Positions 1-64,000 of a DNA stretch of 64,000 bases are shown piece after piece. The DNA is from Sphaerisporangium siamense (lineage in GTDB: Bacteria; Actinomycetota; Actinomycetes; Streptosporangiales; Streptosporangiaceae). The notes beneath the pieces were generated by a model. That model saw only the letters and a program-made list of their open reading frames with translations. It was not told the origin of the DNA and made no database searches. Position 1 is the stretch's first letter. The number at the start of each line of letters is the position of its first letter. The DNA is taken from positions 1,364,001 to 1,428,000 of the forward strand of contig NZ_JACHND010000001.1 of the NCBI RefSeq assembly GCF_014205275.1, in the 5' to 3' direction. Made by a program: the position numbers and the translations under genes.

Positions 1-1
1 G

Positions 2-1933
2 CTGGAGGACATCGCCGGCTTCTACGACGGCCTGCCCGACGGCCGGCTCGTCATCGTGGGCGACAAGGGCTCGGGCAAGACGGTCCTGGCCATCCACCTG
101 GTGATGCGCCGCGCCAAGGCGATCATGGACGACCCGGACGCGAAGGATCCCGTGCCGGTGCGGCTGAGCGCCGCGTCCTGGACCACCGACCGGCCGTTCC
201 CTGACTGGCTCGCCGACCAGATCAAGGCGTACGGCCTGCCCTCCGCGGACGCGGCGCGGCTGGTCGCCGAGCGGCGGATCCTGCCCGTGCTGGACGGCCT
301 GGACGAGATGGACCCCGAGCCTGCCGCGGAGGACGCCGGGACCGCGCCGCGCCGGGCGGCGGCCCTGCTGGCCGAGCTCAACACGTTCTACGCCGCCGAG
401 GAGCACAAGTACGCGCCCGTGGTCGTGACCACCCGGCCGGGCCGCCACGCCGACCTGGACCGGCACGAGGAGACGCTCGACCGCGCCCGCACGGTCGCCA
501 TCCGCCCGCTCACCGTCCAGCAGATCACCGGCTACCTCACCGAGCGGTACCGGGGCCGGCTGCCGAAGGCGCGGCGCGCCTGGGAGCCCCTGCTGGTGGC
601 CCTGGAGGACCACGCCGGCCTGAGGCGGCTGCTGGCCACGCCGTGGCGGATGACGCTGGCCGCCACCGCGATCGAGGCCGATCCCTCCGTCGCGGCCGAG
701 CTGCTGCGCGGCGACGCCGGGCGCGCGAACGGAGCCGCGCCGAAGCCCGCCCTGCTCGCCGCGTTCGTCCCGGCCGCGGTGCGCGCCGCGGGCGGACGCC
801 ACCGTCCCGAGCAGGTCGAACGCTGGCTGGCCCACCTCGCGCGCCACCTGGACTGGCAGCGCGGGTACGCCGTCCGCCACCCGCCCGCCCCCGAGCCGCC
901 GGAGCGTCGCCACCACGCCCCCGTGGCGCCGTACATGTTCGCCGGGGACTGGACGATCATGGTGCCGCTCCCCGCCGAGAGCTCCGCTCCGGAGCCGGAC
1001 CCGCGCCTGGCGCCCACCGAGATGTCGGCGGTGGACATCGTGCCGCACCTGCTGTGGCCGATGGGCGGCTCGCTCGCGCCCCGCCTGGTCCACGCGGGGC
1101 TGGCCATCGCGGCCATGCTGGCGGCGGGCGCCACGGTGACAGGGCTGACCTCCTTCGGCGACGTCACGGCGTGGGTGTCCCACCTGGTGCACGCGCAGTG
1201 GATGCCCGCCGCCTGGCAGGCCTTCGGGCTGGTGGTGACCGGCTTCGCGGTCGCGGCCGTCGCGCCGGTCTTCGGCGTGTGGTGGAGGCCGCCGAGCGTC
1301 CGCACCCGGGCGAAGGTCTCCTTCCACGACCGCAGGCAGGGAATGGACGCGGGCCTCGGGCTCGGCCTCATGGGCGGGCTGATGTGCGCGCTGCCTCTGG
1401 CGCTCACCGCGGGGTTGGGCGGGATCGCGCACAGCGACGACCAGGCGGGCCTGTGGCTGCAGCCCGGGCTCGGCACGGGGCTGAAGACGGCGCTGGCGGT
1501 GGTGGGATCCCTCACCCTCTTGAGCGGGATCGCAGGCTGGCTCCTCGTGGGGCTGGACGACAAGCGGCGGGCGTGGGAGCCGTGGGCCGACCTGGACTCC
1601 CCGCAGCGCGCCATCCGCGACGACCTGCGGGCGGGGGTGGCGGCGGGGCTGGCGTTCGGCGTCGTGACCGGCGGCTTCGCGGGTCTGATCGGCGGGCCCG
1701 CCCTCGGGGTGCGGACCGGCCTGTTCGTCGGCATCGCCATCGGGCTGATGGCGGGAGGCACGGCGGCCAGGTACGCCATCGCCGTCCCCATGGCCGCGCT
1801 GCGGGGACGGCTGCCGTGGCGGGTGGCGTCCTTCTGCCGGTGGGCGTGCGCGGCGGGCCTGCTGCGCACCGCGGGCACGGCGTACCAGTTCCGGCACCGC
1901 GAGCTGCAGAGCTGGCTGGCGCGGAACAGGTGA
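2..1933 (+). CDS. NACHT-family NTPase with C-terminal membrane domain, 5' partial
   Basis: The reading frame is open from base 2, so the gene begins left of the window. A Walker A motif (GDKGSGKT) lies at bases 59-82. About 80 residues further is a NACHT-type Walker B (LPVLDGLDE), and later VVVTTRP, as in STAND NTPases. The C-terminal third holds about six Gly/Ala/Leu-rich membrane segments, and the protein ends in YQFRHRELQ, a tail often seen in actinomycete NACHT proteins. Family knowledge: STAND NTPases are signalling or defence switches whose sensor and effector domains vary. Here the N-terminal domain is off the edge, so the output cannot be named. The membrane domain suggests a membrane-located response (inference). 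Two GTG codons precede the P-loop but cannot be true starts because the fold needs upstream sequence. Confidence 0.85.
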   Translation: MEDIAGFYDGLPDGRLVIVGDKGSGKTVLAIHLVMRRAKAIMDDPDAKDPVPVRLSAASWTTDRPFPDWLADQIKAYGLPSADAARLVAERRILPVLDGLDEMDPEPAAEDAGTAPRRAAALLAELNTFYAAEEHKYAPVVVTTRPGRHADLDRHEETLDRARTVAIRPLTVQQITGYLTERYRGRLPKARRAWEPLLVALEDHAGLRRLLATPWRMTLAATAIEADPSVAAELLRGDAGRANGAAPKPALLAAFVPAAVRAAGGRHRPEQVERWLAHLARHLDWQRGYAVRHPPAPEPPERRHHAPVAPYMFAGDWTIMVPLPAESSAPEPDPRLAPTEMSAVDIVPHLLWPMGGSLAPRLVHAGLAIAAMLAAGATVTGLTSFGDVTAWVSHLVHAQWMPAAWQAFGLVVTGFAVAAVAPVFGVWWRPPSVRTRAKVSFHDRRQGMDAGLGLGLMGGLMCALPLALTAGLGGIAHSDDQAGLWLQPGLGTGLKTALAVVGSLTLLSGIAGWLLVGLDDKRRAWEPWADLDSPQRAIRDDLRAGVAAGLAFGVVTGGFAGLIGGPALGVRTGLFVGIAIGLMAGGTAARYAIAVPMAALRGRLPWRVASFCRWACAAGLLRTAGTAYQFRHRELQSWLARNR

Positions 1934-2068
1934 CCGCCCGCGGCGCGGCCGAAATCGGGGCTTCCGCCGCCGCGCGGCTGTGGGAATGTAGAGCCCGGGA
2001 CGTCCGGCCGACCGGTCCGGACGGCCATCGGACGGCTCATGGGCGAGATTCTCACAAGGGAGAACGCG

Positions 2069-2707
2069 ATGACCGCTATCAAGGACGACTTTCTCGCAAC
2101 GGCCCGTGCGGCGGCGAACCTGCTGCGCGATCCCGCGGTGGCCGCCGCCTGGGACAAGCCGAGCGCGTTGGCGGAGTTCCGCGTGAGCGGGCTCGCCGGC
2201 CACCTGGCGTACCAGATCCTGATCATTTCCCGCATCCTGAACTCCCCTGTGCCGGAGGAACCGACCATCTCCCTTCTGGACCACTACGGCCGCGCGGAGT
2301 GGATCGGCAAGTCCGTCGACGACGACTTCAACGTCCGCATCCGGGAGGGTGGCGAGCAGGTCGCCGCCGACGGGCCGGAGGCGCTGGCGGCGCTCGTGGA
2401 CGCCACCGTGGAGGAGCTGTCGGACGGGCTGCCGCGCGCGGAGAACCGGCCGGTGCGCGTCCCGCTGTGGGGGCCGTGGTCGCTGCTGCTGGACGACCTG
2501 CTGGTGACGCGCATGATGGAGCTGGCCGTCCACTCCGACGACCTGGCCGTCAGCGTGGGCGTGCCCACCCCGCCGATCCCCGCGACCGCCGTGGACACGG
2601 TGGTCGACCTGCTGTCGCGCCTGGCCGTGCGCCGCCACGGCGCGACGAACGTGCTGCGCGCCTTCAGCCGCGCCGAGCGCGCCCCCGCCGGCATCGCCGC
2701 GTTCTGA
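2069..2707 (+). CDS. DinB/maleylpyruvate isomerase-type (mycothiol-dependent) family protein
   Basis: A 212-residue protein with the helical N-terminal domain of the mycothiol-dependent maleylpyruvate isomerase/DinB superfamily: an early helix with repeated Ala/Leu, the GLAGHLAYQI segment and the later MELAVHSDDLAVS segment, where metal-binding His positions usually lie. I chose the ATG at 2069 because AAGGGAG sits just upstream (2057-2063). An in-frame ATG 10 codons earlier lacks such a site. Family members are thiol-dependent isomerases or transferases, but most are uncharacterised, and no substrate can be named. The next gene starts 35 bp downstream on the same strand, so the two are probably cotranscribed. 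Confidence 0.75.
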   Translation: MTAIKDDFLATARAAANLLRDPAVAAAWDKPSALAEFRVSGLAGHLAYQILIISRILNSPVPEEPTISLLDHYGRAEWIGKSVDDDFNVRIREGGEQVAADGPEALAALVDATVEELSDGLPRAENRPVRVPLWGPWSLLLDDLLVTRMMELAVHSDDLAVSVGVPTPPIPATAVDTVVDLLSRLAVRRHGATNVLRAFSRAERAPAGIAAF

Positions 2708-2741
2708 GCCGCCCAGGGATCACCGAGGAAAGGGACACATC

Positions 2742-3449
2742 ATGGATCATGCGGAGCTTCGCGAGCGTTTCGCCACGCTGACCACGGCCCACCTCGCGGA
2801 CGCGTGCATCCGCGCTGAGGTCCCGGTGCGCTGCGCCCCCGCGCCGGTGCGCCCGGTGCTGCCCGGGACGCGGCTGGCGGGACGGGTGGCGCCCGCGCGG
2901 CACGCCGGCAGCGTGGACATCTTCCTGGAGGCGTTCCACGAGGCCGCGCCCGGCGACGTGCTGGTCGTCGACAACGGCGGGCGCGTGGACGAGGCGTGCG
3001 TCGGCGACCTGGTCGTGCTGGAGGCGCGGGCGGCCGGGCTGGACGGCATCGTGATCTGGGGCCTGCACCGCGACACGGCCGACATCCTGGCGATCGGCCT
3101 GCCGGTCTTCAGCGTCGGCGCGACCTCGACCGGGCCGCTGAAGCTCGACGCGCGGCCGGGCGACGCGCTGGACTCCGCGACCGTCGGCGAGTGGACGGTG
3201 GGCCGCGCGGACGTGGCGCTCGGCGACGACGACGGTGTGCTGTTCGTCCCCGGGGACCGGGTCGGCGAGCTGCTCACGCTCGCGGAGAAGATCCGCGACA
3301 CCGAGCGCCGCCAGGCCGAGCGGATCCGCTCGGGCTCCTCGCTGCGCGAGCAGGTGCGTTTCGGCGTCTACCTGGAGCGGCGCAAGGAGAACCCCGCGCT
3401 GACCTTCCGCGAGCACCTGCGTGCCGTGGGCGGGGCCATCGAGGAATGA
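2742..3449 (+). CDS. RraA-like / HMG-aldolase family protein
   Basis: 235 residues. The RraA fold is recognisable from GDVLVVDNGG, then EACVGDL, then GIVIWGLHRD and LPVFSVGATSTG, in the order seen in RraA and in 4-hydroxy-4-methyl-2-oxoglutarate aldolases. The Arg-Asp pair that binds the divalent metal and substrate in the aldolases is present (GLHRD). Members act either as class II aldolases on pyruvate-type substrates or as RNase E inhibitors; in actinomycetes the enzymatic role is the more likely (inference). A clear AGGAAAGG ribosome site precedes the ATG. The C-terminal 50 residues are Arg/Glu-rich and helical, longer than in minimal RraA proteins. Confidence 0.8.
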   Translation: MDHAELRERFATLTTAHLADACIRAEVPVRCAPAPVRPVLPGTRLAGRVAPARHAGSVDIFLEAFHEAAPGDVLVVDNGGRVDEACVGDLVVLEARAAGLDGIVIWGLHRDTADILAIGLPVFSVGATSTGPLKLDARPGDALDSATVGEWTVGRADVALGDDDGVLFVPGDRVGELLTLAEKIRDTERRQAERIRSGSSLREQVRFGVYLERRKENPALTFREHLRAVGGAIEE

Positions 3450-3492
3450 CGGGCGGCGGGGCGGTCCCGTACGGGGCCGCCCCGCCGTGTCG

Positions 3493-3564
3493 AGGCCGTG
3501 ACCGGAATCGAACCGGCGTACACCGCTTTGCAGGCGGTTCCCTGAGCCACTCGGGCACACGGCC
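3493..3564 (-). tRNA. tRNA-Cys (GCA)
   Basis: The complement of this stretch folds as a cloverleaf with a 7-bp acceptor stem (GGCCGTG with CACGGCC), anticodon loop CTGCAAA giving anticodon GCA, and T-arm GGTTCGATTCC. No CCA is encoded; the 3' end is followed by CGA. It lies between the RraA-like gene and a long intergenic stretch. An inverted repeat, GAATTTC/GAAATTC (3573-3597), sits directly on its 5' side. Confidence 0.95.
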
Positions 3565-4085
3565 GTGTCCTGGAATTTCGCGCCACGCCTGAAATTCAGG
3601 AATGGCGGAAAGCGTTTAGGAATAGTCGACAGACCATTTCATGGACTGAAGGAAGAAGGGAGACACCCGGCGTCGCGCCACACGGAAATGCCGTCCGCGA
3701 GCACAGAAGGGTGAAGTGAGCTGGGAGGACGCGCGACTAGGCGCGACAACAACAGGACGAGAGGCTCCCACCGTGGGCGGCGTGCGGCTTCATGACCGCC
3801 GACCTCGTGCCCATCATGTGGCTCCTGCCTTCTTCGTCCGGGGAGCGGGGCCGCGAACTCAGGGCCCGGCCGCTCCATGCGAAATCAATACTAGGCACCG
3901 ATATCAACGCAGTCAATCTCGAACGTGAATGCACTCGCCCCTGATTGATTTCTTTCCGCCGCGCGCCGGCTCCGCGCCCCGCCCGGCACGCCGCCGGCGG
4001 CCCGCGGCGGCCCCCTCGGAGCCGTCGCGGCCTCCGGGGGGTCGAGGGCCCGCCCCGCCGCGGCGTCCGACCGCGATCCGAGGTC
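3565..4085. other. Intergenic stretch without a convincing gene
   Basis: About 520 bp between tRNA-Cys and the promoter at 4086. It contains the inverted repeat GAATTTC-N11-GAAATTC at 3573-3597. Short open frames here (for example 3716-3928) have no family signature, weak ribosome sites and mixed codon-position GC, so I do not call them. The part from 3600 to 3960 is clearly less GC-rich than coding neighbours. Confidence 0.5.
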
Positions 4086-4114
4086 TTGTGACAAATCGGG
4101 GGTAAAGCTACGAT
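4086..4114 (+). promoter_or_regulatory. Candidate sigma-70-type promoter
   Basis: TTGTGA at 4086-4091 and TACGAT at 4109-4114 are separated by 17 bp, in an unusually AT-rich stretch. A transcript would start near 4121, just before the palindrome at 4126-4142, and lead to the DoxX-like gene at 4283. Confidence 0.5.
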
Positions 4115-4125
4115 CAAAACAACTC

Positions 4126-4142
4126 TTAGGAAACTTTCCTAA
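4126..4142. promoter_or_regulatory. Perfect palindrome TTAGGAAA-C-TTTCCTAA, ROK-type operator candidate
   Basis: Two 8-base arms flank a single C. The core AGGAAACTTTCCT fits the AGGAAASTTTCCT operator known for the ROK-family repressor CsnR of Streptomyces. It lies roughly at +5 to +21 of the promoter at 4086, where a bound repressor would block transcription. No ROK gene is in the window, so the regulator is not identified. Confidence 0.6.
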
Positions 4143-4282
4143 AAGAAAGTCGAGCGTCGTCGAGGGGACCAGGCACGATGATGCCTCTTCCGATCGCGGC
4201 GCCCACTTCGACCCACCTCCCGCTCATGCTCGCCACGGCGGGACACGGGCACGTGCGGGCGCGACACGCGAAGGAGACCGCG

Positions 4283-4780
4283 ATGCCAACCGTGAACCGT
4301 CGGCGCAGGCCGCCCCAGCAGCCAGTGGCCGGTATCGAGGCCACCCTCGTCGCCCTGCTGCGCAGGCGCGCCCCCGACGTGATGCGCTGGGCCCTCGGCC
4401 TGGTGTTCCTCTGGTTCGGCGCGCTGAAGGTCGCGAACGCCACCCCCGTGGGCGACCTGGTCGCCGACACGCTCTCCTTCGTCCCCGTCCCGGCGTCGAT
4501 CCTGGTGCCCGCGCTCGGCCTCTTCGAGATCGCCGTGGGCGTACTCCTGGTGATCAACAGGTGGCTGCGCCCGGTCCTGGTCGCGTTGTTATGCCACCTG
4601 GCCGGGACGTTCCTCGTCCTGGTGGTCCGCCCCGACACCGCCTTCAAGGGCGGCAACGTCCTCATGCTCACCATGGAGGGCGAGTTCGTCGTCAAGAACG
4701 TGGTCCTGATCGCCGCCACCCTCCTCGTGGCCGCCACCCTGCCCTCGCGAACCGGCGACAGCGGCCCCGTCCAGCCCTGA
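4283..4780 (+). CDS. DoxX-like four-helix membrane protein
   Basis: 165 residues. After a basic N-terminus there are four hydrophobic segments: MRWALGLVFLWFGALKV, ILVPALGLFEIAVGVLLVI, PVLVALLCHLAGTFLVLVV and a last one starting near VVKNVVLIAATLLVA. The FLWFGALK motif at the end of the first helix and the EGEFVVKNVVLIAA motif before the last are typical of the DoxX/DUF417-like superfamily of small membrane proteins linked to redox or quinone chemistry. I chose the ATG at 4283 because AAGGAG sits 7 bases upstream; a longer frame from 4178 lacks one. Control by the ROK-type palindrome upstream is an inference from position only. Confidence 0.7.
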   Translation: MPTVNRRRRPPQQPVAGIEATLVALLRRRAPDVMRWALGLVFLWFGALKVANATPVGDLVADTLSFVPVPASILVPALGLFEIAVGVLLVINRWLRPVLVALLCHLAGTFLVLVVRPDTAFKGGNVLMLTMEGEFVVKNVVLIAATLLVAATLPSRTGDSGPVQP

Positions 4781-4918
4781 CCTCCGGCCCCGGCACGCGC
4801 AGCCGTGGCCGATCGCCGCGACAGGCGTGGCGATCATGACGTGACGTGATCGGATCACTACGGTGTGCATGCACCTCCTCGGTGCCCCTATCCGACGACT
4901 CGATGCCGGAAGAAGGAC

Positions 4919-5428
4919 ATGCACACCATCCGCGTGACCGGCCGCATGGCCATGCTCATCTCAGGGATGGCGATCGCCGCCGTCTGCGGCCTCGCCCCCA
5001 TGGCCGCCGCGGCGACCGCCGGCCTCCCCGGGCGGGCGCTCGATCCTCCCGCCGAGGAACCGTGCCCGGGCGGGGAGCCGAAACCCTGCGGCGCGCCCGC
5101 GCAGGAACGCGAAAGCGTCGACGCCGGGCGCGAGGAGGCCAAGAAGGCCGCGGCGACGGCCGAGAAGGACATCGCCGCGGCCAAGGAGAGGGCCGAGAAG
5201 TGCGCTCCGGAGTCCAAGGAGTGCATGGCGAACCTCATCGGCGACGGCGCCGAGCAGCACAAGGGCCTGGACGACACCCGGCAGGCGCTGGAGGCGTTCA
5301 AGCCCGCGCCGGCGGACAACGCCGCCCCGGCCGTCGCCGGGGCGTGCGACGCGTTCGCCGCGGCGCTGGGCCCGCTGGTCCGAGGGGACGCCTCCCAGCT
5401 CACCGGCGTCTGCGAGCTGATGAAGTGA
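4919..5428 (+). CDS. Secreted coiled-coil hypothetical protein
   Basis: 169 residues. A signal peptide is clear: basic start, hydrophobic core MLISGMAIAAVCGLAPMAAA, and Ala-rich cleavage region. The mature part has a proline/cysteine segment, then a charged Ala/Glu/Lys helix around residues 60-105 that should form a coiled coil, then a short Ala-rich tail. Five or more cysteines lie in the mature part, suggesting disulfides outside the cell. No family is recognised. The ATG at 4919 follows AGAAGGA closely. The stop overlaps the next start by one base (TGATG), so translation is coupled. Confidence 0.65.
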   Translation: MHTIRVTGRMAMLISGMAIAAVCGLAPMAAAATAGLPGRALDPPAEEPCPGGEPKPCGAPAQERESVDAGREEAKKAAATAEKDIAAAKERAEKCAPESKECMANLIGDGAEQHKGLDDTRQALEAFKPAPADNAAPAVAGACDAFAAALGPLVRGDASQLTGVCELMK

Positions 5429-6354
5429 TGACCGCCATGAGCGCACGCATCAGATGGACGGCGCCGGTCCTCGCCGCCGCCCTGTGCACGCCCGCGCACG
5501 CCGCGTACGCCGGGCAGGCGTCCCCGTCGCCCGATATGCCCGTCGCGCAGGCCTTCGACGGCGACAAGCCTCTGTCCTCGGTGGCGAAGGTCACCGAGCG
5601 CTGCGCCGAGCGCCCCGGCGACTGCCGCTTCACCATCGACAAGAGCGCCTCCGGCGAGTACTACAGTGCGGTGAAGTCCCTGGGGAACGCGGTCATCAAC
5701 TGCACCCTCCACTCGATCAAGGTGACCCGGCAGGTCACGCTGCGGACCTCCACCTCCGACAACCTCGGCGGCCACATCGCCGGGAAGATCTCCGCGGAGG
5801 GCTCGGTCAACGGCTCCGGCGAGATCACGGGCGGCGTCAACGCCGAGGGCAACGGCAGCTTCGACACGCCCAACAAGCAGCAGGGCCCCTCCGCCACGGT
5901 CGGGGCCAAGGCCGGCGCCAACGGCAGCGGGAAGATCTCCGGCTCGCTCGGCGTGAAGGGTGCGTTCGAGGGCGCCTTCCAGCTCCAGTACCAGCGCACC
6001 TGGACGACGGAGAACACCGAGTCGACCAGCTACGACGTCACCGTGCCGTCCGGCGACGCCCTGGTGTTCGGCGCCAGCTCCGCCATGCAGCGCATCGCCG
6101 GCACCATCACCGTGGGCGGACTCCAGATCCGCGAAGTCGTCGTGGACGGCCCGTCCAGCATCAACACCAGCACGTTCTTCGCCAGCACCATGACCGCGCC
6201 CGGCGGGACCTGCCAGCGGCTGCGGCCGGAGGACAAGCCCCCGACCGGCGGCCCCGGCGATCGGCTCGCGGCCGGCGGGCTCACCGAGCTCACCGCGCCG
6301 CCGCCCGGCGCGCGGCTGAAGGAGCGCGTGACGCTCCCCGTCGGCCGTCCCTGA
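5428..6354 (+). CDS. Secreted protein with Gly/Ser/Asn-rich strands, possible aerolysin-like fold
   Basis: 308 residues starting at the ATG that overlaps the previous stop. A signal peptide (WTAPVLAAALCTPAHAAYA) is followed by a module with Cys pairs and YY then INCT (RCAERPGDCRF ... EYYSAV ... GNAVINCT). A long region of alternating Gly, Ser, Asn and Thr then follows, then TYD-type strands around SYDVTVPSGDALVFG and GTITVGGLQI, and a Pro-rich tail. The 'VPSGDALVF' strand pattern after Thr-rich strands resembles the stem region of ETX/MTX2-aerolysin pore formers, but the similarity is by eye only. The cysteine/INCT module recurs in the next gene. The role is unknown; it is certainly exported. 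Confidence 0.65.
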   Translation: MTAMSARIRWTAPVLAAALCTPAHAAYAGQASPSPDMPVAQAFDGDKPLSSVAKVTERCAERPGDCRFTIDKSASGEYYSAVKSLGNAVINCTLHSIKVTRQVTLRTSTSDNLGGHIAGKISAEGSVNGSGEITGGVNAEGNGSFDTPNKQQGPSATVGAKAGANGSGKISGSLGVKGAFEGAFQLQYQRTWTTENTESTSYDVTVPSGDALVFGASSAMQRIAGTITVGGLQIREVVVDGPSSINTSTFFASTMTAPGGTCQRLRPEDKPPTGGPGDRLAAGGLTELTAPPPGARLKERVTLPVGRP

Positions 6355-6388
6355 CCGTCCGCCCGAGCGTTCATTCGTGGAGATCATT

Positions 6389-7708
6389 GTGAAAAGGTTT
6401 CTCAGCCGTGCCCGGACCGGATCGGTCCGGGCCGCGGGTGTCGCCGCCGTCCTGGGCCTCGGCCTGTGCGCGCTCACCCTGCCCGCGGACGCCGAACGGG
6501 CCGCGCCCGTCCCGGTGGCCGTCGTCAACGGCGACTTCGCGCTGCCCGCGTTCACCGCCGACCCGAACTGGGCGGCGGTCCAGGGCTGGTCGGTGGGCTC
6601 GACCAACGGCTCGGGGACGTCGTCGGGCGTCGCGCGGTACGGGCCGAACTCCGGGCATCCGGCCGGGAAGGCGGCCGTCATGCTGCGCTTCCCCCTGCCC
6701 GCCTACGCCTTCAAGCAGCGGCTGCGCGGCGTACGGCCGGGAGCCCAGGTCACCGTCACCTTCGACGACAGCCCCGGCGTCGCCGCCGCCTGCACCCCCG
6801 GCTCGGTCGCGGACGGCCAGTCCTACACCGTCGAAGGGACCGGCGGCGCGGCGAGCACCAGGACGACCGCCCCAGACCCGGACAAGAAGGCCGGCACCCT
6901 CGGCAAGGGCGTCTGGCGCACCGGACAGACGTACACCTTCACCGCCGGCGAGTACGAGCCGCTGCTCACCTTCACCTCCCAGGTGCCGAACAGCGCGAAC
7001 GCCGGCGGGGGCTGCGGCCCCCTGATCGCCGACGTGCGGGCGACGCAGGCACCCCCTCCCGTGGACAAGACGATCCCGAAGACCGCCCTGCCGCCCTCGC
7101 TGGCCTTCTACGGCAATGACAGCAGGCCGGTCGCCGACGCGGTCAACTACTGCCTCGGCGTGGTGACCAGGTGCGTCTTCACCCCGGCGGAGGAATACTC
7201 CTACAGCTACTACGAGCCCGCCCAGGTCAACGGGGACGCCTACATCAACTGCACGCGCAACGAGCTGAAGCGCGCCCGGCCGCTGACGTTCGGGGGACGC
7301 TCCTACGGTGACCTGCCCGCCAACGCGGGGCTGCCGCCGAACGGGACCACCGTCACCAACCTGGCCCAGCAGTACGTCAACGGAATCGGCGCCGCCCCCG
7401 ACTGGACCACGACCACCACGCGGAACGTCACCGAGGTCGTCCAGCCCTCCGAGGCGTCCTGGATCGAGACCCAGGCGGGCCGCCGCCGCACCGAGGGGTG
7501 GTTCACCTCCTCGCCCGCGCCCGCCGACCCGAACACCGAGTGGCGGCTCTACACCGTCCTGGACCACGCGGCCACCACGCTCCCGGACCGGGTCTACCAG
7601 CGCACCGGCCCCATGACCTCGGCCGAGAAGCTGCGCTGCCGCTCCGACCGCCCGACCGCCCCGACCCCGGTCGGCGCGGGCGACCCTGCGGGCTTCACGC
7701 GCGGCTGA
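6389..7708 (+). CDS. Secreted protein, DUF642/CBM-like N-terminus plus shared Cys/INCT module
   Basis: 439 residues from the GTG at 6389, which has GGAG six bases upstream. After a signal peptide ending near LPADAERA, residues about 45-210 look like a jelly-roll carbohydrate-binding or DUF642 domain: NGDFALPAF, GWSVGST, HPAGKAAVML and VTVTFDDSPG. The C-terminal half repeats the module of the preceding gene (VTRCVFTP ... YSYYEP ... GDAYINCT) and the Thr-rich strand followed by VV(Q)PS. It is 34 bp downstream of its neighbour on the same strand. Together with 4919 and 5428 it forms a three-gene export unit of unknown function. Confidence 0.65.
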   Translation: MKRFLSRARTGSVRAAGVAAVLGLGLCALTLPADAERAAPVPVAVVNGDFALPAFTADPNWAAVQGWSVGSTNGSGTSSGVARYGPNSGHPAGKAAVMLRFPLPAYAFKQRLRGVRPGAQVTVTFDDSPGVAAACTPGSVADGQSYTVEGTGGAASTRTTAPDPDKKAGTLGKGVWRTGQTYTFTAGEYEPLLTFTSQVPNSANAGGGCGPLIADVRATQAPPPVDKTIPKTALPPSLAFYGNDSRPVADAVNYCLGVVTRCVFTPAEEYSYSYYEPAQVNGDAYINCTRNELKRARPLTFGGRSYGDLPANAGLPPNGTTVTNLAQQYVNGIGAAPDWTTTTTRNVTEVVQPSEASWIETQAGRRRTEGWFTSSPAPADPNTEWRLYTVLDHAATTLPDRVYQRTGPMTSAEKLRCRSDRPTAPTPVGAGDPAGFTRG

Positions 7709-7803
7709 GTCGTCCGCCCGGCGCCGCCATCCCGGACGCGCGCTCGCCGAATCGGATGTTGAGAGTACGGCGGGAGTGCGTGCCGGGTATGGCGGGTCGC
7801 CGG

Positions 7804-9135
7804 TCAGGCCGACGATCGCCCGGCCACCAAGGCACGGAGCTCACGAGCGGCGGGGAGATCGTGCGCCTTCTCGGGCAGCGCACCGGTGATCTCTCCGACG
7901 AGCCTGCGGCGTGCCGCAGTGACGGGCATTGGTCTCGTGACGTCAAGAGCGTGATCAAGTCCTTCGGTGACCTCGCGGTCCCTGACCAACGCCCAAGCCT
8001 GGACGAGGTGCATGTTCGCCCTTCCCCCGGCCTTCTCTCGTGGACATGCCGCGAAAGCCTGCTCGATCATGGGCATGGCCGCCTTCGTATCACCCAGCTC
8101 GGTCAGCGCGTACGCCTGGGCGAACTGGACGCTCTCCAGCGAGACACCCCAGACGGAGATGTGATCGCTCGTCACGGCCGTAGGCAGTCGCTGGAAGACG
8201 TCGTCGAGGTCGGTCACCGCTTTACGCGCGTCTTCGGATCTGCCCGCACAGGCGAGCATGCGAGCGCGAGTCTTCAAGCCCTCGGCCAGTCCCTGGCCCG
8301 CTCGTCCCTGAGCGAGATGAACGACTTCCTCGATCAAGTCGTCCGCGACCGTCCCACCACGACGGAGATAGAACGACTCAGAAGCCTCACGGGCGCGTAT
8401 CCACATGCGCAGTTCGACATCTCCGGCTGCGTCCGCCGCCGAGCGGGCGGCTCGCCATGAGCGCCAGGACGCGCGGGCGCTGGAGGTGTCCGCCAGCTCC
8501 AAGGCCATGAACGCCGTGAGCTGCGCGTAGACGCGGAGAAGATCCGCGCGTTCCGTGTCGCCCACCGTCCGCGCGAGTCGCTGTTCCAGGGCCTGGATGT
8601 CACCTGCAAGATCGACGAACCGGGAACCCGGCGGTTCGGTCCAGACACCTTGCGCGTAATCCCATGCGATTTGTTCCCATTCTTCCACGCTGTTCTCGGC
8701 GGACTGGCCGGTGAGCCTTGGCAGGCTCGAATGGAGGGCGTCTATCGCGGAGGCGGGAATGTGGGCTCCGGCGCCGAGCGTGGCCAAAAGCTGGAGAAGA
8801 GTACGGCGTTCCACATCGACCTCGTCACACGTTGGAGGACAGGAATCGACAACCACTGTACCCGCCCTAAATTGGGCAAGCTCTATCACGAATGCGTGAA
8901 GCGCCACAATCTGTCCAGTGGCCCCCAAAACATCATCGATGGCCTTGATGTGATCGCGGTGCGGCCGGGCGATGCCACGCTCCCACCTCGACAGTTCGCC
9001 TTGATCGACGAATGCGGCTTTCGCCAGATCGCGCTGGGAAAGATCACGAACGTCCACCCGCCAATGACGCAGGGAAGCACCGAGCAGACGCCACGGTGAT
9101 TCATCCGCTTTGACCTGATCGCTCATCCGCGACAT
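7804..9135 (-). CDS. XRE-family transcriptional regulator with long helical C-terminus
   Basis: 443 residues. An N-terminal helix-turn-helix of the XRE type is seen (LSQRDLAKAA and QGELSRWERG), followed by about 330 residues of helices rich in Ala/Leu/Glu, probably TPR-like. The C-terminus (LVGEITGALPEKAHDLPAARELRAL) is close to that of the regulator ending at 49615. The ATG at 9135 has GGGGAG seven bases upstream. It faces away from three small genes at 9315-10395, sharing a 179-bp intergenic region, as expected for a regulator of those genes (inference). G+C is about half in parts of the gene (31 of 60 bases at 8881-8940), well below the neighbours. Confidence 0.85.
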   Translation of the reverse strand: MSRMSDQVKADESPWRLLGASLRHWRVDVRDLSQRDLAKAAFVDQGELSRWERGIARPHRDHIKAIDDVLGATGQIVALHAFVIELAQFRAGTVVVDSCPPTCDEVDVERRTLLQLLATLGAGAHIPASAIDALHSSLPRLTGQSAENSVEEWEQIAWDYAQGVWTEPPGSRFVDLAGDIQALEQRLARTVGDTERADLLRVYAQLTAFMALELADTSSARASWRSWRAARSAADAAGDVELRMWIRAREASESFYLRRGGTVADDLIEEVVHLAQGRAGQGLAEGLKTRARMLACAGRSEDARKAVTDLDDVFQRLPTAVTSDHISVWGVSLESVQFAQAYALTELGDTKAAMPMIEQAFAACPREKAGGRANMHLVQAWALVRDREVTEGLDHALDVTRPMPVTAARRRLVGEITGALPEKAHDLPAARELRALVAGRSSA

Positions 9136-9314
9136 GGACGACTCCCCGGTGATGGATTGATGGAAAGGCTCTTCCCATCAAGATTCGCCTTGGTCCCTCC
9201 CCAAAGCTCTTCCACTATGACATCGCTACCGGAGAAAAGACCCGGTAAACAGCGGACCCGCCCGGCGCGCACAACACCGGAGGACCCTGACCGAAATGTG
9301 GAGGACGACCTGAG

Positions 9315-9671
9315 ATGAAGCCTGGAATGATCGGCGTCCACCGGGGAGCCGATGCCCCGCCGCCGCCCCGCTGGTACCGGCGTGCGAGGCGGAACAGAGG
9401 ACGGCACCGCGTCGGGGCCCCGTCCGTACCGATCGCGCCCCGCCGCTGGGACGTGGCCGAGCGTGCCGCCGCCGCGCTGCTCGACCGGATGGAGCCGGGA
9501 TGGTTCGTCACCTACGGCGTGGGCAGCCGCCGGTTCGCCGCCATCGCCGTCTGGTCCACTCCGGTACCCCTGATGGTCCAGGCCGCCACGATCGAGGAAC
9601 TCCGCGACCTGATGCGCGAAGCCGAGCTGGACCCGGCAAGGCCAGGTCTGTCGTGGGCGTGGGCGGCATGA
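9315..9671 (+). CDS. Small cassette protein A (WFVTYGVGSRRF family)
   Basis: 118 residues with no recognised domain. The conserved core is RRWD-AERAAA, then EPGWFVTYGVGSRRFAAIA, then ELRDLMREAE; the same core recurs in the protein at 51175-51462. The N-terminal 35 residues are basic and Pro-rich and not shared. Start ATG 9315 has GAGGA upstream. It overlaps the next gene by four bases (ATGA). It is divergent from the XRE gene. The function is unknown; it lacks a signal peptide and membrane segments. Confidence 0.65.
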   Translation: MKPGMIGVHRGADAPPPPRWYRRARRNRGRHRVGAPSVPIAPRRWDVAERAAAALLDRMEPGWFVTYGVGSRRFAAIAVWSTPVPLMVQAATIEELRDLMREAELDPARPGLSWAWAA

Positions 9672-10120
9672 GGACCTCCGGCGAGGAGCCGCCCGACCCG
9701 TACGGCTTCGGGCCGGGCGCGCGGATCTCGGTGGGAGGCCACTTCCCGCCCACGACGGCCGGCCGCGCGCCCGAACCCCCCGCGCCCGCCCAACCCGCCG
9801 ATGCCGCCCAACCCGCCGATCCCGCCCGATCCGCCCAGCCCACCGAGCACGCCCGTGCCGACCCCGGCGACGGGGCCGCCCCAGCCGCGACGGACGGCGA
9901 ATTGCACGCGGTCGCGCTGGTCGCCCGCTCGCTGACCGAGCACGCCGTGCCCTGGACGGTGGCGGTGCCCAGGACCCGTGCCACCACGGCATGCGGCGTC
10001 GTGGCCGTCGTCGCCGACATCTCCCGGTCCCGCGTCATCTGGATGCCGGGCGTGCTGATGTGCCGGGAGTGCGCCGCGGTGGTCACCGGCGGGCGGGAGG
10101 ACGTCGGTGAGCGTCCTTGA
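9668..10120 (+). CDS. Small cassette protein B (DPYGFGPGARISVGGHFPPTT family)
   Basis: 150 residues. The N-terminal 30 residues (DPYGFGPGARIS, GGHFPPTT) match the start of the fused protein at 51459-51914. A Pro/Ala/Gln-rich linker encoded by 18-bp repeats follows. The rest is a compact domain with ARSLTEHAVPWTVAVPRT and a CxxC (MCREC) near the end, which is absent from the second cassette. It starts at the ATG overlapping the previous stop. No known family. Confidence 0.6.
   Translation: MRTSGEEPPDPYGFGPGARISVGGHFPPTTAGRAPEPPAPAQPADAAQPADPARSAQPTEHARADPGDGAAPAATDGELHAVALVARSLTEHAVPWTVAVPRTRATTACGVVAVVADISRSRVIWMPGVLMCRECAAVVTGGREDVGERP
9788..9838. repeat. 18-bp imperfect tandem repeat in cassette gene B
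   Basis: GCCCAACCCGCCGAT occurs at 9788-9802 and 9806-9820, and a diverged copy at 9824-9838, all 18 bp apart. It encodes the Ala-Gln-Pro-Ala-Asp linker of the 9668-10120 protein. Confidence 0.8.
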
Positions 10121-10395
10121 CCGACGGCGCCGCCGGGCACGGCCCGCACGTTCTCCCGCCCCAGCCCGACTGCCGGCCGATCACGTGGCAGGCCGCGCTC
10201 CCCCCGGAGGATCGCCGCAAGGTCCTGCGCTGGACCTGCACGTGCAAGCCGTTGGTGTACTACCTGATCACCTCGGGCGGTCGCGGCTACGTCGAGCGCG
10301 CCACGCGCGGCGGCGACACCGACCAAACTCCGCGCCTCCGCTACGCCCCCCTCGCCGACCTGTGGGAACACCTCCTCCTCGGCCGCGCCCGATGA
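10117..10395 (+). CDS. Small cassette protein C (Cys-rich RWTCxCKPxVYYL family)
   Basis: 92 residues. The TTG start at 10117 overlaps the previous stop (TTGA). The core is PDC, then LRWTCTCKPLVYYLITSGGRGY, with three cysteines that could bind zinc, and a C-terminal DLWEHLLLGRA. The same domain is the C-terminal half of the protein at 51459-51914, with the cysteines, RWTC-CKP and GGRGY all conserved. No known family is recognised. A nearby GTG (10107) is in another frame. The next gene, hipA-like, converges from 10477. Confidence 0.6.
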   Translation: MTDGAAGHGPHVLPPQPDCRPITWQAALPPEDRRKVLRWTCTCKPLVYYLITSGGRGYVERATRGGDTDQTPRLRYAPLADLWEHLLLGRAR

Positions 10396-10476
10396 CATCC
10401 CAGCCGGAGCGATCGACAGGCACACCGAGTTCCTGAGCGGCATCCTTCGCATGCTCGCCATAGGAATATCTGCGCT

Positions 10477-11667
10477 TCAGAGCCCTTTCATGAGCGGCAA
10501 TGTGCGCAACCGTGTCTCCACATGTGCCCTTACGAAATCAGGGACCGGGCAGCCGGAAAGCACTTCTGCCCACGAGTCGGCCAACGCGGCCACCGACTCG
10601 TGGGCAGTTCGCGCAACCGCCTCGGCGTCCGCGCCGACCGCCTCGGCGAAGCCACGGAAATGGTCCGACGTCACGTACCGAGTGTCATGCTGCCCACCAA
10701 TCGGCAAGGTCAGGGTGTCTGTGCTGAACAACTCGTAGGCGGTTACCGATACAACGTCGTACGCGGGGGAAAGCCGCCGGGTCCGGCCGTCAGGGTAGCG
10801 CAGGGACCAGTTCTTCATATGCTCGTCGGTATTGCCTACGATGATGCACGCCGCAACCCGGCGCACGAACTCCGCCAGATCCTGCGGGCATTCTTTCTGG
10901 ATCAGCTCACCGATGTCCTCGGCCCGCCCCCGATCCTTGTGTATGGGGGCAAGCCCGAAGACCTGTGCGAAGTCCTCCTGGTGGATCCGCGCCCTCGCGG
11001 CGCGATCGAAACGCCTGATGGCATATGCGCGCTCACCAGGCTTTATCAGGCCGGCAGGGATCTCCCTGAGGTCGGCCGGGGCGACCAGACGGTGCTCTGG
11101 GACGTCTAGCCCCGCGAGGCGCAGCCAGGTCATGATGGCGTACTCGTTCTCGGGAAGCGCGGGAAGCCGCGTACTCGGGAATTTGACGATCCAGTCACCG
11201 CCGACGCCCTCGTACCGGAACTCGTCGCCGACCTTACGCATCGACAGCTTCACCTGCATGCCGGAAAGTGAGAAGCTCAGCTTTCCAGGAACCGGTGTCG
11301 CGGCCGTGTCCTCGGCGACAGCCTCGTCCACATGAGGTTGGTCCATGCGCACCGTGACAGCACCTGGCAGATCCTCACCCAGATGGACCAGCAGGGAGAA
11401 GTCACTCATCCAGTTCACACCGAGTTCGGACATGATCATTCTCCGGAGTCCTGAACCCTTCTCCGGCAGAAGATTGGCGAACCACGGAGGCACGCTGCCC
11501 CCGTATCCCTTCTCGGTCGTCAGCGGATCGTACTCGTAGCGCAATCCGAGGACCGGCCGGTCGACCGCCCGATCGGTATATCTGAAGGAAACCCGGCCTG
11601 CCTGCTGGGTGAGGAGCCCTACCTCGCGTTCGCCCAGCAGGACGCGCGCGACGGCGCGATTCTTCAT
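10477..11667 (-). CDS. HipA-family serine/threonine kinase
   Basis: 396 residues, a full-length single-chain HipA: an N-terminal subdomain with PWFANLLPEKGSG (compare the NLLPDS of E. coli HipA), then PGAVTV, LSGMQVKLSM in the nucleotide-binding region and WIVKFPS. The catalytic Asp281 is in NTDEHMKNW and the metal-binding Asp304 in SPAYDVVS, 23 residues apart as in E. coli HipA, so the kinase looks intact. HipA kinases phosphorylate aminoacyl-tRNA synthetases or other targets and halt growth unless held by an antitoxin. No HipB-type helix-turn-helix gene is adjacent. Instead it overlaps the upstream DUF262 gene by four bases. Base composition is lower in GC than the flanks. Confidence 0.9.
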   Translation of the reverse strand: MKNRAVARVLLGEREVGLLTQQAGRVSFRYTDRAVDRPVLGLRYEYDPLTTEKGYGGSVPPWFANLLPEKGSGLRRMIMSELGVNWMSDFSLLVHLGEDLPGAVTVRMDQPHVDEAVAEDTAATPVPGKLSFSLSGMQVKLSMRKVGDEFRYEGVGGDWIVKFPSTRLPALPENEYAIMTWLRLAGLDVPEHRLVAPADLREIPAGLIKPGERAYAIRRFDRAARARIHQEDFAQVFGLAPIHKDRGRAEDIGELIQKECPQDLAEFVRRVAACIIVGNTDEHMKNWSLRYPDGRTRRLSPAYDVVSVTAYELFSTDTLTLPIGGQHDTRYVTSDHFRGFAEAVGADAEAVARTAHESVAALADSWAEVLSGCPVPDFVRAHVETRLRTLPLMKGL

Positions 11668-13277
11668 TCCTCACCACCCAGGCGAGGGAGCCCGGGGCCG
11701 TCGGGAAAACCGAACAATGCGTTCTCCTGGACGTGGGACTCGATCAGTTCTCGCACGTGCTCCGCTCGCCGGGCCAGAAACTCCTCAGCCGATCCCGCAC
11801 GCCAGAGACGTATGCCGACCTGGTCGATGACATGACTATGGAATGCACTCTGAAAATCAGAATAGCTGGCCTCGTCGAGAAGCCACCGAAGTGACCGAGC
11901 CGTTTCAGCGGGTGGATGGACGAAGCAGTTGGCGATACTTTCAGCCAAGGGTAGGTCATGGGAAGCCAGACGAGCCAATGGACTACCGTCCGTGTCCATG
12001 AGCGCCCAGGCGTCGACCGGCCCGGTATCGAAGACCATTCCACCGTCGTCTCTGGCGAGCACATGGGGATGACGAGAGAGCAGGGCAAGAATATTCACTT
12101 TGGCCTGTGCCGTATTGAGCTTTATCGCCGAGAGATCTGCTCGCCATACTTTCTTATCCAGCAACTGCAGCAGCCGATCGGCGCTGGCCACCGGATCACC
12201 GTCAATGACCCTGGTGTTCTGCCGCAGCGCCCTGGCGGCACCCAGCGGCGCCACCCCGAGCACCGAGCCACGCCAAACCCATCGGCGTAGTAGTTCAGCG
12301 GCCCTACCTTCAGGCGAGCCGAATACGGAGTTGAACCTTGCCAGGATCACCAGGAAGAGCATATAGGGCAGCAAACGCACATGTGGAATTCCTGCGACCT
12401 CGCGAAGAAACTCCACGGCCCCGCCGAGTGCGTACTCGGTCTTTTTGAACGCGGCACGTCGCTCACCTTCGCCACCGAATCCGAAGCTCTGATCACGCGC
12501 GAGACGGCCACGGTTGACGATGAGCACCGACTGAATCAAGACACGTTCGGGGATCGGACCGAATCCGAACCCTCGAACTGATGCGGCAAGGGACTGCAGA
12601 TCCGAGGGTTGCATCTGGTCAGCCACGTTGCGCAGCGCATTGAATATCTCTGGTCGGGTCAAGCTCCTGCCAGAGGTGTTAATGCGGTCGAAGATGTCCT
12701 GGACCGCGCCCTCATCGCCCCCTTCGACGATGTGCACGGGCACGGCGTAGTCCCGGATCGCCACGGCGACCGCGAGACAGCGGGCAACAGCGTCTTCGCC
12801 GAGCCAGGTACGCTCATGCTGCCATCTGATAAGTCGCACGGTGTCCAGCGCCAGGGAAACCGGCATCCAATGATCCGGAATCTGGTTTCGCCTTCCCGCC
12901 GAGACGAACCGGTCCTCTGCAAGATCGTAGAAGACGCGAAAACGTGGATCGACGGTGTCAGGCGGGGCAGCGAGCGCGCCGACCAAACTGGTGATGCGCT
13001 GCTGTCCGTCCACCACCCACATGGCATACGGACTTTCGGCCGCATGGATGACGAGCGGACCCACGTCGAGCGTGGCAGGGCCTGCTGGTCGCCGCCACAT
13101 GAGCAGAGTTCCGATTGGATAGCCACGCAGAATGCTGTCGAACAGCAGCAGCACGTCATCGCGTCGCCATCGATAGGATCGCTGAAAAGCGGGAATCCGA
13201 ATTTCGCCCGACAATACCCATTCCACGAGGCTGCCCACCTTCGCCTGGAAGACCGTGGAGTGGGTGGTCGCGGGCAT
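11664..13277 (-). CDS. DUF262 (ParB/GmrSD-type) protein coupled to HipA
   Basis: 537 residues. The DUF262 signature is clear: IPAFQRSYRWRRDDV near residue 30-45, GYPIGTLLMW, and the DGQQRITSLVG motif near residue 105. DUF262 is a ParB-like nucleotide-binding/hydrolysing fold, found in GmrSD-type modification-dependent restriction systems and other defence genes. No DUF1524/HNH motif is visible in the C-terminal half, so a nuclease activity is not supported. I chose the ATG at 13277 because AAAGGAGG lies six bases upstream; the frame is open 62 codons further up. One line counted in the gene (12121-12180) has 31 of 60 G+C. The stop overlaps the kinase start (ATGA), implying a two-component unit. 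Confidence 0.85.
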   Translation of the reverse strand: MPATTHSTVFQAKVGSLVEWVLSGEIRIPAFQRSYRWRRDDVLLLFDSILRGYPIGTLLMWRRPAGPATLDVGPLVIHAAESPYAMWVVDGQQRITSLVGALAAPPDTVDPRFRVFYDLAEDRFVSAGRRNQIPDHWMPVSLALDTVRLIRWQHERTWLGEDAVARCLAVAVAIRDYAVPVHIVEGGDEGAVQDIFDRINTSGRSLTRPEIFNALRNVADQMQPSDLQSLAASVRGFGFGPIPERVLIQSVLIVNRGRLARDQSFGFGGEGERRAAFKKTEYALGGAVEFLREVAGIPHVRLLPYMLFLVILARFNSVFGSPEGRAAELLRRWVWRGSVLGVAPLGAARALRQNTRVIDGDPVASADRLLQLLDKKVWRADLSAIKLNTAQAKVNILALLSRHPHVLARDDGGMVFDTGPVDAWALMDTDGSPLARLASHDLPLAESIANCFVHPPAETARSLRWLLDEASYSDFQSAFHSHVIDQVGIRLWRAGSAEEFLARRAEHVRELIESHVQENALFGFPDGPGLPRLGGEE

Positions 13278-13474
13278 CCCGCCTCCTTTCCTCGTGCACA
13301 GGCCATCGTATGCCGTAGCTGATTGCGTAGCGAACCGAATACATAGTGTGTCGGGGCCGCCCCGGCCACGGTGAGCGGTCGTCTCAGAGGGGGTCCAGTG
13401 GCCGCCCGATTCGGGTCGCGCCACGCCCAGGTCTGGTGCCAGCGTTCCGGAGGGGTAGACCATAGCCTGCGGTC

Positions 13475-14212
13475 ATGAGGGTGGCCGGGGCGCGGGTGCT
13501 GATCACGGGGGGATCGTCCGGGGTCGGTGCGGCGGTCGCGCGGGTGATGGCCGGGGCCGGGGCCAAGGTGGTCGTCGCCGGGCGGGATCGGGAGCGGCTG
13601 GAGGCCGTGGCCGCACAGACCGGAGGGCTGGCCGTCGTCTCCGATGTCACCGCGGACGGCGAGCTGCTCGCCGGGTGTGCAGGGAACGTCGATGTGCTCG
13701 TCAACAACGCCGGGGCGGGATGGGCGGGGCCCTTGGTCGAGATGGCGCCGGGCCGGGTGGACGAGCTAGTGGCGGTCAACCTCGCGGCGCCGATCCATCT
13801 GACGCGGCTCCTGCTGCCCCGGATGATCGAGGCCGGGCGTGGACACGTCGTCTTCGTGGCCTCGATCGCGGGCGCGGTCGGGGTCGGGCGCGAGGCGGTG
13901 TACTCGGCGGCAAAGGCCGGGCTCATCGTGTTCGCGGAGGCGCTGCGGCAGGAGCTGCGCGCGGTCCCGGGCGTCGGAGTCTCGGTGATCGTCCCCGGTG
14001 TGGTGGACACGCCGTTCTTCCTGCGGCGCGGCGCCCCGTACGACCGCCGCTGGCCGCCGCCGATCCCTCCGGAACGGGTAGCGCGCTGCGTCCTGAGAGC
14101 CGTCGAACGCGGGCGCGCCGAGTCGTACGTCCCCGGCTGGCTCAGGGTCCCGGCGCGGCTGCGGGGCTCCCTGCCCGGCCTGTACCGAGGGCTCGCCGGA
14201 CGCCTCGGGTGA
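13475..14212 (+). CDS. Short-chain dehydrogenase/reductase
   Basis: 245 residues with a Rossmann fold: TGGSSGVGAAVA cofactor loop near the N-terminus, NNAGAGWAG, Ser in FVASIAG and the catalytic YSAAK. The basic residue following the second strand suggests NADP. It reduces or oxidises an unknown carbonyl/alcohol substrate. It is divergent from the DUF262-HipA unit (197 bp between starts) and converges on hpnH. The C-terminus is Arg/Leu-rich and could sit at the membrane. No operon partner. Confidence 0.9.
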   Translation: MRVAGARVLITGGSSGVGAAVARVMAGAGAKVVVAGRDRERLEAVAAQTGGLAVVSDVTADGELLAGCAGNVDVLVNNAGAGWAGPLVEMAPGRVDELVAVNLAAPIHLTRLLLPRMIEAGRGHVVFVASIAGAVGVGREAVYSAAKAGLIVFAEALRQELRAVPGVGVSVIVPGVVDTPFFLRRGAPYDRRWPPPIPPERVARCVLRAVERGRAESYVPGWLRVPARLRGSLPGLYRGLAGRLG

Positions 14213-14291
14213 CCAGGCCGACGGCGGGTCCGGCGCACCAAGACCAGCACGAGAGACCGGCCCGCCAGGACCGGCCGTTGCGCGGGGGCGG

Positions 14292-15296
14292 TCAGCGGGC
14301 GTGGATGGCGCGGAGTGATTCCTTCAGGGAGCTCAGGGTGGCGAAGATGGCGGTGGGTTCGTAGCCGCAGTGGGCCATGCAGTTGGCGCAGCGCGGGTCG
14401 CGGCCGCGGCCGTAGGCGTTCCAGTCGGTGTCCTCCACCAGTTCCCGGTACGTGCGGGCGTAGCCGTCCGACATCAGGTAGCACGGGCGCTGCCAGCCGA
14501 ACAGGGAGTACGACGGTATGGCCCAGGCGGTGCAGGGGAAGTCGACCTTCCCTTCGAGGAAGTCCAGGAACAGCGGCGAGTGGTTGAAGCGCCACCTGCG
14601 GCGGTTGCCGCCCGCGAACGCCTTCCTGAACAGGGCGCGGATCTCGGCCACGCCGAGGAAGTGCTCCTGGTCCGGGGCCTTCTCGTAGGCGTAGGCCGGT
14701 GAGATCATCATCTGGTCCACGGCCAGGTCGTCGTTGAGGTAGTTGAGCACGTCGATGACGGTCTGCGGTGAGTCGCCGCTGTAGAAGGTGGTGTTCGTCG
14801 TGACCCGGAAGCCGCGGCGGCGGCACTCGCGGACCGCGGCCACCGCCTCGTCGAAGACGCCCTGCTTGCACACCGACGCGTCGTGGCGCTCGCGCAGGCC
14901 GTCGATGTGGACGGTCCAGGCGAAGTACCGCGACGGCGTGAACTGGTCGATCTTCCTCGGGATCAGCACGGCGTTGGTGCACAGGTAGACGTACTTCTTG
15001 CGCTCGACGAGCCGGCGCACCATCTCCCCGATCTGGGGGTGCATGAGCGGTTCGCCGCCCGCGATGGAGACCATGGGGGCGCCGCTCTCCTCGACGGCCG
15101 CGACGGCCTGGTCGACGGGCATGCGCCGCTTCAGCACGTCGGCGGGATGCTGGATCTTGCCGCAGCCGGCGCACGCCAGGTTGCAGGCGAACAGCGGCTC
15201 CAGCTCGACCAGGAGCGGGAACTTGGCGCGCCGCCGCAGCTTCTGGCCAAGTATGTAGCCGCCCACGCGCAGGCTCTGGCGAAACGGGATCGTCAT
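14292..15296 (-). CDS. hpnH: Adenosyl-hopene transferase HpnH (radical SAM)
   Basis: 334 residues. The radical SAM cluster motif CNLACAGC appears near residue 38-45, followed by SIAGGEPLMHP, as in HpnH. Conserved cysteines late in the protein (CANCMAHCGYEP) match the family. HpnH joins a 5'-deoxyadenosyl radical to diploptene to give adenosylhopane, the first step to C35 hopanoids. It is the last gene of the hopanoid operon; its start overlaps the stop of hpnG by four bases, and length matches the family. A terminator is not obvious between it and the converging SDR gene. Confidence 0.95.
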   Translation of the reverse strand: MTIPFRQSLRVGGYILGQKLRRRAKFPLLVELEPLFACNLACAGCGKIQHPADVLKRRMPVDQAVAAVEESGAPMVSIAGGEPLMHPQIGEMVRRLVERKKYVYLCTNAVLIPRKIDQFTPSRYFAWTVHIDGLRERHDASVCKQGVFDEAVAAVRECRRRGFRVTTNTTFYSGDSPQTVIDVLNYLNDDLAVDQMMISPAYAYEKAPDQEHFLGVAEIRALFRKAFAGGNRRRWRFNHSPLFLDFLEGKVDFPCTAWAIPSYSLFGWQRPCYLMSDGYARTYRELVEDTDWNAYGRGRDPRCANCMAHCGYEPTAIFATLSSLKESLRAIHAR

Positions 15297-16027
15297 GACA
15301 GCACCTCCCCGGGAGGCGGTATCGGAATGTCGTCCTCGGCCCTGCCGGGCCGAGTCCCTGCCTGTTCCACGGCGCGCGCCCACCGGGTGAGGGCGGGGCC
15401 GACGAGGCGGAGCGCGCGGCGCGCGGTGAGGCCCGCGCGCAGGGTGGCGAGGCCGAGCAGCGGCGTCCCCGGGCCGTCCACGACGACGCGCACCGCGGCC
15501 ACCGGGCGTCCCCCGGCCGCCTCGGCGAGCGGCCCGGCCTCCATGTCCACGGCGAGGGCCACGTCCCGGCCGGGTGAGGAGGCCCCGCGGGGGCCGGGTA
15601 CGGGGGCGAGGGGAAGGCCGGGCACGGGGGCCGGGCGGCGGGTCGCGGCGAGGCGGCGGCGCTCGGTCTCGCGCACCACGTGGCCGATGGTCAGCAGCGG
15701 CCCGACGCGGACGCGCAGCCCGGCCCGCGTGAGTTCCCTGGCCAGCAGGGACGCGGACGCGCAGGGGTGGGCGTGCGCGCCGAACCGCACCTCGTCGGCC
15801 ACCACGACGTCCCCGGGCCGCAGGGCCGCGTCGAGCGCGCCGCCGAACCCGGCCACGGCCAGCGCGTCGTACGGCGGCAGCAGGCACCCGGCGCGTGCGG
15901 CCCGGCGCGGGCCCATGCCGGTCTTGATCACGCGCGCGTCCACGCCCGATGGCGGCACGGCGGTGAGGCCGTGACGCAGGGCCCTGGCTTCGAGGGCGAG
16001 CGCGGCGCAGACCAGGAGGCGGGTCAT
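15293..16027 (-). CDS. hpnG: Adenosylhopane nucleosidase-like HpnG
   Basis: 244 residues of the nucleoside phosphorylase/MTA-SAH nucleosidase fold: LVCAALALEARAL at the start, IKTGMGP, VAGFGGALD, GDVVVADEV, and VDMEAGPLAEAA, which carries the Met-Glu of the active site. HpnG removes adenine from adenosylhopane to give a ribosyl/phosphoribosyl hopane. The start overlaps the shc stop by four bases, and the stop overlaps the hpnH start, so it is translationally coupled on both sides. Confidence 0.92.
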   Translation of the reverse strand: MTRLLVCAALALEARALRHGLTAVPPSGVDARVIKTGMGPRRAARAGCLLPPYDALAVAGFGGALDAALRPGDVVVADEVRFGAHAHPCASASLLARELTRAGLRVRVGPLLTIGHVVRETERRRLAATRRPAPVPGLPLAPVPGPRGASSPGRDVALAVDMEAGPLAEAAGGRPVAAVRVVVDGPGTPLLGLATLRAGLTARRALRLVGPALTRWARAVEQAGTRPGRAEDDIPIPPPGEVLS

Positions 16028-18042
16028 GGGGCGCCGTCCCCCTCATGGGCAGCCAGGAAGCCGTCCTCCTCGCGGTCGGCCAGGAAGCCGTCCTCCTCGC
16101 GCGCCTCCAGGAAGCCGTCGCTCTCGCGGGCGGCCAGGTAGCTCTCCCCGCCGTGGGTGGCCAGGTCGCTCTCCCGCTCGCGGGCCGCCAGGTAGCGGCC
16201 GAGGGCGCTGATCGGGAAGACCAGCCGGTAGAGGTGGTAGTTGATGTAGAAGTCGCCGGGGAATCCGGTGCCGGTGAAGTACGGCTCGTCCCAGGTGCCG
16301 TCCGGCCGCTGGGTCTCCACGAGCCATCGCACGCCCCGGTCCACGACCTCCGAGCGTTCGCCCGCGGCGAGCAGGGCGAGCAGCGCCCAGGCGGTCTGCG
16401 ACGCGGTGGAGGCCCCGCGCCCGATCCACGCCGGGTCGGCGTAGGACCGCAGGTCCTCCCCCCAGCCGCCGTCCTCGTTCTGGTGGTCGCGCAGCCAGGC
16501 GACCGCGCGCCGCACGCAGGCGCTCTCCGGGCGCACGCCGGCCGCGACCAGCGCGGGGACCACGGCGCCGATGCCGTACACGTGGTTGGCGCCCCAGCGT
16601 CCGAACCAGGAGCCGTCCGCCTCCTGCGCCTTGAGCAGCCAGACGACCGCGCGCCGCAGCAGCCGGGTCCGCCCGTACCCCTCGTGGGCGAGCGCCTCGA
16701 CGACGTGCGCGGTGACGTCGGCGGACGGCGGGTCGATGACCGCGCCGAAGTCGCAGAACGGCAGCCGCGTGATGAGCGCGCGGGTGTTGTCGGCGTCGAA
16801 GGCCGCGAAGCCGCCGTCGCGGGACACCATGCCCGCCATCCACCGCACCCCGCGGTCGACGGCCTCGCGCGCGCCGGGGCGTCCGGTGCGGCGCAGGGCC
16901 AGGACGACCTCGGCGGTGTCGTCGGTGTCGGGGTAGCCGTCGTTGTCGAACTCGAACGCCCACCCGCCGGGCGGTAGGCCCGGCCGCCGCACGGCCCAGT
17001 CGCCCGGCCCCTTGACCTCCTCGCCGATCAGCCAGTCCGCGGCCTGGACGATGGCCGGGTCCTCGGCGGGGATTCCGGCGTCCAGCAGCGCGTTGACCGC
17101 GAGCGCGGTGTCCCACACCGGGGACTGGCACGCCTCCAGCCTGCGCTTCTCGCCGTCCCTGATCGTGAACCGGTCGAGCCCCTGGATGCCCTTGCGCATG
17201 ACGGGGTGGTCGACGTCGTAGCCGGACAGGTTGAGGGCGATCAGCGAGTACACCCAGGGCGGCTGGATGCCTCCCCAGGAGCCGTCCGGCTCCTGCCGGG
17301 CGACGATCCACTCGGCGGCGCGCCGCAGCGCCGCCGCGCGCGTGCCCTTCAGCGGCGCCCGCTCGTACCGGCGCAGCACGTGGTCCAGCGCGGCGAAGGC
17401 CCTCTCCCAGCCCGTGCGCGCCTCACGCCGCACGGGCCGTCCGGTGCGCAGCTCGTCCAGGTCGAACGGCAACGGGCGCACGGGCCGGTGCGCGCGCACG
17501 ATGGTGAGCGGGACGATGGTCTGCCGGGCCCAGCACCCCCAGTCGTACACGTTGAACGGGAACCAGGGCGGCAGGTACACCAGCTCGGGCGGCAGCGCGG
17601 GCAGGTCCTCCCACCGCCACTGGCCGAACAGGGCCAGCCAGACGCGGGTGAACACACGGGTCGCCTCGATGCCGCCCGCGCGCAGGACGTAGGCGGCGGC
17701 GGCGCGCATGTGCGGCGCCTCGGGCGGGTCGCCCGCGAGACGCAGCGCGGCGTACGCCTCGACCGTGGTGGACGGCTCGGGCGGGCCGCCGTGGAAGTTG
17801 GCCCAGGTGCCGTCGGCGCGCTGCTCGGCGCGGATCCACCGCGCCGCCCCGGCGGTGTCCTCCTCGCCGCGGATGCCGAGGAACTCCCGCAGCAGCAGGT
17901 CCTCGGCGTCCATGGTGACGTTGGTCTGCAGTTCGCCCTTCCACCACCCCTGCGGCGAGCGCAGTCCGATCAGGTGGTCGCAGGCCGCGCCGAGGGCGAG
18001 CCCGGCGCTGGAGGCGGGCAGGTCGACGTCGACGGTGGTCAT
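16024..18042 (-). CDS. shc: Squalene-hopene cyclase with repeat-extended C-terminus
   Basis: 672 residues. The class II terpene cyclase acid motif DTDD (in YPDTDDTAEV) is near residues 369-372, close to D374-D377 of the Alicyclobacillus enzyme. Several QW repeats (for example QEPDGSWGG, KAQEADGSWFG, QNEDGGWGE, QRPDGTWDEPYF) and the GFPGDFYINYHLYR segment are present. It cyclises squalene to hopene/diplopterol at the membrane. The normal end (ISALGRYLAARE) is followed by an acidic tail made from a 27-bp tandem repeat, not part of the catalytic fold. The start overlaps the prenyl synthase stop by one base. Confidence 0.97.
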   Translation of the reverse strand: MTTVDVDLPASSAGLALGAACDHLIGLRSPQGWWKGELQTNVTMDAEDLLLREFLGIRGEEDTAGAARWIRAEQRADGTWANFHGGPPEPSTTVEAYAALRLAGDPPEAPHMRAAAAYVLRAGGIEATRVFTRVWLALFGQWRWEDLPALPPELVYLPPWFPFNVYDWGCWARQTIVPLTIVRAHRPVRPLPFDLDELRTGRPVRREARTGWERAFAALDHVLRRYERAPLKGTRAAALRRAAEWIVARQEPDGSWGGIQPPWVYSLIALNLSGYDVDHPVMRKGIQGLDRFTIRDGEKRRLEACQSPVWDTALAVNALLDAGIPAEDPAIVQAADWLIGEEVKGPGDWAVRRPGLPPGGWAFEFDNDGYPDTDDTAEVVLALRRTGRPGAREAVDRGVRWMAGMVSRDGGFAAFDADNTRALITRLPFCDFGAVIDPPSADVTAHVVEALAHEGYGRTRLLRRAVVWLLKAQEADGSWFGRWGANHVYGIGAVVPALVAAGVRPESACVRRAVAWLRDHQNEDGGWGEDLRSYADPAWIGRGASTASQTAWALLALLAAGERSEVVDRGVRWLVETQRPDGTWDEPYFTGTGFPGDFYINYHLYRLVFPISALGRYLAARERESDLATHGGESYLAARESDGFLEAREEDGFLADREEDGFLAAHEGDGAP
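16054..16215. repeat. 27-bp tandem repeat in the 3' end of shc
   Basis: A CAGG-anchored unit recurs exactly every 27 bp at 16054, 16081, 16108, 16135, 16162 and 16189. It encodes nine-residue units of the type FLxAREEDG or YLAARExxx. The last unit merges with the genuine cyclase C-terminus (YLAARE), suggesting the tail grew by slippage from the native 3' end. Confidence 0.85.
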
Positions 18043-19055
18043 CAGCGGTCCCTGCCGGTGAGGAACAGGACGATGTCCAGGAAGTCGGCGCGGACGTCGG
18101 CGGGCATGCCGGCGTCGGCGAGGTGGCGTCCGGCGGCGTCGAGCCGGTGTTTGGCCTCGGTCTCGGCCCAGTCCCTGCCGCCCGCCTCCTCGACCAGGCG
18201 CGCGGCGGTCCGCAGGTCCTCCTCGGAGAGGGGATCGGGCCGGGCGAACAGGCGGGCCAGGTGGACGGCCGCCGGGGCGCCGCCGGTGAGGGCGGCGACG
18301 ACGGGCAGGCTCTTCTTGCGGGCCCGCAGGTCCGACAGCACCGGCTTGCCGGTCGCCTCGGGGCTGCCCCAGATGCCGAGCAGGTCGTCGGCGAGCTGGA
18401 AGGCCAGCCCCGCCTCCGCGCCGAACGCGGCCAGGGCCGAGACCAGCGGCGCCGGGCCCGCCACGGCGGTGGCGCCGATGGAGCAGGCGCACGCCAGCAG
18501 GTCGCCGGTCTTGCGCGCCGACATCTCCAGGCACTCGTCGAGGGACACGTCGTCGCGCCGCTCGAACGCCAGGTCCAGCCCCTGTCCCGCGATGAGGCCG
18601 CGGGTGGCGCGGCCGAGCGCGCGGGCCGCGCCCACGAAGCCCGGACCCTCCCGTTCGACCAGCACCTCCCCGGCCAGCGCGAGCAGGGCGTCGCCCGCGA
18701 GGATCGCCTCGGCCTCGCCGAACACCGTCCACGCGGCGGGGCGGTGCCTGCGGGTGCGGTCGCCGTCCATGATGTCGTCGTGGAGCAGCGAGAACGCGTG
18801 CACGAGCTCCACCGCGGCCCCGGCCACGGCCCCCTGCGCGGCGTCGCCGCCCGCGGCCCTGGCCGACAGGACGGCGAGCGCGGGGCGCAGCGCCTTGCCG
18901 CCGTGGGAGGCCGCGCGTCCGGAGGCGTCCGCCCAGCCCAAGTGGTAGGCGGCGACCCGCGCCGTGATCGGGTCGAGCCGCGCGACCGCCTCCCGCAGCA
19001 CCGGCTCGACCAGCCCGCGCGCGGCCTCCACCGCCGCCGGGACCACCGGGGTCAC
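18042..19055 (-). CDS. Polyprenyl (farnesyl/geranylgeranyl) diphosphate synthase
   Basis: 337 residues of the trans-isoprenyl synthase fold: first aspartate-rich motif LLHDDIMDGD and second motif FQLADDLLGIWG, with GKALRPAL for diphosphate binding. It supplies farnesyl diphosphate (or a longer prenyl chain) for HpnD. Chain length cannot be fixed by eye, but residues before the first motif (VHAFSL) are small to medium. GTG start at 19055 overlaps the hpnE stop (GTGA), and its stop overlaps the shc start. Fourth gene of the hopanoid operon. Confidence 0.9.
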   Translation of the reverse strand: MTPVVPAAVEAARGLVEPVLREAVARLDPITARVAAYHLGWADASGRAASHGGKALRPALAVLSARAAGGDAAQGAVAGAAVELVHAFSLLHDDIMDGDRTRRHRPAAWTVFGEAEAILAGDALLALAGEVLVEREGPGFVGAARALGRATRGLIAGQGLDLAFERRDDVSLDECLEMSARKTGDLLACACSIGATAVAGPAPLVSALAAFGAEAGLAFQLADDLLGIWGSPEATGKPVLSDLRARKKSLPVVAALTGGAPAAVHLARLFARPDPLSEEDLRTAARLVEEAGGRDWAETEAKHRLDAAGRHLADAGMPADVRADFLDIVLFLTGRDR

Positions 19056-20374
19056 GAGGGGACCCACTGCCGTAGATGCCGCCTGACGAGGCGGGCCGCG
19101 TCGAGTCCGCTGCGCACGGCGCCCTCCATGGTGTCGGGCCAGCCCGTGTTCGTCCACGCGCCGGCGAGGTAGAGGCCGGGCCACCGGGTGGCGGCCCGTG
19201 GGCGGAGAGATCCGCTGCCAGGGCTCTGCTGGAAGGTGGCGCGACGCTCCCGGGTGACGAAGAAGTCGACGAGCCGCGCGTCGCGCCGCGCGGGGAAGAG
19301 CTGTTCGAGGGCGGGGACGAACTCGGCCTGGAGCTTGGCGACCGGCGCGTCGATCCACCGGGCGGCGGCGGAGACCGAGACGGCGAGGTACTGGCCGCGG
19401 GTCAGCCCGGCGACGCGGGTCTTGTCGAAGATCCACTGCACCGGGGAGTCGACGACGGCGGCGAACGGCAGGTCGGTGATCCGCCGGTCGAAGACGGCGT
19501 GCACGTTGACGATGGGGCCGGCCCCGAGGCCGCTCCAGTCCTCCCGGTCGGGCGCGGCCTCGTGCGGGGTCAGCTTGGCGGCCTGCTCGTGCGGCGTGGC
19601 GACGATGACGGCGGACGCGGCGACCCTTTCCCCGCCCACGACCACTGCGGGGCCGGCCTCGACGGCCGTGACCTTGGCCGACAGGCGCACCTCGCCGCCG
19701 CGCGCGGCGATGGCGGCCATGGCGCGCGTGCCGTGCAGCTCGCCGAGGGGGACGGCGGGCACGCCGATGTCGGCCGCGCCTGCCCGGCCGAGCAGGGCCG
19801 TTCTGAACACCTTGACGGCCGGGGCCAGCGACGCCTCCTCGCTCGGGACGTTGAGCGCCGCCACCGTGAACAGGTCCCACAGCGCCTCGCGGGCGCGGGC
19901 GCGCTGGCCGTGGCCGGCGAGCCAGGCGCCGAGGGTGACCCTGTCCAGCGCCGGGTCGGCCGGGTCCAGGCGGGTCAGCGCGACGGACGCGCGGAGGGCG
20001 CGCAGCCGGTCGGCCGGTCGCAGGAGCCCGTAGGCGGCGATCGCGGGGGCCAGGTGGAACGGGCCGGGGAGCGCGGCGCGGCGCAGCCGTCCCGCGCGCC
20101 CGGACGGGGTGAGGACGCGGACGTCGAAGCGGTCCTGGAGGTGGACGTCGCCGGGGGCGGCGATGCGGGCGAGCAGTCCCCGGTAGGCGGTGCAGCAGCG
20201 CAGGAACACGTGCTGGCCGTTGTCCACGGTGAGCCCGTCGCGCGGGAAGGAGTGGGTGGCGCCGCCCAGCCGGGGACGCGCCTCGTACAGCGTCACCGGC
20301 AGCCCCGCCTCGCCGAGGGCCACGGCGGCGGCGATGCCCGCCAGGCCGCCGCCGACGATCGCGACCGGCCTCAT
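19052..20374 (-). CDS. hpnE: Hydroxysqualene dehydroxylase HpnE (FAD-dependent)
   Basis: 440 residues. The N-terminal dinucleotide fold (VAIVGGGLAGIAAAVAL, then LYEARPRLGGATHSF) and NGQHVFLRCCTAYR match squalene-associated FAD-dependent desaturase HpnE. The C-terminal FAD motif GLYLAGAWTNTGWPDTMEGAVRS is typical. HpnE reduces hydroxysqualene to squalene. Start and stop each overlap the neighbouring genes by four bases. Confidence 0.95.
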   Translation of the reverse strand: MRPVAIVGGGLAGIAAAVALGEAGLPVTLYEARPRLGGATHSFPRDGLTVDNGQHVFLRCCTAYRGLLARIAAPGDVHLQDRFDVRVLTPSGRAGRLRRAALPGPFHLAPAIAAYGLLRPADRLRALRASVALTRLDPADPALDRVTLGAWLAGHGQRARAREALWDLFTVAALNVPSEEASLAPAVKVFRTALLGRAGAADIGVPAVPLGELHGTRAMAAIAARGGEVRLSAKVTAVEAGPAVVVGGERVAASAVIVATPHEQAAKLTPHEAAPDREDWSGLGAGPIVNVHAVFDRRITDLPFAAVVDSPVQWIFDKTRVAGLTRGQYLAVSVSAAARWIDAPVAKLQAEFVPALEQLFPARRDARLVDFFVTRERRATFQQSPGSGSLRPRAATRWPGLYLAGAWTNTGWPDTMEGAVRSGLDAARLVRRHLRQWVPS

Positions 20375-21228
20375 CGGCCCGCCCCGGCGAGCGCCCGCGC
20401 CGCCACCATCGCCTTCTCCCACGCCGGCAGCGAGGACCTGCCGGCCACCGCCCGCGTGGGGTGGGCCGCGATGCGTTCGAGCAGGGTGCGGTAGATGCCG
20501 GCCATGGCCGCGGTGCAGGCGGCGCTGCGCCGGTCGAGCAGGGGCAGCAGCCGCATGCCGCGGTGGTACCACTCGCGGGCCCGGTCCGCCTCGAACCGGA
20601 TCAGCGCGGCCAGGCGGTGCGGCGGGTCGGTGAACGCGCCGGAGGAGTCCAGGGCGAGCGTGCAGCCGAAGCGTTCGAGGTCCTCGGCGGGCAGGTACAC
20701 GCGCCCGGCCAGCCGGTCCTCGCGGACGTCCCGCAGGATGTTGGTGATCTGCAGCGCCACGCCGAGGGCGTCGGCGAGCGGCGTGGCCGCCTCCTGGTCC
20801 TCGGCGCCGAAGACGCCGAGCGACAGCCGCCCGACGGACCCGGCGACGCACCGGCAGTAGGTGAGCAGGTCGTCGAAGCCCTCGTAGGCCGTGCCGCGCA
20901 CGTCGGCGGCGCAGCCGTCGATCAGCTCCTCGAACGCCCGCAGCGGGATGGGGAAGCGGCGGGCGGCGTCCAGCAGCGCCACCAGGACCAGGTCGTCCTG
21001 GCCGGGGCGTGCCGCCAGGAGCGCGGCGCGCGCCTCGGACAGGCGGGCCAGGCGCTCGGCGGCGGGGCCGTCGGCGTCGCCGATGTCGTCGATGCGGCGG
21101 GCGAAGGCGTACACGGCGCTGAGCGCCCGGCGCTTGGGGGCGGGCAGCAGGCGGATGCCGTAGGAGAAGTTCCTGGCCTGTACGCGGACGATCCGCTCGC
21201 AGCGGCGGTACGCGAGGGCGACGCTCAC
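20371..21228 (-). CDS. hpnD: Presqualene diphosphate synthase HpnD
   Basis: 285 residues of the squalene/phytoene synthase family: NFSYGIRLLP, AVYAFARRIDDIGD (first Asp motif) and LGVALQITNILRDVREDR (second Asp motif). It condenses two farnesyl diphosphates to presqualene diphosphate. GTG start at 21228, three bases after the hpnC stop. Coupled to hpnE by an ATGA overlap. Confidence 0.95.
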   Translation of the reverse strand: MSVALAYRRCERIVRVQARNFSYGIRLLPAPKRRALSAVYAFARRIDDIGDADGPAAERLARLSEARAALLAARPGQDDLVLVALLDAARRFPIPLRAFEELIDGCAADVRGTAYEGFDDLLTYCRCVAGSVGRLSLGVFGAEDQEAATPLADALGVALQITNILRDVREDRLAGRVYLPAEDLERFGCTLALDSSGAFTDPPHRLAALIRFEADRAREWYHRGMRLLPLLDRRSAACTAAMAGIYRTLLERIAAHPTRAVAGRSSLPAWEKAMVAARALAGAGR

Positions 21229-21231
21229 CCC

Positions 21232-22137
21232 TCACCTCTCCTTCGCTAGTAGTCGGAGCCAGGACGCCAGCCACCGGGCACGGCGCGGGCGCACGGCGCG
21301 GCCGAGCACGTCGTGGCCGGCGCGGCGCAGCGCCGCGATCGTGGCGAGGCCGCCCGCGATGTAGCCGGCCACGGCCGGGCGCGCGGGCCCGGTGAGCGCG
21401 GCGACCAGCGGACGGCCTTCGTCCAGCAGCCGCGCGGCCCGGGACGTCTGCACGGCGAGCACCCGGCGCAGCGCCTCCGGGGTGGTGGTCCCGGCCAGGT
21501 CCGCCTCGGCGCAACCGTGGTCGTGCAGGTCCTTGGCGGGCAGGTAGACCCGGCCGCGCCGGTGGTCCTCGCCGACGTCCTGGCAGTGCTCGACGACCTG
21601 CAGCGCCGAGCACACCCGGTCCGCCAGCGCCATGCGCTCCGGCGTGGCCTGGCCGAAGACGTGCAGCACGAGGTGCCCGACCGGGTTGGCCGACAGCTCG
21701 CAGTAGCCGAGCAGTTCCTCGAAGGTGTCGTAGCGGGTGACGACCTGGTCGCGCCGGTTGGCCCGCACCAGCTTCCTGAGCGGTTCGGCCGGGATCGCGC
21801 ACGCCGTCACGGTGGGCGCGAGGGCGCGGACGGCCTGAAGGCAGGGGGTCGCGCCCGCGTAGAGGCGGTCCAGGTCGGAATCGACGAGGTCGAGCAGCCA
21901 CATCCGATCGCCGGGCTTTGCCTCGTCGCCCGCGTCATCGACGAAGCGTGCGAATCCGTAAACCGCGAGAAGGTGCCCGCGACACGCGCGCGGCAGTAAC
22001 CGTAAGGCCACCGGAAAATTTTCACCGGTGACCCCCGATACGACGTCGAGTTTGCCGTCCTGCCGCGCTGACACCGCTACGGAATTTCCGCCCGCAGACC
22101 TCACCAAACGAGGAAAGCCCTGCTCAACGGCAGCCAT
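21232..22137 (-). CDS. hpnC: Hydroxysqualene synthase HpnC
   Basis: 301 residues. The N-terminal motif GENFPVALRLLPRACRGHL is the hallmark separating HpnC from HpnD. AVYGFARFVDDAGDEA and VVEHCQDVGEDHRRGR are the two diphosphate-binding regions; the second shows CQDVGED rather than the usual NIxRD, as expected for HpnC. It converts presqualene diphosphate to hydroxysqualene. First gene of the operon, ATG 22137 with GGGAGG upstream; the AT-rich TAAATTTATCG about 20 bases before that is the likely promoter area. The 5' part is less GC-rich than the rest. Confidence 0.95.
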   Translation of the reverse strand: MAAVEQGFPRLVRSAGGNSVAVSARQDGKLDVVSGVTGENFPVALRLLPRACRGHLLAVYGFARFVDDAGDEAKPGDRMWLLDLVDSDLDRLYAGATPCLQAVRALAPTVTACAIPAEPLRKLVRANRRDQVVTRYDTFEELLGYCELSANPVGHLVLHVFGQATPERMALADRVCSALQVVEHCQDVGEDHRRGRVYLPAKDLHDHGCAEADLAGTTTPEALRRVLAVQTSRAARLLDEGRPLVAALTGPARPAVAGYIAGGLATIAALRRAGHDVLGRAVRPRRARWLASWLRLLAKER

Positions 22138-22175
22138 TGCCTCCCGCTGCGATAAATTTACGGCCCGCAGAAATG

Positions 22176-22209
22176 GGGCCGCGCCGCCGGTAAAGGGGCG
22201 GCGCGGCCC
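22176..22209 (-). terminator. Strong hairpin terminator between deacetylase and hpnC
   Basis: A perfect 13-bp stem (GGGCCGCGCCGCC with its complement) and an 8-base loop, followed on the minus strand by CATTTCTG. It lies 29 bp after the deacetylase stop and isolates the hopanoid operon from upstream transcription. Confidence 0.8.
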
Positions 22210-22237
22210 GTCGTTCCCATAGGGAGCGTTGGCACGA

Positions 22238-23059
22238 TCACGCCTTTAGGGAAACAGCGGCCCGGAGAGGAGTGACGGCAACGGTCACCGGGCGGCCGTG
22301 ACGGCGTACGACGCCGTGGTCGCGCAGCGGCCCGGGGCGCAGGCCCAGGGAGCGGCAGCGGCCCACCAGCTCGGGCAGCGCGCCGAGCGCCGCCCGCCAG
22401 GATCCGGGGGCCGAGGTGTGGTCGGAGTCGTGCAGCAGCAGGGTGGCGCCGCCCCGCAGGCCGGGGGCCAGCGCGGCCAGCACCGAGGCGGGGCTCGCCG
22501 TGGCCGTCCAGTCCCGGCCCCAGGCCGTCCACAGCACCGGGCGCAGCCCGCACGCCCGCGCCGCGGCCAGCGTCTCGGCGCTGAGCACGCCGTACGGCGG
22601 CCGGTACCAGGCCGGGCGCGTGCCGGTGACCGCGCGGACCAGCGCGCACGCGTCGGCGATCTCGCGCGTGGCGCGGCCCGGCCGCATGACGAGGGCGTTG
22701 TCGTGACGCCAGCCGTGCACGGCGATCTCGTGCCCCTCGGCGACGACGCGCCGCCCCAGCTCGGGGTGGCGTTCGAGCATCTCGCCGAGCACGAAGAACG
22801 TGGCCAGGCAGCCGAGCCGCCGCAGCTCGTCGAGGAAGCGCGGCGTGGAGGCGGGGTCGGGGCCGTCGTCGAAGGTCAGCGCGACGCGCCCGGCGCCGCC
22901 GACCCCCGCGAGCCCGGGCAGCAGCCGGCGCACCACGGGCAGCCACGTGGCCGCGGGCCCGGCGTGCACGGCGACCGCCCCGCCCAGCGCCAGCAGGACC
23001 CGGACGGCCGGTCCGGTGCCGGCGCGGGCCGCCGGATCAGGCGAGGCGCACCGTGACAC
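22238..23059 (-). CDS. NodB-type polysaccharide deacetylase
   Basis: 273 residues. NodB motifs are in order: TFDDGPDP (metal Asp), HGWRHDN (metal His pair in H-x3-H form), RPPYG, an Ala/Trp region and LLHDSD. It removes acetyl groups from an N-acetylated glycan at or outside the membrane. A hydrophobic segment near residues 20-40 (VLLALGGAVAVHAGPAATW) looks like a signal anchor. The GTG start at 23059 overlaps the divergent glycosyltransferase start by seven bases, so one of the two starts is probably further inside. It ends in a terminator at 22176-22209. Confidence 0.85.
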   Translation of the reverse strand: MSRCASPDPAARAGTGPAVRVLLALGGAVAVHAGPAATWLPVVRRLLPGLAGVGGAGRVALTFDDGPDPASTPRFLDELRRLGCLATFFVLGEMLERHPELGRRVVAEGHEIAVHGWRHDNALVMRPGRATREIADACALVRAVTGTRPAWYRPPYGVLSAETLAAARACGLRPVLWTAWGRDWTATASPASVLAALAPGLRGGATLLLHDSDHTSAPGSWRAALGALPELVGRCRSLGLRPGPLRDHGVVRRHGRPVTVAVTPLRAAVSLKA

Positions 23060-24222
23060 GGCGGGTGGTGATCCTGAGCGCGGGCATGGGGGCGGGCCAT
23101 GACGGCGTCGCCGTGGAGCTGGCCGGGCGGCTCGCCGCGCGCGGGGCCGAGGTCGAGGTCATCGATGTCCTCCAGGTGCTGCCGTTCCGGCTCGGACCGC
23201 TGCTGCGCGGCTGGTACCAGTGGGCGATCAGGCGGGCTCCCTGGCTCTACGAGGTCATCTACCAGGTCTTCTTCACCGGCAAACGGGGCCCCTCGTCCTC
23301 GCCGCTCGCCGCGCTCGGCGCGGCGCGGCTGGTCCGCCTGCCGGGGCCGCGCGGCTGCGACGAGGTCGTCTCGACCTTCCACCTGGCCGCCCAGATGGCG
23401 GGGCTGCTCCGGGAGCGGGGCCTGCTGCGGGCGCGCAGCACGGTGCTGGTCACCGACTTCGCCGTGCACCGGATGTGGCTGCACCCGGGCAACGACCGGT
23501 ACCTGTGCCCGGACCCGGCCGCGGCCGGGCCCATCACGGCCGCGACCGGCAGGCCCGCGTCCCCCTGCGCCCCGGTCGTACGCCCGGAGTTCCGGCCCGC
23601 GGCCACCCGTGCGGAGGGAGCTGGGGCCTTGAGCGGGACGAGGCGGAACGGGCCCGCGGGGGTGCGGAGGCGGATCGGCGCGCGGGAGGGGGATCGGCTG
23701 GTGCTGATCTCCAGTGGTTCGTGGGGGGTCGGCCGGGTGGAGCGGACGGCGCGGCTCCTGGCGCGTTCGGGCAGGTACACGCCGGTGGTCCTGTGCGCGG
23801 GCAACGACGCCCTGCGCCGGCGGCTGGCGGTGCGCGGCGCGGGCATCGCGCTCGGCTGGCGCGACGACCTGCCCGAGCTCATGGCCGCCGCGTACGCGCT
23901 CGTGGACAACGCGGCCGGGCTGACCTGCGAGGAGGCGTTCGCGGCCGGGCTGCCCGTGGTCTCGTACCTGCCGATCGCCGGGCACGGCCGCGACGGCGCG
24001 CTGGCGATGGCGCGGGCGGGGGTGAGCGCTCACGCCCGCCGCGGCGCGGACCTCCTGCGCGCCCTCGACGATCTCGGGGACCGGCGGGAGCGCGCCCTGG
24101 CGCTGTTCGGCTCACCGCCCGCGGATTCGCTGATCATGCCCCTTCCTGCGCCTGCCCTCTCGCCGCCCGCGCCTGCGCCCGGATGGGGGGCGACTGGGAC
24201 AGAAGGAAGCTCCCGTAGATGA
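23053..24222 (+). CDS. GT28-like glycosyltransferase (MGDG synthase / UgtP type)
   Basis: 389 residues. The N-terminal SAGMGAGHDGVA loop and DVLQVLPF segment are those of monogalactosyldiacylglycerol synthase-like GT28 enzymes. The C-terminal half has LISSGSWGVGRVERTARLL, LGWRDDLPELMAAAYALVDNAAGLTCEEAFAAGLPVVSYLP, which is the nucleotide-sugar site. It probably glycosylates diacylglycerol or a related lipid at the membrane, and the adjacent deacetylase and hopanoid genes suggest envelope work (inference). Start GTG 23053 or GTG 23065. The last 89 bases overlap the converging transporter gene. Confidence 0.8.
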   Translation: MTRRVVILSAGMGAGHDGVAVELAGRLAARGAEVEVIDVLQVLPFRLGPLLRGWYQWAIRRAPWLYEVIYQVFFTGKRGPSSSPLAALGAARLVRLPGPRGCDEVVSTFHLAAQMAGLLRERGLLRARSTVLVTDFAVHRMWLHPGNDRYLCPDPAAAGPITAATGRPASPCAPVVRPEFRPAATRAEGAGALSGTRRNGPAGVRRRIGAREGDRLVLISSGSWGVGRVERTARLLARSGRYTPVVLCAGNDALRRRLAVRGAGIALGWRDDLPELMAAAYALVDNAAGLTCEEAFAAGLPVVSYLPIAGHGRDGALAMARAGVSAHARRGADLLRALDDLGDRRERALALFGSPPADSLIMPLPAPALSPPAPAPGWGATGTEGSSRR

Positions 24223-25012
24223 TCAGGCCGATGCCGGCCGCCTCCAGGACCACCCACCCCCCGGTCCTGACGTACTCACCGAACAGCAGGGTGCCGTACA
24301 GGATGCTCGACACCGGGTCGCTGATGGTGAGCGCCGGCTGTGCGGCGACCAGCGGCCCGCTCTGCAGCGCGTTCTGCAGCAGGAACAGGCTGCACAACCC
24401 CGTGAACACCATCGCGTACAGCTCCCAGGAGCGGAAGAGGACCGCGGCGTCGGTGTCGAAGATGGTGGTGCTCTCCTTCATGAACGTGGCCGTGAACGCG
24501 AAGCCGATGCCGGCGGCGATGCCGAGCGCGACGGCCCGCCCGACGCCGGGCATGAGCCGTGCCACCATGACGAGCCCGATGACCGTGCCCACGGTGATGA
24601 AGGTGGTCGTCAGCCAGCGCGCCGAGTCCGGCGCGTGCTGACCGGGGCCGGGCGCGGCGCTGAGCAGGAACGTCACCAGGCCGACGGTCATCATCGCCAC
24701 CGCCAGCCACGAGCGCGTGTCCAGCTTGATGCCGAACATCCAGGCGATGAGCAGCATGGTGAACGGCAGCTCGACCACGAGGGTCGGCTGGACCAGCGCG
24801 AGCGCGCCCATCGACAGGGCGGCGGCCTGGAAGGCGAACCCGGAGATCAGCGCGACGATGCCGAGGAGCCACACCGGGCGGCGGATCAGGTCGAGGATCA
24901 GGGCGAGCCGGAACGCCTTCTGCTCGGGCACCTCCCGCGCCGCGCGGCGCTGCAGCACGGAGGCGAGCGCGTTGCTCGCCGCCGCGAACACGGCGAGGGC
25001 CACGGCGATCAT
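24134..25012 (-). CDS. DMT-family transporter, second of a pair
   Basis: 292 residues, nine to ten hydrophobic segments, beginning MIAVALAVFAAASNALASVLQRRAA and including ALSMGALALVQPTLVVELPF and the second-half QPALTISDPVSSILYGTLLFGEYVR, as in EamA/DMT proteins. The substrate is unknown. Its start overlaps the upstream paralogue by four bases, so the two could form a heterodimer. The 3' end overlaps the converging glycosyltransferase gene. Basic cytoplasmic tail (RAQARAARG). Confidence 0.85.
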   Translation of the reverse strand: MIAVALAVFAAASNALASVLQRRAAREVPEQKAFRLALILDLIRRPVWLLGIVALISGFAFQAAALSMGALALVQPTLVVELPFTMLLIAWMFGIKLDTRSWLAVAMMTVGLVTFLLSAAPGPGQHAPDSARWLTTTFITVGTVIGLVMVARLMPGVGRAVALGIAAGIGFAFTATFMKESTTIFDTDAAVLFRSWELYAMVFTGLCSLFLLQNALQSGPLVAAQPALTISDPVSSILYGTLLFGEYVRTGGWVVLEAAGIGLIIYGSFLLSQSPPIRAQARAARGQAQEGA

Positions 25013-25902
25013 GACGGTCTCCGCCGGGCGTGGCGTGGATGCCCGGCTTCGCCGGGTTTGGCGAGGAACGGCGACCGGCCGAGGAGCAGGATGCCGGTGA
25101 CCATCGCGATCAGCCCCACCACTTCGGCCGCGAGCGCGACGGCCGTCACCTGCAACCGCTCCGAGAAGACCACGATGCCGAGGACGATGCCGGTGACCGG
25201 CTCGGCGGCGGTGGTGGCCGGCAGCGAGACGCGCAGCGGAGCGGCGTCGAACGCGCTTTGGTTGAGGAACAGGCCGACCACCGCGACGCCGGGTATGGCG
25301 TACGGCTGCCAGGTGCGCAGCAGCGCGCCGAGCCCGCCGCCGAACACGGCGAGCGCGCTGTGCGTGAGCACGTCCTGCATGCCGTAGAGAACCCCCGCGG
25401 CGGCGGCGAGCAGCATGGCCTTGACCTGTAGCGACGCCCGGACCGCGAACATGACGAGCAGGGCGGACAGCGCGGCGGCGGGGATCATCGCGAGCCACCG
25501 CCAGGACAGGGGATCGGCGGGGTCGGCGACCCTGGCCTCCTGGGGCCGGCCGAAGAAGAGGAACAGGGCCACCCCGCCGCACACCAGCACCGCGCCGAGC
25601 CATTCGGCCAGGTTGAAGTGCTGCTTGTAGACCACGTGCGCGGCGATGAGCGCGAACAGCAGGTTCGTGGCCAGGAGCGGCTCCACCCACGAGACGCTGG
25701 CCCGGCCGAGCGCGACCGCGCCGAGGACCTGGCCGCAGAACATCAGGCCGATGCCCACGAGCCACAGGGGCATGCGCAGCAGGTCCAGGAGCAGCCGCGG
25801 GTGCAGCACCTCGCTCAGCGGCTCGTTGTAGGCGGCGTGCTGCTGCGCGACGAAGCCGAGGCCCAGCAGGCAGGCCGCGGCCAGGGAAAGCCAGACGGTC
25901 AC
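25009..25902 (-). CDS. DMT-family transporter, first of a pair
   Basis: 297 residues, similar layout to the following gene: start MTVWLSLAAACLLGLGFVAQQHAAY, then ALGRASVSWVEPLLATNLLFAL and the second-half PLRVSLPATTAAEPVTGIVLGIVVFSERLQ. Family members are nucleoside, amino acid or drug exporters, and nothing here fixes the cargo. It is the first gene of a two-gene unit coupled by ATGA. The upstream 409 bp contains no gene. Confidence 0.85.
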   Translation of the reverse strand: MTVWLSLAAACLLGLGFVAQQHAAYNEPLSEVLHPRLLLDLLRMPLWLVGIGLMFCGQVLGAVALGRASVSWVEPLLATNLLFALIAAHVVYKQHFNLAEWLGAVLVCGGVALFLFFGRPQEARVADPADPLSWRWLAMIPAAALSALLVMFAVRASLQVKAMLLAAAAGVLYGMQDVLTHSALAVFGGGLGALLRTWQPYAIPGVAVVGLFLNQSAFDAAPLRVSLPATTAAEPVTGIVLGIVVFSERLQVTAVALAAEVVGLIAMVTGILLLGRSPFLAKPGEAGHPRHARRRPS

Positions 25903-26243
25903 GTAAGCCCCCTCCGATACACGCCCCTATCGGTATCCGCCCAGGTCAGCGTATGCGATGGACCCCGCGTGACCTTGTTGGCCGGGCCGGTCGCCACGGA
26001 CGAGGGTGTCGCGGGCGGCCCGCGCCGGCCGGCGGACCTTCCCGTTGAGGCGACCGTGCCGTAATTGGGCCGGCGGAAGGCCCGCTTCCGGAGGTTCTTG
26101 ACCGGTATCGGTAGACATTCCTCACGTACATACCGGACATTTCCCGAGATCGATATCAGGAACGCGCAGGACATACCGGGAATCGTCCAGACGGCCTTGA
26201 TCCACTCCCCGCGCCACACGGCCTTATTCCCAGATCACCGGCG
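25903..26243. other. Intergenic region between divergent genes
   Basis: No gene is supported. The stretch is AT-richer than its flanks. TATCGGTA occurs twice, at 25928-25935 and 26106-26113, near the presumed promoters of the transporter pair and of the methyltransferase respectively. The open frames on the minus strand here lack ribosome sites. Confidence 0.5.
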
Positions 26244-26273
26244 TTGACATGTCGCTCGACAGGCTGATAGGAA
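26244..26273 (+). promoter_or_regulatory. Candidate sigma-70 promoter of the methyltransferase gene
   Basis: A consensus TTGACA (26244-26249) is followed 18 bp later by TAGGAA (26268-26273), giving a predicted transcript start near 26280, about 32 bases before the GTG start at 26312. Confidence 0.5.
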
Positions 26274-26311
26274 GTGTTCGTCATATCGGGCTTGAATAAC
26301 AGGGAAAGCTC

Positions 26312-27265
26312 GTGACCACCAAGGCGTTACGGCGACGGCCCTATCTTCCCGGCCTCTCCCTCGGAGATTATCTCGATTTCATCGAGGACCGCTTTCCCGC
26401 CTTCGCCCGCGTGCTCTGGTTCGACAGGACGGGCGGCGCCGACGCGCTCGAATCCCTGCCGCGGCCGGCTCGCGGCGGGCCCACGAACGGCGCGAACCCC
26501 AGGGGAGACCTCGGACGCCACGCCCAGCGCGACCCGATGGCCAGGGCCCACGGAATGCGCGCGCTCTTCACCCTCGCCGCGGGCGTCACCTCCCCCGAGC
26601 GCGTCCCGCGCGGCTGGAACGTCCTCGACCCGCTAGGCGGGGACGGCGTGCTCGCCCAGGTCTTCGCGACCATGGCCCCCCAGGCCGGGCACGCCGTCAT
26701 CACCAGCGACGTGGCGGGCGAGATGGTGATCGAGGCGCTGCGCGCGGGCCTTCCCGCCGTGCGCCAGCGGGCGCGGTTCCTGTTCATGCGAGACGAGGCC
26801 GTCGACGCGGTGCTCCTGGCGTACGGCACGCACCGGATCCCCGAGGCGGACCGGCTGCCCGTCTGCCGGGAGGCGGCCCGCGTCCTGCGCCCCGGAGGCA
26901 GGCTGGTCATCCACGATTTCGAGGACGCCTCCCCTGCCGCGCCGCGGCCCTCCGGGGGCGCGCGCCGCCCGGTCGCGGTGGGCCACCCCCATCCGCGTCT
27001 CACCGCCGCCGACATGGAGCGGTGCCTCGCGCTCAGCGGCCTCGACGCGATCAGGGTGCACCGCGTCCACGACCCGCTCGTCCTGCGCAGGAGCTCGGCC
27101 GCCGAGGCCCGCGCCCTGCTCTCCGGCCACCTTCTCGACATGGAGGGGCCGGCCGTCTTCCGCGACGGCCCGGACTGGGTGGCGGAGATTCCCCGGGTGG
27201 CGCTGGTGGCCGTCGGCGAGAAACGACCGGAGCGAGAAGCGCCCGTCCTCCGCCGTTCCCGCTAG
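26312..27265 (+). CDS. Class I SAM-dependent methyltransferase
   Basis: 317 residues. The core has a modified motif I (VLDPLGGDGVLAQ), an acidic second strand end (ITSDVAG), then DEAVDAVLLAYGTHRIPEADRL and the post-motif ARVLRPGGRLVIHDFED, as in UbiE-like methyltransferases. The N-terminal 90 residues (PGLSLGDYLDFIEDRFPAFARVLWF) are a separate helical part. The substrate is not evident. GTG start with GGGAAAG upstream. Its last four bases overlap the converging gene at 27262. Confidence 0.75.
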   Translation: MTTKALRRRPYLPGLSLGDYLDFIEDRFPAFARVLWFDRTGGADALESLPRPARGGPTNGANPRGDLGRHAQRDPMARAHGMRALFTLAAGVTSPERVPRGWNVLDPLGGDGVLAQVFATMAPQAGHAVITSDVAGEMVIEALRAGLPAVRQRARFLFMRDEAVDAVLLAYGTHRIPEADRLPVCREAARVLRPGGRLVIHDFEDASPAAPRPSGGARRPVAVGHPHPRLTAADMERCLALSGLDAIRVHRVHDPLVLRRSSAAEARALLSGHLLDMEGPAVFRDGPDWVAEIPRVALVAVGEKRPEREAPVLRRSR

Positions 27266-27696
27266 GCGGGCTCGCCGTCGTCCTGCGAAAGGGAGCTGAT
27301 CTCACAGGGAATCGCCGCGCGGATCGCCTCGGCGACGTTGGGACCGTCGATCACGGACACGGACGGCGATGTCTGCTCTTCGAGGGGCGGCTCCAGGACC
27401 ATGAGGGTGTAGCCGAATTCGAGAAGTATTTCGGCTATCGTGCGGTGCATCGAAACGACGACATGGCGTTCCAGCGCGTCAATTGACTGGCTTCCGTTCT
27501 GAATACGGCTCGTCATCGCGCCGAGCGCCGTTTTCGCGCACTCGTTCATGCGCCAGATCACCCGGACCGCGTCGTGGTCGAGGTGGGCGTCGAATCCACT
27601 GGAACATCCAGTGGTATAACGCGGAAGTCCGACCAGTCGTAAAATGAGGTAGACGTCCTCCGCCAACGCCTGCCCCATCGGTGACAGATCGCTCAT
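27262..27696 (-). CDS. Hypothetical protein
   Basis: 144 residues, no family recognised. Mostly helical, with RMNECAKTALGAMTSRIQNG and HRTIAEILLEFGYTLMVLEPP; the end is acidic. No signal peptide or membrane segment. G+C is lower than in neighbours, suggesting recent acquisition or relaxed codon use. It converges on the methyltransferase with a four-base overlap. The ATG at 27696 begins after an AT-rich upstream area. Confidence 0.55.
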   Translation of the reverse strand: MSDLSPMGQALAEDVYLILRLVGLPRYTTGCSSGFDAHLDHDAVRVIWRMNECAKTALGAMTSRIQNGSQSIDALERHVVVSMHRTIAEILLEFGYTLMVLEPPLEEQTSPSVSVIDGPNVAEAIRAAIPCEISSLSQDDGEPA

Positions 27697-27909
27697 GGAC
27701 GAAACGCTAAGTGCTGCGTCCGCCGATTACCAGACTCGTGTTGCCGAGAATCAGTTGATGATGTCAACATACTTGGTCAACCCATGACATCTTCACGATC
27801 CGCCCGTGAAGCATGACAGGCCGCCTCGGCCTCACACCGTACCGCGCCCCAGGCCGGCGGGGCGCGGTGGTTTCTCGGAGTTTCTCCGTCCCCGGCGCGG
27901 AACCGTACA

Positions 27910-28320
27910 ATGCGCGGCGTGACGAGGGCCGGACGACGTGAGGGCACGCGGGCGCGTCTGGCGGCGGCCGGCGCCGTGGCGGCGACGGTCGCGGCGGGGC
28001 TGGCGGTCCGGGCCCTCGGCATGGGAGATGTCGCCAAGTACGCCGGGGACGCCCTCTACACGGTGATGATCTACGGGCTGGTCGTCCTCGTGGCGCCGCG
28101 GGCGAGACCGGTGACCGCGAGCGCCGTGGCGCTGGCCGTGAGCTGGGCCATCGAGTTCGCGCAGGTCACCGGCATTCCGGCGGAGCTGTCCCGGCACAGC
28201 GCGCTGGCGCGGCTGGTGCTGGGTTCGACCTTCAACGCGCCCGACCTGTTCTGGTACGCGGCCGGGGCGGCCGTCGCGTTCCTGGTTCATCTGGCCGCAC
28301 GGGCGCGCCGCCGCGCGTGA
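27910..28320 (+). CDS. DUF2809-type small membrane protein
   Basis: 136 residues with four hydrophobic segments. The motif GDALYTVMIYGLVVL in the second segment, AVSWAIEFAQ in the third and DLFWYAAGA in the last match the DUF2809 family of unknown function. The N-terminus is Arg-rich. Start could be ATG 27910 or GTG 27919. It is followed by a hairpin at 28346-28371. Confidence 0.7.
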   Translation: MRGVTRAGRREGTRARLAAAGAVAATVAAGLAVRALGMGDVAKYAGDALYTVMIYGLVVLVAPRARPVTASAVALAVSWAIEFAQVTGIPAELSRHSALARLVLGSTFNAPDLFWYAAGAAVAFLVHLAARARRRA

Positions 28321-28345
28321 CCTGGAGGTGCCGCCGCATGCGAAA

Positions 28346-28371
28346 GGCCCCGGTCTGCGGAAACCGGGGCC
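28346..28371. terminator. Hairpin after the DUF2809 gene
   Basis: GGCCCCGGT and ACCGGGGCC form a 9-bp stem with an 8-base loop. On the minus strand it is followed by TTTCG. It lies between convergent genes and could serve both. Confidence 0.6.
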
Positions 28372-28512
28372 CGCGAATCGAACGCTGCGAAAGTCCTGCT
28401 CGTCAGGAGACCCCCGGAGACGCAGGAGATCTCCGGTGGTGCGGCACGGCCACCGTGTGATCCTCGGGGGTGTCCACACAACACTGCCGATCACGCGGTG
28501 GCCGTGCTCTGA

Positions 28513-28538
28513 CCAGTGAGATCAGGGATTCTCACTGG
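28513..28538 (-). terminator. Hairpin directly after the dioxygenase gene
   Basis: CCAGTGAG and CTCACTGG pair over 8 bp around a 10-base loop, 9 bp beyond the stop codon of the gene ending at 28548. No T-tract follows. Confidence 0.5.
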
Positions 28539-28547
28539 GGCTTGAGG

Positions 28548-29396
28548 TCAGCCCACGCGCTGCCACAGGGACGGCACGTTCGGCGGCTCCCAGCCCGGCA
28601 GGGCGGTGTGCGACTGGAGGCACCGGTAGGTGGAACCGCTGTACAGGACCGTGTCGCCGGCGTTGTAGTTCTTCCACGCCGCCCAGGTGGTGGTCCCGGT
28701 GGACGGGCTGGGGGAGGGCGTGTTCGACCTGGTCGGCGTGGGGGTCGGTGTCCGGCTCGGGGTCGGGCCCGCGACGTTGAGCACGAAGTCGTACGACCCC
28801 TGCTTGGGGTTGCTGCCGCTGACGGTCATCAGCAGGCGGGGGTCGTAGATGGTGTCGGTGCTGTTGCGCGGCTCGCCCGGGAAGTAGAGCTGCGTGGTCA
28901 GGATCGGCCGGTTGGGCGCCTGCAGCTTGACGTGGAGGTGCCGCGTACGGCCCGGGTAGAGGCCCGGCACGATCGTGGTCAGCTTGTAGGCCCCGTTGGC
29001 GTCGGTGTAGAAGTGACCGCGCTGGTTGTACGTGACGTTGTCATAGTTGCCGTTGGTGTCCGCCTGCCACCAGTCCAGCAGCACGTTGGCGAGCGGCTGG
29101 CAGTTGATTCCGAAGACGAAGCCGCTGACCACCAAGGGGGTGCCGCTACCCGGGATCGTGCTGCGCTGCGGCGAGCCCGGCTTGAAGTACGGGCCCTCGG
29201 TCTGGGCGATGGTGGGGGCGTCGCCCGGGTCGCAGTTGTACGGCGTGGGGCTCAGGGTGGTGCCACCGGCCGCCACGACGTCACGGGCGAGAGAGGCGTG
29301 CGCGACCTTGCCCGCGATGAGCGGGACGGGGGCGCCGATGAGCGCCGCCTTCAACAAGGTCTTGCGGGTGATCCCGCGCGGCTTTTCCTCTTCCAT
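28548..29396 (-). CDS. Secreted intradiol dioxygenase fused to CBM5/12 module
   Basis: 282 residues from the ATG at 29396, which has AAGGAGGG upstream. A signal sequence (TRKTLLKAALIGAPVPLIAG) is followed by an intradiol ring-cleavage dioxygenase core with TEGPYF, VLLDWWQADTNGNYDN, RGHFYTDANGAY and LYPGRTRHLHV; the two Tyr and two His iron ligands of the family are accounted for. A Pro/Thr/Ser linker leads to a C-terminal CBM5/12 module (TWAAWKNYNAGDTVLYSG, CLQSHTALPGWEPP). Such fusions are known from cellulolytic Streptomyces (SACTE_2871 type) and cleave catechols derived from lignin near polysaccharide. Its CBM is almost the same as that of the metalloprotease next door. Confidence 0.92.
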   Translation of the reverse strand: MEEEKPRGITRKTLLKAALIGAPVPLIAGKVAHASLARDVVAAGGTTLSPTPYNCDPGDAPTIAQTEGPYFKPGSPQRSTIPGSGTPLVVSGFVFGINCQPLANVLLDWWQADTNGNYDNVTYNQRGHFYTDANGAYKLTTIVPGLYPGRTRHLHVKLQAPNRPILTTQLYFPGEPRNSTDTIYDPRLLMTVSGSNPKQGSYDFVLNVAGPTPSRTPTPTPTRSNTPSPSPSTGTTTWAAWKNYNAGDTVLYSGSTYRCLQSHTALPGWEPPNVPSLWQRVG

Positions 29397-29592
29397 GGGG
29401 GGTCCCTCCTTGTAGGTGCTGGTACCAAATTGACAGCGAGTGTTACCGCGGAGAACCCCCCATGTTTGCATAAGACCGTCGTATACCATCTTGGATATTT
29501 TGCTGGATGTGACGGTGATGCAGCAGCTAAGAGTGGGTTTCGCGGGGTCGGGGGGTTCGGGCGAGGCCACGGGCTTCCACCGGGCAGCCGTG

Positions 29593-29617
29593 CGCCCGGC
29601 CGCTCGGCGGCCGGGCG
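29593..29617. terminator. Hairpin, part of a stacked hairpin region
   Basis: CGCCCGGCCG and its complement form a 10-bp stem with a 5-base loop. It is one of four consecutive hairpins between the metalloprotease and dioxygenase genes. Confidence 0.5.
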
Positions 29618-29634
29618 TGGGATTCGCTGTCAGT

Positions 29635-29686
29635 GGAGGAGTCAAGGCGGCGGCCCCCCCGCGAGGTACGCCGCCCTGACTCCTCC
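29635..29686 (-). terminator. 18-bp stem hairpin downstream of the metalloprotease
   Basis: The arms at 29635-29652 and 29669-29686 pair over 18 positions; the single mismatch becomes a G-U pair in a minus-strand transcript, which points to function on that strand. The loop is 16 bases. A further 9-bp hairpin (29687-29710) follows immediately. No T-tract is present. Confidence 0.65.
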
Positions 29687-29779
29687 CCGGGCGGACACGG
29701 CTCCGCCCGGTTCGGCGACGCCGCCCCGCTCCTGCGGAGTTGGAGCCGGGGCGACGTCATGTGGTCAGGGTGTCCGCGA

Positions 29780-29808
29780 GCGGGCGGCCGAGCGAGGAGG
29801 CCGCCCGC
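29780..29808 (-). terminator. 10-bp hairpin directly after the metalloprotease stop
   Basis: GCGGGCGGCC pairs with GGCCGCCCGC around a 9-base loop, 10 bp past the stop codon at 29818. Confidence 0.55.
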
Positions 29809-29817
29809 CCTCGGAGA

Positions 29818-32172
29818 TCAGACGCGCTGCCAGAGAGCCGGGACGTTCGGCGGCTCCCAGCCGGGCAGCGCGGTGTGCGACTGCAGGCAACGGTAGGAGA
29901 CGCCCTGGTAGGTCACCGTCTGGCCGGCGGTGTAGGCGGTCCACTCCTTCCAGGTGGTCTCACCCGGTCCATCGCCGCCGACGGTGAGGTTGAAGCTCGC
30001 CGTCCGGTCGACGTTGGCGCCGTCCGCGTTGATGGTGATCGGGTAGGTGTCCGCCTCGGTGGCCGAGGTGGTGCTGATCGTCACCGTGGAGGTCCCACCG
30101 GCCGTGATCGACTGCGGCGAGAAGCTGACCGACACGCCGGCCGGGAGCTTGGCGGCCGACAGGGTGATCGACTGGGCGGAGCCCTGGGTGACCTGGGTCC
30201 TCAGCGTCGTGGTCGTCGACTGGCCGGCGTTGACGTTCGCCGAGGACGGGTCGAGCGTGACGCTGTAGTCGTTGTCACCGGGGTTCACGGTGCCGACCGT
30301 CAGGCTGAAGGTCGCCGTCTTGTCGATGTCCGCGCCGTCGGCGGTCACCGTGATCTGGTAGGTGCCGGACGGGGTGCCGGAGGAGGTCGCCAGCCGCAGC
30401 GACGAGGTCTGCCCGGACTGGATGGTCGCCGGGGTGAACGTCGCGGTCACGCCGGTGGGCAGGTTGCTCGCCCGCAGGGTGACCGACTGGGCGTTGCCCG
30501 AGGTGACCGTCGTGCTGAGGTTGGTCGTGACCGCCTGGCCGGCCTCGGTGGTGGCCGAGGTCGGGTTCAGCGAGAAGCTGAAGTCGTTGTTCGGCGTGGT
30601 GATCGTGCAGGTCGGCTCACCGGACTGGGCGGGAACCTGGACGGCGGTCCACGCGGCCTTGGCCGCGTTGAACTCGGTGCAGCTGTTGGGGAACAGCTGC
30701 TTGGCGGCCGTCAGCGAGTGCAGGCGGAACCTGGCGTAGGTCCGCGCGCCGCTCTTGAGGTTCATGCCGCTCATGAAGATCTGGCCGGCCTTCTGGATGC
30801 CGATGCCGGTCAGCGAGGACGGGCCGGTGCAGACCGGGCTGTTCGGCTTGCCGCCACCGGGGTTGGTGCCCTCGGCGAGCAGGTAGAACCAGTGGTTCTG
30901 CGGACCGGCGGCCCTGTGGACCTCGGTGTTCGGGATCGCGCTGGTCCAGCAGTTGGGGTCGCCGTTGGTCGACGGCTGGTACATGTACCGGATCGGGCCG
31001 CTGCCGACCAGGTTGACCTCTTCGCCGACCTGGTAGTCCCCGGGGTCGTTCGGGTTGTTGGCGTAGTACTCGGTCAGCGCGCCGAAGATGTCACCGGTCG
31101 ACTCGCCGAGACCGCCGCCCTCGCCACCGCTGCCCGTGCTGCCCGTGTACTGGTCGATCGCGTGGCCGTACTCGTGGGCGACGACGTCCATCGGCGTGGC
31201 CTGGCGCTGGTTGTCCTGGCTGTGGCCGAAGTTGGTGTAGCTGCCGTTCCAGAACGCGTTGACGTCGTTCAGGCCCACGCGGGCGGGCGGGGCGCCGCCG
31301 CTGCCGTTGATGCCGTTACGGCCCAGCCACTCCTTGAGCATGTCCGACTCTTTTTGCGCGGCGTACAGCGCGTCCACGCAGGCGGTCTCGAGGTTGGTGC
31401 CCGAGCCGGTGCCCCAGGAGTCGGTGCTCTTCGTGTAGGCCGTACCGCCCTGGCCGCCACACCGCAGGCCCGGACGGGTGGTGTCCGTCATCGAGTACGA
31501 GCCGGCGGAGCCGCTCGTCTGGATGGTGACCTGGCCGTTGTAGTAGCCGTTGCCGGAGCCGTGCTTGACCTCGTCGTAGGAGTCGACGACCTTGCCCGTG
31601 GCGGCGTCGACGAAGACGTGCAGGACGCTCGGGGCGTTGTCCTTCTTGACGCCGGTGACGACGGTCTCCCACGTCAGGGCGGGCTTGGCCAGAAGGGCGT
31701 GGACGACGAGCTTCGGCGTGCCGACGGACTCGACCTTGGCCAGCTGCGCGCGCGACGTGGCGGCGGCCTTGGCGGCGGTCAGCTTGGGCACGTTGGCGAC
31801 CTGCAGCTCGGACTCGATGCCGTTGCTGACCGCCTGCACCGCCTGCCCGCTGGCGTCCGTGGAGATGACGACCTCGCCACCGTGCACTGGGATGCCCGCG
31901 TAGGTGCGGTTGTACGTCAGGTACTGAATGCCGCGCAGCCCGGAGATGGACTTGGACAGCGCGAACTTGTCCTGCGGCGTCGCGTGCAGCTGCGCCGAGT
32001 ACGTCGTGAGCGCGCTCGCCGCGCTGGCGAGTGCGCGCGCCTGGGGGCTCGGTGAAGCCGGGGCGCTGGCCGCGGAAGCCGACGTTGTGGTCACTCCCGC
32101 GAGTGCTGACGAGGCCAGGGCCGCTGCAGCCAGTACAGCTAGCGAGGCCGACCTCTTAAGTGGGGATTTCAC
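29818..32172 (-). CDS. Secreted M4 (thermolysin-like) metallopeptidase with Ig-like repeats and CBM5/12
   Basis: 784 residues. The GTG at 32172 has GGAG eight bases upstream. Signal peptide (SASLAVLAAAALASSALA), FTP/PepSY-type propeptide, then the catalytic domain: HEYGH with His333 and His337, and Glu357 in GESTGD, 24 residues after the first His as in thermolysin. Two Ig-like repeats of about 95 residues follow (each NDxS-x-L-P-S at the start and TASFNLTVG-type at the end). A CBM5/12 module closes the protein. It is a secreted zinc endopeptidase that can anchor to chitin or similar polymer. LysR regulator is encoded just upstream on the same strand. Confidence 0.95.
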   Translation of the reverse strand: MKSPLKRSASLAVLAAAALASSALAGVTTTSASAASAPASPSPQARALASAASALTTYSAQLHATPQDKFALSKSISGLRGIQYLTYNRTYAGIPVHGGEVVISTDASGQAVQAVSNGIESELQVANVPKLTAAKAAATSRAQLAKVESVGTPKLVVHALLAKPALTWETVVTGVKKDNAPSVLHVFVDAATGKVVDSYDEVKHGSGNGYYNGQVTIQTSGSAGSYSMTDTTRPGLRCGGQGGTAYTKSTDSWGTGSGTNLETACVDALYAAQKESDMLKEWLGRNGINGSGGAPPARVGLNDVNAFWNGSYTNFGHSQDNQRQATPMDVVAHEYGHAIDQYTGSTGSGGEGGGLGESTGDIFGALTEYYANNPNDPGDYQVGEEVNLVGSGPIRYMYQPSTNGDPNCWTSAIPNTEVHRAAGPQNHWFYLLAEGTNPGGGKPNSPVCTGPSSLTGIGIQKAGQIFMSGMNLKSGARTYARFRLHSLTAAKQLFPNSCTEFNAAKAAWTAVQVPAQSGEPTCTITTPNNDFSFSLNPTSATTEAGQAVTTNLSTTVTSGNAQSVTLRASNLPTGVTATFTPATIQSGQTSSLRLATSSGTPSGTYQITVTADGADIDKTATFSLTVGTVNPGDNDYSVTLDPSSANVNAGQSTTTTLRTQVTQGSAQSITLSAAKLPAGVSVSFSPQSITAGGTSTVTISTTSATEADTYPITINADGANVDRTASFNLTVGGDGPGETTWKEWTAYTAGQTVTYQGVSYRCLQSHTALPGWEPPNVPALWQRV

Positions 32173-32274
32173 TCCTTGTGACTCCTGTCCCTTGGGGGGT
32201 TGAGGGGAGGAGCCCGGCCGGGGCTGAAGCACACCGTGACATTCACGATGCGAGGGGGGTAACCCCACAGCTTC

Positions 32275-33252
32275 CTATACGATCGCGCTATAGGGGTCCT
32301 GGGCCTGGGGCTGAGGAAGGGGTCCGTGTCGCTTGAGCCAGTCCTGATACACGGGTGCCTTCTCGGCGTCCGCCCAGTACGCGCGCCGTACCGCCGTCAC
32401 GAGCTCGGAGATCTGCGGGTCCACGGGCCCGGCTTCCGTCCACCCGATCAGGTGGCGGAAGCTGAGCGGTGTACCCGCCAGAGGCCGGATGGCGATGCCG
32501 GGGTAGCCTCTGCTGGTCGCCTGGAACATCCCGACGCACCGCGATGCGGCGATCAGGTCCACCGCGACGCTGAGGGTGGCCTCGCAGCCGATCTTCGGGA
32601 CGAATCCCGCCTTGGCGCAGGCGTCGGAGAAATGCTCCCGATGCCCGACCTCGATCATGACCGGCAGCGACCAGTCCTCGTCGGCCAGGTCGGCCAGCTC
32701 GATCTCCTGGTGCGCGGCCAGCGGATGGTTCTCGGCCACGGCGACGAAGATCGGCTCCCACGCGACCGGGGCGTATCCGACGCCGGCGGGCGGTGTGAGG
32801 GGGAGGCCGGGGTAGTCGGCGAGGGTCGCCAGTTCGAGCCGCTGCGAACGCAGGAGGCTCGGCAGCACGTCCATCGCCTCCTCCGTCCGCATGCTCACCT
32901 CGGCGTCGGGAAGAAGCTCCCGGAGGGTGCCGATGATGTGCAGGGCGAGGTGACTGGACATGCACCCCACCCGCACGACACTCCGGCCGGCGAACCTCAT
33001 TCCGTCGCGCCGCAGTTCCTCGAACGCGGGCAGCAGCGAGCGAGATCGGGCCAGCACCCACTCGCCGAGTGGCGTGGCCGTCGCTCCCTCGCGCCCGCGC
33101 TCGAACAGCGGGCTGCCGAACATCGACTCGATGCGCCGAAGCTGAGCCGCCAGGGACGGCTGGGAGGTCTTCAGCGCGGCAGCGGCCTTGGAGATGCTCC
33201 CGTGGTCCGCGATGGCGCAGACCGCACGCAGATGACGCACTTCTAGATCCAC
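32275..33252 (-). CDS. LysR-family transcriptional regulator
   Basis: 325 residues. N-terminal winged helix with the LysR pattern (LRAVCAIADHGSISKAAAALKTSQPSLAAQLRRIE), then the type 2 periplasmic-binding-like effector domain (VRVGCMSSHLALHII, LELATLADYPG, AVAENHPLA). It lies 102 bp upstream of the metalloprotease on the same strand, and may control it or itself. The ligand is unknown. ATG at 33252. The 343 bp on its other side are gene-free. Confidence 0.88.
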   Translation of the reverse strand: MDLEVRHLRAVCAIADHGSISKAAAALKTSQPSLAAQLRRIESMFGSPLFERGREGATATPLGEWVLARSRSLLPAFEELRRDGMRFAGRSVVRVGCMSSHLALHIIGTLRELLPDAEVSMRTEEAMDVLPSLLRSQRLELATLADYPGLPLTPPAGVGYAPVAWEPIFVAVAENHPLAAHQEIELADLADEDWSLPVMIEVGHREHFSDACAKAGFVPKIGCEATLSVAVDLIAASRCVGMFQATSRGYPGIAIRPLAGTPLSFRHLIGWTEAGPVDPQISELVTAVRRAYWADAEKAPVYQDWLKRHGPLPQPQAQDPYSAIV

Positions 33253-33471
33253 GACATGAGCTTAATAAGTAAAGAAACTTTAGAGTAGACCCAATAATGG
33301 CTCGTCAGCCGTACTGGTCCCCGAGCGGAGCGGGGACGGCGGCTCATCGAGGGGCGACGCGACGAGGCCCGCCGCGCCCCCCACAGGCACGCCCGCGAAC
33401 GCCCCGCCGAAGCCGGACAAGAGGCTCACGCCGTCACGCGGACCCCACGAACACCCCGCGGCTTCCGGCCC

Positions 33472-33525
33472 GAACTTTCGCGGACGAAGAAACCGCCCCG
33501 AACTTTCGGGGCCGAAGAACTTTCG
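33472..33525. repeat. Three GAACTTTCG direct repeats with a palindrome
   Basis: GAACTTTCG is at 33472-33480, 33500-33508 and 33517-33525. The middle copy lies inside the perfect 7-2-7 inverted repeat CCCCGAA-CT-TTCGGGG (33496-33511). The cluster ends 70 bp before the TIMP-like gene and within the gene-free region 33253-33595. It looks like a regulatory site. Confidence 0.6.
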
Positions 33526-33595
33526 GGCCGGCCCGGCCGCCGGATCAGGCCCAGCGCGGGGCGAACCGGACACGGCATGGGTACGTTTCAGGGCC

Positions 33596-34276
33596 ATGGG
33601 ACATCGAGTGCTGGCCGTACTGCTCTTGGTGGCGGGGTTCGTCGTACTGGCCCCCGGCACCGCCTGCGCCTGCAGTTGCAGCGACCTGAAGCCCGCCGAC
33701 CAGATGCGGCTCTCCGCCGCCGTCTTCACCGGGACCGTCGTGGCCGCACGGCAGGTCGAGGGCGACCCGGCGGGCCCGACGCCGCCGATCGTCTACACGT
33801 TCCGCCCCGACCAGGTCTACAAGGGGGAGCCGGTCACCGAGGTGCGGGTCGCGTCCAACGCCGAGAGCCCCGCGTGCGGCTACCGGTTCTCCACCGGGGG
33901 CCGGTACCTCGTCTTCGCCTCCGCGGAGAAGACGGGCATGCTGCAGCCCGACCCCGGCGTGCCCCTGCACACCGGGCTGTGCATGGGCAACCGCCAGGTC
34001 GCCCTCGGGACCGGCCCGGTGCGCGCCGGGGATCCCGTCCTGAACGGCGACCCGATCAGTGCCGAACTGGTCGACGCCCTCGGCGCCCCGAAGCCGCCCT
34101 CCGCCGCCCCCTCGGCGCCGGCCACCGCCCCGCCGACCGCCGCGCCCGCGTCGCCCGCCGCCTCCACCGGCGGGAGCGCACCCACCTGGATCATCGTCGC
34201 CGGGGCCGTCGCGGGCGCCGCCGTGGTCGTCGCGGCCTGGCGCCTGCCGGCCCGCCGCAGGGTGCGGCGCGACTGA
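33596..34276 (+). CDS. TIMP/netrin-like surface protein with C-terminal anchor
   Basis: 226 residues. After a signal peptide (LAVLLLVAGFVVLAPGTACA) the mature protein begins with CACSC, the hallmark N-terminus of the tissue-inhibitor-of-metalloproteinase / netrin domain. AVFTGTVV, VYTFRPDQVYKG, and Cys in SPACGYRF and GLCMGN follow as in that fold. A Pro/Ala-rich stalk and a C-terminal transmembrane helix (WIIVAGAVAGAAVVVAAW) with RRRVRRD stop-transfer end the protein. Bacterial members are of unknown role. The closeness to a secreted M4 metallopeptidase is suggestive, not proof of inhibition. Confidence 0.8.
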   Translation: MGHRVLAVLLLVAGFVVLAPGTACACSCSDLKPADQMRLSAAVFTGTVVAARQVEGDPAGPTPPIVYTFRPDQVYKGEPVTEVRVASNAESPACGYRFSTGGRYLVFASAEKTGMLQPDPGVPLHTGLCMGNRQVALGTGPVRAGDPVLNGDPISAELVDALGAPKPPSAAPSAPATAPPTAAPASPAASTGGSAPTWIIVAGAVAGAAVVVAAWRLPARRRVRRD

Positions 34277-34290
34277 CCCCGGAGACACGA

Positions 34291-34320
34291 ACGCCTGCCC
34301 CCGCGCGCGAGGGCAGGCGT
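34291..34320 (+). terminator. Rho-independent-type hairpin
   Basis: ACGCCTGCCC and GGGCAGGCGT form a perfect 10-bp stem with a 10-base loop, followed by TTCG. It lies 15 bp after the stop of the TIMP-like gene and can also serve the small converging gene. Confidence 0.75.
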
Positions 34321-34332
34321 TTCGCGTGCGCG

Positions 34333-34446
34333 TCAGCGACGCTTGGTCTTGCCCCGGGAGGACGACTCCCGAAAGCCGGAGACGAGACCAAAGGTGATCA
34401 GCGCGACGACGGCGAGCGCCAGGGCGACGAGAATGGTCTTGATCAT
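34333..34446 (-). CDS. 37-residue single-pass membrane protein
   Basis: ATG at 34446 with GGAG eight bases upstream. The product begins MIKTILVALALAVVALITFG and ends in a basic Arg/Lys/Ser-rich tail: one membrane helix with a cytosolic basic end. It lies 33 bp downstream of kdpD on the same strand and may be cotranscribed. No known family; it is too short for confident assignment. Confidence 0.6.
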   Translation of the reverse strand: MIKTILVALALAVVALITFGLVSGFRESSSRGKTKRR

Positions 34447-34479
34447 TATCAGGCTCCGCGATTCAGTGACATAGAGTAT

Positions 34480-37077
34480 TCACAGGTGACTATTCGCATT
34501 GTCTCCCGCCGTGTCACCGATAAACGCGCCTTCCTCCAGCGGTGTCACCGCCCGCCGTGCGATCGGCAGGCCGATCACCATCGTGAGCCCGCCGCCGGGC
34601 GTCTCCTCGGGCACGAGCGTGCCGCCCATCGCCTCGGCCAGTCCCCGGGACAGGGCGAGGCCGAGCCCCACGCCCGTGTGGTTGTCGCGGTCCCCCATGC
34701 GCTGGAAGGGCATGAAGACCCGGTCATGGTCCTCGGGGGGAATCCCCGGGCCCCGGTCGATGACCCGGATCTCCACCTGGCCGCCGTGCGCGCTCGCGGT
34801 GACGAGCACCCTGGCGTCCGGGGGGCTGTAGCGGACGGCGTTGCCCATGACGTTGACCAGGATCCGCTCCAGCAGCGCCGGGTCGGCGTCCACCTCGGGC
34901 AGGCCGGCCGGGATGTCCCGCTCCACGCGGTCCCTGACCGGGCCGAGGTCGTCGATCGCCAGCGGCACGATCTCGGACATCGCGGTCGGCTCCGAACTGA
35001 GCCCCAGCACGCCCGCCTGCAGACGGCTCATGTCCAGCAGGTTGGCCACCAGCCGGTCCAGCTTGGCGAGCGACTCGTCCGCCGTGGCGAGCAGCTCGCC
35101 CCGGTCCTCCTCGCTCCAGGTCACCTCCGTGCTGCGCAGGCTCTCGACCGCCGCCTTGGCCGAGGCCAGCGGCGTGCGCAGATCGTGACTGACGGCGGCG
35201 AGCAGGGCCGTGCGCATCTTGTCCGCCTCTGCCAGCGGCCTGGCCTGCTCGGCCGCCTCGCGCAGCCGCTCCTGGCGCAGCGCGATGGCCGCCTCGGCGG
35301 CGAACGCCTCCAGGACCCTGCGGTCGGAGGCGTCCAGCAGCCGTCCGTTCACCGCGAGCACCAGGTCCTCGTCGATGGTCACGTCGGTGTCGGCCACGGA
35401 GGGGGCCGTGCAGGGGGCGGCGCCGGCGATGGCGACGACGCGCCACGCCTCCGGCTCGGAGTAGTCGTCCGGGCTGGGGTCGCCCACCCGCTCCAGCAGC
35501 GTCACCGACGACAGGCCGAAGGTCTCGCGCAGCCGGGCGAGCAGGGACGGCAGCGCCGCCTCACCGCGCAGCACGTGCCCGGCCAGGGTGGACAGCACCT
35601 CGGCGTCCGCGCTCGCCCGCGCCGACTCCCGGGTGCGCCGCGCCGCCAGGTCCACGACGGCGCTGACCATCACCGCCACGAGGATGTACACGCCGAGCGC
35701 GAGCAGGTTCTCCGGCTGGGAGATCGTGAACTGGTTCACCGGCGGGGTGAAGAAGTAGTTGAGCAGCAGGAACCCGGCCACGGCCGCGGTCACCGCGGGC
35801 CACATGCCGCCCACCAGGGCGACGCAGACGACCGTGAACAGGAACAGCAGGATCTCGCTCGGCAGCGCCAGCTCACCGCGGAACGGCAGCAGCGCGCCGG
35901 TGAGCAGGGGCGGGATCAGCACGGCCATGGCCCAGCCGATGATCCTGCGGGTGCCGGTCAGCGCGGCCCTGCGCATCGGGCGCCGTCCCTTGCTGACCTC
36001 CGGGTGGGTGACCATGTGGACGTCGATGGCCCCGGACAGGACGGTGGTCGTGGCGCCGACCCCGCGCGCGAACAGCGAGGCGATCCGCCCCCGGCGTGAG
36101 GCGCCGAGCACGAGCTGTGTGGCGTTGACACCGCGCGCGAAGTCCACCAGGGCGTGCGGGATGTCGTCCCCGATGACCTGGTGGTAGGTGCCGCCGAGGC
36201 TCTCCACGAGCGTGCGCTGCCGCAGCAGGTTCGCCGGGTCGGCGCCGTTCAGCCCGTCGGAGCGGGTGACGTGGACGGCCAGCAGGTCGGCGCCCTTGCT
36301 CCTGGCCGCGATCCTCGCCGCGCGGCGGATCAGCGTGTCGCCCTCGGGCCCGCCGGTCACCGCGACGACGACGCGCTCGCGGGCCTCCCAGGTGCCCGAG
36401 ATGCCGTGGGCGGCGCGGTAGCTGTCGAGCTGCTCGTCGACCTTTCCCGCCACCCACAGCAGCGCCAGCTCGCGCAGCGCCGTCAGGTTGCCGACCCGGA
36501 AGTAGTTCGACAGCGCGGCGTCGATCTTCTCCGGGGGGTAGATGTTGCCGTGGGCCATGCGGCGGCGCAGCGCCTCGGGGGCCATGTCCACGATCTCCAC
36601 CTGGTCCGCCCTTCGCACGACCTCGTCGGGCACGGTCTCGCGCTGCGGCACCCCGGTGATCTGCCGGACGACGTCGTTCAGCGACTCCAGGTGCTGGATG
36701 TTGACGGTGGAGACCACGTCGATCCCGGCGTCGAGGATCTCCTCGACGTCCTGCCAGCGCTTGGCGTTGCGCGAGCCCGGCACGTTGGTGTGCGCCAGCT
36801 CGTCGATCAGCGCCAGCTTCGGAGCCCGGGCGATCACCGCGTCGGTGTCGAGCTCGGTGAAGCTCGCCCCCCGGTAGACGACGGTCCTGCGGGGGACGGT
36901 CTCCAGTCCTTCAAGGAGATCGGCGGTGCGGCGGCGGCCGTGGGTCTCGGCGAACCCGACGACGACGTCGGTTCCCCGCTCGCGGCGGCGGTGGCCTTCG
37001 CCCAGCATGGCGAAGGTCTTGCCGACGCCGGGCGCCGCGCCGAGATAGATCCGCAACCGGCCGCGGACCGGGTTCAT
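34480..37077 (-). CDS. kdpD: Sensor histidine kinase KdpD
   Basis: 865 residues. The N-terminal KdpD domain begins with a Walker A (GAAPGVGKT) and is followed by a Usp-like domain. Four close membrane segments around residues 385-500, then GAF-like, then HisKA with the phospho-acceptor His near residue 631 (SHDLRTPLA), and the ATPase N-box (NVMGNAVRYSPP), DRGPGIPPED and GVGLGLALSRGLA. It senses potassium/turgor and should phosphorylate KdpE. No kdpE follows; the next gene is a tiny membrane ORF. It starts 53 bp after kdpC, with AGGAAGGGA upstream of the ATG. Confidence 0.95.
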   Translation of the reverse strand: MNPVRGRLRIYLGAAPGVGKTFAMLGEGHRRRERGTDVVVGFAETHGRRRTADLLEGLETVPRRTVVYRGASFTELDTDAVIARAPKLALIDELAHTNVPGSRNAKRWQDVEEILDAGIDVVSTVNIQHLESLNDVVRQITGVPQRETVPDEVVRRADQVEIVDMAPEALRRRMAHGNIYPPEKIDAALSNYFRVGNLTALRELALLWVAGKVDEQLDSYRAAHGISGTWEARERVVVAVTGGPEGDTLIRRAARIAARSKGADLLAVHVTRSDGLNGADPANLLRQRTLVESLGGTYHQVIGDDIPHALVDFARGVNATQLVLGASRRGRIASLFARGVGATTTVLSGAIDVHMVTHPEVSKGRRPMRRAALTGTRRIIGWAMAVLIPPLLTGALLPFRGELALPSEILLFLFTVVCVALVGGMWPAVTAAVAGFLLLNYFFTPPVNQFTISQPENLLALGVYILVAVMVSAVVDLAARRTRESARASADAEVLSTLAGHVLRGEAALPSLLARLRETFGLSSVTLLERVGDPSPDDYSEPEAWRVVAIAGAAPCTAPSVADTDVTIDEDLVLAVNGRLLDASDRRVLEAFAAEAAIALRQERLREAAEQARPLAEADKMRTALLAAVSHDLRTPLASAKAAVESLRSTEVTWSEEDRGELLATADESLAKLDRLVANLLDMSRLQAGVLGLSSEPTAMSEIVPLAIDDLGPVRDRVERDIPAGLPEVDADPALLERILVNVMGNAVRYSPPDARVLVTASAHGGQVEIRVIDRGPGIPPEDHDRVFMPFQRMGDRDNHTGVGLGLALSRGLAEAMGGTLVPEETPGGGLTMVIGLPIARRAVTPLEEGAFIGDTAGDNANSHL

Positions 37078-37130
37078 CGACCCATCCCTTCCTATCTTTA
37101 TGCGCCTGTATCTGGTTTACCCCCTGCGGC

Positions 37131-38009
37131 TCACCCCTTCGCCCGGTCGAGGGCCAGGTTGAGCCCGAGGACGTTCACCGCGGGCTCGCCCATGAAGCCG
37201 AGCGCGCGGCCCGTGGTGTTCTCCCGAATCAGCGCCCGCACCGCCTCCGGCGTCATGCCGCGCTCCCGCGCGACCCTCGGCGCCTGGAGGTCGGCGTAGG
37301 CCACCGAGATGTGCGGGTCCAGACCGGACCCGCTCGCGGTGACCGCGTCCGGGGGCACCACCGCCCTCGCCGTGCCCCGGACCGCGACCGTGCGCCCGGC
37401 GGCGTAATCTTCGCCGGGCCTGCCGCACTCCACCTTCACACCCCGGTACTCGGCGACGAAGGGGACGGCGGGGCACGCCTGGTTGACGCTGACCGCGCGG
37501 GCGGGCGTCCCGACGGCCGGGAACACCTTCAGCACCGCGCCCACCCCGTCGGGCGTGCAGTACGGCCGGGCGCCGCTGACGCCCTCCAGCTCGCCGACCG
37601 CCTTGCTGCGGGCGCACACCTGGGTGAGCAGGCTCTGCTTGCCCGTGTCGGGATTCCCCTCGGCGTCCTTGGCCCCGGGCACCGGCAGGGTGTCCACGAT
37701 GTTCTCGGGCCCGAGGTTGCTCGCGGCGCTGGAGGTCGGGTCGTAGCCGGCGCCGGCCGCCGAAGGACGGCTCTGGAAGTACTTCTTGACGGGGTTGCCG
37801 TCCGCGTCGGTGAAGTACTGCCCGATGACGCCGCTGCCGACGTCCTTGCCGTCCTTCTGGACCATAGAGCCGTTGGCGTTGCCGTTGAACAGCGCCTGGG
37901 CCACGCCGGTGACGACCAGCGGGTAGATCGCGCCGGTGACCAGGGTGAGGGCGAGCAGGACGCGCAGCGCGGCGAGGTGCTGACGGATCCAGCTTGGCAG
38001 ACGTTCCAT
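37131..38009 (-). CDS. kdpC: Potassium-transporting ATPase subunit KdpC
   Basis: 292 residues against about 190 in E. coli. The N-terminal membrane helix (LRVLLALTLVTGAIYPLVVTG), YFQSRPSAAGAGYDPTSSAASNLGPEN and the C-terminal DPHISVAYADLQAPRVARERG, GEPAVNVLGLNLALD are standard. Between the conserved SRPSA block and the C-terminal domain is an insertion of roughly 100 residues with four or five cysteines, outside the membrane. Start overlaps the kdpB stop (TAATG). Confidence 0.93.
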   Translation of the reverse strand: MERLPSWIRQHLAALRVLLALTLVTGAIYPLVVTGVAQALFNGNANGSMVQKDGKDVGSGVIGQYFTDADGNPVKKYFQSRPSAAGAGYDPTSSAASNLGPENIVDTLPVPGAKDAEGNPDTGKQSLLTQVCARSKAVGELEGVSGARPYCTPDGVGAVLKVFPAVGTPARAVSVNQACPAVPFVAEYRGVKVECGRPGEDYAAGRTVAVRGTARAVVPPDAVTASGSGLDPHISVAYADLQAPRVARERGMTPEAVRALIRENTTGRALGFMGEPAVNVLGLNLALDRAKG

Positions 38010-40156
38010 TACGACATCCCCGGAAGGAGGTGGACGAACAGGTCGATGACCTTGATCCCGATGAACGGGACGACGATGCCGCCGAGGCCGTACAGATAGA
38101 TGTTGCGGCTGAGCAGCTTGGCGGCCGTGGACGGCCGGTACCGTACGCCGCGCAGCGCCAGCGGGATCAGCGCGACGATGACGACGGCGTTGAAGACGAC
38201 CGCGGAGAGGATCGCCGACTGCGGACTGGCCAGGCGCATGACGTTGAGCGCGTCCAGGCCCGGGTAGACCGCGGCGAACATCGCCGGGATGATCGCGAAG
38301 TACTTGGCGATGTCGTTGGCGATCGAGAACGTGGTCAGCGCGCCGCGGGTGATCAGGAGCTGCTTGCCGATCTCCACGATCTCGATGAGCTTGGTCGGGT
38401 TGGAGTCCAGGTCCACCATGTTCCCGGCCTCCTTGGCGGCCGAGGTGCCCGTGTTCATGGCCACGCCGACGTCCGCCTGCGCGAGCGCGGGGGCGTCGTT
38501 GGTGCCGTCGCCGGTCATCGCGACCAGCCGTCCGCCCTCCTGCTCCCGCCGGATCAGCGCCAGCTTGTCCTCGGGCGTGGCCTCGGCGAGGAAGTCGTCC
38601 ACGCCGGCCTCCTCGGCGATGGCGCGGGCGGTCAGCGGGTTGTCCCCGGTGATCATCACGGTGCGGATGCCCATGCGGCGCATCTCGTCGAACCGCTCGC
38701 GCATGCCCTGTTTGACGACGTCCTTGAGGTGGATGACGCCGAGCACGCGCGCCTTGCCGCCCACGACCTCGCCGACGACCAGCGGGGTGCCGCCGGAGGC
38801 CGAGATGCCGTCCACCAGGTGGCCGACCTCGTCGGTGGGGTGGCCCCCGTTGTCGCGCACCCACTTCATGACCGCCGTGGCCGCGCCCTTGCGCACCTGG
38901 CGGCCGTCCACGTCGACGCCGGACATGCGGGTCTGGGCGGTGAAGGGGATCCATGCCGCGTGGGCCAGCTCGCCGGGCTCGCGCTCCCGCAGGCCGTACG
39001 CCTGCTTGGCGAAGACCACGATCGAACGGCCCTCGGGGGTCTCGTCGGCGAGGCTGGCGAGCTGGGCGGCGGCGGCGAGGTCCGCGGCCGAGACGCCCGG
39101 GGCGGGCGCGAAGTCCGACGCCTGCCGGTTGCCGAGCGTGATCGTGCCGGTCTTGTCCAGCAGCAGGGTGCTCACGTCGCCCGCGGCCTCGACCGCGCGC
39201 CCGCTCATCGCGAGCACGTTGCGCTGCACCAGCCGGTCCATGCCGGCGATGCCGATCGCCGACAGCAGCGCGCCGATCGTCGTCGGGATCAGGCACACCA
39301 GCAGCGAGACCAGCACGATGCCCGTGACGCCGTCGCCGGTCAGCGCGAGGGAGTCGGGAATGCCGGGGTTCTCCGCCTTGGAGTAGATGGCCAACGGCTG
39401 CATGGTGGCGGTGGCGACCAGGAAGATGATCGTCAGCGCGGCCAGCAGGATGTTGAGCGCGATCTCGTTGGGGGTCTTCTGCCGGTTCGCGCCCTCGACC
39501 AGGGCGATCATGCGGTCGATGAAGCTCTCGCCGGGCTTCTGCGTGATCTGGACGACGATGCGGTCCGACAGCACCTTCGTGCCGCCGGTGACGGCCGAGC
39601 GGTCGCCGCCGGACTCGCGGATCACCGGCGCGGACTCGCCCGTGATGGCCGACTCGTCCACGCTGGCGATGCCCTCGACGACGTCGCCGTCCCCGGGGAT
39701 GACCTGCCCGGCCTCGACGACCACGTGGTCGCCCTGCCGCAGTTCGGCGGCGCCCACGCTCTCCTCGGCCGGGGCGGTCTGGCCGGGGCTCCAGCCGGCG
39801 AGCCTGCGCGCCATCGTGTCGCGCTTGGCGGCGCGCAGCGTGGCGGCCTGCGCCTTGCCACGGCCCTCGGCCACGGCCTCGGCGAGGTTGGCGAAGACGA
39901 CGGTGAGCCACAGCCAGACGACGATCGCCCAGGCGAAGACGGACGGATGGGTGATCGCGAGCACGGTGGTGAAGACCGCGCCGATCTCGACGATGAACAT
40001 GACCGGGTTGCGCCACAGCGTGGCCGGGTTGAGCTTGCGCAGCGCGTCCGGCAGCGAGGTGACGAGTTGCTTGGGGTCGAGCAGCCCGCCGCCCACCTTG
40101 GCGTTCTTGGCGGGCACGGGAGGACGGCCCGGCGCCTGGACCACAGGGGTTGCCAT
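38009..40156 (-). CDS. kdpB: Potassium-transporting P-type ATPase subunit KdpB
   Basis: 715 residues. P-type ATPase with phosphorylation site DKTGT (Asp334), TGES in the actuator domain, [11 protein letters not shown] and [12 protein letters not shown] in the P domain. It powers K+ uptake through KdpA. Start ATG 40156 overlaps the kdpA stop by one base (TAATG), and so does the stop with kdpC. N-terminal about 25 residues ([18 protein letters not shown]) are extra and Pro-rich. Confidence 0.97.
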
Positions 40157-41817
40157 TACTTGATTCCTTCTGCGAGCGGCCCGAGCGCCAGGGCGGGGAG
40201 GAAGGTCAGCGCGACGAGGATGACCGTCACGCCGACGACCATCCCGACGAACTGCGGGCGGTGCGTGGGCAGCGTGCCCACCGACACCGGCGCCGGGGCC
40301 TGCCTGGCCAGCGAGCCGGCCAGGGCCAGCACGAAGATGATCGGCAGGAAGCGGCCGAACGCCATGCACAGGCCGAGCGCGACGTCGTACCACGGCGTGT
40401 TCACGGTGAGGCCGCCGAAGGCCGAGCCGTTGTTGTTGGAGGCGCTGGTGAAGGCGTAGAGCACCTCCGACAGGCCGTGCGGGCCGCCGTTGAGCATGCT
40501 CGCGCGCCGCTCGGGCGAGCCCATCGCCAGGGCCGTGCCGATGAGCACGAGCACCGGCGTGGTGAGGAAGTACAGCGAGGCCAGCTTGATCTCGCGCGCG
40601 CCGATCTTCTTGCCGATGTACTCGGGCGTGCGGCCGACCATGAGTCCCGCCACGAAGACGGTGATCACCGCGAGCATCAGCATGCCGTACAGCCCGGCTC
40701 CGACGCCGCCGGGCGCGACCTCGCCCAGCATCATGTTGACCATCGTCATCATGCCGCCGAGCGCGGTATAGGAATCGTGGAAGGAGTTCACCGCGCCGGT
40801 CGAGGTCAGCGTCGTCGCGGCGCCGAAGGTGGCCGAGTTCGGGACGCCGAACCTGATCTCCTTGCCTTCCAGGGCGGCGCCCACCGCCTGCGGGACGGTC
40901 CCGTTGTGGGCGATCTCCAGGCCGGTCAGCAGCGCGACGCTGGCGCAGGCGAGCACGCCCATGACGGCGACGATCGCGTAGCCCTGCCGCTTGTCGCCGA
41001 CCATCCGGCCGAACGTGCGGGGCAGCGCGAACGGCAGCACGAGGATCGCGAAGATCTCGATCCAGTTCGTCCAGGCGGTGGCGTTCTCGAAGGGGTGGGC
41101 GGAGTTGGCGTTGTAGAAGCCGCCGCCGTTGTTGCCCAGCTCCTTGATGATCTCCTGGCTCGCCACCGGGCCGCCGGTGAGCGTCTGCTTCGCCCCGGTC
41201 AGGGTGGTGACGGCGTGCGGCTCGGCGAAGTTCTGGATCACGCCGCCGATCACCAGCGCGACCGCGCCGATGAACGCGATCGGCAGGAGGACGCGGAGCG
41301 TGCCGCGGGTCAGGTCCACCCAGAAGTTGCCGAGGTTCTCGGTCCGCCGGCGCGCGAACCCGCGCACGAGCGCGATCGCGACGGACATGCCGACCGCGGC
41401 GGACACGAAGTTCTGCACGGCGAGGCCGGCCATCTGCACCAGGTGGCCCAACGTGGACTCACCCGAGTACGCCTGCCAGTTGGTGTTGGTGACGAAGCTG
41501 ACCGCCGTGTTCCAGGCGACGTGGTCGGTCACCGGCGGGAAGCCCAGGCTCAGGAAGAGCTTGTCCTGAAGGCGCTGGAAGCCGTACAGGAACAGGATGG
41601 ACACGGCAGAGAACGCGAGCACCGAGCGGGCGTACACGCTCCACCGCTGCTCGGCGTCGGGCTGGACCCCGACGAAGCGGTAGATCAGGCGCTCCACCGC
41701 GAGGTGCCGCGTCCCGCTGTAGACGCGGTACATGTAGTCGCCGAGTGGCCGGTGCGTCAGGGCCAGGGCGACGATCAGGGATCCGATGAAGAGGATCCCT
41801 GCGGTCGTCGACGACAT
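40156..41817 (-). CDS. kdpA: Potassium-transporting ATPase subunit KdpA
   Basis: 553 residues and about ten membrane segments. The four K+-selectivity loops are recognisable by their Gly triads: [43 protein letters not shown] and [12 protein letters not shown]. It forms the channel-like part of the high-affinity Kdp pump. It overlaps kdpF and kdpB by one to three bases. Confidence 0.97.
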
Positions 41818-41906
41818 CAGAAGCGCTCCGGGAACAGCAGGGCCGCGACCATGAAGATCACGAGGGCGATGGTGACCACCAGCCCGGCGGCGTTGACAGC
41901 GCTCAC
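41817..41906 (-). CDS. kdpF: KdpF small subunit
   Basis: 29 residues from GTG 41906: one hydrophobic helix ([18 protein letters not shown]) ending in PERF, a typical KdpF end. KdpF stabilises the KdpABC complex. It is too short for routine gene callers but sits exactly in place, with its stop overlapping the kdpA start and its start overlapping the stop of the preceding small ORF (GTGA). Confidence 0.85.
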
Positions 41907-41986
41907 AGGCGCTCCACCGCCTTGACGACGAGCCCGAGGATCACGAAGATCGCGATCGTCAGGGCGACGAAGATGACGTCGGCCAT
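41903..41986 (-). CDS. 27-residue membrane peptide leading the kdp operon
   Basis: ATG 41986 with GAGGAG ten bases upstream. The product [20 protein letters not shown]... is one helix followed by KAVERL. It overlaps kdpF by four bases (GTGA). The ribosome site and the coupling support a real gene. It could be a second KdpF-like stabiliser or only a coupling leader. The 190 bp upstream show no c-di-AMP riboswitch pattern. Confidence 0.7.
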
Positions 41987-42176
41987 CCCCTTACTCCTCA
42001 AATCCGGACGAACATGCTCCGGCACGTCCATGACGGACGGCCTCAAAGCAAGCAAATCGCTGGATTTCGGAGGTTCTACAAGTCTTGACGGCCTCTCTAC
42101 GCCGCCCACCGCATTCTTGATGCCATCTTTACGGCCGGCGTGGCGGCGGGCCCGCGCCAGGCGCGGCCGGCGAAGG

Positions 42177-42851
42177 TCAGCCCTCCTCGCCGGTCTCCTG
42201 GTGCGGGGCCCCGACCGGCTTCGACTCCGGCGACCCGCGCTGCCGCAGGTAGACCGACAGCACCACCATCGACAGCACGGCGAGGAACTCCGACTGCCAG
42301 TTCTGCAGCGTGCGGTTCCAGAAGTCCGGCGAGCCCAGGTAGCCGAGCGCCGACACCGGGTCCTGGAGCCGGGCGAGCCGCTCGGCGTTGTGGCTCGCGG
42401 TCCCCGCCACCCACTGCGCCAGCCACGACATCACGAAGACGGTGCCCATGACCACGCCCAGCGACCTGCCGTACAGCCACGGCCGCAGGCCGGTCCCCTT
42501 GGCCCAGGACGGGGCCCGCTCCGGCGCGTACCGCCCCACCTGCTGCTCGGCGTCGCTTCCCGTGCCCTCCTCGCCGATCTTCTTGGACTCCGGCGACCCG
42601 CGCTGCACCAGCCAGACCGTCACCAGGATGAACAGAAGGAACTGCAGGTACTCCGACTGCCAGTTCTCGGCCACGTCCACGGCGAAGTCCGACGAGGTCA
42701 CGTAGGACGCCCACGAGATCGGCGCGCCGCCGTCCGCCACCTGCTGCTGGTTGTACGCCGCGTTCCCGGCCAGCGACTGCCCCGCCAGCGCCACCACGAA
42801 GATCACCAGAAAGAACAGACTGAGCGCGTTGTCCCGGACGAACCGCCGCAT
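42177..42851 (-). CDS. DUF6766-type membrane protein with internal duplication
   Basis: 224 residues. Two similar halves, each with two membrane segments and ending in YLxQRGSPESK or WLVQRGSPESKK. The shared core is NWQSEYLQFLLFILVTV / NWQSEFLAVLSMVVLSV. Known as DUF6766 in actinobacteria and proteobacteria, function unknown. ATG at 42851 has GGAGGAGG upstream. Near other stress-type genes (CBS, Kdp). Confidence 0.7.
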   Translation of the reverse strand: MRRFVRDNALSLFFLVIFVVALAGQSLAGNAAYNQQQVADGGAPISWASYVTSSDFAVDVAENWQSEYLQFLLFILVTVWLVQRGSPESKKIGEEGTGSDAEQQVGRYAPERAPSWAKGTGLRPWLYGRSLGVVMGTVFVMSWLAQWVAGTASHNAERLARLQDPVSALGYLGSPDFWNRTLQNWQSEFLAVLSMVVLSVYLRQRGSPESKPVGAPHQETGEEG

Positions 42852-42938
42852 CACCCCTCCTCCCTCCGGCCGCACCGACCGTCACCCGCTGCCCGCCGCC
42901 CCGTGGCACCGGCCGTCCTCATCCGCCCTCGTCCGTCC

Positions 42939-43022
42939 TCATCTGCGCAGCAGCCCGATGACCAGGAAATACGCGAGCCCGACGACGATGATCGCGACCG
43001 TGAGGGTGAAGACCGTCCGCAT
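42939..43022 (-). CDS. 27-residue single-pass membrane peptide
   Basis: ATG 43022, three bases after the lipoprotein stop. Product MRTVFTLTVAIIVVGLAYFL... one helix then VIGLLRR. Length and shape resemble the peptide before kdpF, but no clear homology. Likely translated by coupling to the gene upstream (43026-43511). Confidence 0.5.
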   Translation of the reverse strand: MRTVFTLTVAIIVVGLAYFLVIGLLRR

Positions 43023-43025
43023 CGC

Positions 43026-43511
43026 TCAGCCCTCCACCTTGCACAGGTACGGCTTCTCTCCCTGCGGCGTGCACCCGGCCGCCCGCACGAGCCATCCCTG
43101 GGAGAACCGGTGCAGGAAGAGCGTGTCCCCCGCCACCCGCACCTGCGCTTCGCGCCCCCACACCTGCGCCGCTCCCCGCACCCCCGCCGACGGCCCGTCC
43201 TCTCCGTTGGGCTCCGCGCCTCCCCCCGACGAGCCCACCTTTGTACTCCCCCCGGACGAGCCCGCCTTCCCCTCCGGCAGATCGACCTTGAGGATGGCCT
43301 CGGCGCAGCCGGTCTCCTCGTCGAAGGCGACCGCCTCCGCGGTGTCCGGCGCGAGAAGCGCGCACGCGGCCTCCCCCTGCCCGCCCCGCACCGCCGCGAC
43401 GAACCGATCGGCCGCCGACACCACCCCCGCCTCCTGCCCCGAAGCGCACCCGGCCAAGGCGGCGACCATCCCCGCACCGACCACCGCCGCCACCAGTACC
43501 GCTCTTCGCAT
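43026..43511 (-). CDS. Putative lipoprotein
   Basis: 161 residues. Signal peptide with a lipobox LAGC near residue 22. A helical part follows (ADRFVAAVRGGQGEAACALLAP), resembling DUF4878/NTF2-like secreted domains, then a Gly/Ser-rich middle and a C-terminal strand domain ending CTPQGEKPYLCKVEG. At least five cysteines in the mature part. The start at 43511 was chosen because it places the signal peptide correctly. Function unknown. Confidence 0.65.
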   Translation of the reverse strand: MRRAVLVAAVVGAGMVAALAGCASGQEAGVVSAADRFVAAVRGGQGEAACALLAPDTAEAVAFDEETGCAEAILKVDLPEGKAGSSGGSTKVGSSGGGAEPNGEDGPSAGVRGAAQVWGREAQVRVAGDTLFLHRFSQGWLVRAAGCTPQGEKPYLCKVEG

Positions 43512-43647
43512 AGGCCCCGCTACCCCTGCGTTTCGCCTTGTCACATCGCTTCCTCGACGAGGCGGGAGGGGCGCGGACGGCGCGGGCACGCGGAATCCCC
43601 GGGCGGACGGGGCCGCGCCGGGGACCTGCGTGGATGCTCGCGGACGG

Positions 43648-44064
43648 TCAGTCGGTGGTGATGGCGTCGACGAGGTCGCCGACGGGGGCGTCCGGGAGGG
43701 AGCGGGCGACGTCGGCGAGGGCGACGATGCCCACCAGCGAGTGGCCGTCGATGACGGGGAGTCGGCGGACCTTGTGGTGCGCCATGGTCTTGAGCACTTC
43801 CTTGGCGTCGTCGTCGGCGCCGATGGTGACGGCCTCGGCCTGCGCCAGCGAGCCCGCCAGGCAGGACTTGGGATCCTTGCCCTTGGCCAGCACCTTGACC
43901 ACGATGTCGCGGTCGGTGAGCATGCCCTTCAGCCTGTTGTCGGTTCCGCAGATCGGCAGCGAGCCGACGTCGAGCCGCGCCATCTTCTCCGCGGCGTCGA
44001 AGACGGTCTCGTCGGCCTCCACGCACTCGACGTTCGGCATCATGATCTCTCGTGCGGTCGGCAT
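43648..44064 (-). CDS. CBS-domain pair protein, Hrp1-like
   Basis: 138 residues that are almost entirely two CBS domains: AREIMMPNVECVEADETVFDA ... LPICGTDNRLKGMLTDRDIV and HHKVRRLPVIDGHSLVGIVALADVAR. The order and key motifs match mycobacterial Hrp1 (Rv2626c), a hypoxic response protein of the DosR regulon. CBS pairs bind adenosine nucleotides. The two zinc-type Cys of Hrp1 are not obvious here. AAAGGAG lies upstream of the ATG. Confidence 0.85.
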   Translation of the reverse strand: MPTAREIMMPNVECVEADETVFDAAEKMARLDVGSLPICGTDNRLKGMLTDRDIVVKVLAKGKDPKSCLAGSLAQAEAVTIGADDDAKEVLKTMAHHKVRRLPVIDGHSLVGIVALADVARSLPDAPVGDLVDAITTD

Positions 44065-44282
44065 ACGCGCTCCTTTCTCTGGATCGGCCGGGGACTCTTT
44101 ACGGCTGCCCCTACTCCGGGGCCTGAAACGGCATCTCCACGTCCCGCCGGAAGCCCGTCCGATCGTCCAGCCTTGGCAAACGGCTCTACCCCTGGTAGAC
44201 GGCCGGTATGGCGACGACCCCCGAGTGCAGATATGCCAGCAAGCCGAAATAGTAATTACGGACATACAGAAAAGGCGTTCCG

Positions 44283-44393
44283 ATGGCCGACGCACCGATC
44301 TCCTCCGCCTCCTATGACCGCGTCGCCGTGATCACCGGCGCCGACTCGGGCATAGGCAGGGCTACGGCCGTGAAGCTCGCCGAGCACGGGCCG
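44283..44393 (+). pseudogene. Truncated SDR-family oxidoreductase, 5' remnant
   Basis: The first 37 codons encode a well-preserved start of a short-chain dehydrogenase (YDRVAVITGADSGIGRATAVKLAE). After AEHG the homology stops and the frame runs into 30-bp repeats and out through a neighbour's 3' end. The normal protein is about 250 residues; no NNAG or YxxxK remains. A remnant left by deletion, likely at the repeats. Confidence 0.7.
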
Positions 44394-44400
44394 ACCGGCC

Positions 44401-44480
44401 ATCACACCATGCGGCCCGCTCGCCACGCCGGTTCCCCGACGCGGCCCGCTTGCCATGCCGGTCACGCCATGCGGCCGGTC
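44401..44480. repeat. 30-bp direct repeat, about 2.5 copies
   Basis: GCGGCC anchors recur at 44411, 44441 and 44471 within a repeated 30-bp unit (CATGCGGCCCGCTCGCCACG type). The last, partial copy reaches the stop codon of the DUF3140 gene. It separates the SDR remnant from that gene. Confidence 0.75.
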
Positions 44481-44811
44481 ACTTCAGCGGGTCGTGGCCC
44501 CAGTTCATCAGGGAGTACCGCCACGGCGTGTCCCGGACGTCCCCCTTGGGCCGCTGGGCCACGTGCCGGTGGACGTAGCCGGTGACCTTTCTCATGTGGG
44601 CGTAGTCGTCGTCGGTCAGCTCTCCTCTCTTCTTGCGGAGGATGTCGACGATGTGCCGCCCGGAGGCGTGCCCCGTGGACTCGCCCCCGCCCGGCTTGTC
44701 CCCCACGGCGCCGGACTCCGAGGTGCCGAGCCACCGCTCCAGCTCCGCGGCGGTCATGTTGACGGCCTCGCCGAACTCGTCCGCGACGCGCCGCCGCTCG
44801 TCCCCGGCCAT
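44479..44811 (-). CDS. DUF3140 protein
   Basis: 110 residues: GEAVNMTAAELERWLGTSES, then GRHIVDILRKKRGELTDDDYAHMRKVTGYVHRHVAQRP, then LMNWGHDPL. This is the DUF3140 family, common near DUF2945 in actinomycetes and other stress-related clusters; function unknown, possibly DNA-associated. ATG 44811 overlaps the tail of the DUF2945 gene region (one-base gap), so the two are coupled. Confidence 0.85.
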   Translation of the reverse strand: MAGDERRRVADEFGEAVNMTAAELERWLGTSESGAVGDKPGGGESTGHASGRHIVDILRKKRGELTDDDYAHMRKVTGYVHRHVAQRPKGDVRDTPWRYSLMNWGHDPLK

Positions 44812-44812
44812 C

Positions 44813-45040
44813 TCAGCGCCTCTTCCGCAGCGCCGAGGGCTTGTGGACGGCGCTCCGTCCGCTCTTGTCGCTCTTGACGAGGTACTGCGGGTCGTCCGGC
44901 GAGGCGTCCACCACCCGGCCGGCCCGCTCGGTCCTCTCGGTGATCTTCTGCTCGACCGTTCCCGTCGCGGTGCCGCCGTGGCTCTTCCACGTGACCTTGT
45001 CGCCGACGGAGATATCATCATCTTTGTCGCTTTTGCCCAT
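44813..45040 (-). CDS. DUF2945 / HVA1 TUDOR-like protein
   Basis: 75 residues: VGDKVTWKSHGGTATGTVEQKITERTE ... PQYLVKSDKSGRSAVHKPSAL, the small beta-barrel DUF2945 (hypervirulence-associated, TUDOR-like) family. It is highly charged and cytosolic. It is the first gene of a pair with DUF3140. The role is unknown. Confidence 0.85.
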   Translation of the reverse strand: MGKSDKDDDISVGDKVTWKSHGGTATGTVEQKITERTERAGRVVDASPDDPQYLVKSDKSGRSAVHKPSALRKRR

Positions 45041-45090
45041 ACGGTCGGTGTGCCCGCCCACCGGACCGGGCACTCCGCCCTTCCGAGCCG

Positions 45091-45552
45091 TCAGGCCCAG
45101 GTCACGCCGGCCGGCTGCTTGGTGGTGGCGTTGAGCCGGTTGAAGAGGTTCGTCAAGGCGATCATGAGGAGGAGGGCCGAGAGCCGCCGCTCGTCGTAAT
45201 GGCCGACGGCGGCCTCCCAGACGTCCTCGGGCACCGCGTCCCCCGACCGGTCGGCGATCCGGGTGGCGTGCTCGGCCAGCGCCAGCGCCGCCCGCTCGGC
45301 GTCGTCGAAGAACGGCGCCTCCCGCCACGCCGCCAGCGCGTGCAGCCGCTCGTCGGTCTCCCCCGCCTTCCTGGCGCTGTCCACCCCTCCGTACAGACAC
45401 GCGCCGCACCCGTTGATCTGGCTCACCCGCAGATGGACCAGCTCCAGCGTCCGCTGCGGCACCCCGCCCCGCCCTATGGCCTTGAACAGGGCCTGGATAC
45501 CCTGCATGGCGTCGGGCAGGACCATCACCGGGTTGTTCATCCGTGCGTCCAC
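45091..45552 (-). CDS. Carboxymuconolactone decarboxylase/AhpD-like protein
   Basis: 153 residues of the AhpD/CMD helical family. The redox pair is in NGCGACLYGG, but where the family has CxxCxxxH the His is replaced by Gly (CGACLYGG), so the usual proton relay is missing. The neighbour is a sigma factor of the ECF41 type, whose targets are typically exactly such CMD/oxidoreductase proteins. A matching promoter lies upstream (45619-45645). Peroxide or toxic-product detoxification is the family role. Confidence 0.85.
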   Translation of the reverse strand: MDARMNNPVMVLPDAMQGIQALFKAIGRGGVPQRTLELVHLRVSQINGCGACLYGGVDSARKAGETDERLHALAAWREAPFFDDAERAALALAEHATRIADRSGDAVPEDVWEAAVGHYDERRLSALLLMIALTNLFNRLNATTKQPAGVTWA

Positions 45553-45583
45553 GATCTTCTCCTTCTCATTCGCCGGCGGTGCT

Positions 45584-45610
45584 CGTCACATCGGCCGGTC
45601 GTCGTCCGTC
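45584..45610 (+). promoter_or_regulatory. ECF41-type promoter of the sigma factor gene
   Basis: CGTCACA (45584-45590), 16 bp, CGTC (45607-45610). The ECF41 promoter consensus is TGTCACA at -35 and CGTC at -10; only the first base differs. The transcript would begin near 45617, 30 bases before the sigma start. Implies autoregulation. Confidence 0.65.
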
Positions 45611-45618
45611 ATCGCACT

Positions 45619-45645
45619 GACGGACGGCACCGGAGGGATGTGACA
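45619..45645 (-). promoter_or_regulatory. ECF41-type promoter of the CMD gene
   Basis: On the minus strand: perfect TGTCACA (45645-45639), 16 bp, perfect CGTC (45622-45619). The start would be near 45612, 60 bases before the CMD start. The -35 box ends two bases before the sigma factor's ATG. Confidence 0.75.
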
Positions 45646-45646
45646 G

Positions 45647-46546
45647 ATGACCGGGAACGAATTCCTGGCGGAGCGCTTCGAGGAGCGCCGGCCCCAGTTG
45701 CGCGCGGTGGCCTACCGCATGCTCGGCTCGCTCAGCGAGGCCGACGACGCCGTCCAGGAGGCGTGGCTCCGGCTCAGCCGGTCCGACTCCGCCGCGATCG
45801 AGAACCTCGGCGGCTGGCTGACCACGGTGGTGGGGCGGGTGTGCCTGGACATGCTGCGGTCCAGGACCGCCCGGCGCGAGGAGCCGCTTGAGGAGCCCGG
45901 CGGACAGGTCCGCATCCCCGACCCGATCATCAGCGGGCCCGGCGGCCCCGACCCCGAGCAGCAGGCACTGCTCGCGGACTCGGTCGGCCTGGCCCTGCTG
46001 GTGGTCCTGGAGACGCTGGGACCGGCCGAGCGGCTGGCCTTCGTCCTGCACGACCTGTTCGCGGTGCCGTTCGACGACATCGCCCCCGTCATCGGGCGCA
46101 CCCCGGCCGCGGCCCGGCAGCTCGCCAGCCGCGCCCGGCGCCGCGTCCAGGCGACGGCCCCCACCCCCGGTGCCGACCCGGCCCGCCACCGTCGGATCGT
46201 GGACGCCTTCCTCGCCGCCGCGCGCGACGGCGACCTCGACGCGCTGGTGGCCGTGCTGGACCCGGACGTCGTGGTGCGTTCGGACGGCGGCGCGCTGCGC
46301 CCGAGCGCCGTCCACCGGGGCGCGACCAACGTCGCCTCCCAGGCGATCACCTTCGCCCGCTTCGCCCGGGCGTCGGCGTCCCGGCCCGTCCTCGTCAACG
46401 GCACCCCGGGCGTCATGGCGGAGGCGGACGGCCGGATCTTCGCGATCCTGTCCTTCACGATCGCGCACGGCAAGATCACCGCCCTGGACATCCTCACCGA
46501 CCCGGAGCGGCTCGCCCGCATCGACCCCGCCGTCCTGGACGGCTGA
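45647..46546 (+). CDS. ECF41-type sigma factor with SnoaL-like C-terminus
   Basis: 299 residues. Sigma region 2 (AYRMLGSLSEADDAVQEAWLRL) and region 4 (LGPAERLAFVLHDLFAVPFDDIAPVIGRTPAAARQLASRARRR) are followed by a C-terminal NTF2/SnoaL-like extension (RRIVDAFLAAARDGDLDALVAVLDPDVV), characteristic of ECF41, which replaces an anti-sigma factor. The gene faces the CMD gene, and both carry the ECF41 promoter pattern. A terminator follows. Confidence 0.92.
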   Translation: MTGNEFLAERFEERRPQLRAVAYRMLGSLSEADDAVQEAWLRLSRSDSAAIENLGGWLTTVVGRVCLDMLRSRTARREEPLEEPGGQVRIPDPIISGPGGPDPEQQALLADSVGLALLVVLETLGPAERLAFVLHDLFAVPFDDIAPVIGRTPAAARQLASRARRRVQATAPTPGADPARHRRIVDAFLAAARDGDLDALVAVLDPDVVVRSDGGALRPSAVHRGATNVASQAITFARFARASASRPVLVNGTPGVMAEADGRIFAILSFTIAHGKITALDILTDPERLARIDPAVLDG

Positions 46547-46562
46547 CGTCCCCGCAGATCAG

Positions 46563-46597
46563 GACGGCCGGACGGCGGTAGCGCCCCGGCCGTCTTT
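46563..46597 (+). terminator. Rho-independent-type terminator of the sigma gene
   Basis: GACGGCCGG and CCGGCCGTC (46563-46571 and 46586-46594) make a 9-bp stem followed by TTTGTC. Confidence 0.75.
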
Positions 46598-46710
46598 GTC
46601 CATGCTTTGTTTGTCCGGCGCCTTCCCCCCGATGCCGAACAACCTCCACGGCTATACATGACGGCGAGCGGGCGGCCTCGTGGGGCGCCCCGACAAGGAA
46701 CGGAGGCACC

Positions 46711-47157
46711 ATGCCACGCGTCTTCTCCAAGATCGGCATCTCCGCCGCCGCGGCGATCCTCGGCGTCCTCGCGGCGACGTCACCGGCCGCGGCGACCGGC
46801 CGCGCCGCGACGGACCCCGCCTACTTCGCCTTCACCGACGCGTCCGACCAGTACTTCGTCCTCAAGCTCACCGACCCGGCGAAGATCCAGCACGCGAGGG
46901 ACCTGATCAACGGCGTGACCACGGACCAGCCGCACGTCATCGGCACCATCGTCCCCTCCCAGGCCTCGTACAACCAGGGCTGGAGCTACCACTACGACCC
47001 CGCGACGATCGACTTCTTCGACGCCGCCACCGAGGTCTGCGACGCCTCCATCGACTACGTCGAGGAACACCTGGACGAGGCCGGCGGCGCCTTCCTCCCG
47101 AACTACACCTGGTGCCCGTGGAGCTCACACCTCGTAGAGGAAGTCTCCACCGCCTGA
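46711..47157 (+). CDS. Secreted BP74-like protein
   Basis: 148 residues. Signal peptide ([19 protein letters not shown]), then [66 protein letters not shown] and LPNYTWCPW. These match the BP74 N-terminal (calmodulin-binding protein-like) domain, found in secreted actinobacterial proteins. Two cysteines could pair. The role is unknown. Good ribosome site (AACGGAGG). Confidence 0.75.
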
Positions 47158-47271
47158 CCCGAGGCCGCCACGCCCATCCCGTCACCACTACGCATTGAAC
47201 CCGAAGCATTACAAATAGTTTCTTTCGGGCTATGTGCGACACAGCTGGGCGGGAACTCGACATGAAGGGGC

Positions 47272-47850
47272 ATGAGTATCCACGACACAGGCCCGCCGGA
47301 TCGGGAGCGACGGTTCGCTGATCTCTTCACGGCGACCTATCCGGCGGTTCTGCGTTTCGCCGAGCGTCGAGTCCATCCGAGCCACGCCGAGGACATCGCG
47401 GCCGAAGTGTTCGTCGTGGCCTGGCGCCGTCTCGAAGACGTCCCGGCCCAGGCGGACGACGCACGAGCCTGGCTGTTCGGCATCGCCCGGATGACCCTGA
47501 TGGCCAGCGTCCGAGGTGAGCGGAGACGACAGGCGCTGGCCGTGCGCGTCTCCGAGAACCCGGCGGCGCACGCCCACGCCGGAGAGCTCGACCCCGATCT
47601 GGTCGCCCGGCGCGTCGATCTGGTCCGGGCGTGGTCCCGGCTGTCCGCGGTACATCAGGAGGCGCTGGCCCTGGCCGTGTGGGACGGGCTGGACGCACCC
47701 CGGGCGGCCCAGGTTCTGGGCATCTCCCCGGTCGCCTACCGCCTGCGCCTGAGCCGTGCCCGCAAGGCCCTGCGCGCCCACACCAAGGCCTTGCCCCAGA
47801 CCCCCGCCAGCCGGCCGGTCGCCGCCACGCCCCGAGGGAGTTCGACATGA
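47272..47850 (+). CDS. ECF-type RNA polymerase sigma factor
   Basis: 192 residues. Region 2 (RFADLFTATYPAVLRFAERRVHPSHAEDIAAEVFVVAWRRL) and region 4 (LSAVHQEALALAVWDGLDAPRAAQVLGISPVAYRLRLSRARKAL). Start ATG 47272 after GAAGGGG. Its stop overlaps the next start (ATGA), the usual arrangement of an ECF factor with a membrane partner. Targets unknown. Confidence 0.88.
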   Translation: MSIHDTGPPDRERRFADLFTATYPAVLRFAERRVHPSHAEDIAAEVFVVAWRRLEDVPAQADDARAWLFGIARMTLMASVRGERRRQALAVRVSENPAAHAHAGELDPDLVARRVDLVRAWSRLSAVHQEALALAVWDGLDAPRAAQVLGISPVAYRLRLSRARKALRAHTKALPQTPASRPVAATPRGSST

Positions 47851-48761
47851 ACGACACCAAGAGCACGCTCAGCGACCGCCGGCTCGACCGGATGCTCGCC
47901 GGCCTCGACGCGGCCGTGACGAGCCCCGACCTCGTCACCGGCTCTGACGCGAAGGCGCGGGCCGTGCTGCGCCGGGTGCTCTCCGGGGCCGAGGACCGGA
48001 CGTCCGTCCCGGGGCTGACGCCCTCGCGGCCCCGACGGCGGGTGAGGGTGGCACGACGGGCAGCCGCCTTCGGCGCCGTCGCGGCCACCGTCACCGTCGG
48101 TTTCGTCGCCGGCCCGTCCTTGTTCCGCGGCGGTCAGGCGTTGGCCTGGTCGGCGACACCACACGCCCTGTCCACGGGCGCGGCACGCCAGGCCGAGTCG
48201 GCGTGCCTCAAGGCGGTCCTCGACGACCCCGCGCCCGTCGAGGGCGCGGACCGGTCGAGGATGCGTCCGGTGATCACCGAGGCGCGCGGTTCCCTGGTCA
48301 TGGTCTATCTGACCGATCGCGCGGCGAGCCCGAGCGAGTCGACGTGTTACGTGCGCGACGGGTCGGTCGTGGCCATGGGCGGCAGCCTCGCGACTCCGCA
48401 GTCACCCCCGGCGCCGGCCGTGGGGCCGAAGTCGGTGCTCGTCAACCTCGGAGGGGTGATGAGCACGTCCTCGGGCAGCATCCGAGGCGTCACCGGACGC
48501 GTCGGCGCCGATGTCGTCGGGGTCGTCTTCGACACCGTGGCCAAGGGGCCGGTGACCGCGACCGTCCGCGAGGGACACGTCGCCGTATGGTGGCCCGACG
48601 CCCCGACGACCGAACAACAGGAGAACGCGGCGACCGCACCGGAGATCCGCGGCGCCACCCTGACGCTGCGCGACGGTTCGACCCGCCAGGTCGGCGTCGA
48701 GGACCTCAGCGACCGCACGACTCGGGAGCCGACTCGGCCCGCCTCGGGCGGATCCGAGTGA
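47847..48761 (+). CDS. Membrane protein coupled to ECF sigma (CU044_5270-like)
   Basis: 304 residues. An N-terminal cytosolic part of about 70 residues with LDRMLAGLDAA and Arg-rich stretch, one transmembrane helix (RAAAFGAVAATVTVGFVAG), and a large outside part. No zinc-type HxxxCxxC anti-sigma motif is seen, so I do not call it an anti-sigma factor. It resembles proteins annotated as CU044_5270 family found with ECF genes. A strong terminator lies 85 bp downstream. Confidence 0.75.
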   Translation: MNDTKSTLSDRRLDRMLAGLDAAVTSPDLVTGSDAKARAVLRRVLSGAEDRTSVPGLTPSRPRRRVRVARRAAAFGAVAATVTVGFVAGPSLFRGGQALAWSATPHALSTGAARQAESACLKAVLDDPAPVEGADRSRMRPVITEARGSLVMVYLTDRAASPSESTCYVRDGSVVAMGGSLATPQSPPAPAVGPKSVLVNLGGVMSTSSGSIRGVTGRVGADVVGVVFDTVAKGPVTATVREGHVAVWWPDAPTTEQQENAATAPEIRGATLTLRDGSTRQVGVEDLSDRTTREPTRPASGGSE

Positions 48762-48845
48762 CCGCGAGCGTCGACCGCCGCCGACACCGCGGATCAACGG
48801 GTCGGACGAGCCGGTGAGGCGGGCCTTCTCTCCGGGGTGACCATG

Positions 48846-48888
48846 CCGCGGGTTCAGGGGGTCACGTGGGCGCTCCCTGAACCCGCGG
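48846..48888. terminator. 14-bp bidirectional terminator
   Basis: CCGCGGGTTCAGGG (48846-48859) pairs perfectly with 48875-48888 around a 15-base loop, midway between the converging genes ending at 48761 and 48900. Confidence 0.75.
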
Positions 48889-48899
48889 CGCGCCGTCCG

Positions 48900-49571
48900 T
48901 CATCCGCTGGAGGCAGCGGGCTTGGCCGCCAGCAGGTACGCCTGCTGGAACCGCTCGTTCGCGGCGGGTTCCCGGACAAGGTTCGCGTTCATCGCGAAAC
49001 CGGCCTGCCGCAGTAGCTCGGCCAGGTGATCGGGCGACCAGCGATAGGCGAGCGACACCTTGTGGTCGAACGGCTCAACGTCGAACCCCGACCGGTCCTC
49101 GGCGAAGAAGCCGAGCAGCAGGTGGCCGCCCGGCGCCAGCACTCGACGGAACTCGGCCAGGAACGCCGGGACATGCTCGGGCGGCGTATGGATGAGCGAG
49201 TAATAGGCGACGACACCCCCGAGGCTGCCGTCCGGAACGTCCAGCGCGTCCATCGACCCGACCTCGAACCGCAGCTCGGGGTACGTCCGGCGCGCGATCT
49301 CGATCATCGCCGGCGACAGGTCGACCCCGAACGCGTCCACCCCCAGCGAGGCCAGATACGCCGTCATGCGCCCCGGCCCGCACCCGAGATCGCCGACCGC
49401 CCCCTGCCCCGCGTCCCGCACCAACTCGGCGAACACCCCGAACATCGCCCGGTCGAACGGCATGGCATCGACCAACGTCCGCACATGATCGGCGTAGACC
49501 TCGGCCATCGCGTCATAGTCCGCCCGGACATCCCGCAAAAACCCTGGTTCCTCCAAAGACGCTCCACTCAT
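48900..49571 (-). CDS. SAM-dependent methyltransferase (class I)
   Basis: 223 residues: motif I VGDLGCGPGRMTAYL, VDLSPAMIEIARR, MDALDVPDGSLGGVVAYYSLIH, LAPGGHLLLGFF. A small-molecule methyltransferase of the Methyltransf_11/25 type; the substrate is not evident. ATG 49571 begins three codons after a less likely earlier start. No obvious operon. Confidence 0.85.
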   Translation of the reverse strand: MSGASLEEPGFLRDVRADYDAMAEVYADHVRTLVDAMPFDRAMFGVFAELVRDAGQGAVGDLGCGPGRMTAYLASLGVDAFGVDLSPAMIEIARRTYPELRFEVGSMDALDVPDGSLGGVVAYYSLIHTPPEHVPAFLAEFRRVLAPGGHLLLGFFAEDRSGFDVEPFDHKVSLAYRWSPDHLAELLRQAGFAMNANLVREPAANERFQQAYLLAAKPAASSG

Positions 49572-49614
49572 GACCAAGCACCATACCCACCCCCACCGAC
49601 ACTCCCGCCCGACC

Positions 49615-50934
49615 TCAGGCGACCAGCAGGGCGCGGAGTGTTCGGGCGGCGGGGAGGGTTCGAGCCTTTTCGGGGAGTGCGGTGAGGATTTCGCCGGTCA
49701 TGTGCCGTCGTGACGCGCTGGCCGGCCGTACGCCAAGCACGTTGACGGCCTGTTGGAGGCCTTCCCCCACGTCACGGCGCCCCACGAGGTCCAGTGCCCG
49801 GAGCATTTCCATCTCCGCGGCGTGTTCCGGGCTCACACCATCACTGGCCTTGTCGATCGCCGAACTCGCTCGGCTGTCGCCGAGAAGGACGTAGACATAC
49901 GACTGGGCCCAGGAGAGATAGCGCGCAGCACCGGTCTGATCCGCCGCCCCCTCCAGCGCGTCGAGCGCGGTGTACGCCTCACGCGCAGCCGACTCACCCC
50001 GCCGAGCCGCCAGGGACGCGCGCACGCCGTACGCCTGCACGAGTCCTCTGGACGGCCGCGCGCCGGCGATGCCGATCGCCTCGTCGGCCAACGTCAGGGC
50101 GACCGTGTCGGGCCTGCTCGACCACCGGGCCATGCTGGCCTCCTTCGAGCGCACCCATACCGCCAGGTCACGGTCACCGGACGCGTCGGCCGCACGCCGG
50201 GCAGTCCCCCAGGTGACGCGCGCGGCCCGCTGGTCCCCGATGTCGTCGAGCTGGGAGGCCAGCATCCACCCGAACTCCGCGCCCACCCGCGCCAGCCCGG
50301 CCTGCGCCAACGGCGGATTTCCCCGGTTCAGCAGATTTCCTACGGCGATCAGTTCGGCCGTCAGATCCGGAATCAGCGAACCAACGGGCCGGACCTTCAG
50401 CAACTCACCGTATTCCTGGACGGTGGACTCCCAGCCATCCACGTCGACGCGCTCCCCGAGAGCGCGTTCCACCCCGCCCAGAACCGTTTCCAACGCCCCC
50501 GCCGGAATCACCGTCCCGGCGCTCACCGCAGCGAGAAGCCGAACCGCCGCCCTACGTTCCATATCCATCGCGTCCATGAAAATAGGGGAAGCCGCACCCA
50601 GCGTACGCGCCGTTTCACACAAGAGATGAGTCTCGGCCAGGGGATAGACGAGTTCACCCGACCGCGTATCCGCCGATCGCGTCTTCTCCCTGAACAGCTC
50701 CGCCTCTGAGAGTTCAAAGCTTCGCGCGTACAGCTGGGGATACGGGGCGCGCGGTCGGTGCTTCCCGGCCTCCCAAGAACGGACCATACGGACGAGAGAC
50801 TCTCGGGTCGGCAGATGCGCCCGTGTACGTTCGTCGGCGGCCTCGGTCAGCTGACGGGCCATCGCCTTCAGGGACCAACCGCGCGATTCACGCTCTTCAC
50901 GGAGCCGGATGGACCAGGCGGGGAGATCGCTCAT
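49615..50934 (-). CDS. XRE-like regulator, second cassette
   Basis: 439 residues. An N-terminal helix-turn-helix like region (LREERESRGWSLKAMARQL ... VRMVRSWEAGKHRP) precedes a long helical, probably TPR-like domain. The C-terminal stretch (HMTGEILTALPEKARTLPAARTLRALLVA) matches the regulator at 7804-9135. The HTH is more diverged. Start at ATG 50934 with GGAGGG upstream. It faces the small genes at 51175-51914. Together it copies the layout of the first cassette. Confidence 0.8.
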   Translation of the reverse strand: MSDLPAWSIRLREERESRGWSLKAMARQLTEAADERTRAHLPTRESLVRMVRSWEAGKHRPRAPYPQLYARSFELSEAELFREKTRSADTRSGELVYPLAETHLLCETARTLGAASPIFMDAMDMERRAAVRLLAAVSAGTVIPAGALETVLGGVERALGERVDVDGWESTVQEYGELLKVRPVGSLIPDLTAELIAVGNLLNRGNPPLAQAGLARVGAEFGWMLASQLDDIGDQRAARVTWGTARRAADASGDRDLAVWVRSKEASMARWSSRPDTVALTLADEAIGIAGARPSRGLVQAYGVRASLAARRGESAAREAYTALDALEGAADQTGAARYLSWAQSYVYVLLGDSRASSAIDKASDGVSPEHAAEMEMLRALDLVGRRDVGEGLQQAVNVLGVRPASASRRHMTGEILTALPEKARTLPAARTLRALLVA

Positions 50935-51174
50935 GCGCGCCCTCCGAACAGACGCAGGGATATCCGTCGCACCCAAAGTTATCCTCTGTCGCGGCACGGT
51001 CACGCAGCGTTCTGATGAATCCGTCTCACCGACACGGCCTACCGGCGCGACGGACGACCGGACGTGGCCCTCGATGTCATCCGAGGTGCGAACCATGCCT
51101 GAAAGCACTACGCACAGTGATCACACCCCGACCCGTTCCGCCGTCCACGGCGCTTGCCTTCGCCGGGGGGCGGC

Positions 51175-51462
51175 ATGAGCCGGGGCCAGGGCCGACACCG
51201 CATCGGCGCTCCCGTCATGGAAGCGAAGCCGCGGCGCTGGGACCCGGCCGAACGCGCGGCCGCCGCTCAACTCGACCAACTGGAGCCCGGGTGGTTCGTC
51301 ACCTACGGGGTGGGAAGCCGCAGGTTCGTGGCGATCGCCGCCTGGCGGGTCCCCTCCCCGTTGCGGATCGAGACCGCGTCCATCAAGGAACTGCGGGAAC
51401 TCATGCGCGAGGCGGAGTCGGAGGCGGCCCGCCCAGGAGAGCTGTGGACACGGGTGGCATGA
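51175..51462 (+). CDS. Small cassette protein A, second copy
   Basis: 95 residues, same core as the protein at 9315: RRWD-AERAAAA, EPGWFVTYGVGSRRFVAIA, and ELRELMREAE. It lacks the long basic N-terminus of the first copy. It overlaps the next gene by ATGA. Start ATG 51175 or, less likely, 51217. The function is unknown. Confidence 0.65.
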   Translation: MSRGQGRHRIGAPVMEAKPRRWDPAERAAAAQLDQLEPGWFVTYGVGSRRFVAIAAWRVPSPLRIETASIKELRELMREAESEAARPGELWTRVA

Positions 51463-51914
51463 CCGTCCACGGCCGACACACCCCCGAGCCCATCCCGTCC
51501 GCCGGGAACGACCCCGAACCCCCCACCGACCCGTACGGTCTGAGTCCGCGCGCGACCATCTCGATCGGCGGCTACTTCCCCCCGACCACCGGCCTGCGCG
51601 TGCCGGAGGAGCAGAGCACAATGACGGTTCTGAAGGCCAGTGACGGCACCGCAGGACACGGCCCTCATGTCCCCGAACCCCAGCCGGACTGCCAACAGGT
51701 CGTCTGGCTGCCGGTGACCCAAGTGGACCCACGCCGGCGCGTCCTGCGCTGGACCTGCCAGTGCAAGCCGGTGGTGTACTACCTGATCGCCTCCGGTGGC
51801 CGCGGCTACATCGAACGCACCGGCCAAGGCCGGACAACGGTCGAGACCTCCCGGATGCGGTACACACAGACCGGCGACCTATGGGAACTGATCCTGCTGG
51901 GGCGTGCCCATTGA
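51459..51914 (+). CDS. Cassette protein B-C fusion, second copy
   Basis: 151 residues. The N-terminal 45 residues match the start of cassette protein B (DPYGLSPRATISIGGYFPPTT), and the C-terminal 90 match protein C (PDC, LRWTCQCKPVVYYLIASGGRGY, DLWELILLGRA). The B-specific domain with its CxxC and the Pro/Ala linker are absent. So the second cassette has a B-C fusion with the middle removed, or the first split and grew. Confidence 0.65.
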   Translation: MTVHGRHTPEPIPSAGNDPEPPTDPYGLSPRATISIGGYFPPTTGLRVPEEQSTMTVLKASDGTAGHGPHVPEPQPDCQQVVWLPVTQVDPRRRVLRWTCQCKPVVYYLIASGGRGYIERTGQGRTTVETSRMRYTQTGDLWELILLGRAH

Positions 51915-51921
51915 TGGCCAC

Positions 51922-52215
51922 CTATAAGGCGTCTTCAACGCGATCTGAGACGTACCGCCGGAACATACATGTGAGGACGCGTACCCCGTTTCCGTACATG
52001 CTTTCCAGCATGCGATCCAAGCGCCAGCCCTCCTGCTCGATGCGATTGATCGCCTCGGTAGCTCCCCATGAGGTGTGAACCTGCCTGTACTTCTTAGGGA
52101 CTTCCTCTGGGATGTAGGCGACATAGACCTGGTAACCGCGCTCAATGGCAGTACGCGCATCCTGCGAGAGCTGCTCTTGGAACTCACCATCCCCATCCCC
52201 ACCCAAGCGCCCCAT
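51922..52215 (-). CDS. Hypothetical protein, converging on cassette 2
   Basis: 97 residues, charged and helical: EEFQEQLSQ-type start, GYQVYVAYIPEEVPKKYRQVH, AINRIEQEGWRLDRM and VRVLTCMFRR. Proteins with INRIEQEGW are common, uncharacterised actinomycete proteins. The gene is lower in GC (33 of 60 bases at 52081-52140). It lies eight bases from the end of the cassette fusion gene. Confidence 0.6.
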   Translation of the reverse strand: MGRLGGDGDGEFQEQLSQDARTAIERGYQVYVAYIPEEVPKKYRQVHTSWGATEAINRIEQEGWRLDRMLESMYGNGVRVLTCMFRRYVSDRVEDAL

Positions 52216-52320
52216 ACCAGCTCACCTTCGCGTGTATGCCTGCAGAAGCACACGATCAAACGATGATGGTCCGCGCATGGTTCCGCGTGAGGCCATCGCG
52301 AGGTCCGTTACGGGGTCGGG

Positions 52321-53214
52321 TCAGGCGTCTATGGGGGTTTCGGCGTGGTGGTGGCGGGGGCGGCGGTTGGTGGGGAGGCGGACTTCTTTCAGGAAGGGGG
52401 GGAGGAGCCAGGGGCGGCGGCCCCAGGCGGCCAGGTTGCCGGTGAGGACGGCGCGGGTGCGGCTGATGCGGCCGAAGAGCATCAGGTTCAGGGCCGGGGG
52501 GTTGAAGGCGACGTGGGCGTCGACGCGGGGGCCGGGGGGCTCGACGGAGACGCGGCCGTCGTGGAGGACCAGGCTCGCGGGCGCGGTGTGGCGGGAGTGG
52601 AAGCGGACGGCGATGCGGCCGGCGCGGCGGGACTGGGAGGTGTCCATGAGCCGCCCGTAGTCCTCGCGGATCATGCCGATGAGGAACAGGTCGAAGAACA
52701 GGGCGGCCTCGCGCGGGGGGATGGTCCACGGGGCCCGCAGGCGGTGGGCGATGTCCCAGCCGTGGATGTGCAGCTCGTTGACGAGGTGGGCGAGGACGCC
52801 GGCGAGGGGGACGCGGGCCTCGCCGAGCCACGGGATGAACGACGACGGGTCCAGGTGCTCGGTGACGCGCAGGATCTCGTCGATGTGGTCGCGCAGGCAG
52901 CGGGCCAGCTCGTACGGGTCGCGCTCGGGGTAGGACCGCAGGGCCAGGTCGTTGACGTCGGCGACGGTGTCGATGTTGGTCTGTGCGATGGGCCCCGCCA
53001 GCTCGGGCATGGGGTGCGGGGCGTTGTCGTCGCGCACGATCGCCGTGTAGAGCAGCGCGATGGCGGCGACGTGGGCGCCGGTCTCGGCGACGGTCCAGTC
53101 GCGGGTCGCCATGGCCTGCGGCGGGACGGACGTGAGGAGGTGGGCGAACCGGTCACCCGCACGCCTCAGCGCGGTGCGGGCGGTCTTCCACTGGAAATCG
53201 TTCACGGTGGACAC
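52321..53214 (-). CDS. Mycothiol-dependent maleylpyruvate isomerase-family protein
   Basis: 297 residues. N-terminal DinB-like domain with RDWTVAETGAHVAAIALLY and HLVNELHIHGWDIAHRL, carrying the metal His residues, plus a C-terminal SCP2-like domain with ARVLTGN-type strands. Typical two-domain layout. The actinomycete enzymes use mycothiol. The substrate is unknown. The C-terminus (RPRHHHAETPIDA) has an odd His-rich tail. Confidence 0.85.
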   Translation of the reverse strand: MSTVNDFQWKTARTALRRAGDRFAHLLTSVPPQAMATRDWTVAETGAHVAAIALLYTAIVRDDNAPHPMPELAGPIAQTNIDTVADVNDLALRSYPERDPYELARCLRDHIDEILRVTEHLDPSSFIPWLGEARVPLAGVLAHLVNELHIHGWDIAHRLRAPWTIPPREAALFFDLFLIGMIREDYGRLMDTSQSRRAGRIAVRFHSRHTAPASLVLHDGRVSVEPPGPRVDAHVAFNPPALNLMLFGRISRTRAVLTGNLAAWGRRPWLLPPFLKEVRLPTNRRPRHHHAETPIDA

Positions 53215-53481
53215 GGCCTGGCCCCCTCCTCGTCGAAGTCACGATCACCGTAACAGCGGGCTGACCTGGGCGGTTCTTCTCACGTGCGCTTCACGGCCGA
53301 GGGCGGCGGGGGCGGACGTACGCTGATCGGCACGGGCGGGCGGGACGAGGTCTCTGACAATCCCCTTAACTACTGCCTCTTTACCCTCTCTTATCGCCAG
53401 ATGTCCGTGTTCCGGGGTCTTACGGGGAAAGCTTCAATTGCCCGGCACTACCGCCGGGTCGGCGGCACCACTGGGGGATCC

Positions 53482-53706
53482 ATGGTAGTGAACGCGGACT
53501 TGGCCAAGGTTCTCGACAAGGAGTTCGAGGACAAAAGCCTTCCTGAGCTCATCAAGGCGCCCGTTTCGGCCCTGGCCGGAGTGAGCGAAGGCGACGCCAA
53601 GCTTCTCAAGGAAGCCTTCAAAATCACCACGGTCGGAGACCTCGGGCGTAACAAATACTTTCGCACCGCCGTGGCGCTCACCGAGCTCGCGGACAGCACC
53701 AAGTAG
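53482..53706 (+). CDS. Small helix-hairpin-helix-like protein
   Basis: 74 residues, conserved in actinomycetes but unnamed: DLAKVLDKEFEDKSLPELIKAPVSAL, then GVSEGDAKLLKEAFKITTVGDLG, then NKYFR. The central GVSEGDAKLLKEAF-TTVGDLG has the look of a helix-hairpin-helix unit as in DUF4332/Pol beta-type domains. Start ATG 53482 with GGGGGAT upstream. Confidence 0.7.
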   Translation: MVVNADLAKVLDKEFEDKSLPELIKAPVSALAGVSEGDAKLLKEAFKITTVGDLGRNKYFRTAVALTELADSTK

Positions 53707-53792
53707 GGCCCAACGATCGTGCCGGATATCGGCCGGCGGCCACGGAGGGCGGCTGCCGGCCGTTCCATGACCAACGAAAGCGGGGGGACCTG

Positions 53793-54383
53793 ATGTCGGA
53801 AGGCAGGACTGTTCCTGAGCTGATGGACGAGAACGACGTGGTCGCGCTCCTCGTCCACCAACACCAGATGATCAAGGATTTGTTCGGCGAGGTGGAGCGG
53901 GCCACCGGCGGGGCGAGGGCCGAGGCGTTCGAACGCCTGGTACGGCTGCTCTCGGTGCACGAGACCGCCGAGGAGGAGGTCGTCCACCCGTACGCCAGAC
54001 GCGCGCTCGCCGACGGGGACGCCATCGTCGAGGCGCGGCTGCGGGAGGAGAACGAGGCCAAGCGGCTTCTCGCGCTCATGGAGCAGCGGGGCACGGACGA
54101 TCCGCAGTTCGGCTCGCGCCTGCAGGAGCTGCGCGCCGGCGTCATCGCGCACGCCGAGGCCGAGGAGCGGGACGAGTTCCCGCAGCTCGTCAGGGAGACC
54201 AGCGAGAACGAGCGCCGTGCGCTCGCGCTCGGGGTCAAGGCGGCCGAGTCGCTCGCCCCGACGCACCCGCATCCGGGGGTCGAGTCGGCGACGAAGAACG
54301 TCGTGTTCGGTACGCCGACCGCGATCTTCGACCGCGCCCGGGACGTCATCCGCAGGATGACGCGGAAAGGGGGCACCCGCTGA
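53793..54383 (+). CDS. Hemerythrin-domain protein
   Basis: 196 residues. A four-helix bundle with HQHQMIKDLF, HETAEEEVVHPYARR and AHAEAEERDEFP, carrying the His/Glu ligands of the hemerythrin HHE domain. The C-terminal stretch (VFGTPTAIFDRARDVIRRMTRK) is helical and basic. Role: oxygen or nitric-oxide sensing or iron handling (family), partner unknown. Confidence 0.85.
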   Translation: MSEGRTVPELMDENDVVALLVHQHQMIKDLFGEVERATGGARAEAFERLVRLLSVHETAEEEVVHPYARRALADGDAIVEARLREENEAKRLLALMEQRGTDDPQFGSRLQELRAGVIAHAEAEERDEFPQLVRETSENERRALALGVKAAESLAPTHPHPGVESATKNVVFGTPTAIFDRARDVIRRMTRKGGTR

Positions 54384-54581
54384 CGGGTTCGTGCGCGGCC
54401 CTTCCGAGGTCGCGCACGAATTCCCCGAGACCGGATTTCACGGCACGCCTTCCTATCGCCGGGACGGCACATGGCTTTCTCGCCGGAACGTCGGCCGGGA
54501 ACGGAATCGGCCCGCGTACCGAGACGGTTTCCCCCATGGCGGCAAGGAATCGGGGCCACGCTTTTCCACGCCTCGGTTCTC

Positions 54582-54598
54582 ATGACTTCACGAGTCAT
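54582..54598. terminator. Short hairpin between convergent genes
   Basis: ATGACT and AGTCAT around TCACG, a perfect 6-bp stem in the AT-richer 297-bp gap between the hemerythrin gene and the small membrane gene. Could end transcription from both sides. Confidence 0.35.
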
Positions 54599-54680
54599 TC
54601 ACCTTCTATCAATCTATCGTTCATCTAAGGAACGTCACAGAAAGTGATACCGGCGATACGGTAAGCGATGAACGATGACC

Positions 54681-55193
54681 TCACCGGCACGTCCGGCGGC
54701 GCCGCGTCCCGCGCGTGCCGGTGGGGGCCGTCATGTGGAACCCGTACGCGGTCACCAGCCCGTACGCGAGGTGGGGGACCAGGTCGGACAGCCACCCCAC
54801 GGCGCCCCACGTGCGGGGGTCGGTGAGGCCCAGAGCGATCATGGGCGTGTTGGCGACGGCCGTGACGGCCAGGCCGAGGCCCACGCCGGCGGCCGGTTCC
54901 GGGACGTCCCGCACACCGGTGCGCAGCAGCCCGTACGCCACGCCGAGCCCGACCCCCGTCAGGATGCCCAGCAGCGCGCCGGCGGCCTCCTCGCGATTGG
55001 GGGCCCGCTCCTCGTCCCCGAAGCCGATCCCGGCCTTCCCGGCGAGCTCCTCCGCGGTCCGCGCGGGCAGGCCGCTAGGCGATCGGCCGCGCACCACCTG
55101 GTCCAGGTAGGTCACGACGTAGAGGGCGGTCGTGCCCGCGGCGCCGGCCAGGGCGCCGGCGGCCAGGTTCCGGCAGACGGTCGAACCCTCCAT
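54681..55193 (-). CDS. Small actinobacterial membrane protein
   Basis: 170 residues with three to four hydrophobic segments (LAAGALAGAAGTTALYVVTYL, AAGALLGILTGVGLGVAYGLL, AAGVGLGLAVTAVANTPMIALGL, LVPHLAYGLVTAYGF). Mid part carries LDQVVRGRSPSGLPARTAEELAGKAG. The family is unknown. Start at ATG 55193 with AAGGGG upstream. Confidence 0.65.
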   Translation of the reverse strand: MEGSTVCRNLAAGALAGAAGTTALYVVTYLDQVVRGRSPSGLPARTAEELAGKAGIGFGDEERAPNREEAAGALLGILTGVGLGVAYGLLRTGVRDVPEPAAGVGLGLAVTAVANTPMIALGLTDPRTWGAVGWLSDLVPHLAYGLVTAYGFHMTAPTGTRGTRRRRTCR

Positions 55194-55291
55194 GAGCGCC
55201 CCTTCCCGTCGCGGCGGCGCCACGCGCCCGCTCGTTGACTGCCTACCCGGCGGCGTACCCGGCGGCGACGGCGTTCACGGCAAACGGCACG

Positions 55292-56380
55292 TCAAGGCCT
55301 GCCGGGGGAGAAGCGAACGTCCTGGCCGCTCTTGCCCGGGGCGGCGAAGGCGAGGAGGTTCATGCCCTCCTCGGCCAGAGCGTCGCGCGTCATGGGGCCG
55401 AGCGCGGTGAACGGCGTGATCTCCAGGGTCGCCGCGTCGCCGCGTTCGACGATCTTCCAGGTGCCGGCGACGAACCCGTCCACGAGGATCGTCGCGCGGA
55501 TGATGCCGTTGACGGTGAAGACGGCCTTGCGGTGCTCCTCGGTGATGACGCGCGCGCGGTCGGCGTGGGAGAGCAGGAGGTTGTCGAACTCGCCGACGAA
55601 CCGCACCGGCGTCTCCGTGTCGGGGTCGGGCAGCGGGCCGTCCGGCACGTCGAACAGCTCGACGCCCGCCTCGTCCCGGTGGACGCGCAGGCCGGGCAGC
55701 CCGCGGACGACCTCGCGCAGCCCGGTGAGCCCGGACCACGCCTGCATGTCCTTGATCGAGGCGGGGCCGAAGGCGGCGAGGTAGCGCAGGACCATGGTCT
55801 CGATCGCCGAGCCGTCGCCGAGGGGCCGTTCCAGCCAGTACTCGGCGGTGGTGTGGCGCGCCCGCGAGACGGCGCCCCAGATGCCGCGGGGCGGCACCTG
55901 CACGAGCGCCAGCTTGGCGCGGACCAGCTTGGACAACGCCTCGCCGTCCCCCCACCGCTCCCCGAGGTGTCCGGCGAGCTCCTCGAAGGTGAGCGGGCGG
56001 TCCTCGACCAGTTTGCGGCCGAGCGCGACCACCTCCTCCTGGTCGGCGCCGGCGAGGCGTGCGCCGTGGCTCGACCGGGCCCAGCGGTCGAGGACCGGCT
56101 GGACGACCGGCCGCAGCTCCAGGCAGTCGCGCGCGCTGACGAGGTGGATGGTGCCGCGCATCAGCGCCACCCGGACCACCGCCCTGTCGTTCAGGAGCCG
56201 GGCGAGGTCGTCCTTCTCGAAGTCCCGGAGGCGGGTCCAGAGATTCACGTACGGCGAGGTCGGTGCCTGGGACTGCATCCCGACCAGGTGTTCGATGGCC
56301 TCCAGCGCCGTCTTGCCGTGCCGGCGGAGCAGCAGTTGACGTTCCAGCAGTGCGCGGTTGAGCGCGCGGCGGGTCAGCAT
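55292..56380 (-). CDS. AlkZ-like winged-helix DNA glycosylase family protein
   Basis: 362 residues. N-terminal winged helix region with LVGMQSQAPTSPY: the QxQ motif of the AlkZ/HTH_42 DNA glycosylase superfamily is present. Other shared landmarks: RGTIHLV and EFDNLLLSH. Members unhook DNA crosslinks or act in secondary-metabolite resistance. ATG 56380 is six bases after CATAAT, so it may be leaderless. Alone, no operon. Confidence 0.85.
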   Translation of the reverse strand: MLTRRALNRALLERQLLLRRHGKTALEAIEHLVGMQSQAPTSPYVNLWTRLRDFEKDDLARLLNDRAVVRVALMRGTIHLVSARDCLELRPVVQPVLDRWARSSHGARLAGADQEEVVALGRKLVEDRPLTFEELAGHLGERWGDGEALSKLVRAKLALVQVPPRGIWGAVSRARHTTAEYWLERPLGDGSAIETMVLRYLAAFGPASIKDMQAWSGLTGLREVVRGLPGLRVHRDEAGVELFDVPDGPLPDPDTETPVRFVGEFDNLLLSHADRARVITEEHRKAVFTVNGIIRATILVDGFVAGTWKIVERGDAATLEITPFTALGPMTRDALAEEGMNLLAFAAPGKSGQDVRFSPGRP

Positions 56381-56429
56381 AAGCAAATTATGGAGAATGT
56401 ACGGGTCTGCACCGCTCTGCGACCGTGCG

Positions 56430-56636
56430 CTACAGCGCCTCGGCCGCCTTCCCGACGCCCTTCAGCGCGCGGAAGAGGTTCTGCTCGGCGAGGAAGTGCC
56501 CGACGGCGATGATCAGCGCCAGCGGCCAGTCGATGAGGTTGAAGGCCACGAGGACGCCGAGCGCCGCGTAGTAGGTGAGCCTGTCCGGCGGAGGGATGCC
56601 GATCGTCCCGATGAACGGCAGCCTCAGCTCGTACAC
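56430..56636 (-). CDS. Small membrane protein
   Basis: 68 residues from the GTG at 56636, which has GGGAGG four bases upstream. ELRLPFIGTIGIPPPDRLTYYAALGVLVAF and IIDWPLALIIAVGHFLAEQ-type helices give two membrane segments. A longer frame up to 56804 adds only Ser/Pro/Arg-rich low-complexity residues from a GC repeat, so I prefer the short form. Unknown function. Confidence 0.55.
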   Translation of the reverse strand: MYELRLPFIGTIGIPPPDRLTYYAALGVLVAFNLIDWPLALIIAVGHFLAEQNLFRALKGVGKAAEAL

Positions 56637-56691
56637 GCACCCTCCCGGAAGGCGGTGGCCGAGGCGGTGGACGATGCCCGCGAAGACGGAA

Positions 56692-56795
56692 TGGGTGCCC
56701 GACGGCCGGGCCGCGTGGGACGGGCCGGCGCCCGACGGCCGGGACGGGCGGGACGGAGCGGTGCCCGTCGGCCGGGACGGGGCGGCGATCGTCTG
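56692..56795. repeat. Imperfect GC-rich repeat near the small membrane gene
   Basis: Three related copies of GTGCCCGACGGCCGGGACGG (with variation) follow each other at roughly 30-35 bp spacing. They lie between the genes at 56430 and 56910 and encode nothing recognisable. Confidence 0.5.
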
Positions 56796-56909
56796 TGGCG
56801 CCATGGCGGGCCTCCAGGAGTCGGGACGGTTAGGGCATCCCCGCCGAGAATCGTCCGGTAACCGCCTTTGACTGGGAGTTTGTCCACCTCCCAGGGAACG
56901 AACGGCGGC

Positions 56910-57077
56910 TCACCGCCCCGGCGGGGTGGAGGCGGGGCGCGCCAGCACGGTGGCGCCGCCCGCCGGCCCGGTGAGGACCCGCCAGACCCCGCAGTGGCAC
57001 GACTGGTAGCGCACCAGACCCTCGCTGGTGAAGTGATGTGATCGCGTCCGCCAGGTGTGGCCGTCATGGTCGGTCAT
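56910..57077 (-). CDS. Small conserved hypothetical (CxC motif)
   Basis: 55 residues from ATG 57077: DGHTWRTRSHHFTSEGLVRYQSCHCGVWRVLTG, a motif common in small actinomycete proteins, with a CHC that may bind a metal. No other information. The start overlaps the opposite-strand leader of the CGNR gene. Confidence 0.6.
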   Translation of the reverse strand: MTDHDGHTWRTRSHHFTSEGLVRYQSCHCGVWRVLTGPAGGATVLARPASTPPGR

Positions 57078-57102
57078 ATTTCGAGTGTGCTGTAATGGCA
57101 TT

Positions 57103-57624
57103 GTGCATCTCAACCCTTACGGGGAAGATCCGGTCCAGCTCATGACCGACCTCGCCAACACCCCTCCCAGCTCGCTCGACGACCTGGTGGACCGCTGCCG
57201 CGCCGCGGGACTGCGGCTGGACGGGCCGTCCCCCCGCCCGGAGGATCTGGCGACGGCGCGCGCGCTCATCGGCGAGTGGTGCGCCGTGGTCGACGCCGAG
57301 GACGACGGCGAGCGCGCGGCCCTGCTGAACAAGCTGCTGGCGTCGGCCGCCGCGCATCCGCGCCTGAGCGACCACGCGGGCACGGGCTGGCACCTGCACT
57401 ACCGCGACGAGGCGCTGCCGCTCGGCGAGGTACTGCGGGCGCTGGTCGCGGTGGGCACGGCGCTCCACCTCACCGGACGGGGTATGTCGCGGCTCGGCCG
57501 CTGCGCCGCCGAGGAGTGCTCCCAGGTGTACGCGGACGTGTCGCGCGGCGGGCGGCAGCGCTACTGCTCCCCCCGCTGCGCCAACCGCGACGCCGTGCGC
57601 CGGCATCGCGCCCGGCGCCCATGA
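57103..57624 (+). CDS. CGNR zinc finger domain protein (ABATE domain)
   Basis: 173 residues. The C-terminal zinc finger is clear: RCAAEECSQVYADVSRGGRQRYCSPRCANRDAVRRHR, with CGNR written here as CANR. The N-terminal ABATE part starts with DLANTPPSSLDDL. Proteins of this kind are probable transcription regulators. I prefer the GTG at 57103 because TGTAAT lies six bases upstream, a leaderless start pattern typical of actinomycetes. Confidence 0.85.
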   Translation: MHLNPYGEDPVQLMTDLANTPPSSLDDLVDRCRAAGLRLDGPSPRPEDLATARALIGEWCAVVDAEDDGERAALLNKLLASAAAHPRLSDHAGTGWHLHYRDEALPLGEVLRALVAVGTALHLTGRGMSRLGRCAAEECSQVYADVSRGGRQRYCSPRCANRDAVRRHRARRP

Positions 57625-57660
57625 GCGCTTCCGCGCCCGTCATGACGTACGGTCCATGGC

Positions 57661-57891
57661 ATGTGCCGGAGTATCAAGACCTTGCGCGAGCCCTACACCA
57701 GCGACGTCACCGACGAGGACGTGCGGGCCGCGGCGCTGCAGTACGTCCGCAAGATCTCGGGGTTCCGCGCCCCCTCGGCCCGCAACGCGGAGGCGTTCGA
57801 CCAGGCCGTGGCGGCGATCACGGCGGCGACCCGCACCCTGTTGGACGACCTGGAGTTGAGGCGCACGGGACGGGACACGGCGGCTTCCTGA
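57661..57891 (+). CDS. DUF2277 protein
   Basis: 76 residues: MCRSIKTLREPYTSDVTDEDVRAAALQYVRKISGFRAP, the DUF2277 family of small cytosolic proteins, role unknown. The ATG is preceded by TACGGT seven bases away with no ribosome site, so leaderless translation is likely. Confidence 0.85.
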   Translation: MCRSIKTLREPYTSDVTDEDVRAAALQYVRKISGFRAPSARNAEAFDQAVAAITAATRTLLDDLELRRTGRDTAAS

Positions 57892-58467
57892 ACCACCGCC
57901 CATAAGTCACACTTGATCCGCACATTTCGGCCTATCAAGTTATAGCGGGGCTTTAGCCGGCGGCCGTGGCGCGGAAACCACAAGTCCTATATCGAATCAG
58001 TCCCAGTTGGCTGATCCGAGAGTAAGGTTCGATTCATGAGCCCTTCAGAGACCTCCCGGCGCGAATCGCGCTCGGGCAGGCTCGGTGCGGCTTTCGGACG
58101 CCCCCGGGCGTCCGGTTCGTTGGTCCTGTGAGGTCGTCGAGTGCTTGGTCACGTAGGCGCGAAATGGTGAGAATCATCCCTGGGTCATCGCGTTCACACG
58201 ACGCATATGCGGACGGCGTCCGCGTGCCCGCCGCTCCCCATATCGGGCTTCCGCGACGTCCCTCCGGACGCCGTAACCGAAGCCGCGTCACTCATACCTG
58301 TGACCCTCACGTAAGGTCGCCACGCTGTTCGCCGATTCCCGGTCTTGTTACAGTGGCCGCGGAGCACCGGGAAGTCTGGTCGAAAATCGACCGAAATGAC
58401 CTATCCCGCGGAGGCATCCTGTGACGGACGACGTCAGCCCCCGGAGCGTCACGGCCGCGGAGTGCCG
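57892..58467. other. Gene-free region before the phosphatase gene
   Basis: 576 bp, partly AT-rich. It holds the inverted repeats ACTTGAT/ATCAAGT (57911-57917, 57934-57940) and a perfect GGTCGA-AAA-TCGACC (58378-58392), the latter 75 bp before the phosphatase start. Open frames here have no support. Confidence 0.5.
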
Positions 58468-59526
58468 ATGACCCGGGAGAACCGCAGAACGCAGACGCTC
58501 ATGGGCGCCCTGCCCTTCGCGTCGCTGGGCATCGTCGCCGCGGTCGACATCCTGACCGGGCCCGACCTCGGCTACCTCTCGCTGCTCGCCGTCGGCCCGG
58601 CGTTCGCGAGTCTCGTGGGCGGCGTGCGGCGCACCGTGCTGATCGGCGTCATCGCGCTGGTCACCTCGCTGCTGCTCGCCGTGTACAACGACCTGCTCGG
58701 CGACCGGCAGAGCACCATGAGCCTGGTCTCCATCACCGGCGTGACCGCCGCGAGCATCCTGGCCACGGTCGGACGCCAGCGGCGCGAACGCGAGCTCGCC
58801 ACCGTGCGCTCGGTCGCCGAGGTCGCCCAGCGGGTGCTGCTCAGGCCCGTCCCGCGCCGGGCCGGCCACTTACGCGCGGCGGTGTCGTACACCTCGGCCA
58901 ACGCCGAGGCCCGCATCGGCGGCGACCTGTACGAGGTCGTGACCGGCCCCGGCGGGGTGCGCGCCATCGTCGGCGACGTCCAGGGCAAGGGCCTGGAGGC
59001 GGTCGAGACCGCCGCGCTCGTGCTCGGCGCGTTCCGCGAGGCCGCGCACGACGAACCCGACCTGCGCGGCGTCAGCGGGCGGCTGGAGAAGGCGCTCAAC
59101 CGGCGCCTGTCCGGCGAGGAGTTCGTCACCGCGATCCTCGTGGACGCCGACCCGGCCGGGAAGCTGACCCTGCTCAACTACGGGCACCCGCCGCCGCTGA
59201 TCATCCACGCGGACGGCGAGATCACGCTGGCCGAGCCCGCGGAGAGCGCGCCGCCGCTGGGCCTCGCCGTCCTGGAGGTCGAGGGCCCGAACCCGCACCA
59301 GGTCGCGTTCGGGCCGGGGGACCAGGTCCTGCTCTACACCGACGGGGTGATCGAGGCGCGCGACCGCGCGGGACGGTTCTATCCCCTGGCCGAGCGGGCG
59401 TTCCTGCTGAAGGACGACGACCCTGAGGCCGCGCTCGAAGCGCTCAGGCTCGACCTGGTCCACCACGTCGACGCGCCCCTGCACGACGACGCGGCGATGC
59501 TGCTGCTGCGCTTCCGGGAAGGGTGA
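58468..59526 (+). CDS. Membrane PP2C-type phosphatase (SpoIIE/RsbU-like)
   Basis: 352 residues. Four membrane helices in the first 130 residues, then a PP2C_SIG domain with RIGGDLYEV, GDVQGKGLEA, LTLLNYGHPPPLI, LLYTDGVIEARD and HDDAAMLLLR. It dephosphorylates an anti-anti-sigma factor or similar partner in stress signalling. No partner genes are adjacent. Start ATG 58468 has GGAG nearby. It seems to lack PAS or GAF domains. Confidence 0.9.
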   Translation: MTRENRRTQTLMGALPFASLGIVAAVDILTGPDLGYLSLLAVGPAFASLVGGVRRTVLIGVIALVTSLLLAVYNDLLGDRQSTMSLVSITGVTAASILATVGRQRRERELATVRSVAEVAQRVLLRPVPRRAGHLRAAVSYTSANAEARIGGDLYEVVTGPGGVRAIVGDVQGKGLEAVETAALVLGAFREAAHDEPDLRGVSGRLEKALNRRLSGEEFVTAILVDADPAGKLTLLNYGHPPPLIIHADGEITLAEPAESAPPLGLAVLEVEGPNPHQVAFGPGDQVLLYTDGVIEARDRAGRFYPLAERAFLLKDDDPEAALEALRLDLVHHVDAPLHDDAAMLLLRFREG

Positions 59527-59541
59527 CGCCCGGCCCGCCTC

Positions 59542-60726
59542 TCAGCCGCCGGGCCCGTCACGCAGGGCCTGGCCCGGCTGGTCGGGCCGCGGGCCGGTCC
59601 CGGCGGGGGCGCGCAGCGCGGCCTGCTGCAGCGCCCGGCCGAGGTCGGCGGTGGTGACCATGCCGACGATGCGCCCTCCCTCGACGACCACGGCCACCAG
59701 CTCCCCCGCGACCCGCGACGCCGACGGCTCCAGGATCCGCGTGGCGTCGTCGTCGGGAGAGAGCAGGTGGCCCGCGCTGAGGGGACGGGCCAGCGCGGAG
59801 ACGCGCGTGTCGCGCCGCCGCGCGGCCGGAACCGCGGTCAGGGCCTGGAGCGGCAGCGCCCCGGTGACGGCGCCGCCGAACTCGACCACGGGGAACACGC
59901 TCTGGCGGGAGCGCAGCGCGGTGGAGTCCACGAAGCTCTCCACGTCCTGCCAGGCGGGGGCGACGTCCGGCGCGGGGGTCATCACGTCGCGGACGTGCCA
60001 GCCGCCGAGCCCCTCGTGCGCGGCCCTGATCATGCCCTCACCGCGGGCGGCGGTGATCAGGAACCAGCCGATCAGCATCATCCACAGCCCGCCGGTCCAG
60101 GCCATGAGGACGAGCTCCACCGCCCCGAGCGCGATGAGGCCGGCGCCGAGTCCCTGCCCGGCCCGGGAGGCCGCCAGGTCGGCGCGGGCCCGGTCGCGGC
60201 CGCGGTGCCACAGGAAGGCGTGCAGCACCCGCCCGCCGTCCAAGGGGGCGCCCGGCAGCATGTTGAAGACCGCCAGCACGGCGTTCATGAGCGCCAGCCA
60301 GCGCACCGCCGCCACGATCAGCGCCGGGCCGCTCACCGGCAGGACGCAGAGATAGAACACGACGGCGAGGACCAGGCTGACGAGCGGCCCCGCGACGGCG
60401 ATCCTGAACTCGTCCTTCGGCGTCTTGGACTCCCCGGCGAACTCGGTGACCCCGCCGAGCAGCCACAGGGTGATCGAGGTGACCGGCACGCCCCTGCGCC
60501 GGGCGACGAGGGCGTGGGCCAGCTCGTGCGCGAGCAGCGAGCCCAGGAACAGGACGGCCGTGGCCGCGCCCACCGCCCAGTACCGCGCGGGCGGCCGGCC
60601 AGGGATCGCCTGGGGCAGCACCGTGCTCGCCAGCACTCCCCCGATCAAAATCATGATCAGCAGTGTGGACCAGTGCGCCCCCACGGGGATGCCCGCGACG
60701 CGGCCGAGGCGCACGCTCTGCTTCAT
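59542..60726 (-). CDS. Site-2-type (M50) metalloprotease with CBS domains, Rv2625c-like
   Basis: 394 residues. Membrane protein with HELAH (LLAHELAHALVARR) and the second zinc/active motif NMLPGAPLDGGRVLHA, then two C-terminal CBS-like units (VRDVMTPAP, GRIVGMVTTADLGRAL). The arrangement resembles M. tuberculosis Rv2625c of the DosR regulon. Intramembrane protease, substrate unknown. It overlaps the Usp gene by four bases. Confidence 0.88.
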   Translation of the reverse strand: MKQSVRLGRVAGIPVGAHWSTLLIMILIGGVLASTVLPQAIPGRPPARYWAVGAATAVLFLGSLLAHELAHALVARRRGVPVTSITLWLLGGVTEFAGESKTPKDEFRIAVAGPLVSLVLAVVFYLCVLPVSGPALIVAAVRWLALMNAVLAVFNMLPGAPLDGGRVLHAFLWHRGRDRARADLAASRAGQGLGAGLIALGAVELVLMAWTGGLWMMLIGWFLITAARGEGMIRAAHEGLGGWHVRDVMTPAPDVAPAWQDVESFVDSTALRSRQSVFPVVEFGGAVTGALPLQALTAVPAARRRDTRVSALARPLSAGHLLSPDDDATRILEPSASRVAGELVAVVVEGGRIVGMVTTADLGRALQQAALRAPAGTGPRPDQPGQALRDGPGG

Positions 60727-61634
60727 GTGTCCCGCCCCTCCCATCGGGCGGCCTCCTCGGTGCCCGGGCCGCCGGGACGCACGCGGACGACCGCGACGGG
60801 GCAGCGCGCGTGGTGCAGCACGCCGTGGCTGACCGAGCCGAGCACGGCCGCGCGGAGGGCGCCCCGGCCCCGCGACCCGACGACGACCAGGTCGGCGGTG
60901 GCCGACGCCTCCGACAGCGCCTCCACCGGGTGCGCCCACGGCATCGACTCCGTCACCCGGAGCTGCGGGTACTTGTCCCGCCACGGCAGCAACTGCTCCT
61001 TGGCGGCCTTGCGCCCGAGGTCGTACAGCCGCTCCATGTGCGGGGTGTCGCTGGCCGGGATGGGCAGGAACGCGGTCTGCTCCCAGGCGTAGATCGCACG
61101 CAGGCGGCAGCCCCGGCGCGCGGCCTCCTCGAAGGCGTACCGCAGCGCGGGCTCGGACTCCGGCGACCCGTCGTGCCCGACGACGATCTCGCCGTGCTCG
61201 CGGGACTCCTCGTCGCACCTGACGACGATCACCGGGCAGTCGGCGCGCCCGGCGACGCCGATCGACACCGAGCCGAGCACCATCCCGAGGAACCCGCCGT
61301 GCCCCCGGGTGCCGACCACGAGGACCTCGGCCTCCTCGGCCTGGCGCAGCAGCTCGGTGCGCACGTCGCCCACCCGCGACACGGTCTCGACCTCCAGGCC
61401 CGGCACCTGGTCGCGCGCCTCGTCGGCGGCCTGGGCGAGCACGGCCCGGGACGCCTCCTCCAGCGAGTCCTGGAAGCCGGGCGGCGTGGCGAGCGGCTGG
61501 ACGTACATCCACGGCTCGCTGATGTGGACGACGCGCAGCCCGGCGCCGCGCCGCCGCGCGTCCTCGGCGGCCCAGCGGGCGGCGACCACCGAGGGGGGCG
61601 AGCCGTCGACCCCTACGACAACGTGTCCGCTCAT
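60723..61634 (-). CDS. Universal stress protein, tandem domains
   Basis: 303 residues: two Usp domains, each with a start like VVVGVDGSPPS / IVVGHDGSPES and GTRGHGGFLGMVLGSVS or GSRGRGALRAAVLGSVSHGVLHHARCPV, which are the ATP-binding G-2X-G-9X-G-S motifs. Resembles Rv2623 of the mycobacterial dormancy regulon. Overlap with the following protease gene. AGGAGG before the ATG. Confidence 0.92.
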   Translation of the reverse strand: MSGHVVVGVDGSPPSVVAARWAAEDARRRGAGLRVVHISEPWMYVQPLATPPGFQDSLEEASRAVLAQAADEARDQVPGLEVETVSRVGDVRTELLRQAEEAEVLVVGTRGHGGFLGMVLGSVSIGVAGRADCPVIVVRCDEESREHGEIVVGHDGSPESEPALRYAFEEAARRGCRLRAIYAWEQTAFLPIPASDTPHMERLYDLGRKAAKEQLLPWRDKYPQLRVTESMPWAHPVEALSEASATADLVVVGSRGRGALRAAVLGSVSHGVLHHARCPVAVVRVRPGGPGTEEAARWEGRDT

Positions 61635-61688
61635 GGGTGCCTCCTCCCACGCGGGCCTACGGCCCCGTGGACCCCGCCGTCCGGCCGG

Positions 61689-62294
61689 TCACGGCTGCCT
61701 GGGACGCCGCCAGCGGTCGTGGACGGCCGTCCACTCCTTCTCCCACTCGACGTAGCGGCGGCGGTCCAGCATCCACCGCAGGAGGGCGAGGTTCAGGAAG
61801 AGCAACCCCCCGATCCCGGCGACGACGCCGAAGCCCGCCACGACGGCGTCGGCGACCGTCTGGGCGTGCGTGCGGGGGGCGGCGGTGGGAGTGCCGTGCG
61901 CGTCGACCCACAGCTCCAGCGACGATCCCGCCTTGGCGTGCGCGGGCACCGACACCACGCCCATGTGGACGCTGCCGTCGGGCATGTACCAGCGGGCCTT
62001 GGCCTTGACCCCGAGCACGGTTCCCTGGGACGAGACAGGGTTGGTGGCGGCGCCGTTCTCCAGCAGGACGGCGGTGACCTGCTGGCGGACCTCCGGGTCC
62101 ACGCGCTCGGCCGTCAGCCCCCGCTGGTACACCACGCGGCCGGCCAGGAGGGCGGGCCACACGCTGGCGACCAGGACCAGCAGGGTGAGCAGGACCGCGA
62201 CGGCCTCGATGCGGTCAGAGCGCCTGCGCAGCGGATTGTGGTCGAACCGATAACGGCGAACACACCTCATCGTCCACCTGGCCAAGGATCGCAT
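61689..62294 (-). CDS. Rv1733c-like membrane protein
   Basis: 201 residues. Two membrane segments: AVAVLLTLLVLVASVWPALLAG and VVAGFGVVAGIGGLLFLNLALL. Between them is an outside domain with VRQQVTAVLLENGA, RWYMPDGSVHMGVVSVP, KAGSSLELWVD. Length and layout match Rv1733c, a conserved membrane antigen of the DosR regulon. The GGGAGG ribosome site overlaps a TCCCTG-T-CAGGGA palindrome. Confidence 0.85.
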   Translation of the reverse strand: MRSLARWTMRCVRRYRFDHNPLRRRSDRIEAVAVLLTLLVLVASVWPALLAGRVVYQRGLTAERVDPEVRQQVTAVLLENGAATNPVSSQGTVLGVKAKARWYMPDGSVHMGVVSVPAHAKAGSSLELWVDAHGTPTAAPRTHAQTVADAVVAGFGVVAGIGGLLFLNLALLRWMLDRRRYVEWEKEWTAVHDRWRRPRQP

Positions 62295-62302
62295 AGTGCA
62301 CC

Positions 62303-62359
62303 TCCCTGTCAGGGAATCTCCATCCAGCGTCGGGTACGGACGAGCGACCCGACAGGGTC
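62303..62359. promoter_or_regulatory. Two related palindromes upstream of the Rv1733c-like gene
   Basis: TCCCTG-T-CAGGGA (62303-62315) and GACCC-GACA-GGGTC (62346-62359) both contain CCCTGTCRGG, the second on the minus strand, with centres about 44 bp apart. They may be binding sites of the same regulator; no DosR-type full box (GGGACT-AGTCCC) is present. Confidence 0.4.
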
Positions 62360-62625
62360 TTACGACGCCTCGCGGCGGGACGTTCGGCCCTGCCCGCCAC
62401 CTGCGCTTTCTCACGCATGGTGACCACCTAACCCCTAACGTACGACGCCGCGGGGGCCAGGGGTATACCGGCCCGCCGACGGCGCGCGCCGCGGGACCGC
62501 GGGCGCGCCGGCGGTGACGATCCGGTCGTGAACTGCCCACGACGCGGACCCGGAAGCGTCAAGGGAATCAAAACTCACCTCGCAGACCGTTTTTGTGCAT
62601 TCCTCCGGGTTTCGCCAGGTTCGTG

Positions 62626-64000
62626 CTATGCGGGACGGGTGTAGCGGTGTTTGACGCCGGGCGGGAAGTACTCCGGGTCGCCGGTCTCGCGCAGCTCGAC
62701 CACGGGGGTCTGGTGCTCCTGGGGCACGTAGTGGGCGAACTCGCTGTTGAGGCGGAGCAGCTCGGTCCGGATCGAGCCGGCGATCACCGGGACGAGCGCC
62801 GGGTCGGGCCGCACTCCGGGGGCCAGCTCGACCACGACCGACAGGCGGCGGTCGTGGCCGGCGTCCTCCTCGGCGCGCAGCACGAACTTGCCGGTGACCT
62901 TCTCGCCGATGTCGGCCCGCTCCAGGCCCACGGTGACGTTCTCGGGGTAGACGTTGGCCCCGAAGAACGAGACCGTGAACATCGACCGCCCGAAGACGTA
63001 CACGAAGGGCAGCTCGGGGACGGTTTCGTCGGGCCCGTGCCCCACGGCGGGGTCGAAGCCGCGCGCGCGGCAGAACTCCAGCATCACGTCGAAGGGCACG
63101 ACGCCGCCCTCGTCGGCGATGTGGTAGCGGATCAGCGGCACGCCGTTGTCGCCGGTGAAGAGCAGCGTGCCGTCCCGGACCTCGAAGTAGCGGCTCTCCG
63201 GGTCGTACTGCACGAGGGTCGGCAGGCGGGAGTCGCCGAACAGCTCGCGCGCGGCGTCGGGACGCCCGGCCAGGAACCGGCGGGCCCGGACGCTGAGCGG
63301 GGTCTCGGCGCCGAGCACGCCGGCGTCGGCGGTGCCGTAGAGGGACGCCGAGTCGTGGCAGGGGTCGGTCATGCCCGCCCGGCGCCCGACCAGGTCGCGC
63401 CACTGCTCGCTGAACACCTCGCCGGCGAGCACCAGCTTGACGTGGTGGGCGGGCCAGTCGATTCCCCGGGCGAGCCCCGCGTCCACGACGTTCTTGACGA
63501 AGGGGGGATAGCCGAGCAGCACCACCTGGTCGAAGTGCGGCCCGAGCTCACCGACGACCCGCAGGATCTCGCCGATGTCGTTGCCGGGGGTGGCCACGGT
63601 GATCGGGTAGCCCTTGGCGGCGAGGTGGCGGCAGCAGGCGGCGGTGTACATGCCGCCCACCCAGGTGCCGAGCGCGAAGCAGATGACGGCGAGGGTGGTG
63701 CGCTCGCCGGCGTGGAAGCCGTCGCGGAAGACCTGCTCGAAGCGGGCGGCGACGAGGCGCTCGTCGAGCACGGACCGCGGCCAGACGGTCGGCGCGCCCG
63801 AGGAGCCGGAGGAGACCGCGACCATGTCGCAGGCGTCCAGCCTGCCGTGCCGGCAGAGCCGGGGCAGAGGATGGCGCCGGTGGTAGGACTCCTTGTCGAG
63901 CAGGGGGACGCGCGCGAAGTCCCGCACCGTGCGGATCGCGGCGGGGTCCACCCCCTTCTCGCGCAGGAAGTCGGCGTACGCGGGGACGGTCGCGGCCACG
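62626..64000 (-). CDS. Phenylacetate-CoA ligase-like AMP-forming enzyme, 5' partial
   Basis: At least 458 codons; the gene starts beyond the right edge. AMP-binding motif SSGSSGAPTVWPRS, then ASLYGTADAGVLG, TGDNGVPLIRYHIADEGG and a C-terminal domain with GADIYPENV-like GANVYPENVTVG. This fits the PaaK-like branch of adenylate-forming enzymes that activate aromatic or aliphatic acids with CoA. The acid cannot be named from motif alone. Usual N-terminus (about 30 residues) is outside the window. Confidence 0.85.
   Translation of the reverse strand, partial: VAATVPAYADFLREKGVDPAAIRTVRDFARVPLLDKESYHRRHPLPRLCRHGRLDACDMVAVSSGSSGAPTVWPRSVLDERLVAARFEQVFRDGFHAGERTTLAVICFALGTWVGGMYTAACCRHLAAKGYPITVATPGNDIGEILRVVGELGPHFDQVVLLGYPPFVKNVVDAGLARGIDWPAHHVKLVLAGEVFSEQWRDLVGRRAGMTDPCHDSASLYGTADAGVLGAETPLSVRARRFLAGRPDAARELFGDSRLPTLVQYDPESRYFEVRDGTLLFTGDNGVPLIRYHIADEGGVVPFDVMLEFCRARGFDPAVGHGPDETVPELPFVYVFGRSMFTVSFFGANVYPENVTVGLERADIGEKVTGKFVLRAEEDAGHDRRLSVVVELAPGVRPDPALVPVIAGSIRTELLRLNSEFAHYVPQEHQTPVVELRETGDPEYFPPGVKHRYTRPA

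Follow-up and report, generated by a model that had tools for sequence, protein, structure and literature searches.

What a DUF262 protein and a HipA kinase might do when they are encoded as a coupled pair is the question raised by the locus analyzed in the current work. HipA kinases are seen mainly as persistence toxins under the control of HipB, and DUF262 proteins mainly as restriction enzymes bearing a nuclease. The locus (Table 1) is located in a stretch of 64,000 nucleotides of Sphaerisporangium siamense (contig NZ_JACHND010000001.1, positions 1,364,001 to 1,428,000), named here the window, whose initial annotation had proposed a possible new toxin-antitoxin or defence pair.

Table 1. 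Features of the DUF262-HipA locus (window positions).
Feature	Positions	Strand	Remark
DUF262 (GmrSD_N/ParB-Srx-like) protein, 537 aa	11664..13277	minus	First gene of the pair
HipA-family Ser/Thr kinase, 396 aa	10477..11667	minus	Second gene; Couple_hipA and HipA_C
ATGA stop/start overlap of the DUF262 and HipA genes	11664..11667	minus	Translational coupling
Region 5' of the DUF262 gene	13278..13312	minus	GGAGG (ribosome site) and CATACGATG
CATACGATG, -10-like element	13304-13312	minus	Read by eye; common to L033 and L072
Variable segment	7694..13462		Pair, HTH_31 regulator and three small ORFs

The overlap reported between the two genes was found to be present and its coordinates correct, and this locus is the only one of its own genome to be matched (E<=0.001) by the DUF262 protein and, in a separate search, by HipA_C. 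The pair is flanked by SDR and radical SAM genes, and no Rfam match at gathering scores was obtained for window positions 7000-16000. It adjoins a hopanoid-type gene cluster (14292-21903, minus strand), read from the ORFs, which comprises a radical SAM HpnH-like gene with DUF3463, a nucleosidase, a squalene-hopene-cyclase-like gene, a polyprenyl synthase and HpnE/D/C-like genes, Pfam having covered only 14292-16027.

Judged from its residues, the second gene encodes a protein with the HipA kinase fold (Pfam HipA_C 6.2e-47, Couple_hipA 4.2e-18), in which the HipA_C domain, the predicted catalytic and metal-binding aspartates and the Gly-rich loop that mark the family are all found. D281 and D304 align with the two aspartates of E. 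coli K-12 HipA, 23 residues apart in both proteins, and S133 aligns with the serine preceding the Gly-rich loop; we take the E. coli counterparts of D281, D304 and S133 to be D309, D332 and Ser150. K162, N279, D281, H283, K285, N286 and D304 are identical in all 65 aligned HipA copies and S133 is kept in 64 of them. The claim that both catalytic aspartates are kept therefore holds for the aligned family, and loss of kinase activity, which had been named as an argument against the proposal, is not indicated at the level of these residues, all of which appear intact. The only PADLOC model matched by the 65 HipAs at E<=1e-5 was PDC-M03A, weakly. In five Corallococcus/Myxococcaceae loci (L115, L138, L139, L140 and L143) the paired HipA is extended C-terminally to 665-666 aa, and in L115 and L138 this extension resembles, by a motif read by eye, a SAM methyltransferase; in L134 (9575-13291, plus strand) a fused HipA of 761 aa carries an unassigned C-terminal extension, a second HipA-like gene (415 aa) being located approximately 0.2 kb beyond it.

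The first gene encodes a protein whose sole Pfam match at E<=1 is GmrSD_N (3.9e-27), which covers residues 24-215 only. IPAFQRSYRW and DGQQR, both previously noted, are indeed present at residues 28-37 and 90-94, and the QR, DGQQR and FxxxN positions characteristic of GmrSD/BrxU proteins are kept, along with the DUF262 domain, in 86-88 of 88 HipA-linked DUF262s (in L043 DGQQR is replaced by EGRQR). The window protein has the fold of full-length BrxU, a type IV restriction enzyme, the alignment spanning the whole length of the protein. A DUF1524 HNH nuclease with its catalytic histidines, the other hallmark of GmrSD/BrxU proteins, was not found: no DUF1524/HNH family was matched at E<=1, and the nuclease histidine pair, present in four of four nuclease relatives, occurs in none of the 88 HipA-linked DUF262s, which have the first histidine in nine cases and the second in one. 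The AN motif of the presumed nuclease segment is mostly kept (A in 76/88, N in 72/88). Considering the full-length BrxU alignment and the absence of the histidine pair of its relatives, the initial annotation of "no HNH domain" stands as regards family matches, and the segment is better described as a probable HNH remnant, so that the DUF262 protein of the pair probably no longer has a nuclease of its own. Nine of the 88 proteins contain an HH or HxxP string at another place in the remnant segment; since the window protein retains HxxP, and L104 and L141 have HH near the remnant, these three may possess residual nuclease activity.

The pair is not confined to the window, as a search for the same adjacency in other genomes established. 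Within the order, 145 of 297 genomes contain some DUF262 match to the window protein, and all 23 non-self matches of about 187 bits or more (21 among L003-L023, plus L052 and L053) adjoin HipA or HipA remnants. Seven of the eight weaker loci of the first round (L024-L031, 1.5 kb flanks) have no adjoining HipA; the remaining one, L029, is identical with the L060 locus, and its HipA is part of an ordinary hipBA on the other strand, the only hipBA seen, adjoining a DUF262 that has the nuclease histidines. Alignment A1, used to scan named genomes, retrieved at least 338 relatives among 585 candidate stretches, the best 80 of which were kept; a single DUF262 protein used as query retrieved no related loci from genome contigs, and the alignment query succeeded. 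Of these best 80 relatives, 77 are followed on the same strand by HipA or a piece of it; as resemblance to paired proteins was the basis on which the 80 were selected, this proportion describes the clade and not DUF262 at large. The 77 comprise 68 intact pairs and nine loci with a one-sided fragment, HipA being short or broken in L088, L103, L108, L110, L111, L117 and L141, and DUF262 being broken in L121 and L144. The exceptions are L109, at a contig edge, L151, with a transposase-like gene (by eye) downstream, and L129, which has no HipA.

According to record titles, the 77 loci belong to Actinomycetota (48), Pseudomonadota (15), Myxococcota (11), Thermomicrobiota (1) and Acidobacteriota (1), with one unassigned; the first three phyla are regarded as firm since the other three entries are single MAG contigs. 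The two genes overlap or are separated by at most 20 bp in 65 of the 68 intact pairs of L072-L151 and in 22 of 22 of the first set, window included, the two sets sharing some genomes. The protein distances of DUF262 and HipA, the HipAs of L072-L151 being trimmed to 430 residues, are correlated across 82 pairs (Mantel r 0.74, with 0 of 2000 permutations as high), a correlation partly due to common species history. DUF262-HipA is thus a conserved, coupled pair present in several phyla. Chance adjacency of the two genes is ruled out by the 77 of 80 loci together with the correlated distances. The distribution is patchy: the A3 profile at E<=1e-60 is matched in six of the 396 genomes searched in the phylum, the source genome among them, and HipA at E<=1e-25 in 23 of 297 genomes of the order. 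Alignment A1 retrieved no relatives from viral contigs, and 50,697 phage records gave one partial match (query positions 13-358, 27%).

In a FastTree phylogeny with midpoint root, for which 15 duplicate or fragmentary loci were left out, the HipA-linked DUF262s form one clade of 90 (88 paired, two unpaired; local support 100), separate from its sister group and from the HNH-bearing proteins. In all 12 loci of the sister clade (L054-L059 and L062-L067) DUF262 is the third gene of a row, preceded by genes for proteins of 396-454 aa and 313-324 aa, and has DGHQR in place of DGQQR; in L057, the only row tested with Pfam, the first gene product is an AAA ATPase, and no family was matched by the second. 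The same layout is found on a Paracoccus plasmid (L196, 2690-6689). These rows indicate that related DUF262s occur with different partners; that they represent the PADLOC candidate PDC-M55 is a guess on our part. "Comamonas sp. KCTC 72670" and Myxococcus vastator (L112/L127) have almost the same DUF262, and the genes downstream are of comparable size, a likeness that may reflect recent transfer or assembly contamination.

HipA was also matched at four places without DUF262: L189, where it looks intact, L190 and L191, where it is broken, and L192, where it is distant (32% identical). The orphan HipA of L189 (6577-7782, minus strand) has intact catalytic residues and is preceded by an apparent remnant of the DUF262 C-terminus, while L190 holds a frame-broken copy amid flanking genes of like sizes.

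Several signs of mobility indicate that the pair moves horizontally as a module. Its GC content was said to be lower than that of the flanks, and it amounts to 0.622 versus 0.714 for the window; a value this low is reached by one of 306 windows of 2.8 kb and, in 20 stretches drawn at random from the order, by 2.5% of 160 windows. In 75 of 78 loci the pair has a lower GC content than the flanking DNA (mean -6.7 points). The genus-mate G120 has 165 bp in place of window 7694-13462, and the genus-mate G185 has 722 bp in place of the longer segment 4787-13462. Decayed copies exist, and the pair is carried by two Azospirillum plasmids, one typed conjugative, on which it adjoins a recombinase gene, and the other typed non-mobilizable, the annotations there reading only "DUF262 domain-containing protein" and "type II toxin-antitoxin system HipA family toxin". 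In L034, L035, L039, L041 and L069 the pair seemingly occupies the same chromosomal site in several genera, marked in L041 by purD- and purC-like genes (by eye), with like-sized genes in most of the other loci; the L069 copy is decayed.

As regards partners other than each other, the absence of an adjacent HipB, the defining companion of HipA in HipBA, was borne out: the nearest helix-turn-helix gene found encodes a 443-aa HTH_31/HTH_3 regulator (7804-9135), 1.34 kb away, and no hipB was found near the pair. Among 143 small neighbours (<=220 aa, within two genes), HTH_31 was matched in four, HTH_3 in three and HTH_37 in two, these counts being taken from the 25 of 127 families listed and the HTH families possibly overlapping; with so few, there is no regular HipB-type partner. 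No conserved third gene was seen in the neighbour rows examined, in which lengths and strands vary. Eight loci common to both collections were dropped before neighbours were counted. PADLOC (E<=1e-15) was applied to 178 of 200 larger neighbours (91 + 87) and to 96 of 98 controls, the latter from one order only. Among the 25 of 29 families listed for the 91 neighbours was PglX/type IIG (1), besides PD-T4-6, mad2/mad6, MkoA, TPR and RT-Protease_XI models, which were taken as generic; among the 25 of 77 listed for the 87 neighbours were HsdS, REase_I, MzaA (L144), SoFic, RT_UG29, PDC-S68 and PDC-M17B, one each, as well as RecD models and an "HNH" model (L106). The controls gave kinase-like models in up to four proteins among 25 of 44 families listed. 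Specific defence names, counted as names and not as distinct proteins, thus number about nine for the 178 neighbours versus none listed for the 96 controls, which points weakly to a defence context. The ten larger neighbours identified with Pfam, eight of which were chosen since a gene for 500-600 aa stood upstream in several loci, are metabolic or of other non-defence kinds (AspRS-like, LeuA-like, serine dehydratase and others).

The reading we favour, to which we assign an even chance, is that a DUF262 sensor or inhibitor with a decayed nuclease and a HipA kinase effector together form a toxin-antitoxin-like, probably anti-phage module. The two genes would constitute a self-contained, horizontally moving unit in which DUF262, a putative sensor of GmrSD/BrxU type, keeps its nucleotide-handling motifs but is probably without a nuclease of its own, the effector role having been taken over by the kinase whose gene comes next. 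As long as the cell is undisturbed, HipA would probably be bound and restrained by DUF262; a trigger met by DUF262 (by homology, modified or foreign DNA, which would change its NTP state) would free HipA, which could then phosphorylate a target essential to the cell, an aminoacyl-tRNA synthetase by analogy, so that growth and phage would be stopped. We infer, then, a physical interaction of the two proteins, inhibition, trigger, target, toxicity and phage defence. The anti-phage part of this reading is weakened by the non-defence kinds of the ten identified larger neighbours and by the small number of defence names. Further points against the favoured reading are the intact-looking orphan HipA of L189, unless it is silent, the lack of enriched operator-like palindromes upstream, and the residual nuclease activity that some DUF262 copies may possess. 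The ten larger neighbours, together with the SDR and radical SAM genes flanking the pair, would suit a metabolic or developmental regulatory pair with no role in conflict, a reading we consider very improbable for genes that occur in several phyla, are AT-rich and absent from close relatives, leave decayed copies and are carried on plasmids.

Several features favour a plain toxin-antitoxin or addiction module, in which DUF262, as an unusual antitoxin and perhaps autoregulator, would neutralise HipA and the module would stabilise mobile DNA with no sensing of phage: the partner comes first and is coupled as in E. coli hipBA, the distribution is patchy with plasmid copies, and the accessible parts of PMC12548924 provide a precedent in HipA/DUF3037. 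For a mere antitoxin, a BrxU-like protein of 537 aa that retains its sensor motifs would however be costly, and operator-like palindromes are not enriched upstream of 90 loci (mean longest arm 5.31 versus 5.13 after letter shuffling). The orphan HipA of L189 likewise disfavours a strict antitoxin role, unless that HipA is silent, and we hold this explanation to be rather unlikely. A reversed relationship, in which phosphorylation by HipA switches a still active DNA-binding or nicking DUF262 enzyme on or off, is compatible with the co-inheritance of the two genes, the full BrxU-like fold and the mostly kept AN motif; it is nonetheless improbable in view of the histidine pair missing from every HipA-linked DUF262 and the lack of a DUF1524 match. 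A stronger form of the favoured module, in which the pair is a new immune class whose type IV restriction sensor, its nuclease decayed, recognises DNA that is foreign or modified and responds by way of the HipA kinase instead of cutting, is put forward tentatively, as less likely than not. If true, it would amount to abortive infection carried out by a kinase, with a DUF262 NTPase as its trigger, and, together with the three-gene sister clade, would make the DUF262 sensor a module with exchangeable effectors. The conserved pair connects HipA kinases with DUF262 proteins in several phyla, and is a two-gene system suited to testing in what way a toxin kinase could be governed by a DNA sensor that uses nucleotides.

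The initial annotation knew of no described system built from this pair, and none was found in the literature searched, which supports its being undescribed; preprints and most subscription papers are outside that literature, and a description elsewhere is possible. The available text of the HipA survey PMC8262856 distinguishes ten Hip gene organizations, generally required a DNA-binding partner gene and, in its main text, does not contain "DUF", so that the pair adds an organization unnamed there. In the accessible portions of PMC11341870, DUF262 is named among genes near KKP modules, without HipA; HipA and type IV restriction both come up in PMC11980606, PMC3874152 and PMC11858219, HipA appearing in the accessible portions of PMC11980606 only in reference titles.

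HipBA of E. coli K-12 has the same kinase family, with an N-terminal Couple_hipA and the catalytic core, and likewise a directly upstream, overlapping partner gene, which however encodes the helix-turn-helix protein HipB and not a 537-aa DUF262 protein; the two HipAs are 25% identical over 356 columns. HipAD/DS-6/PDC-M66 is also a two-gene HipA module without HipB, its partner being DUF3037 (plus DUF1829 in DS-6), whereas the window partner matches GmrSD_N. As far as the accessible text of PMC13092281 and PMC12548924 goes, HipA with DUF3037 is experimentally anti-phage and, in the latter, deletion of the partner is toxic, a precedent that makes inhibition of HipA by DUF262 plausible. BrxU, GmrSD, SspE and DndI share the DUF262 motifs and full-length fold with the window protein; PMC12137116 and PMC11662687, in the parts available, portray DUF262 proteins as sensors that use NTP and control a nuclease, and these enzymes as having an HNH nuclease, whereas the DUF262 protein of the pair lacks the two nuclease histidines and its gene is followed by one for a kinase. 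These type IV enzymes make the sensing of DNA modification by DUF262 plausible.

Regarding PDC-M55, for which no paper was found in the literature searched, all 75 DUF262s of alignment A3 match the PDC-M55C model (E<=1e-10), the window protein over residues 16-517 (4.2e-57); no PDC-M55 model is matched by the window HipA at E<=1 or by the 65 HipAs at E<=1e-5, and the only gene coupled to this C component is HipA, in place of the other PDC-M55 components. The proposed defence operon ptuXYZ, as presented in the accessible part of PMC11980606, also contains a DUF262 protein without HNH, associated with a PtuA-like ATPase and a YoeB-related RNase instead of HipA. GrwAB, according to the available sections of PMC12137116, is likewise a two-gene system with DUF262 and defends against phages with modified DNA, its effector being a His-Me nuclease and not a kinase.
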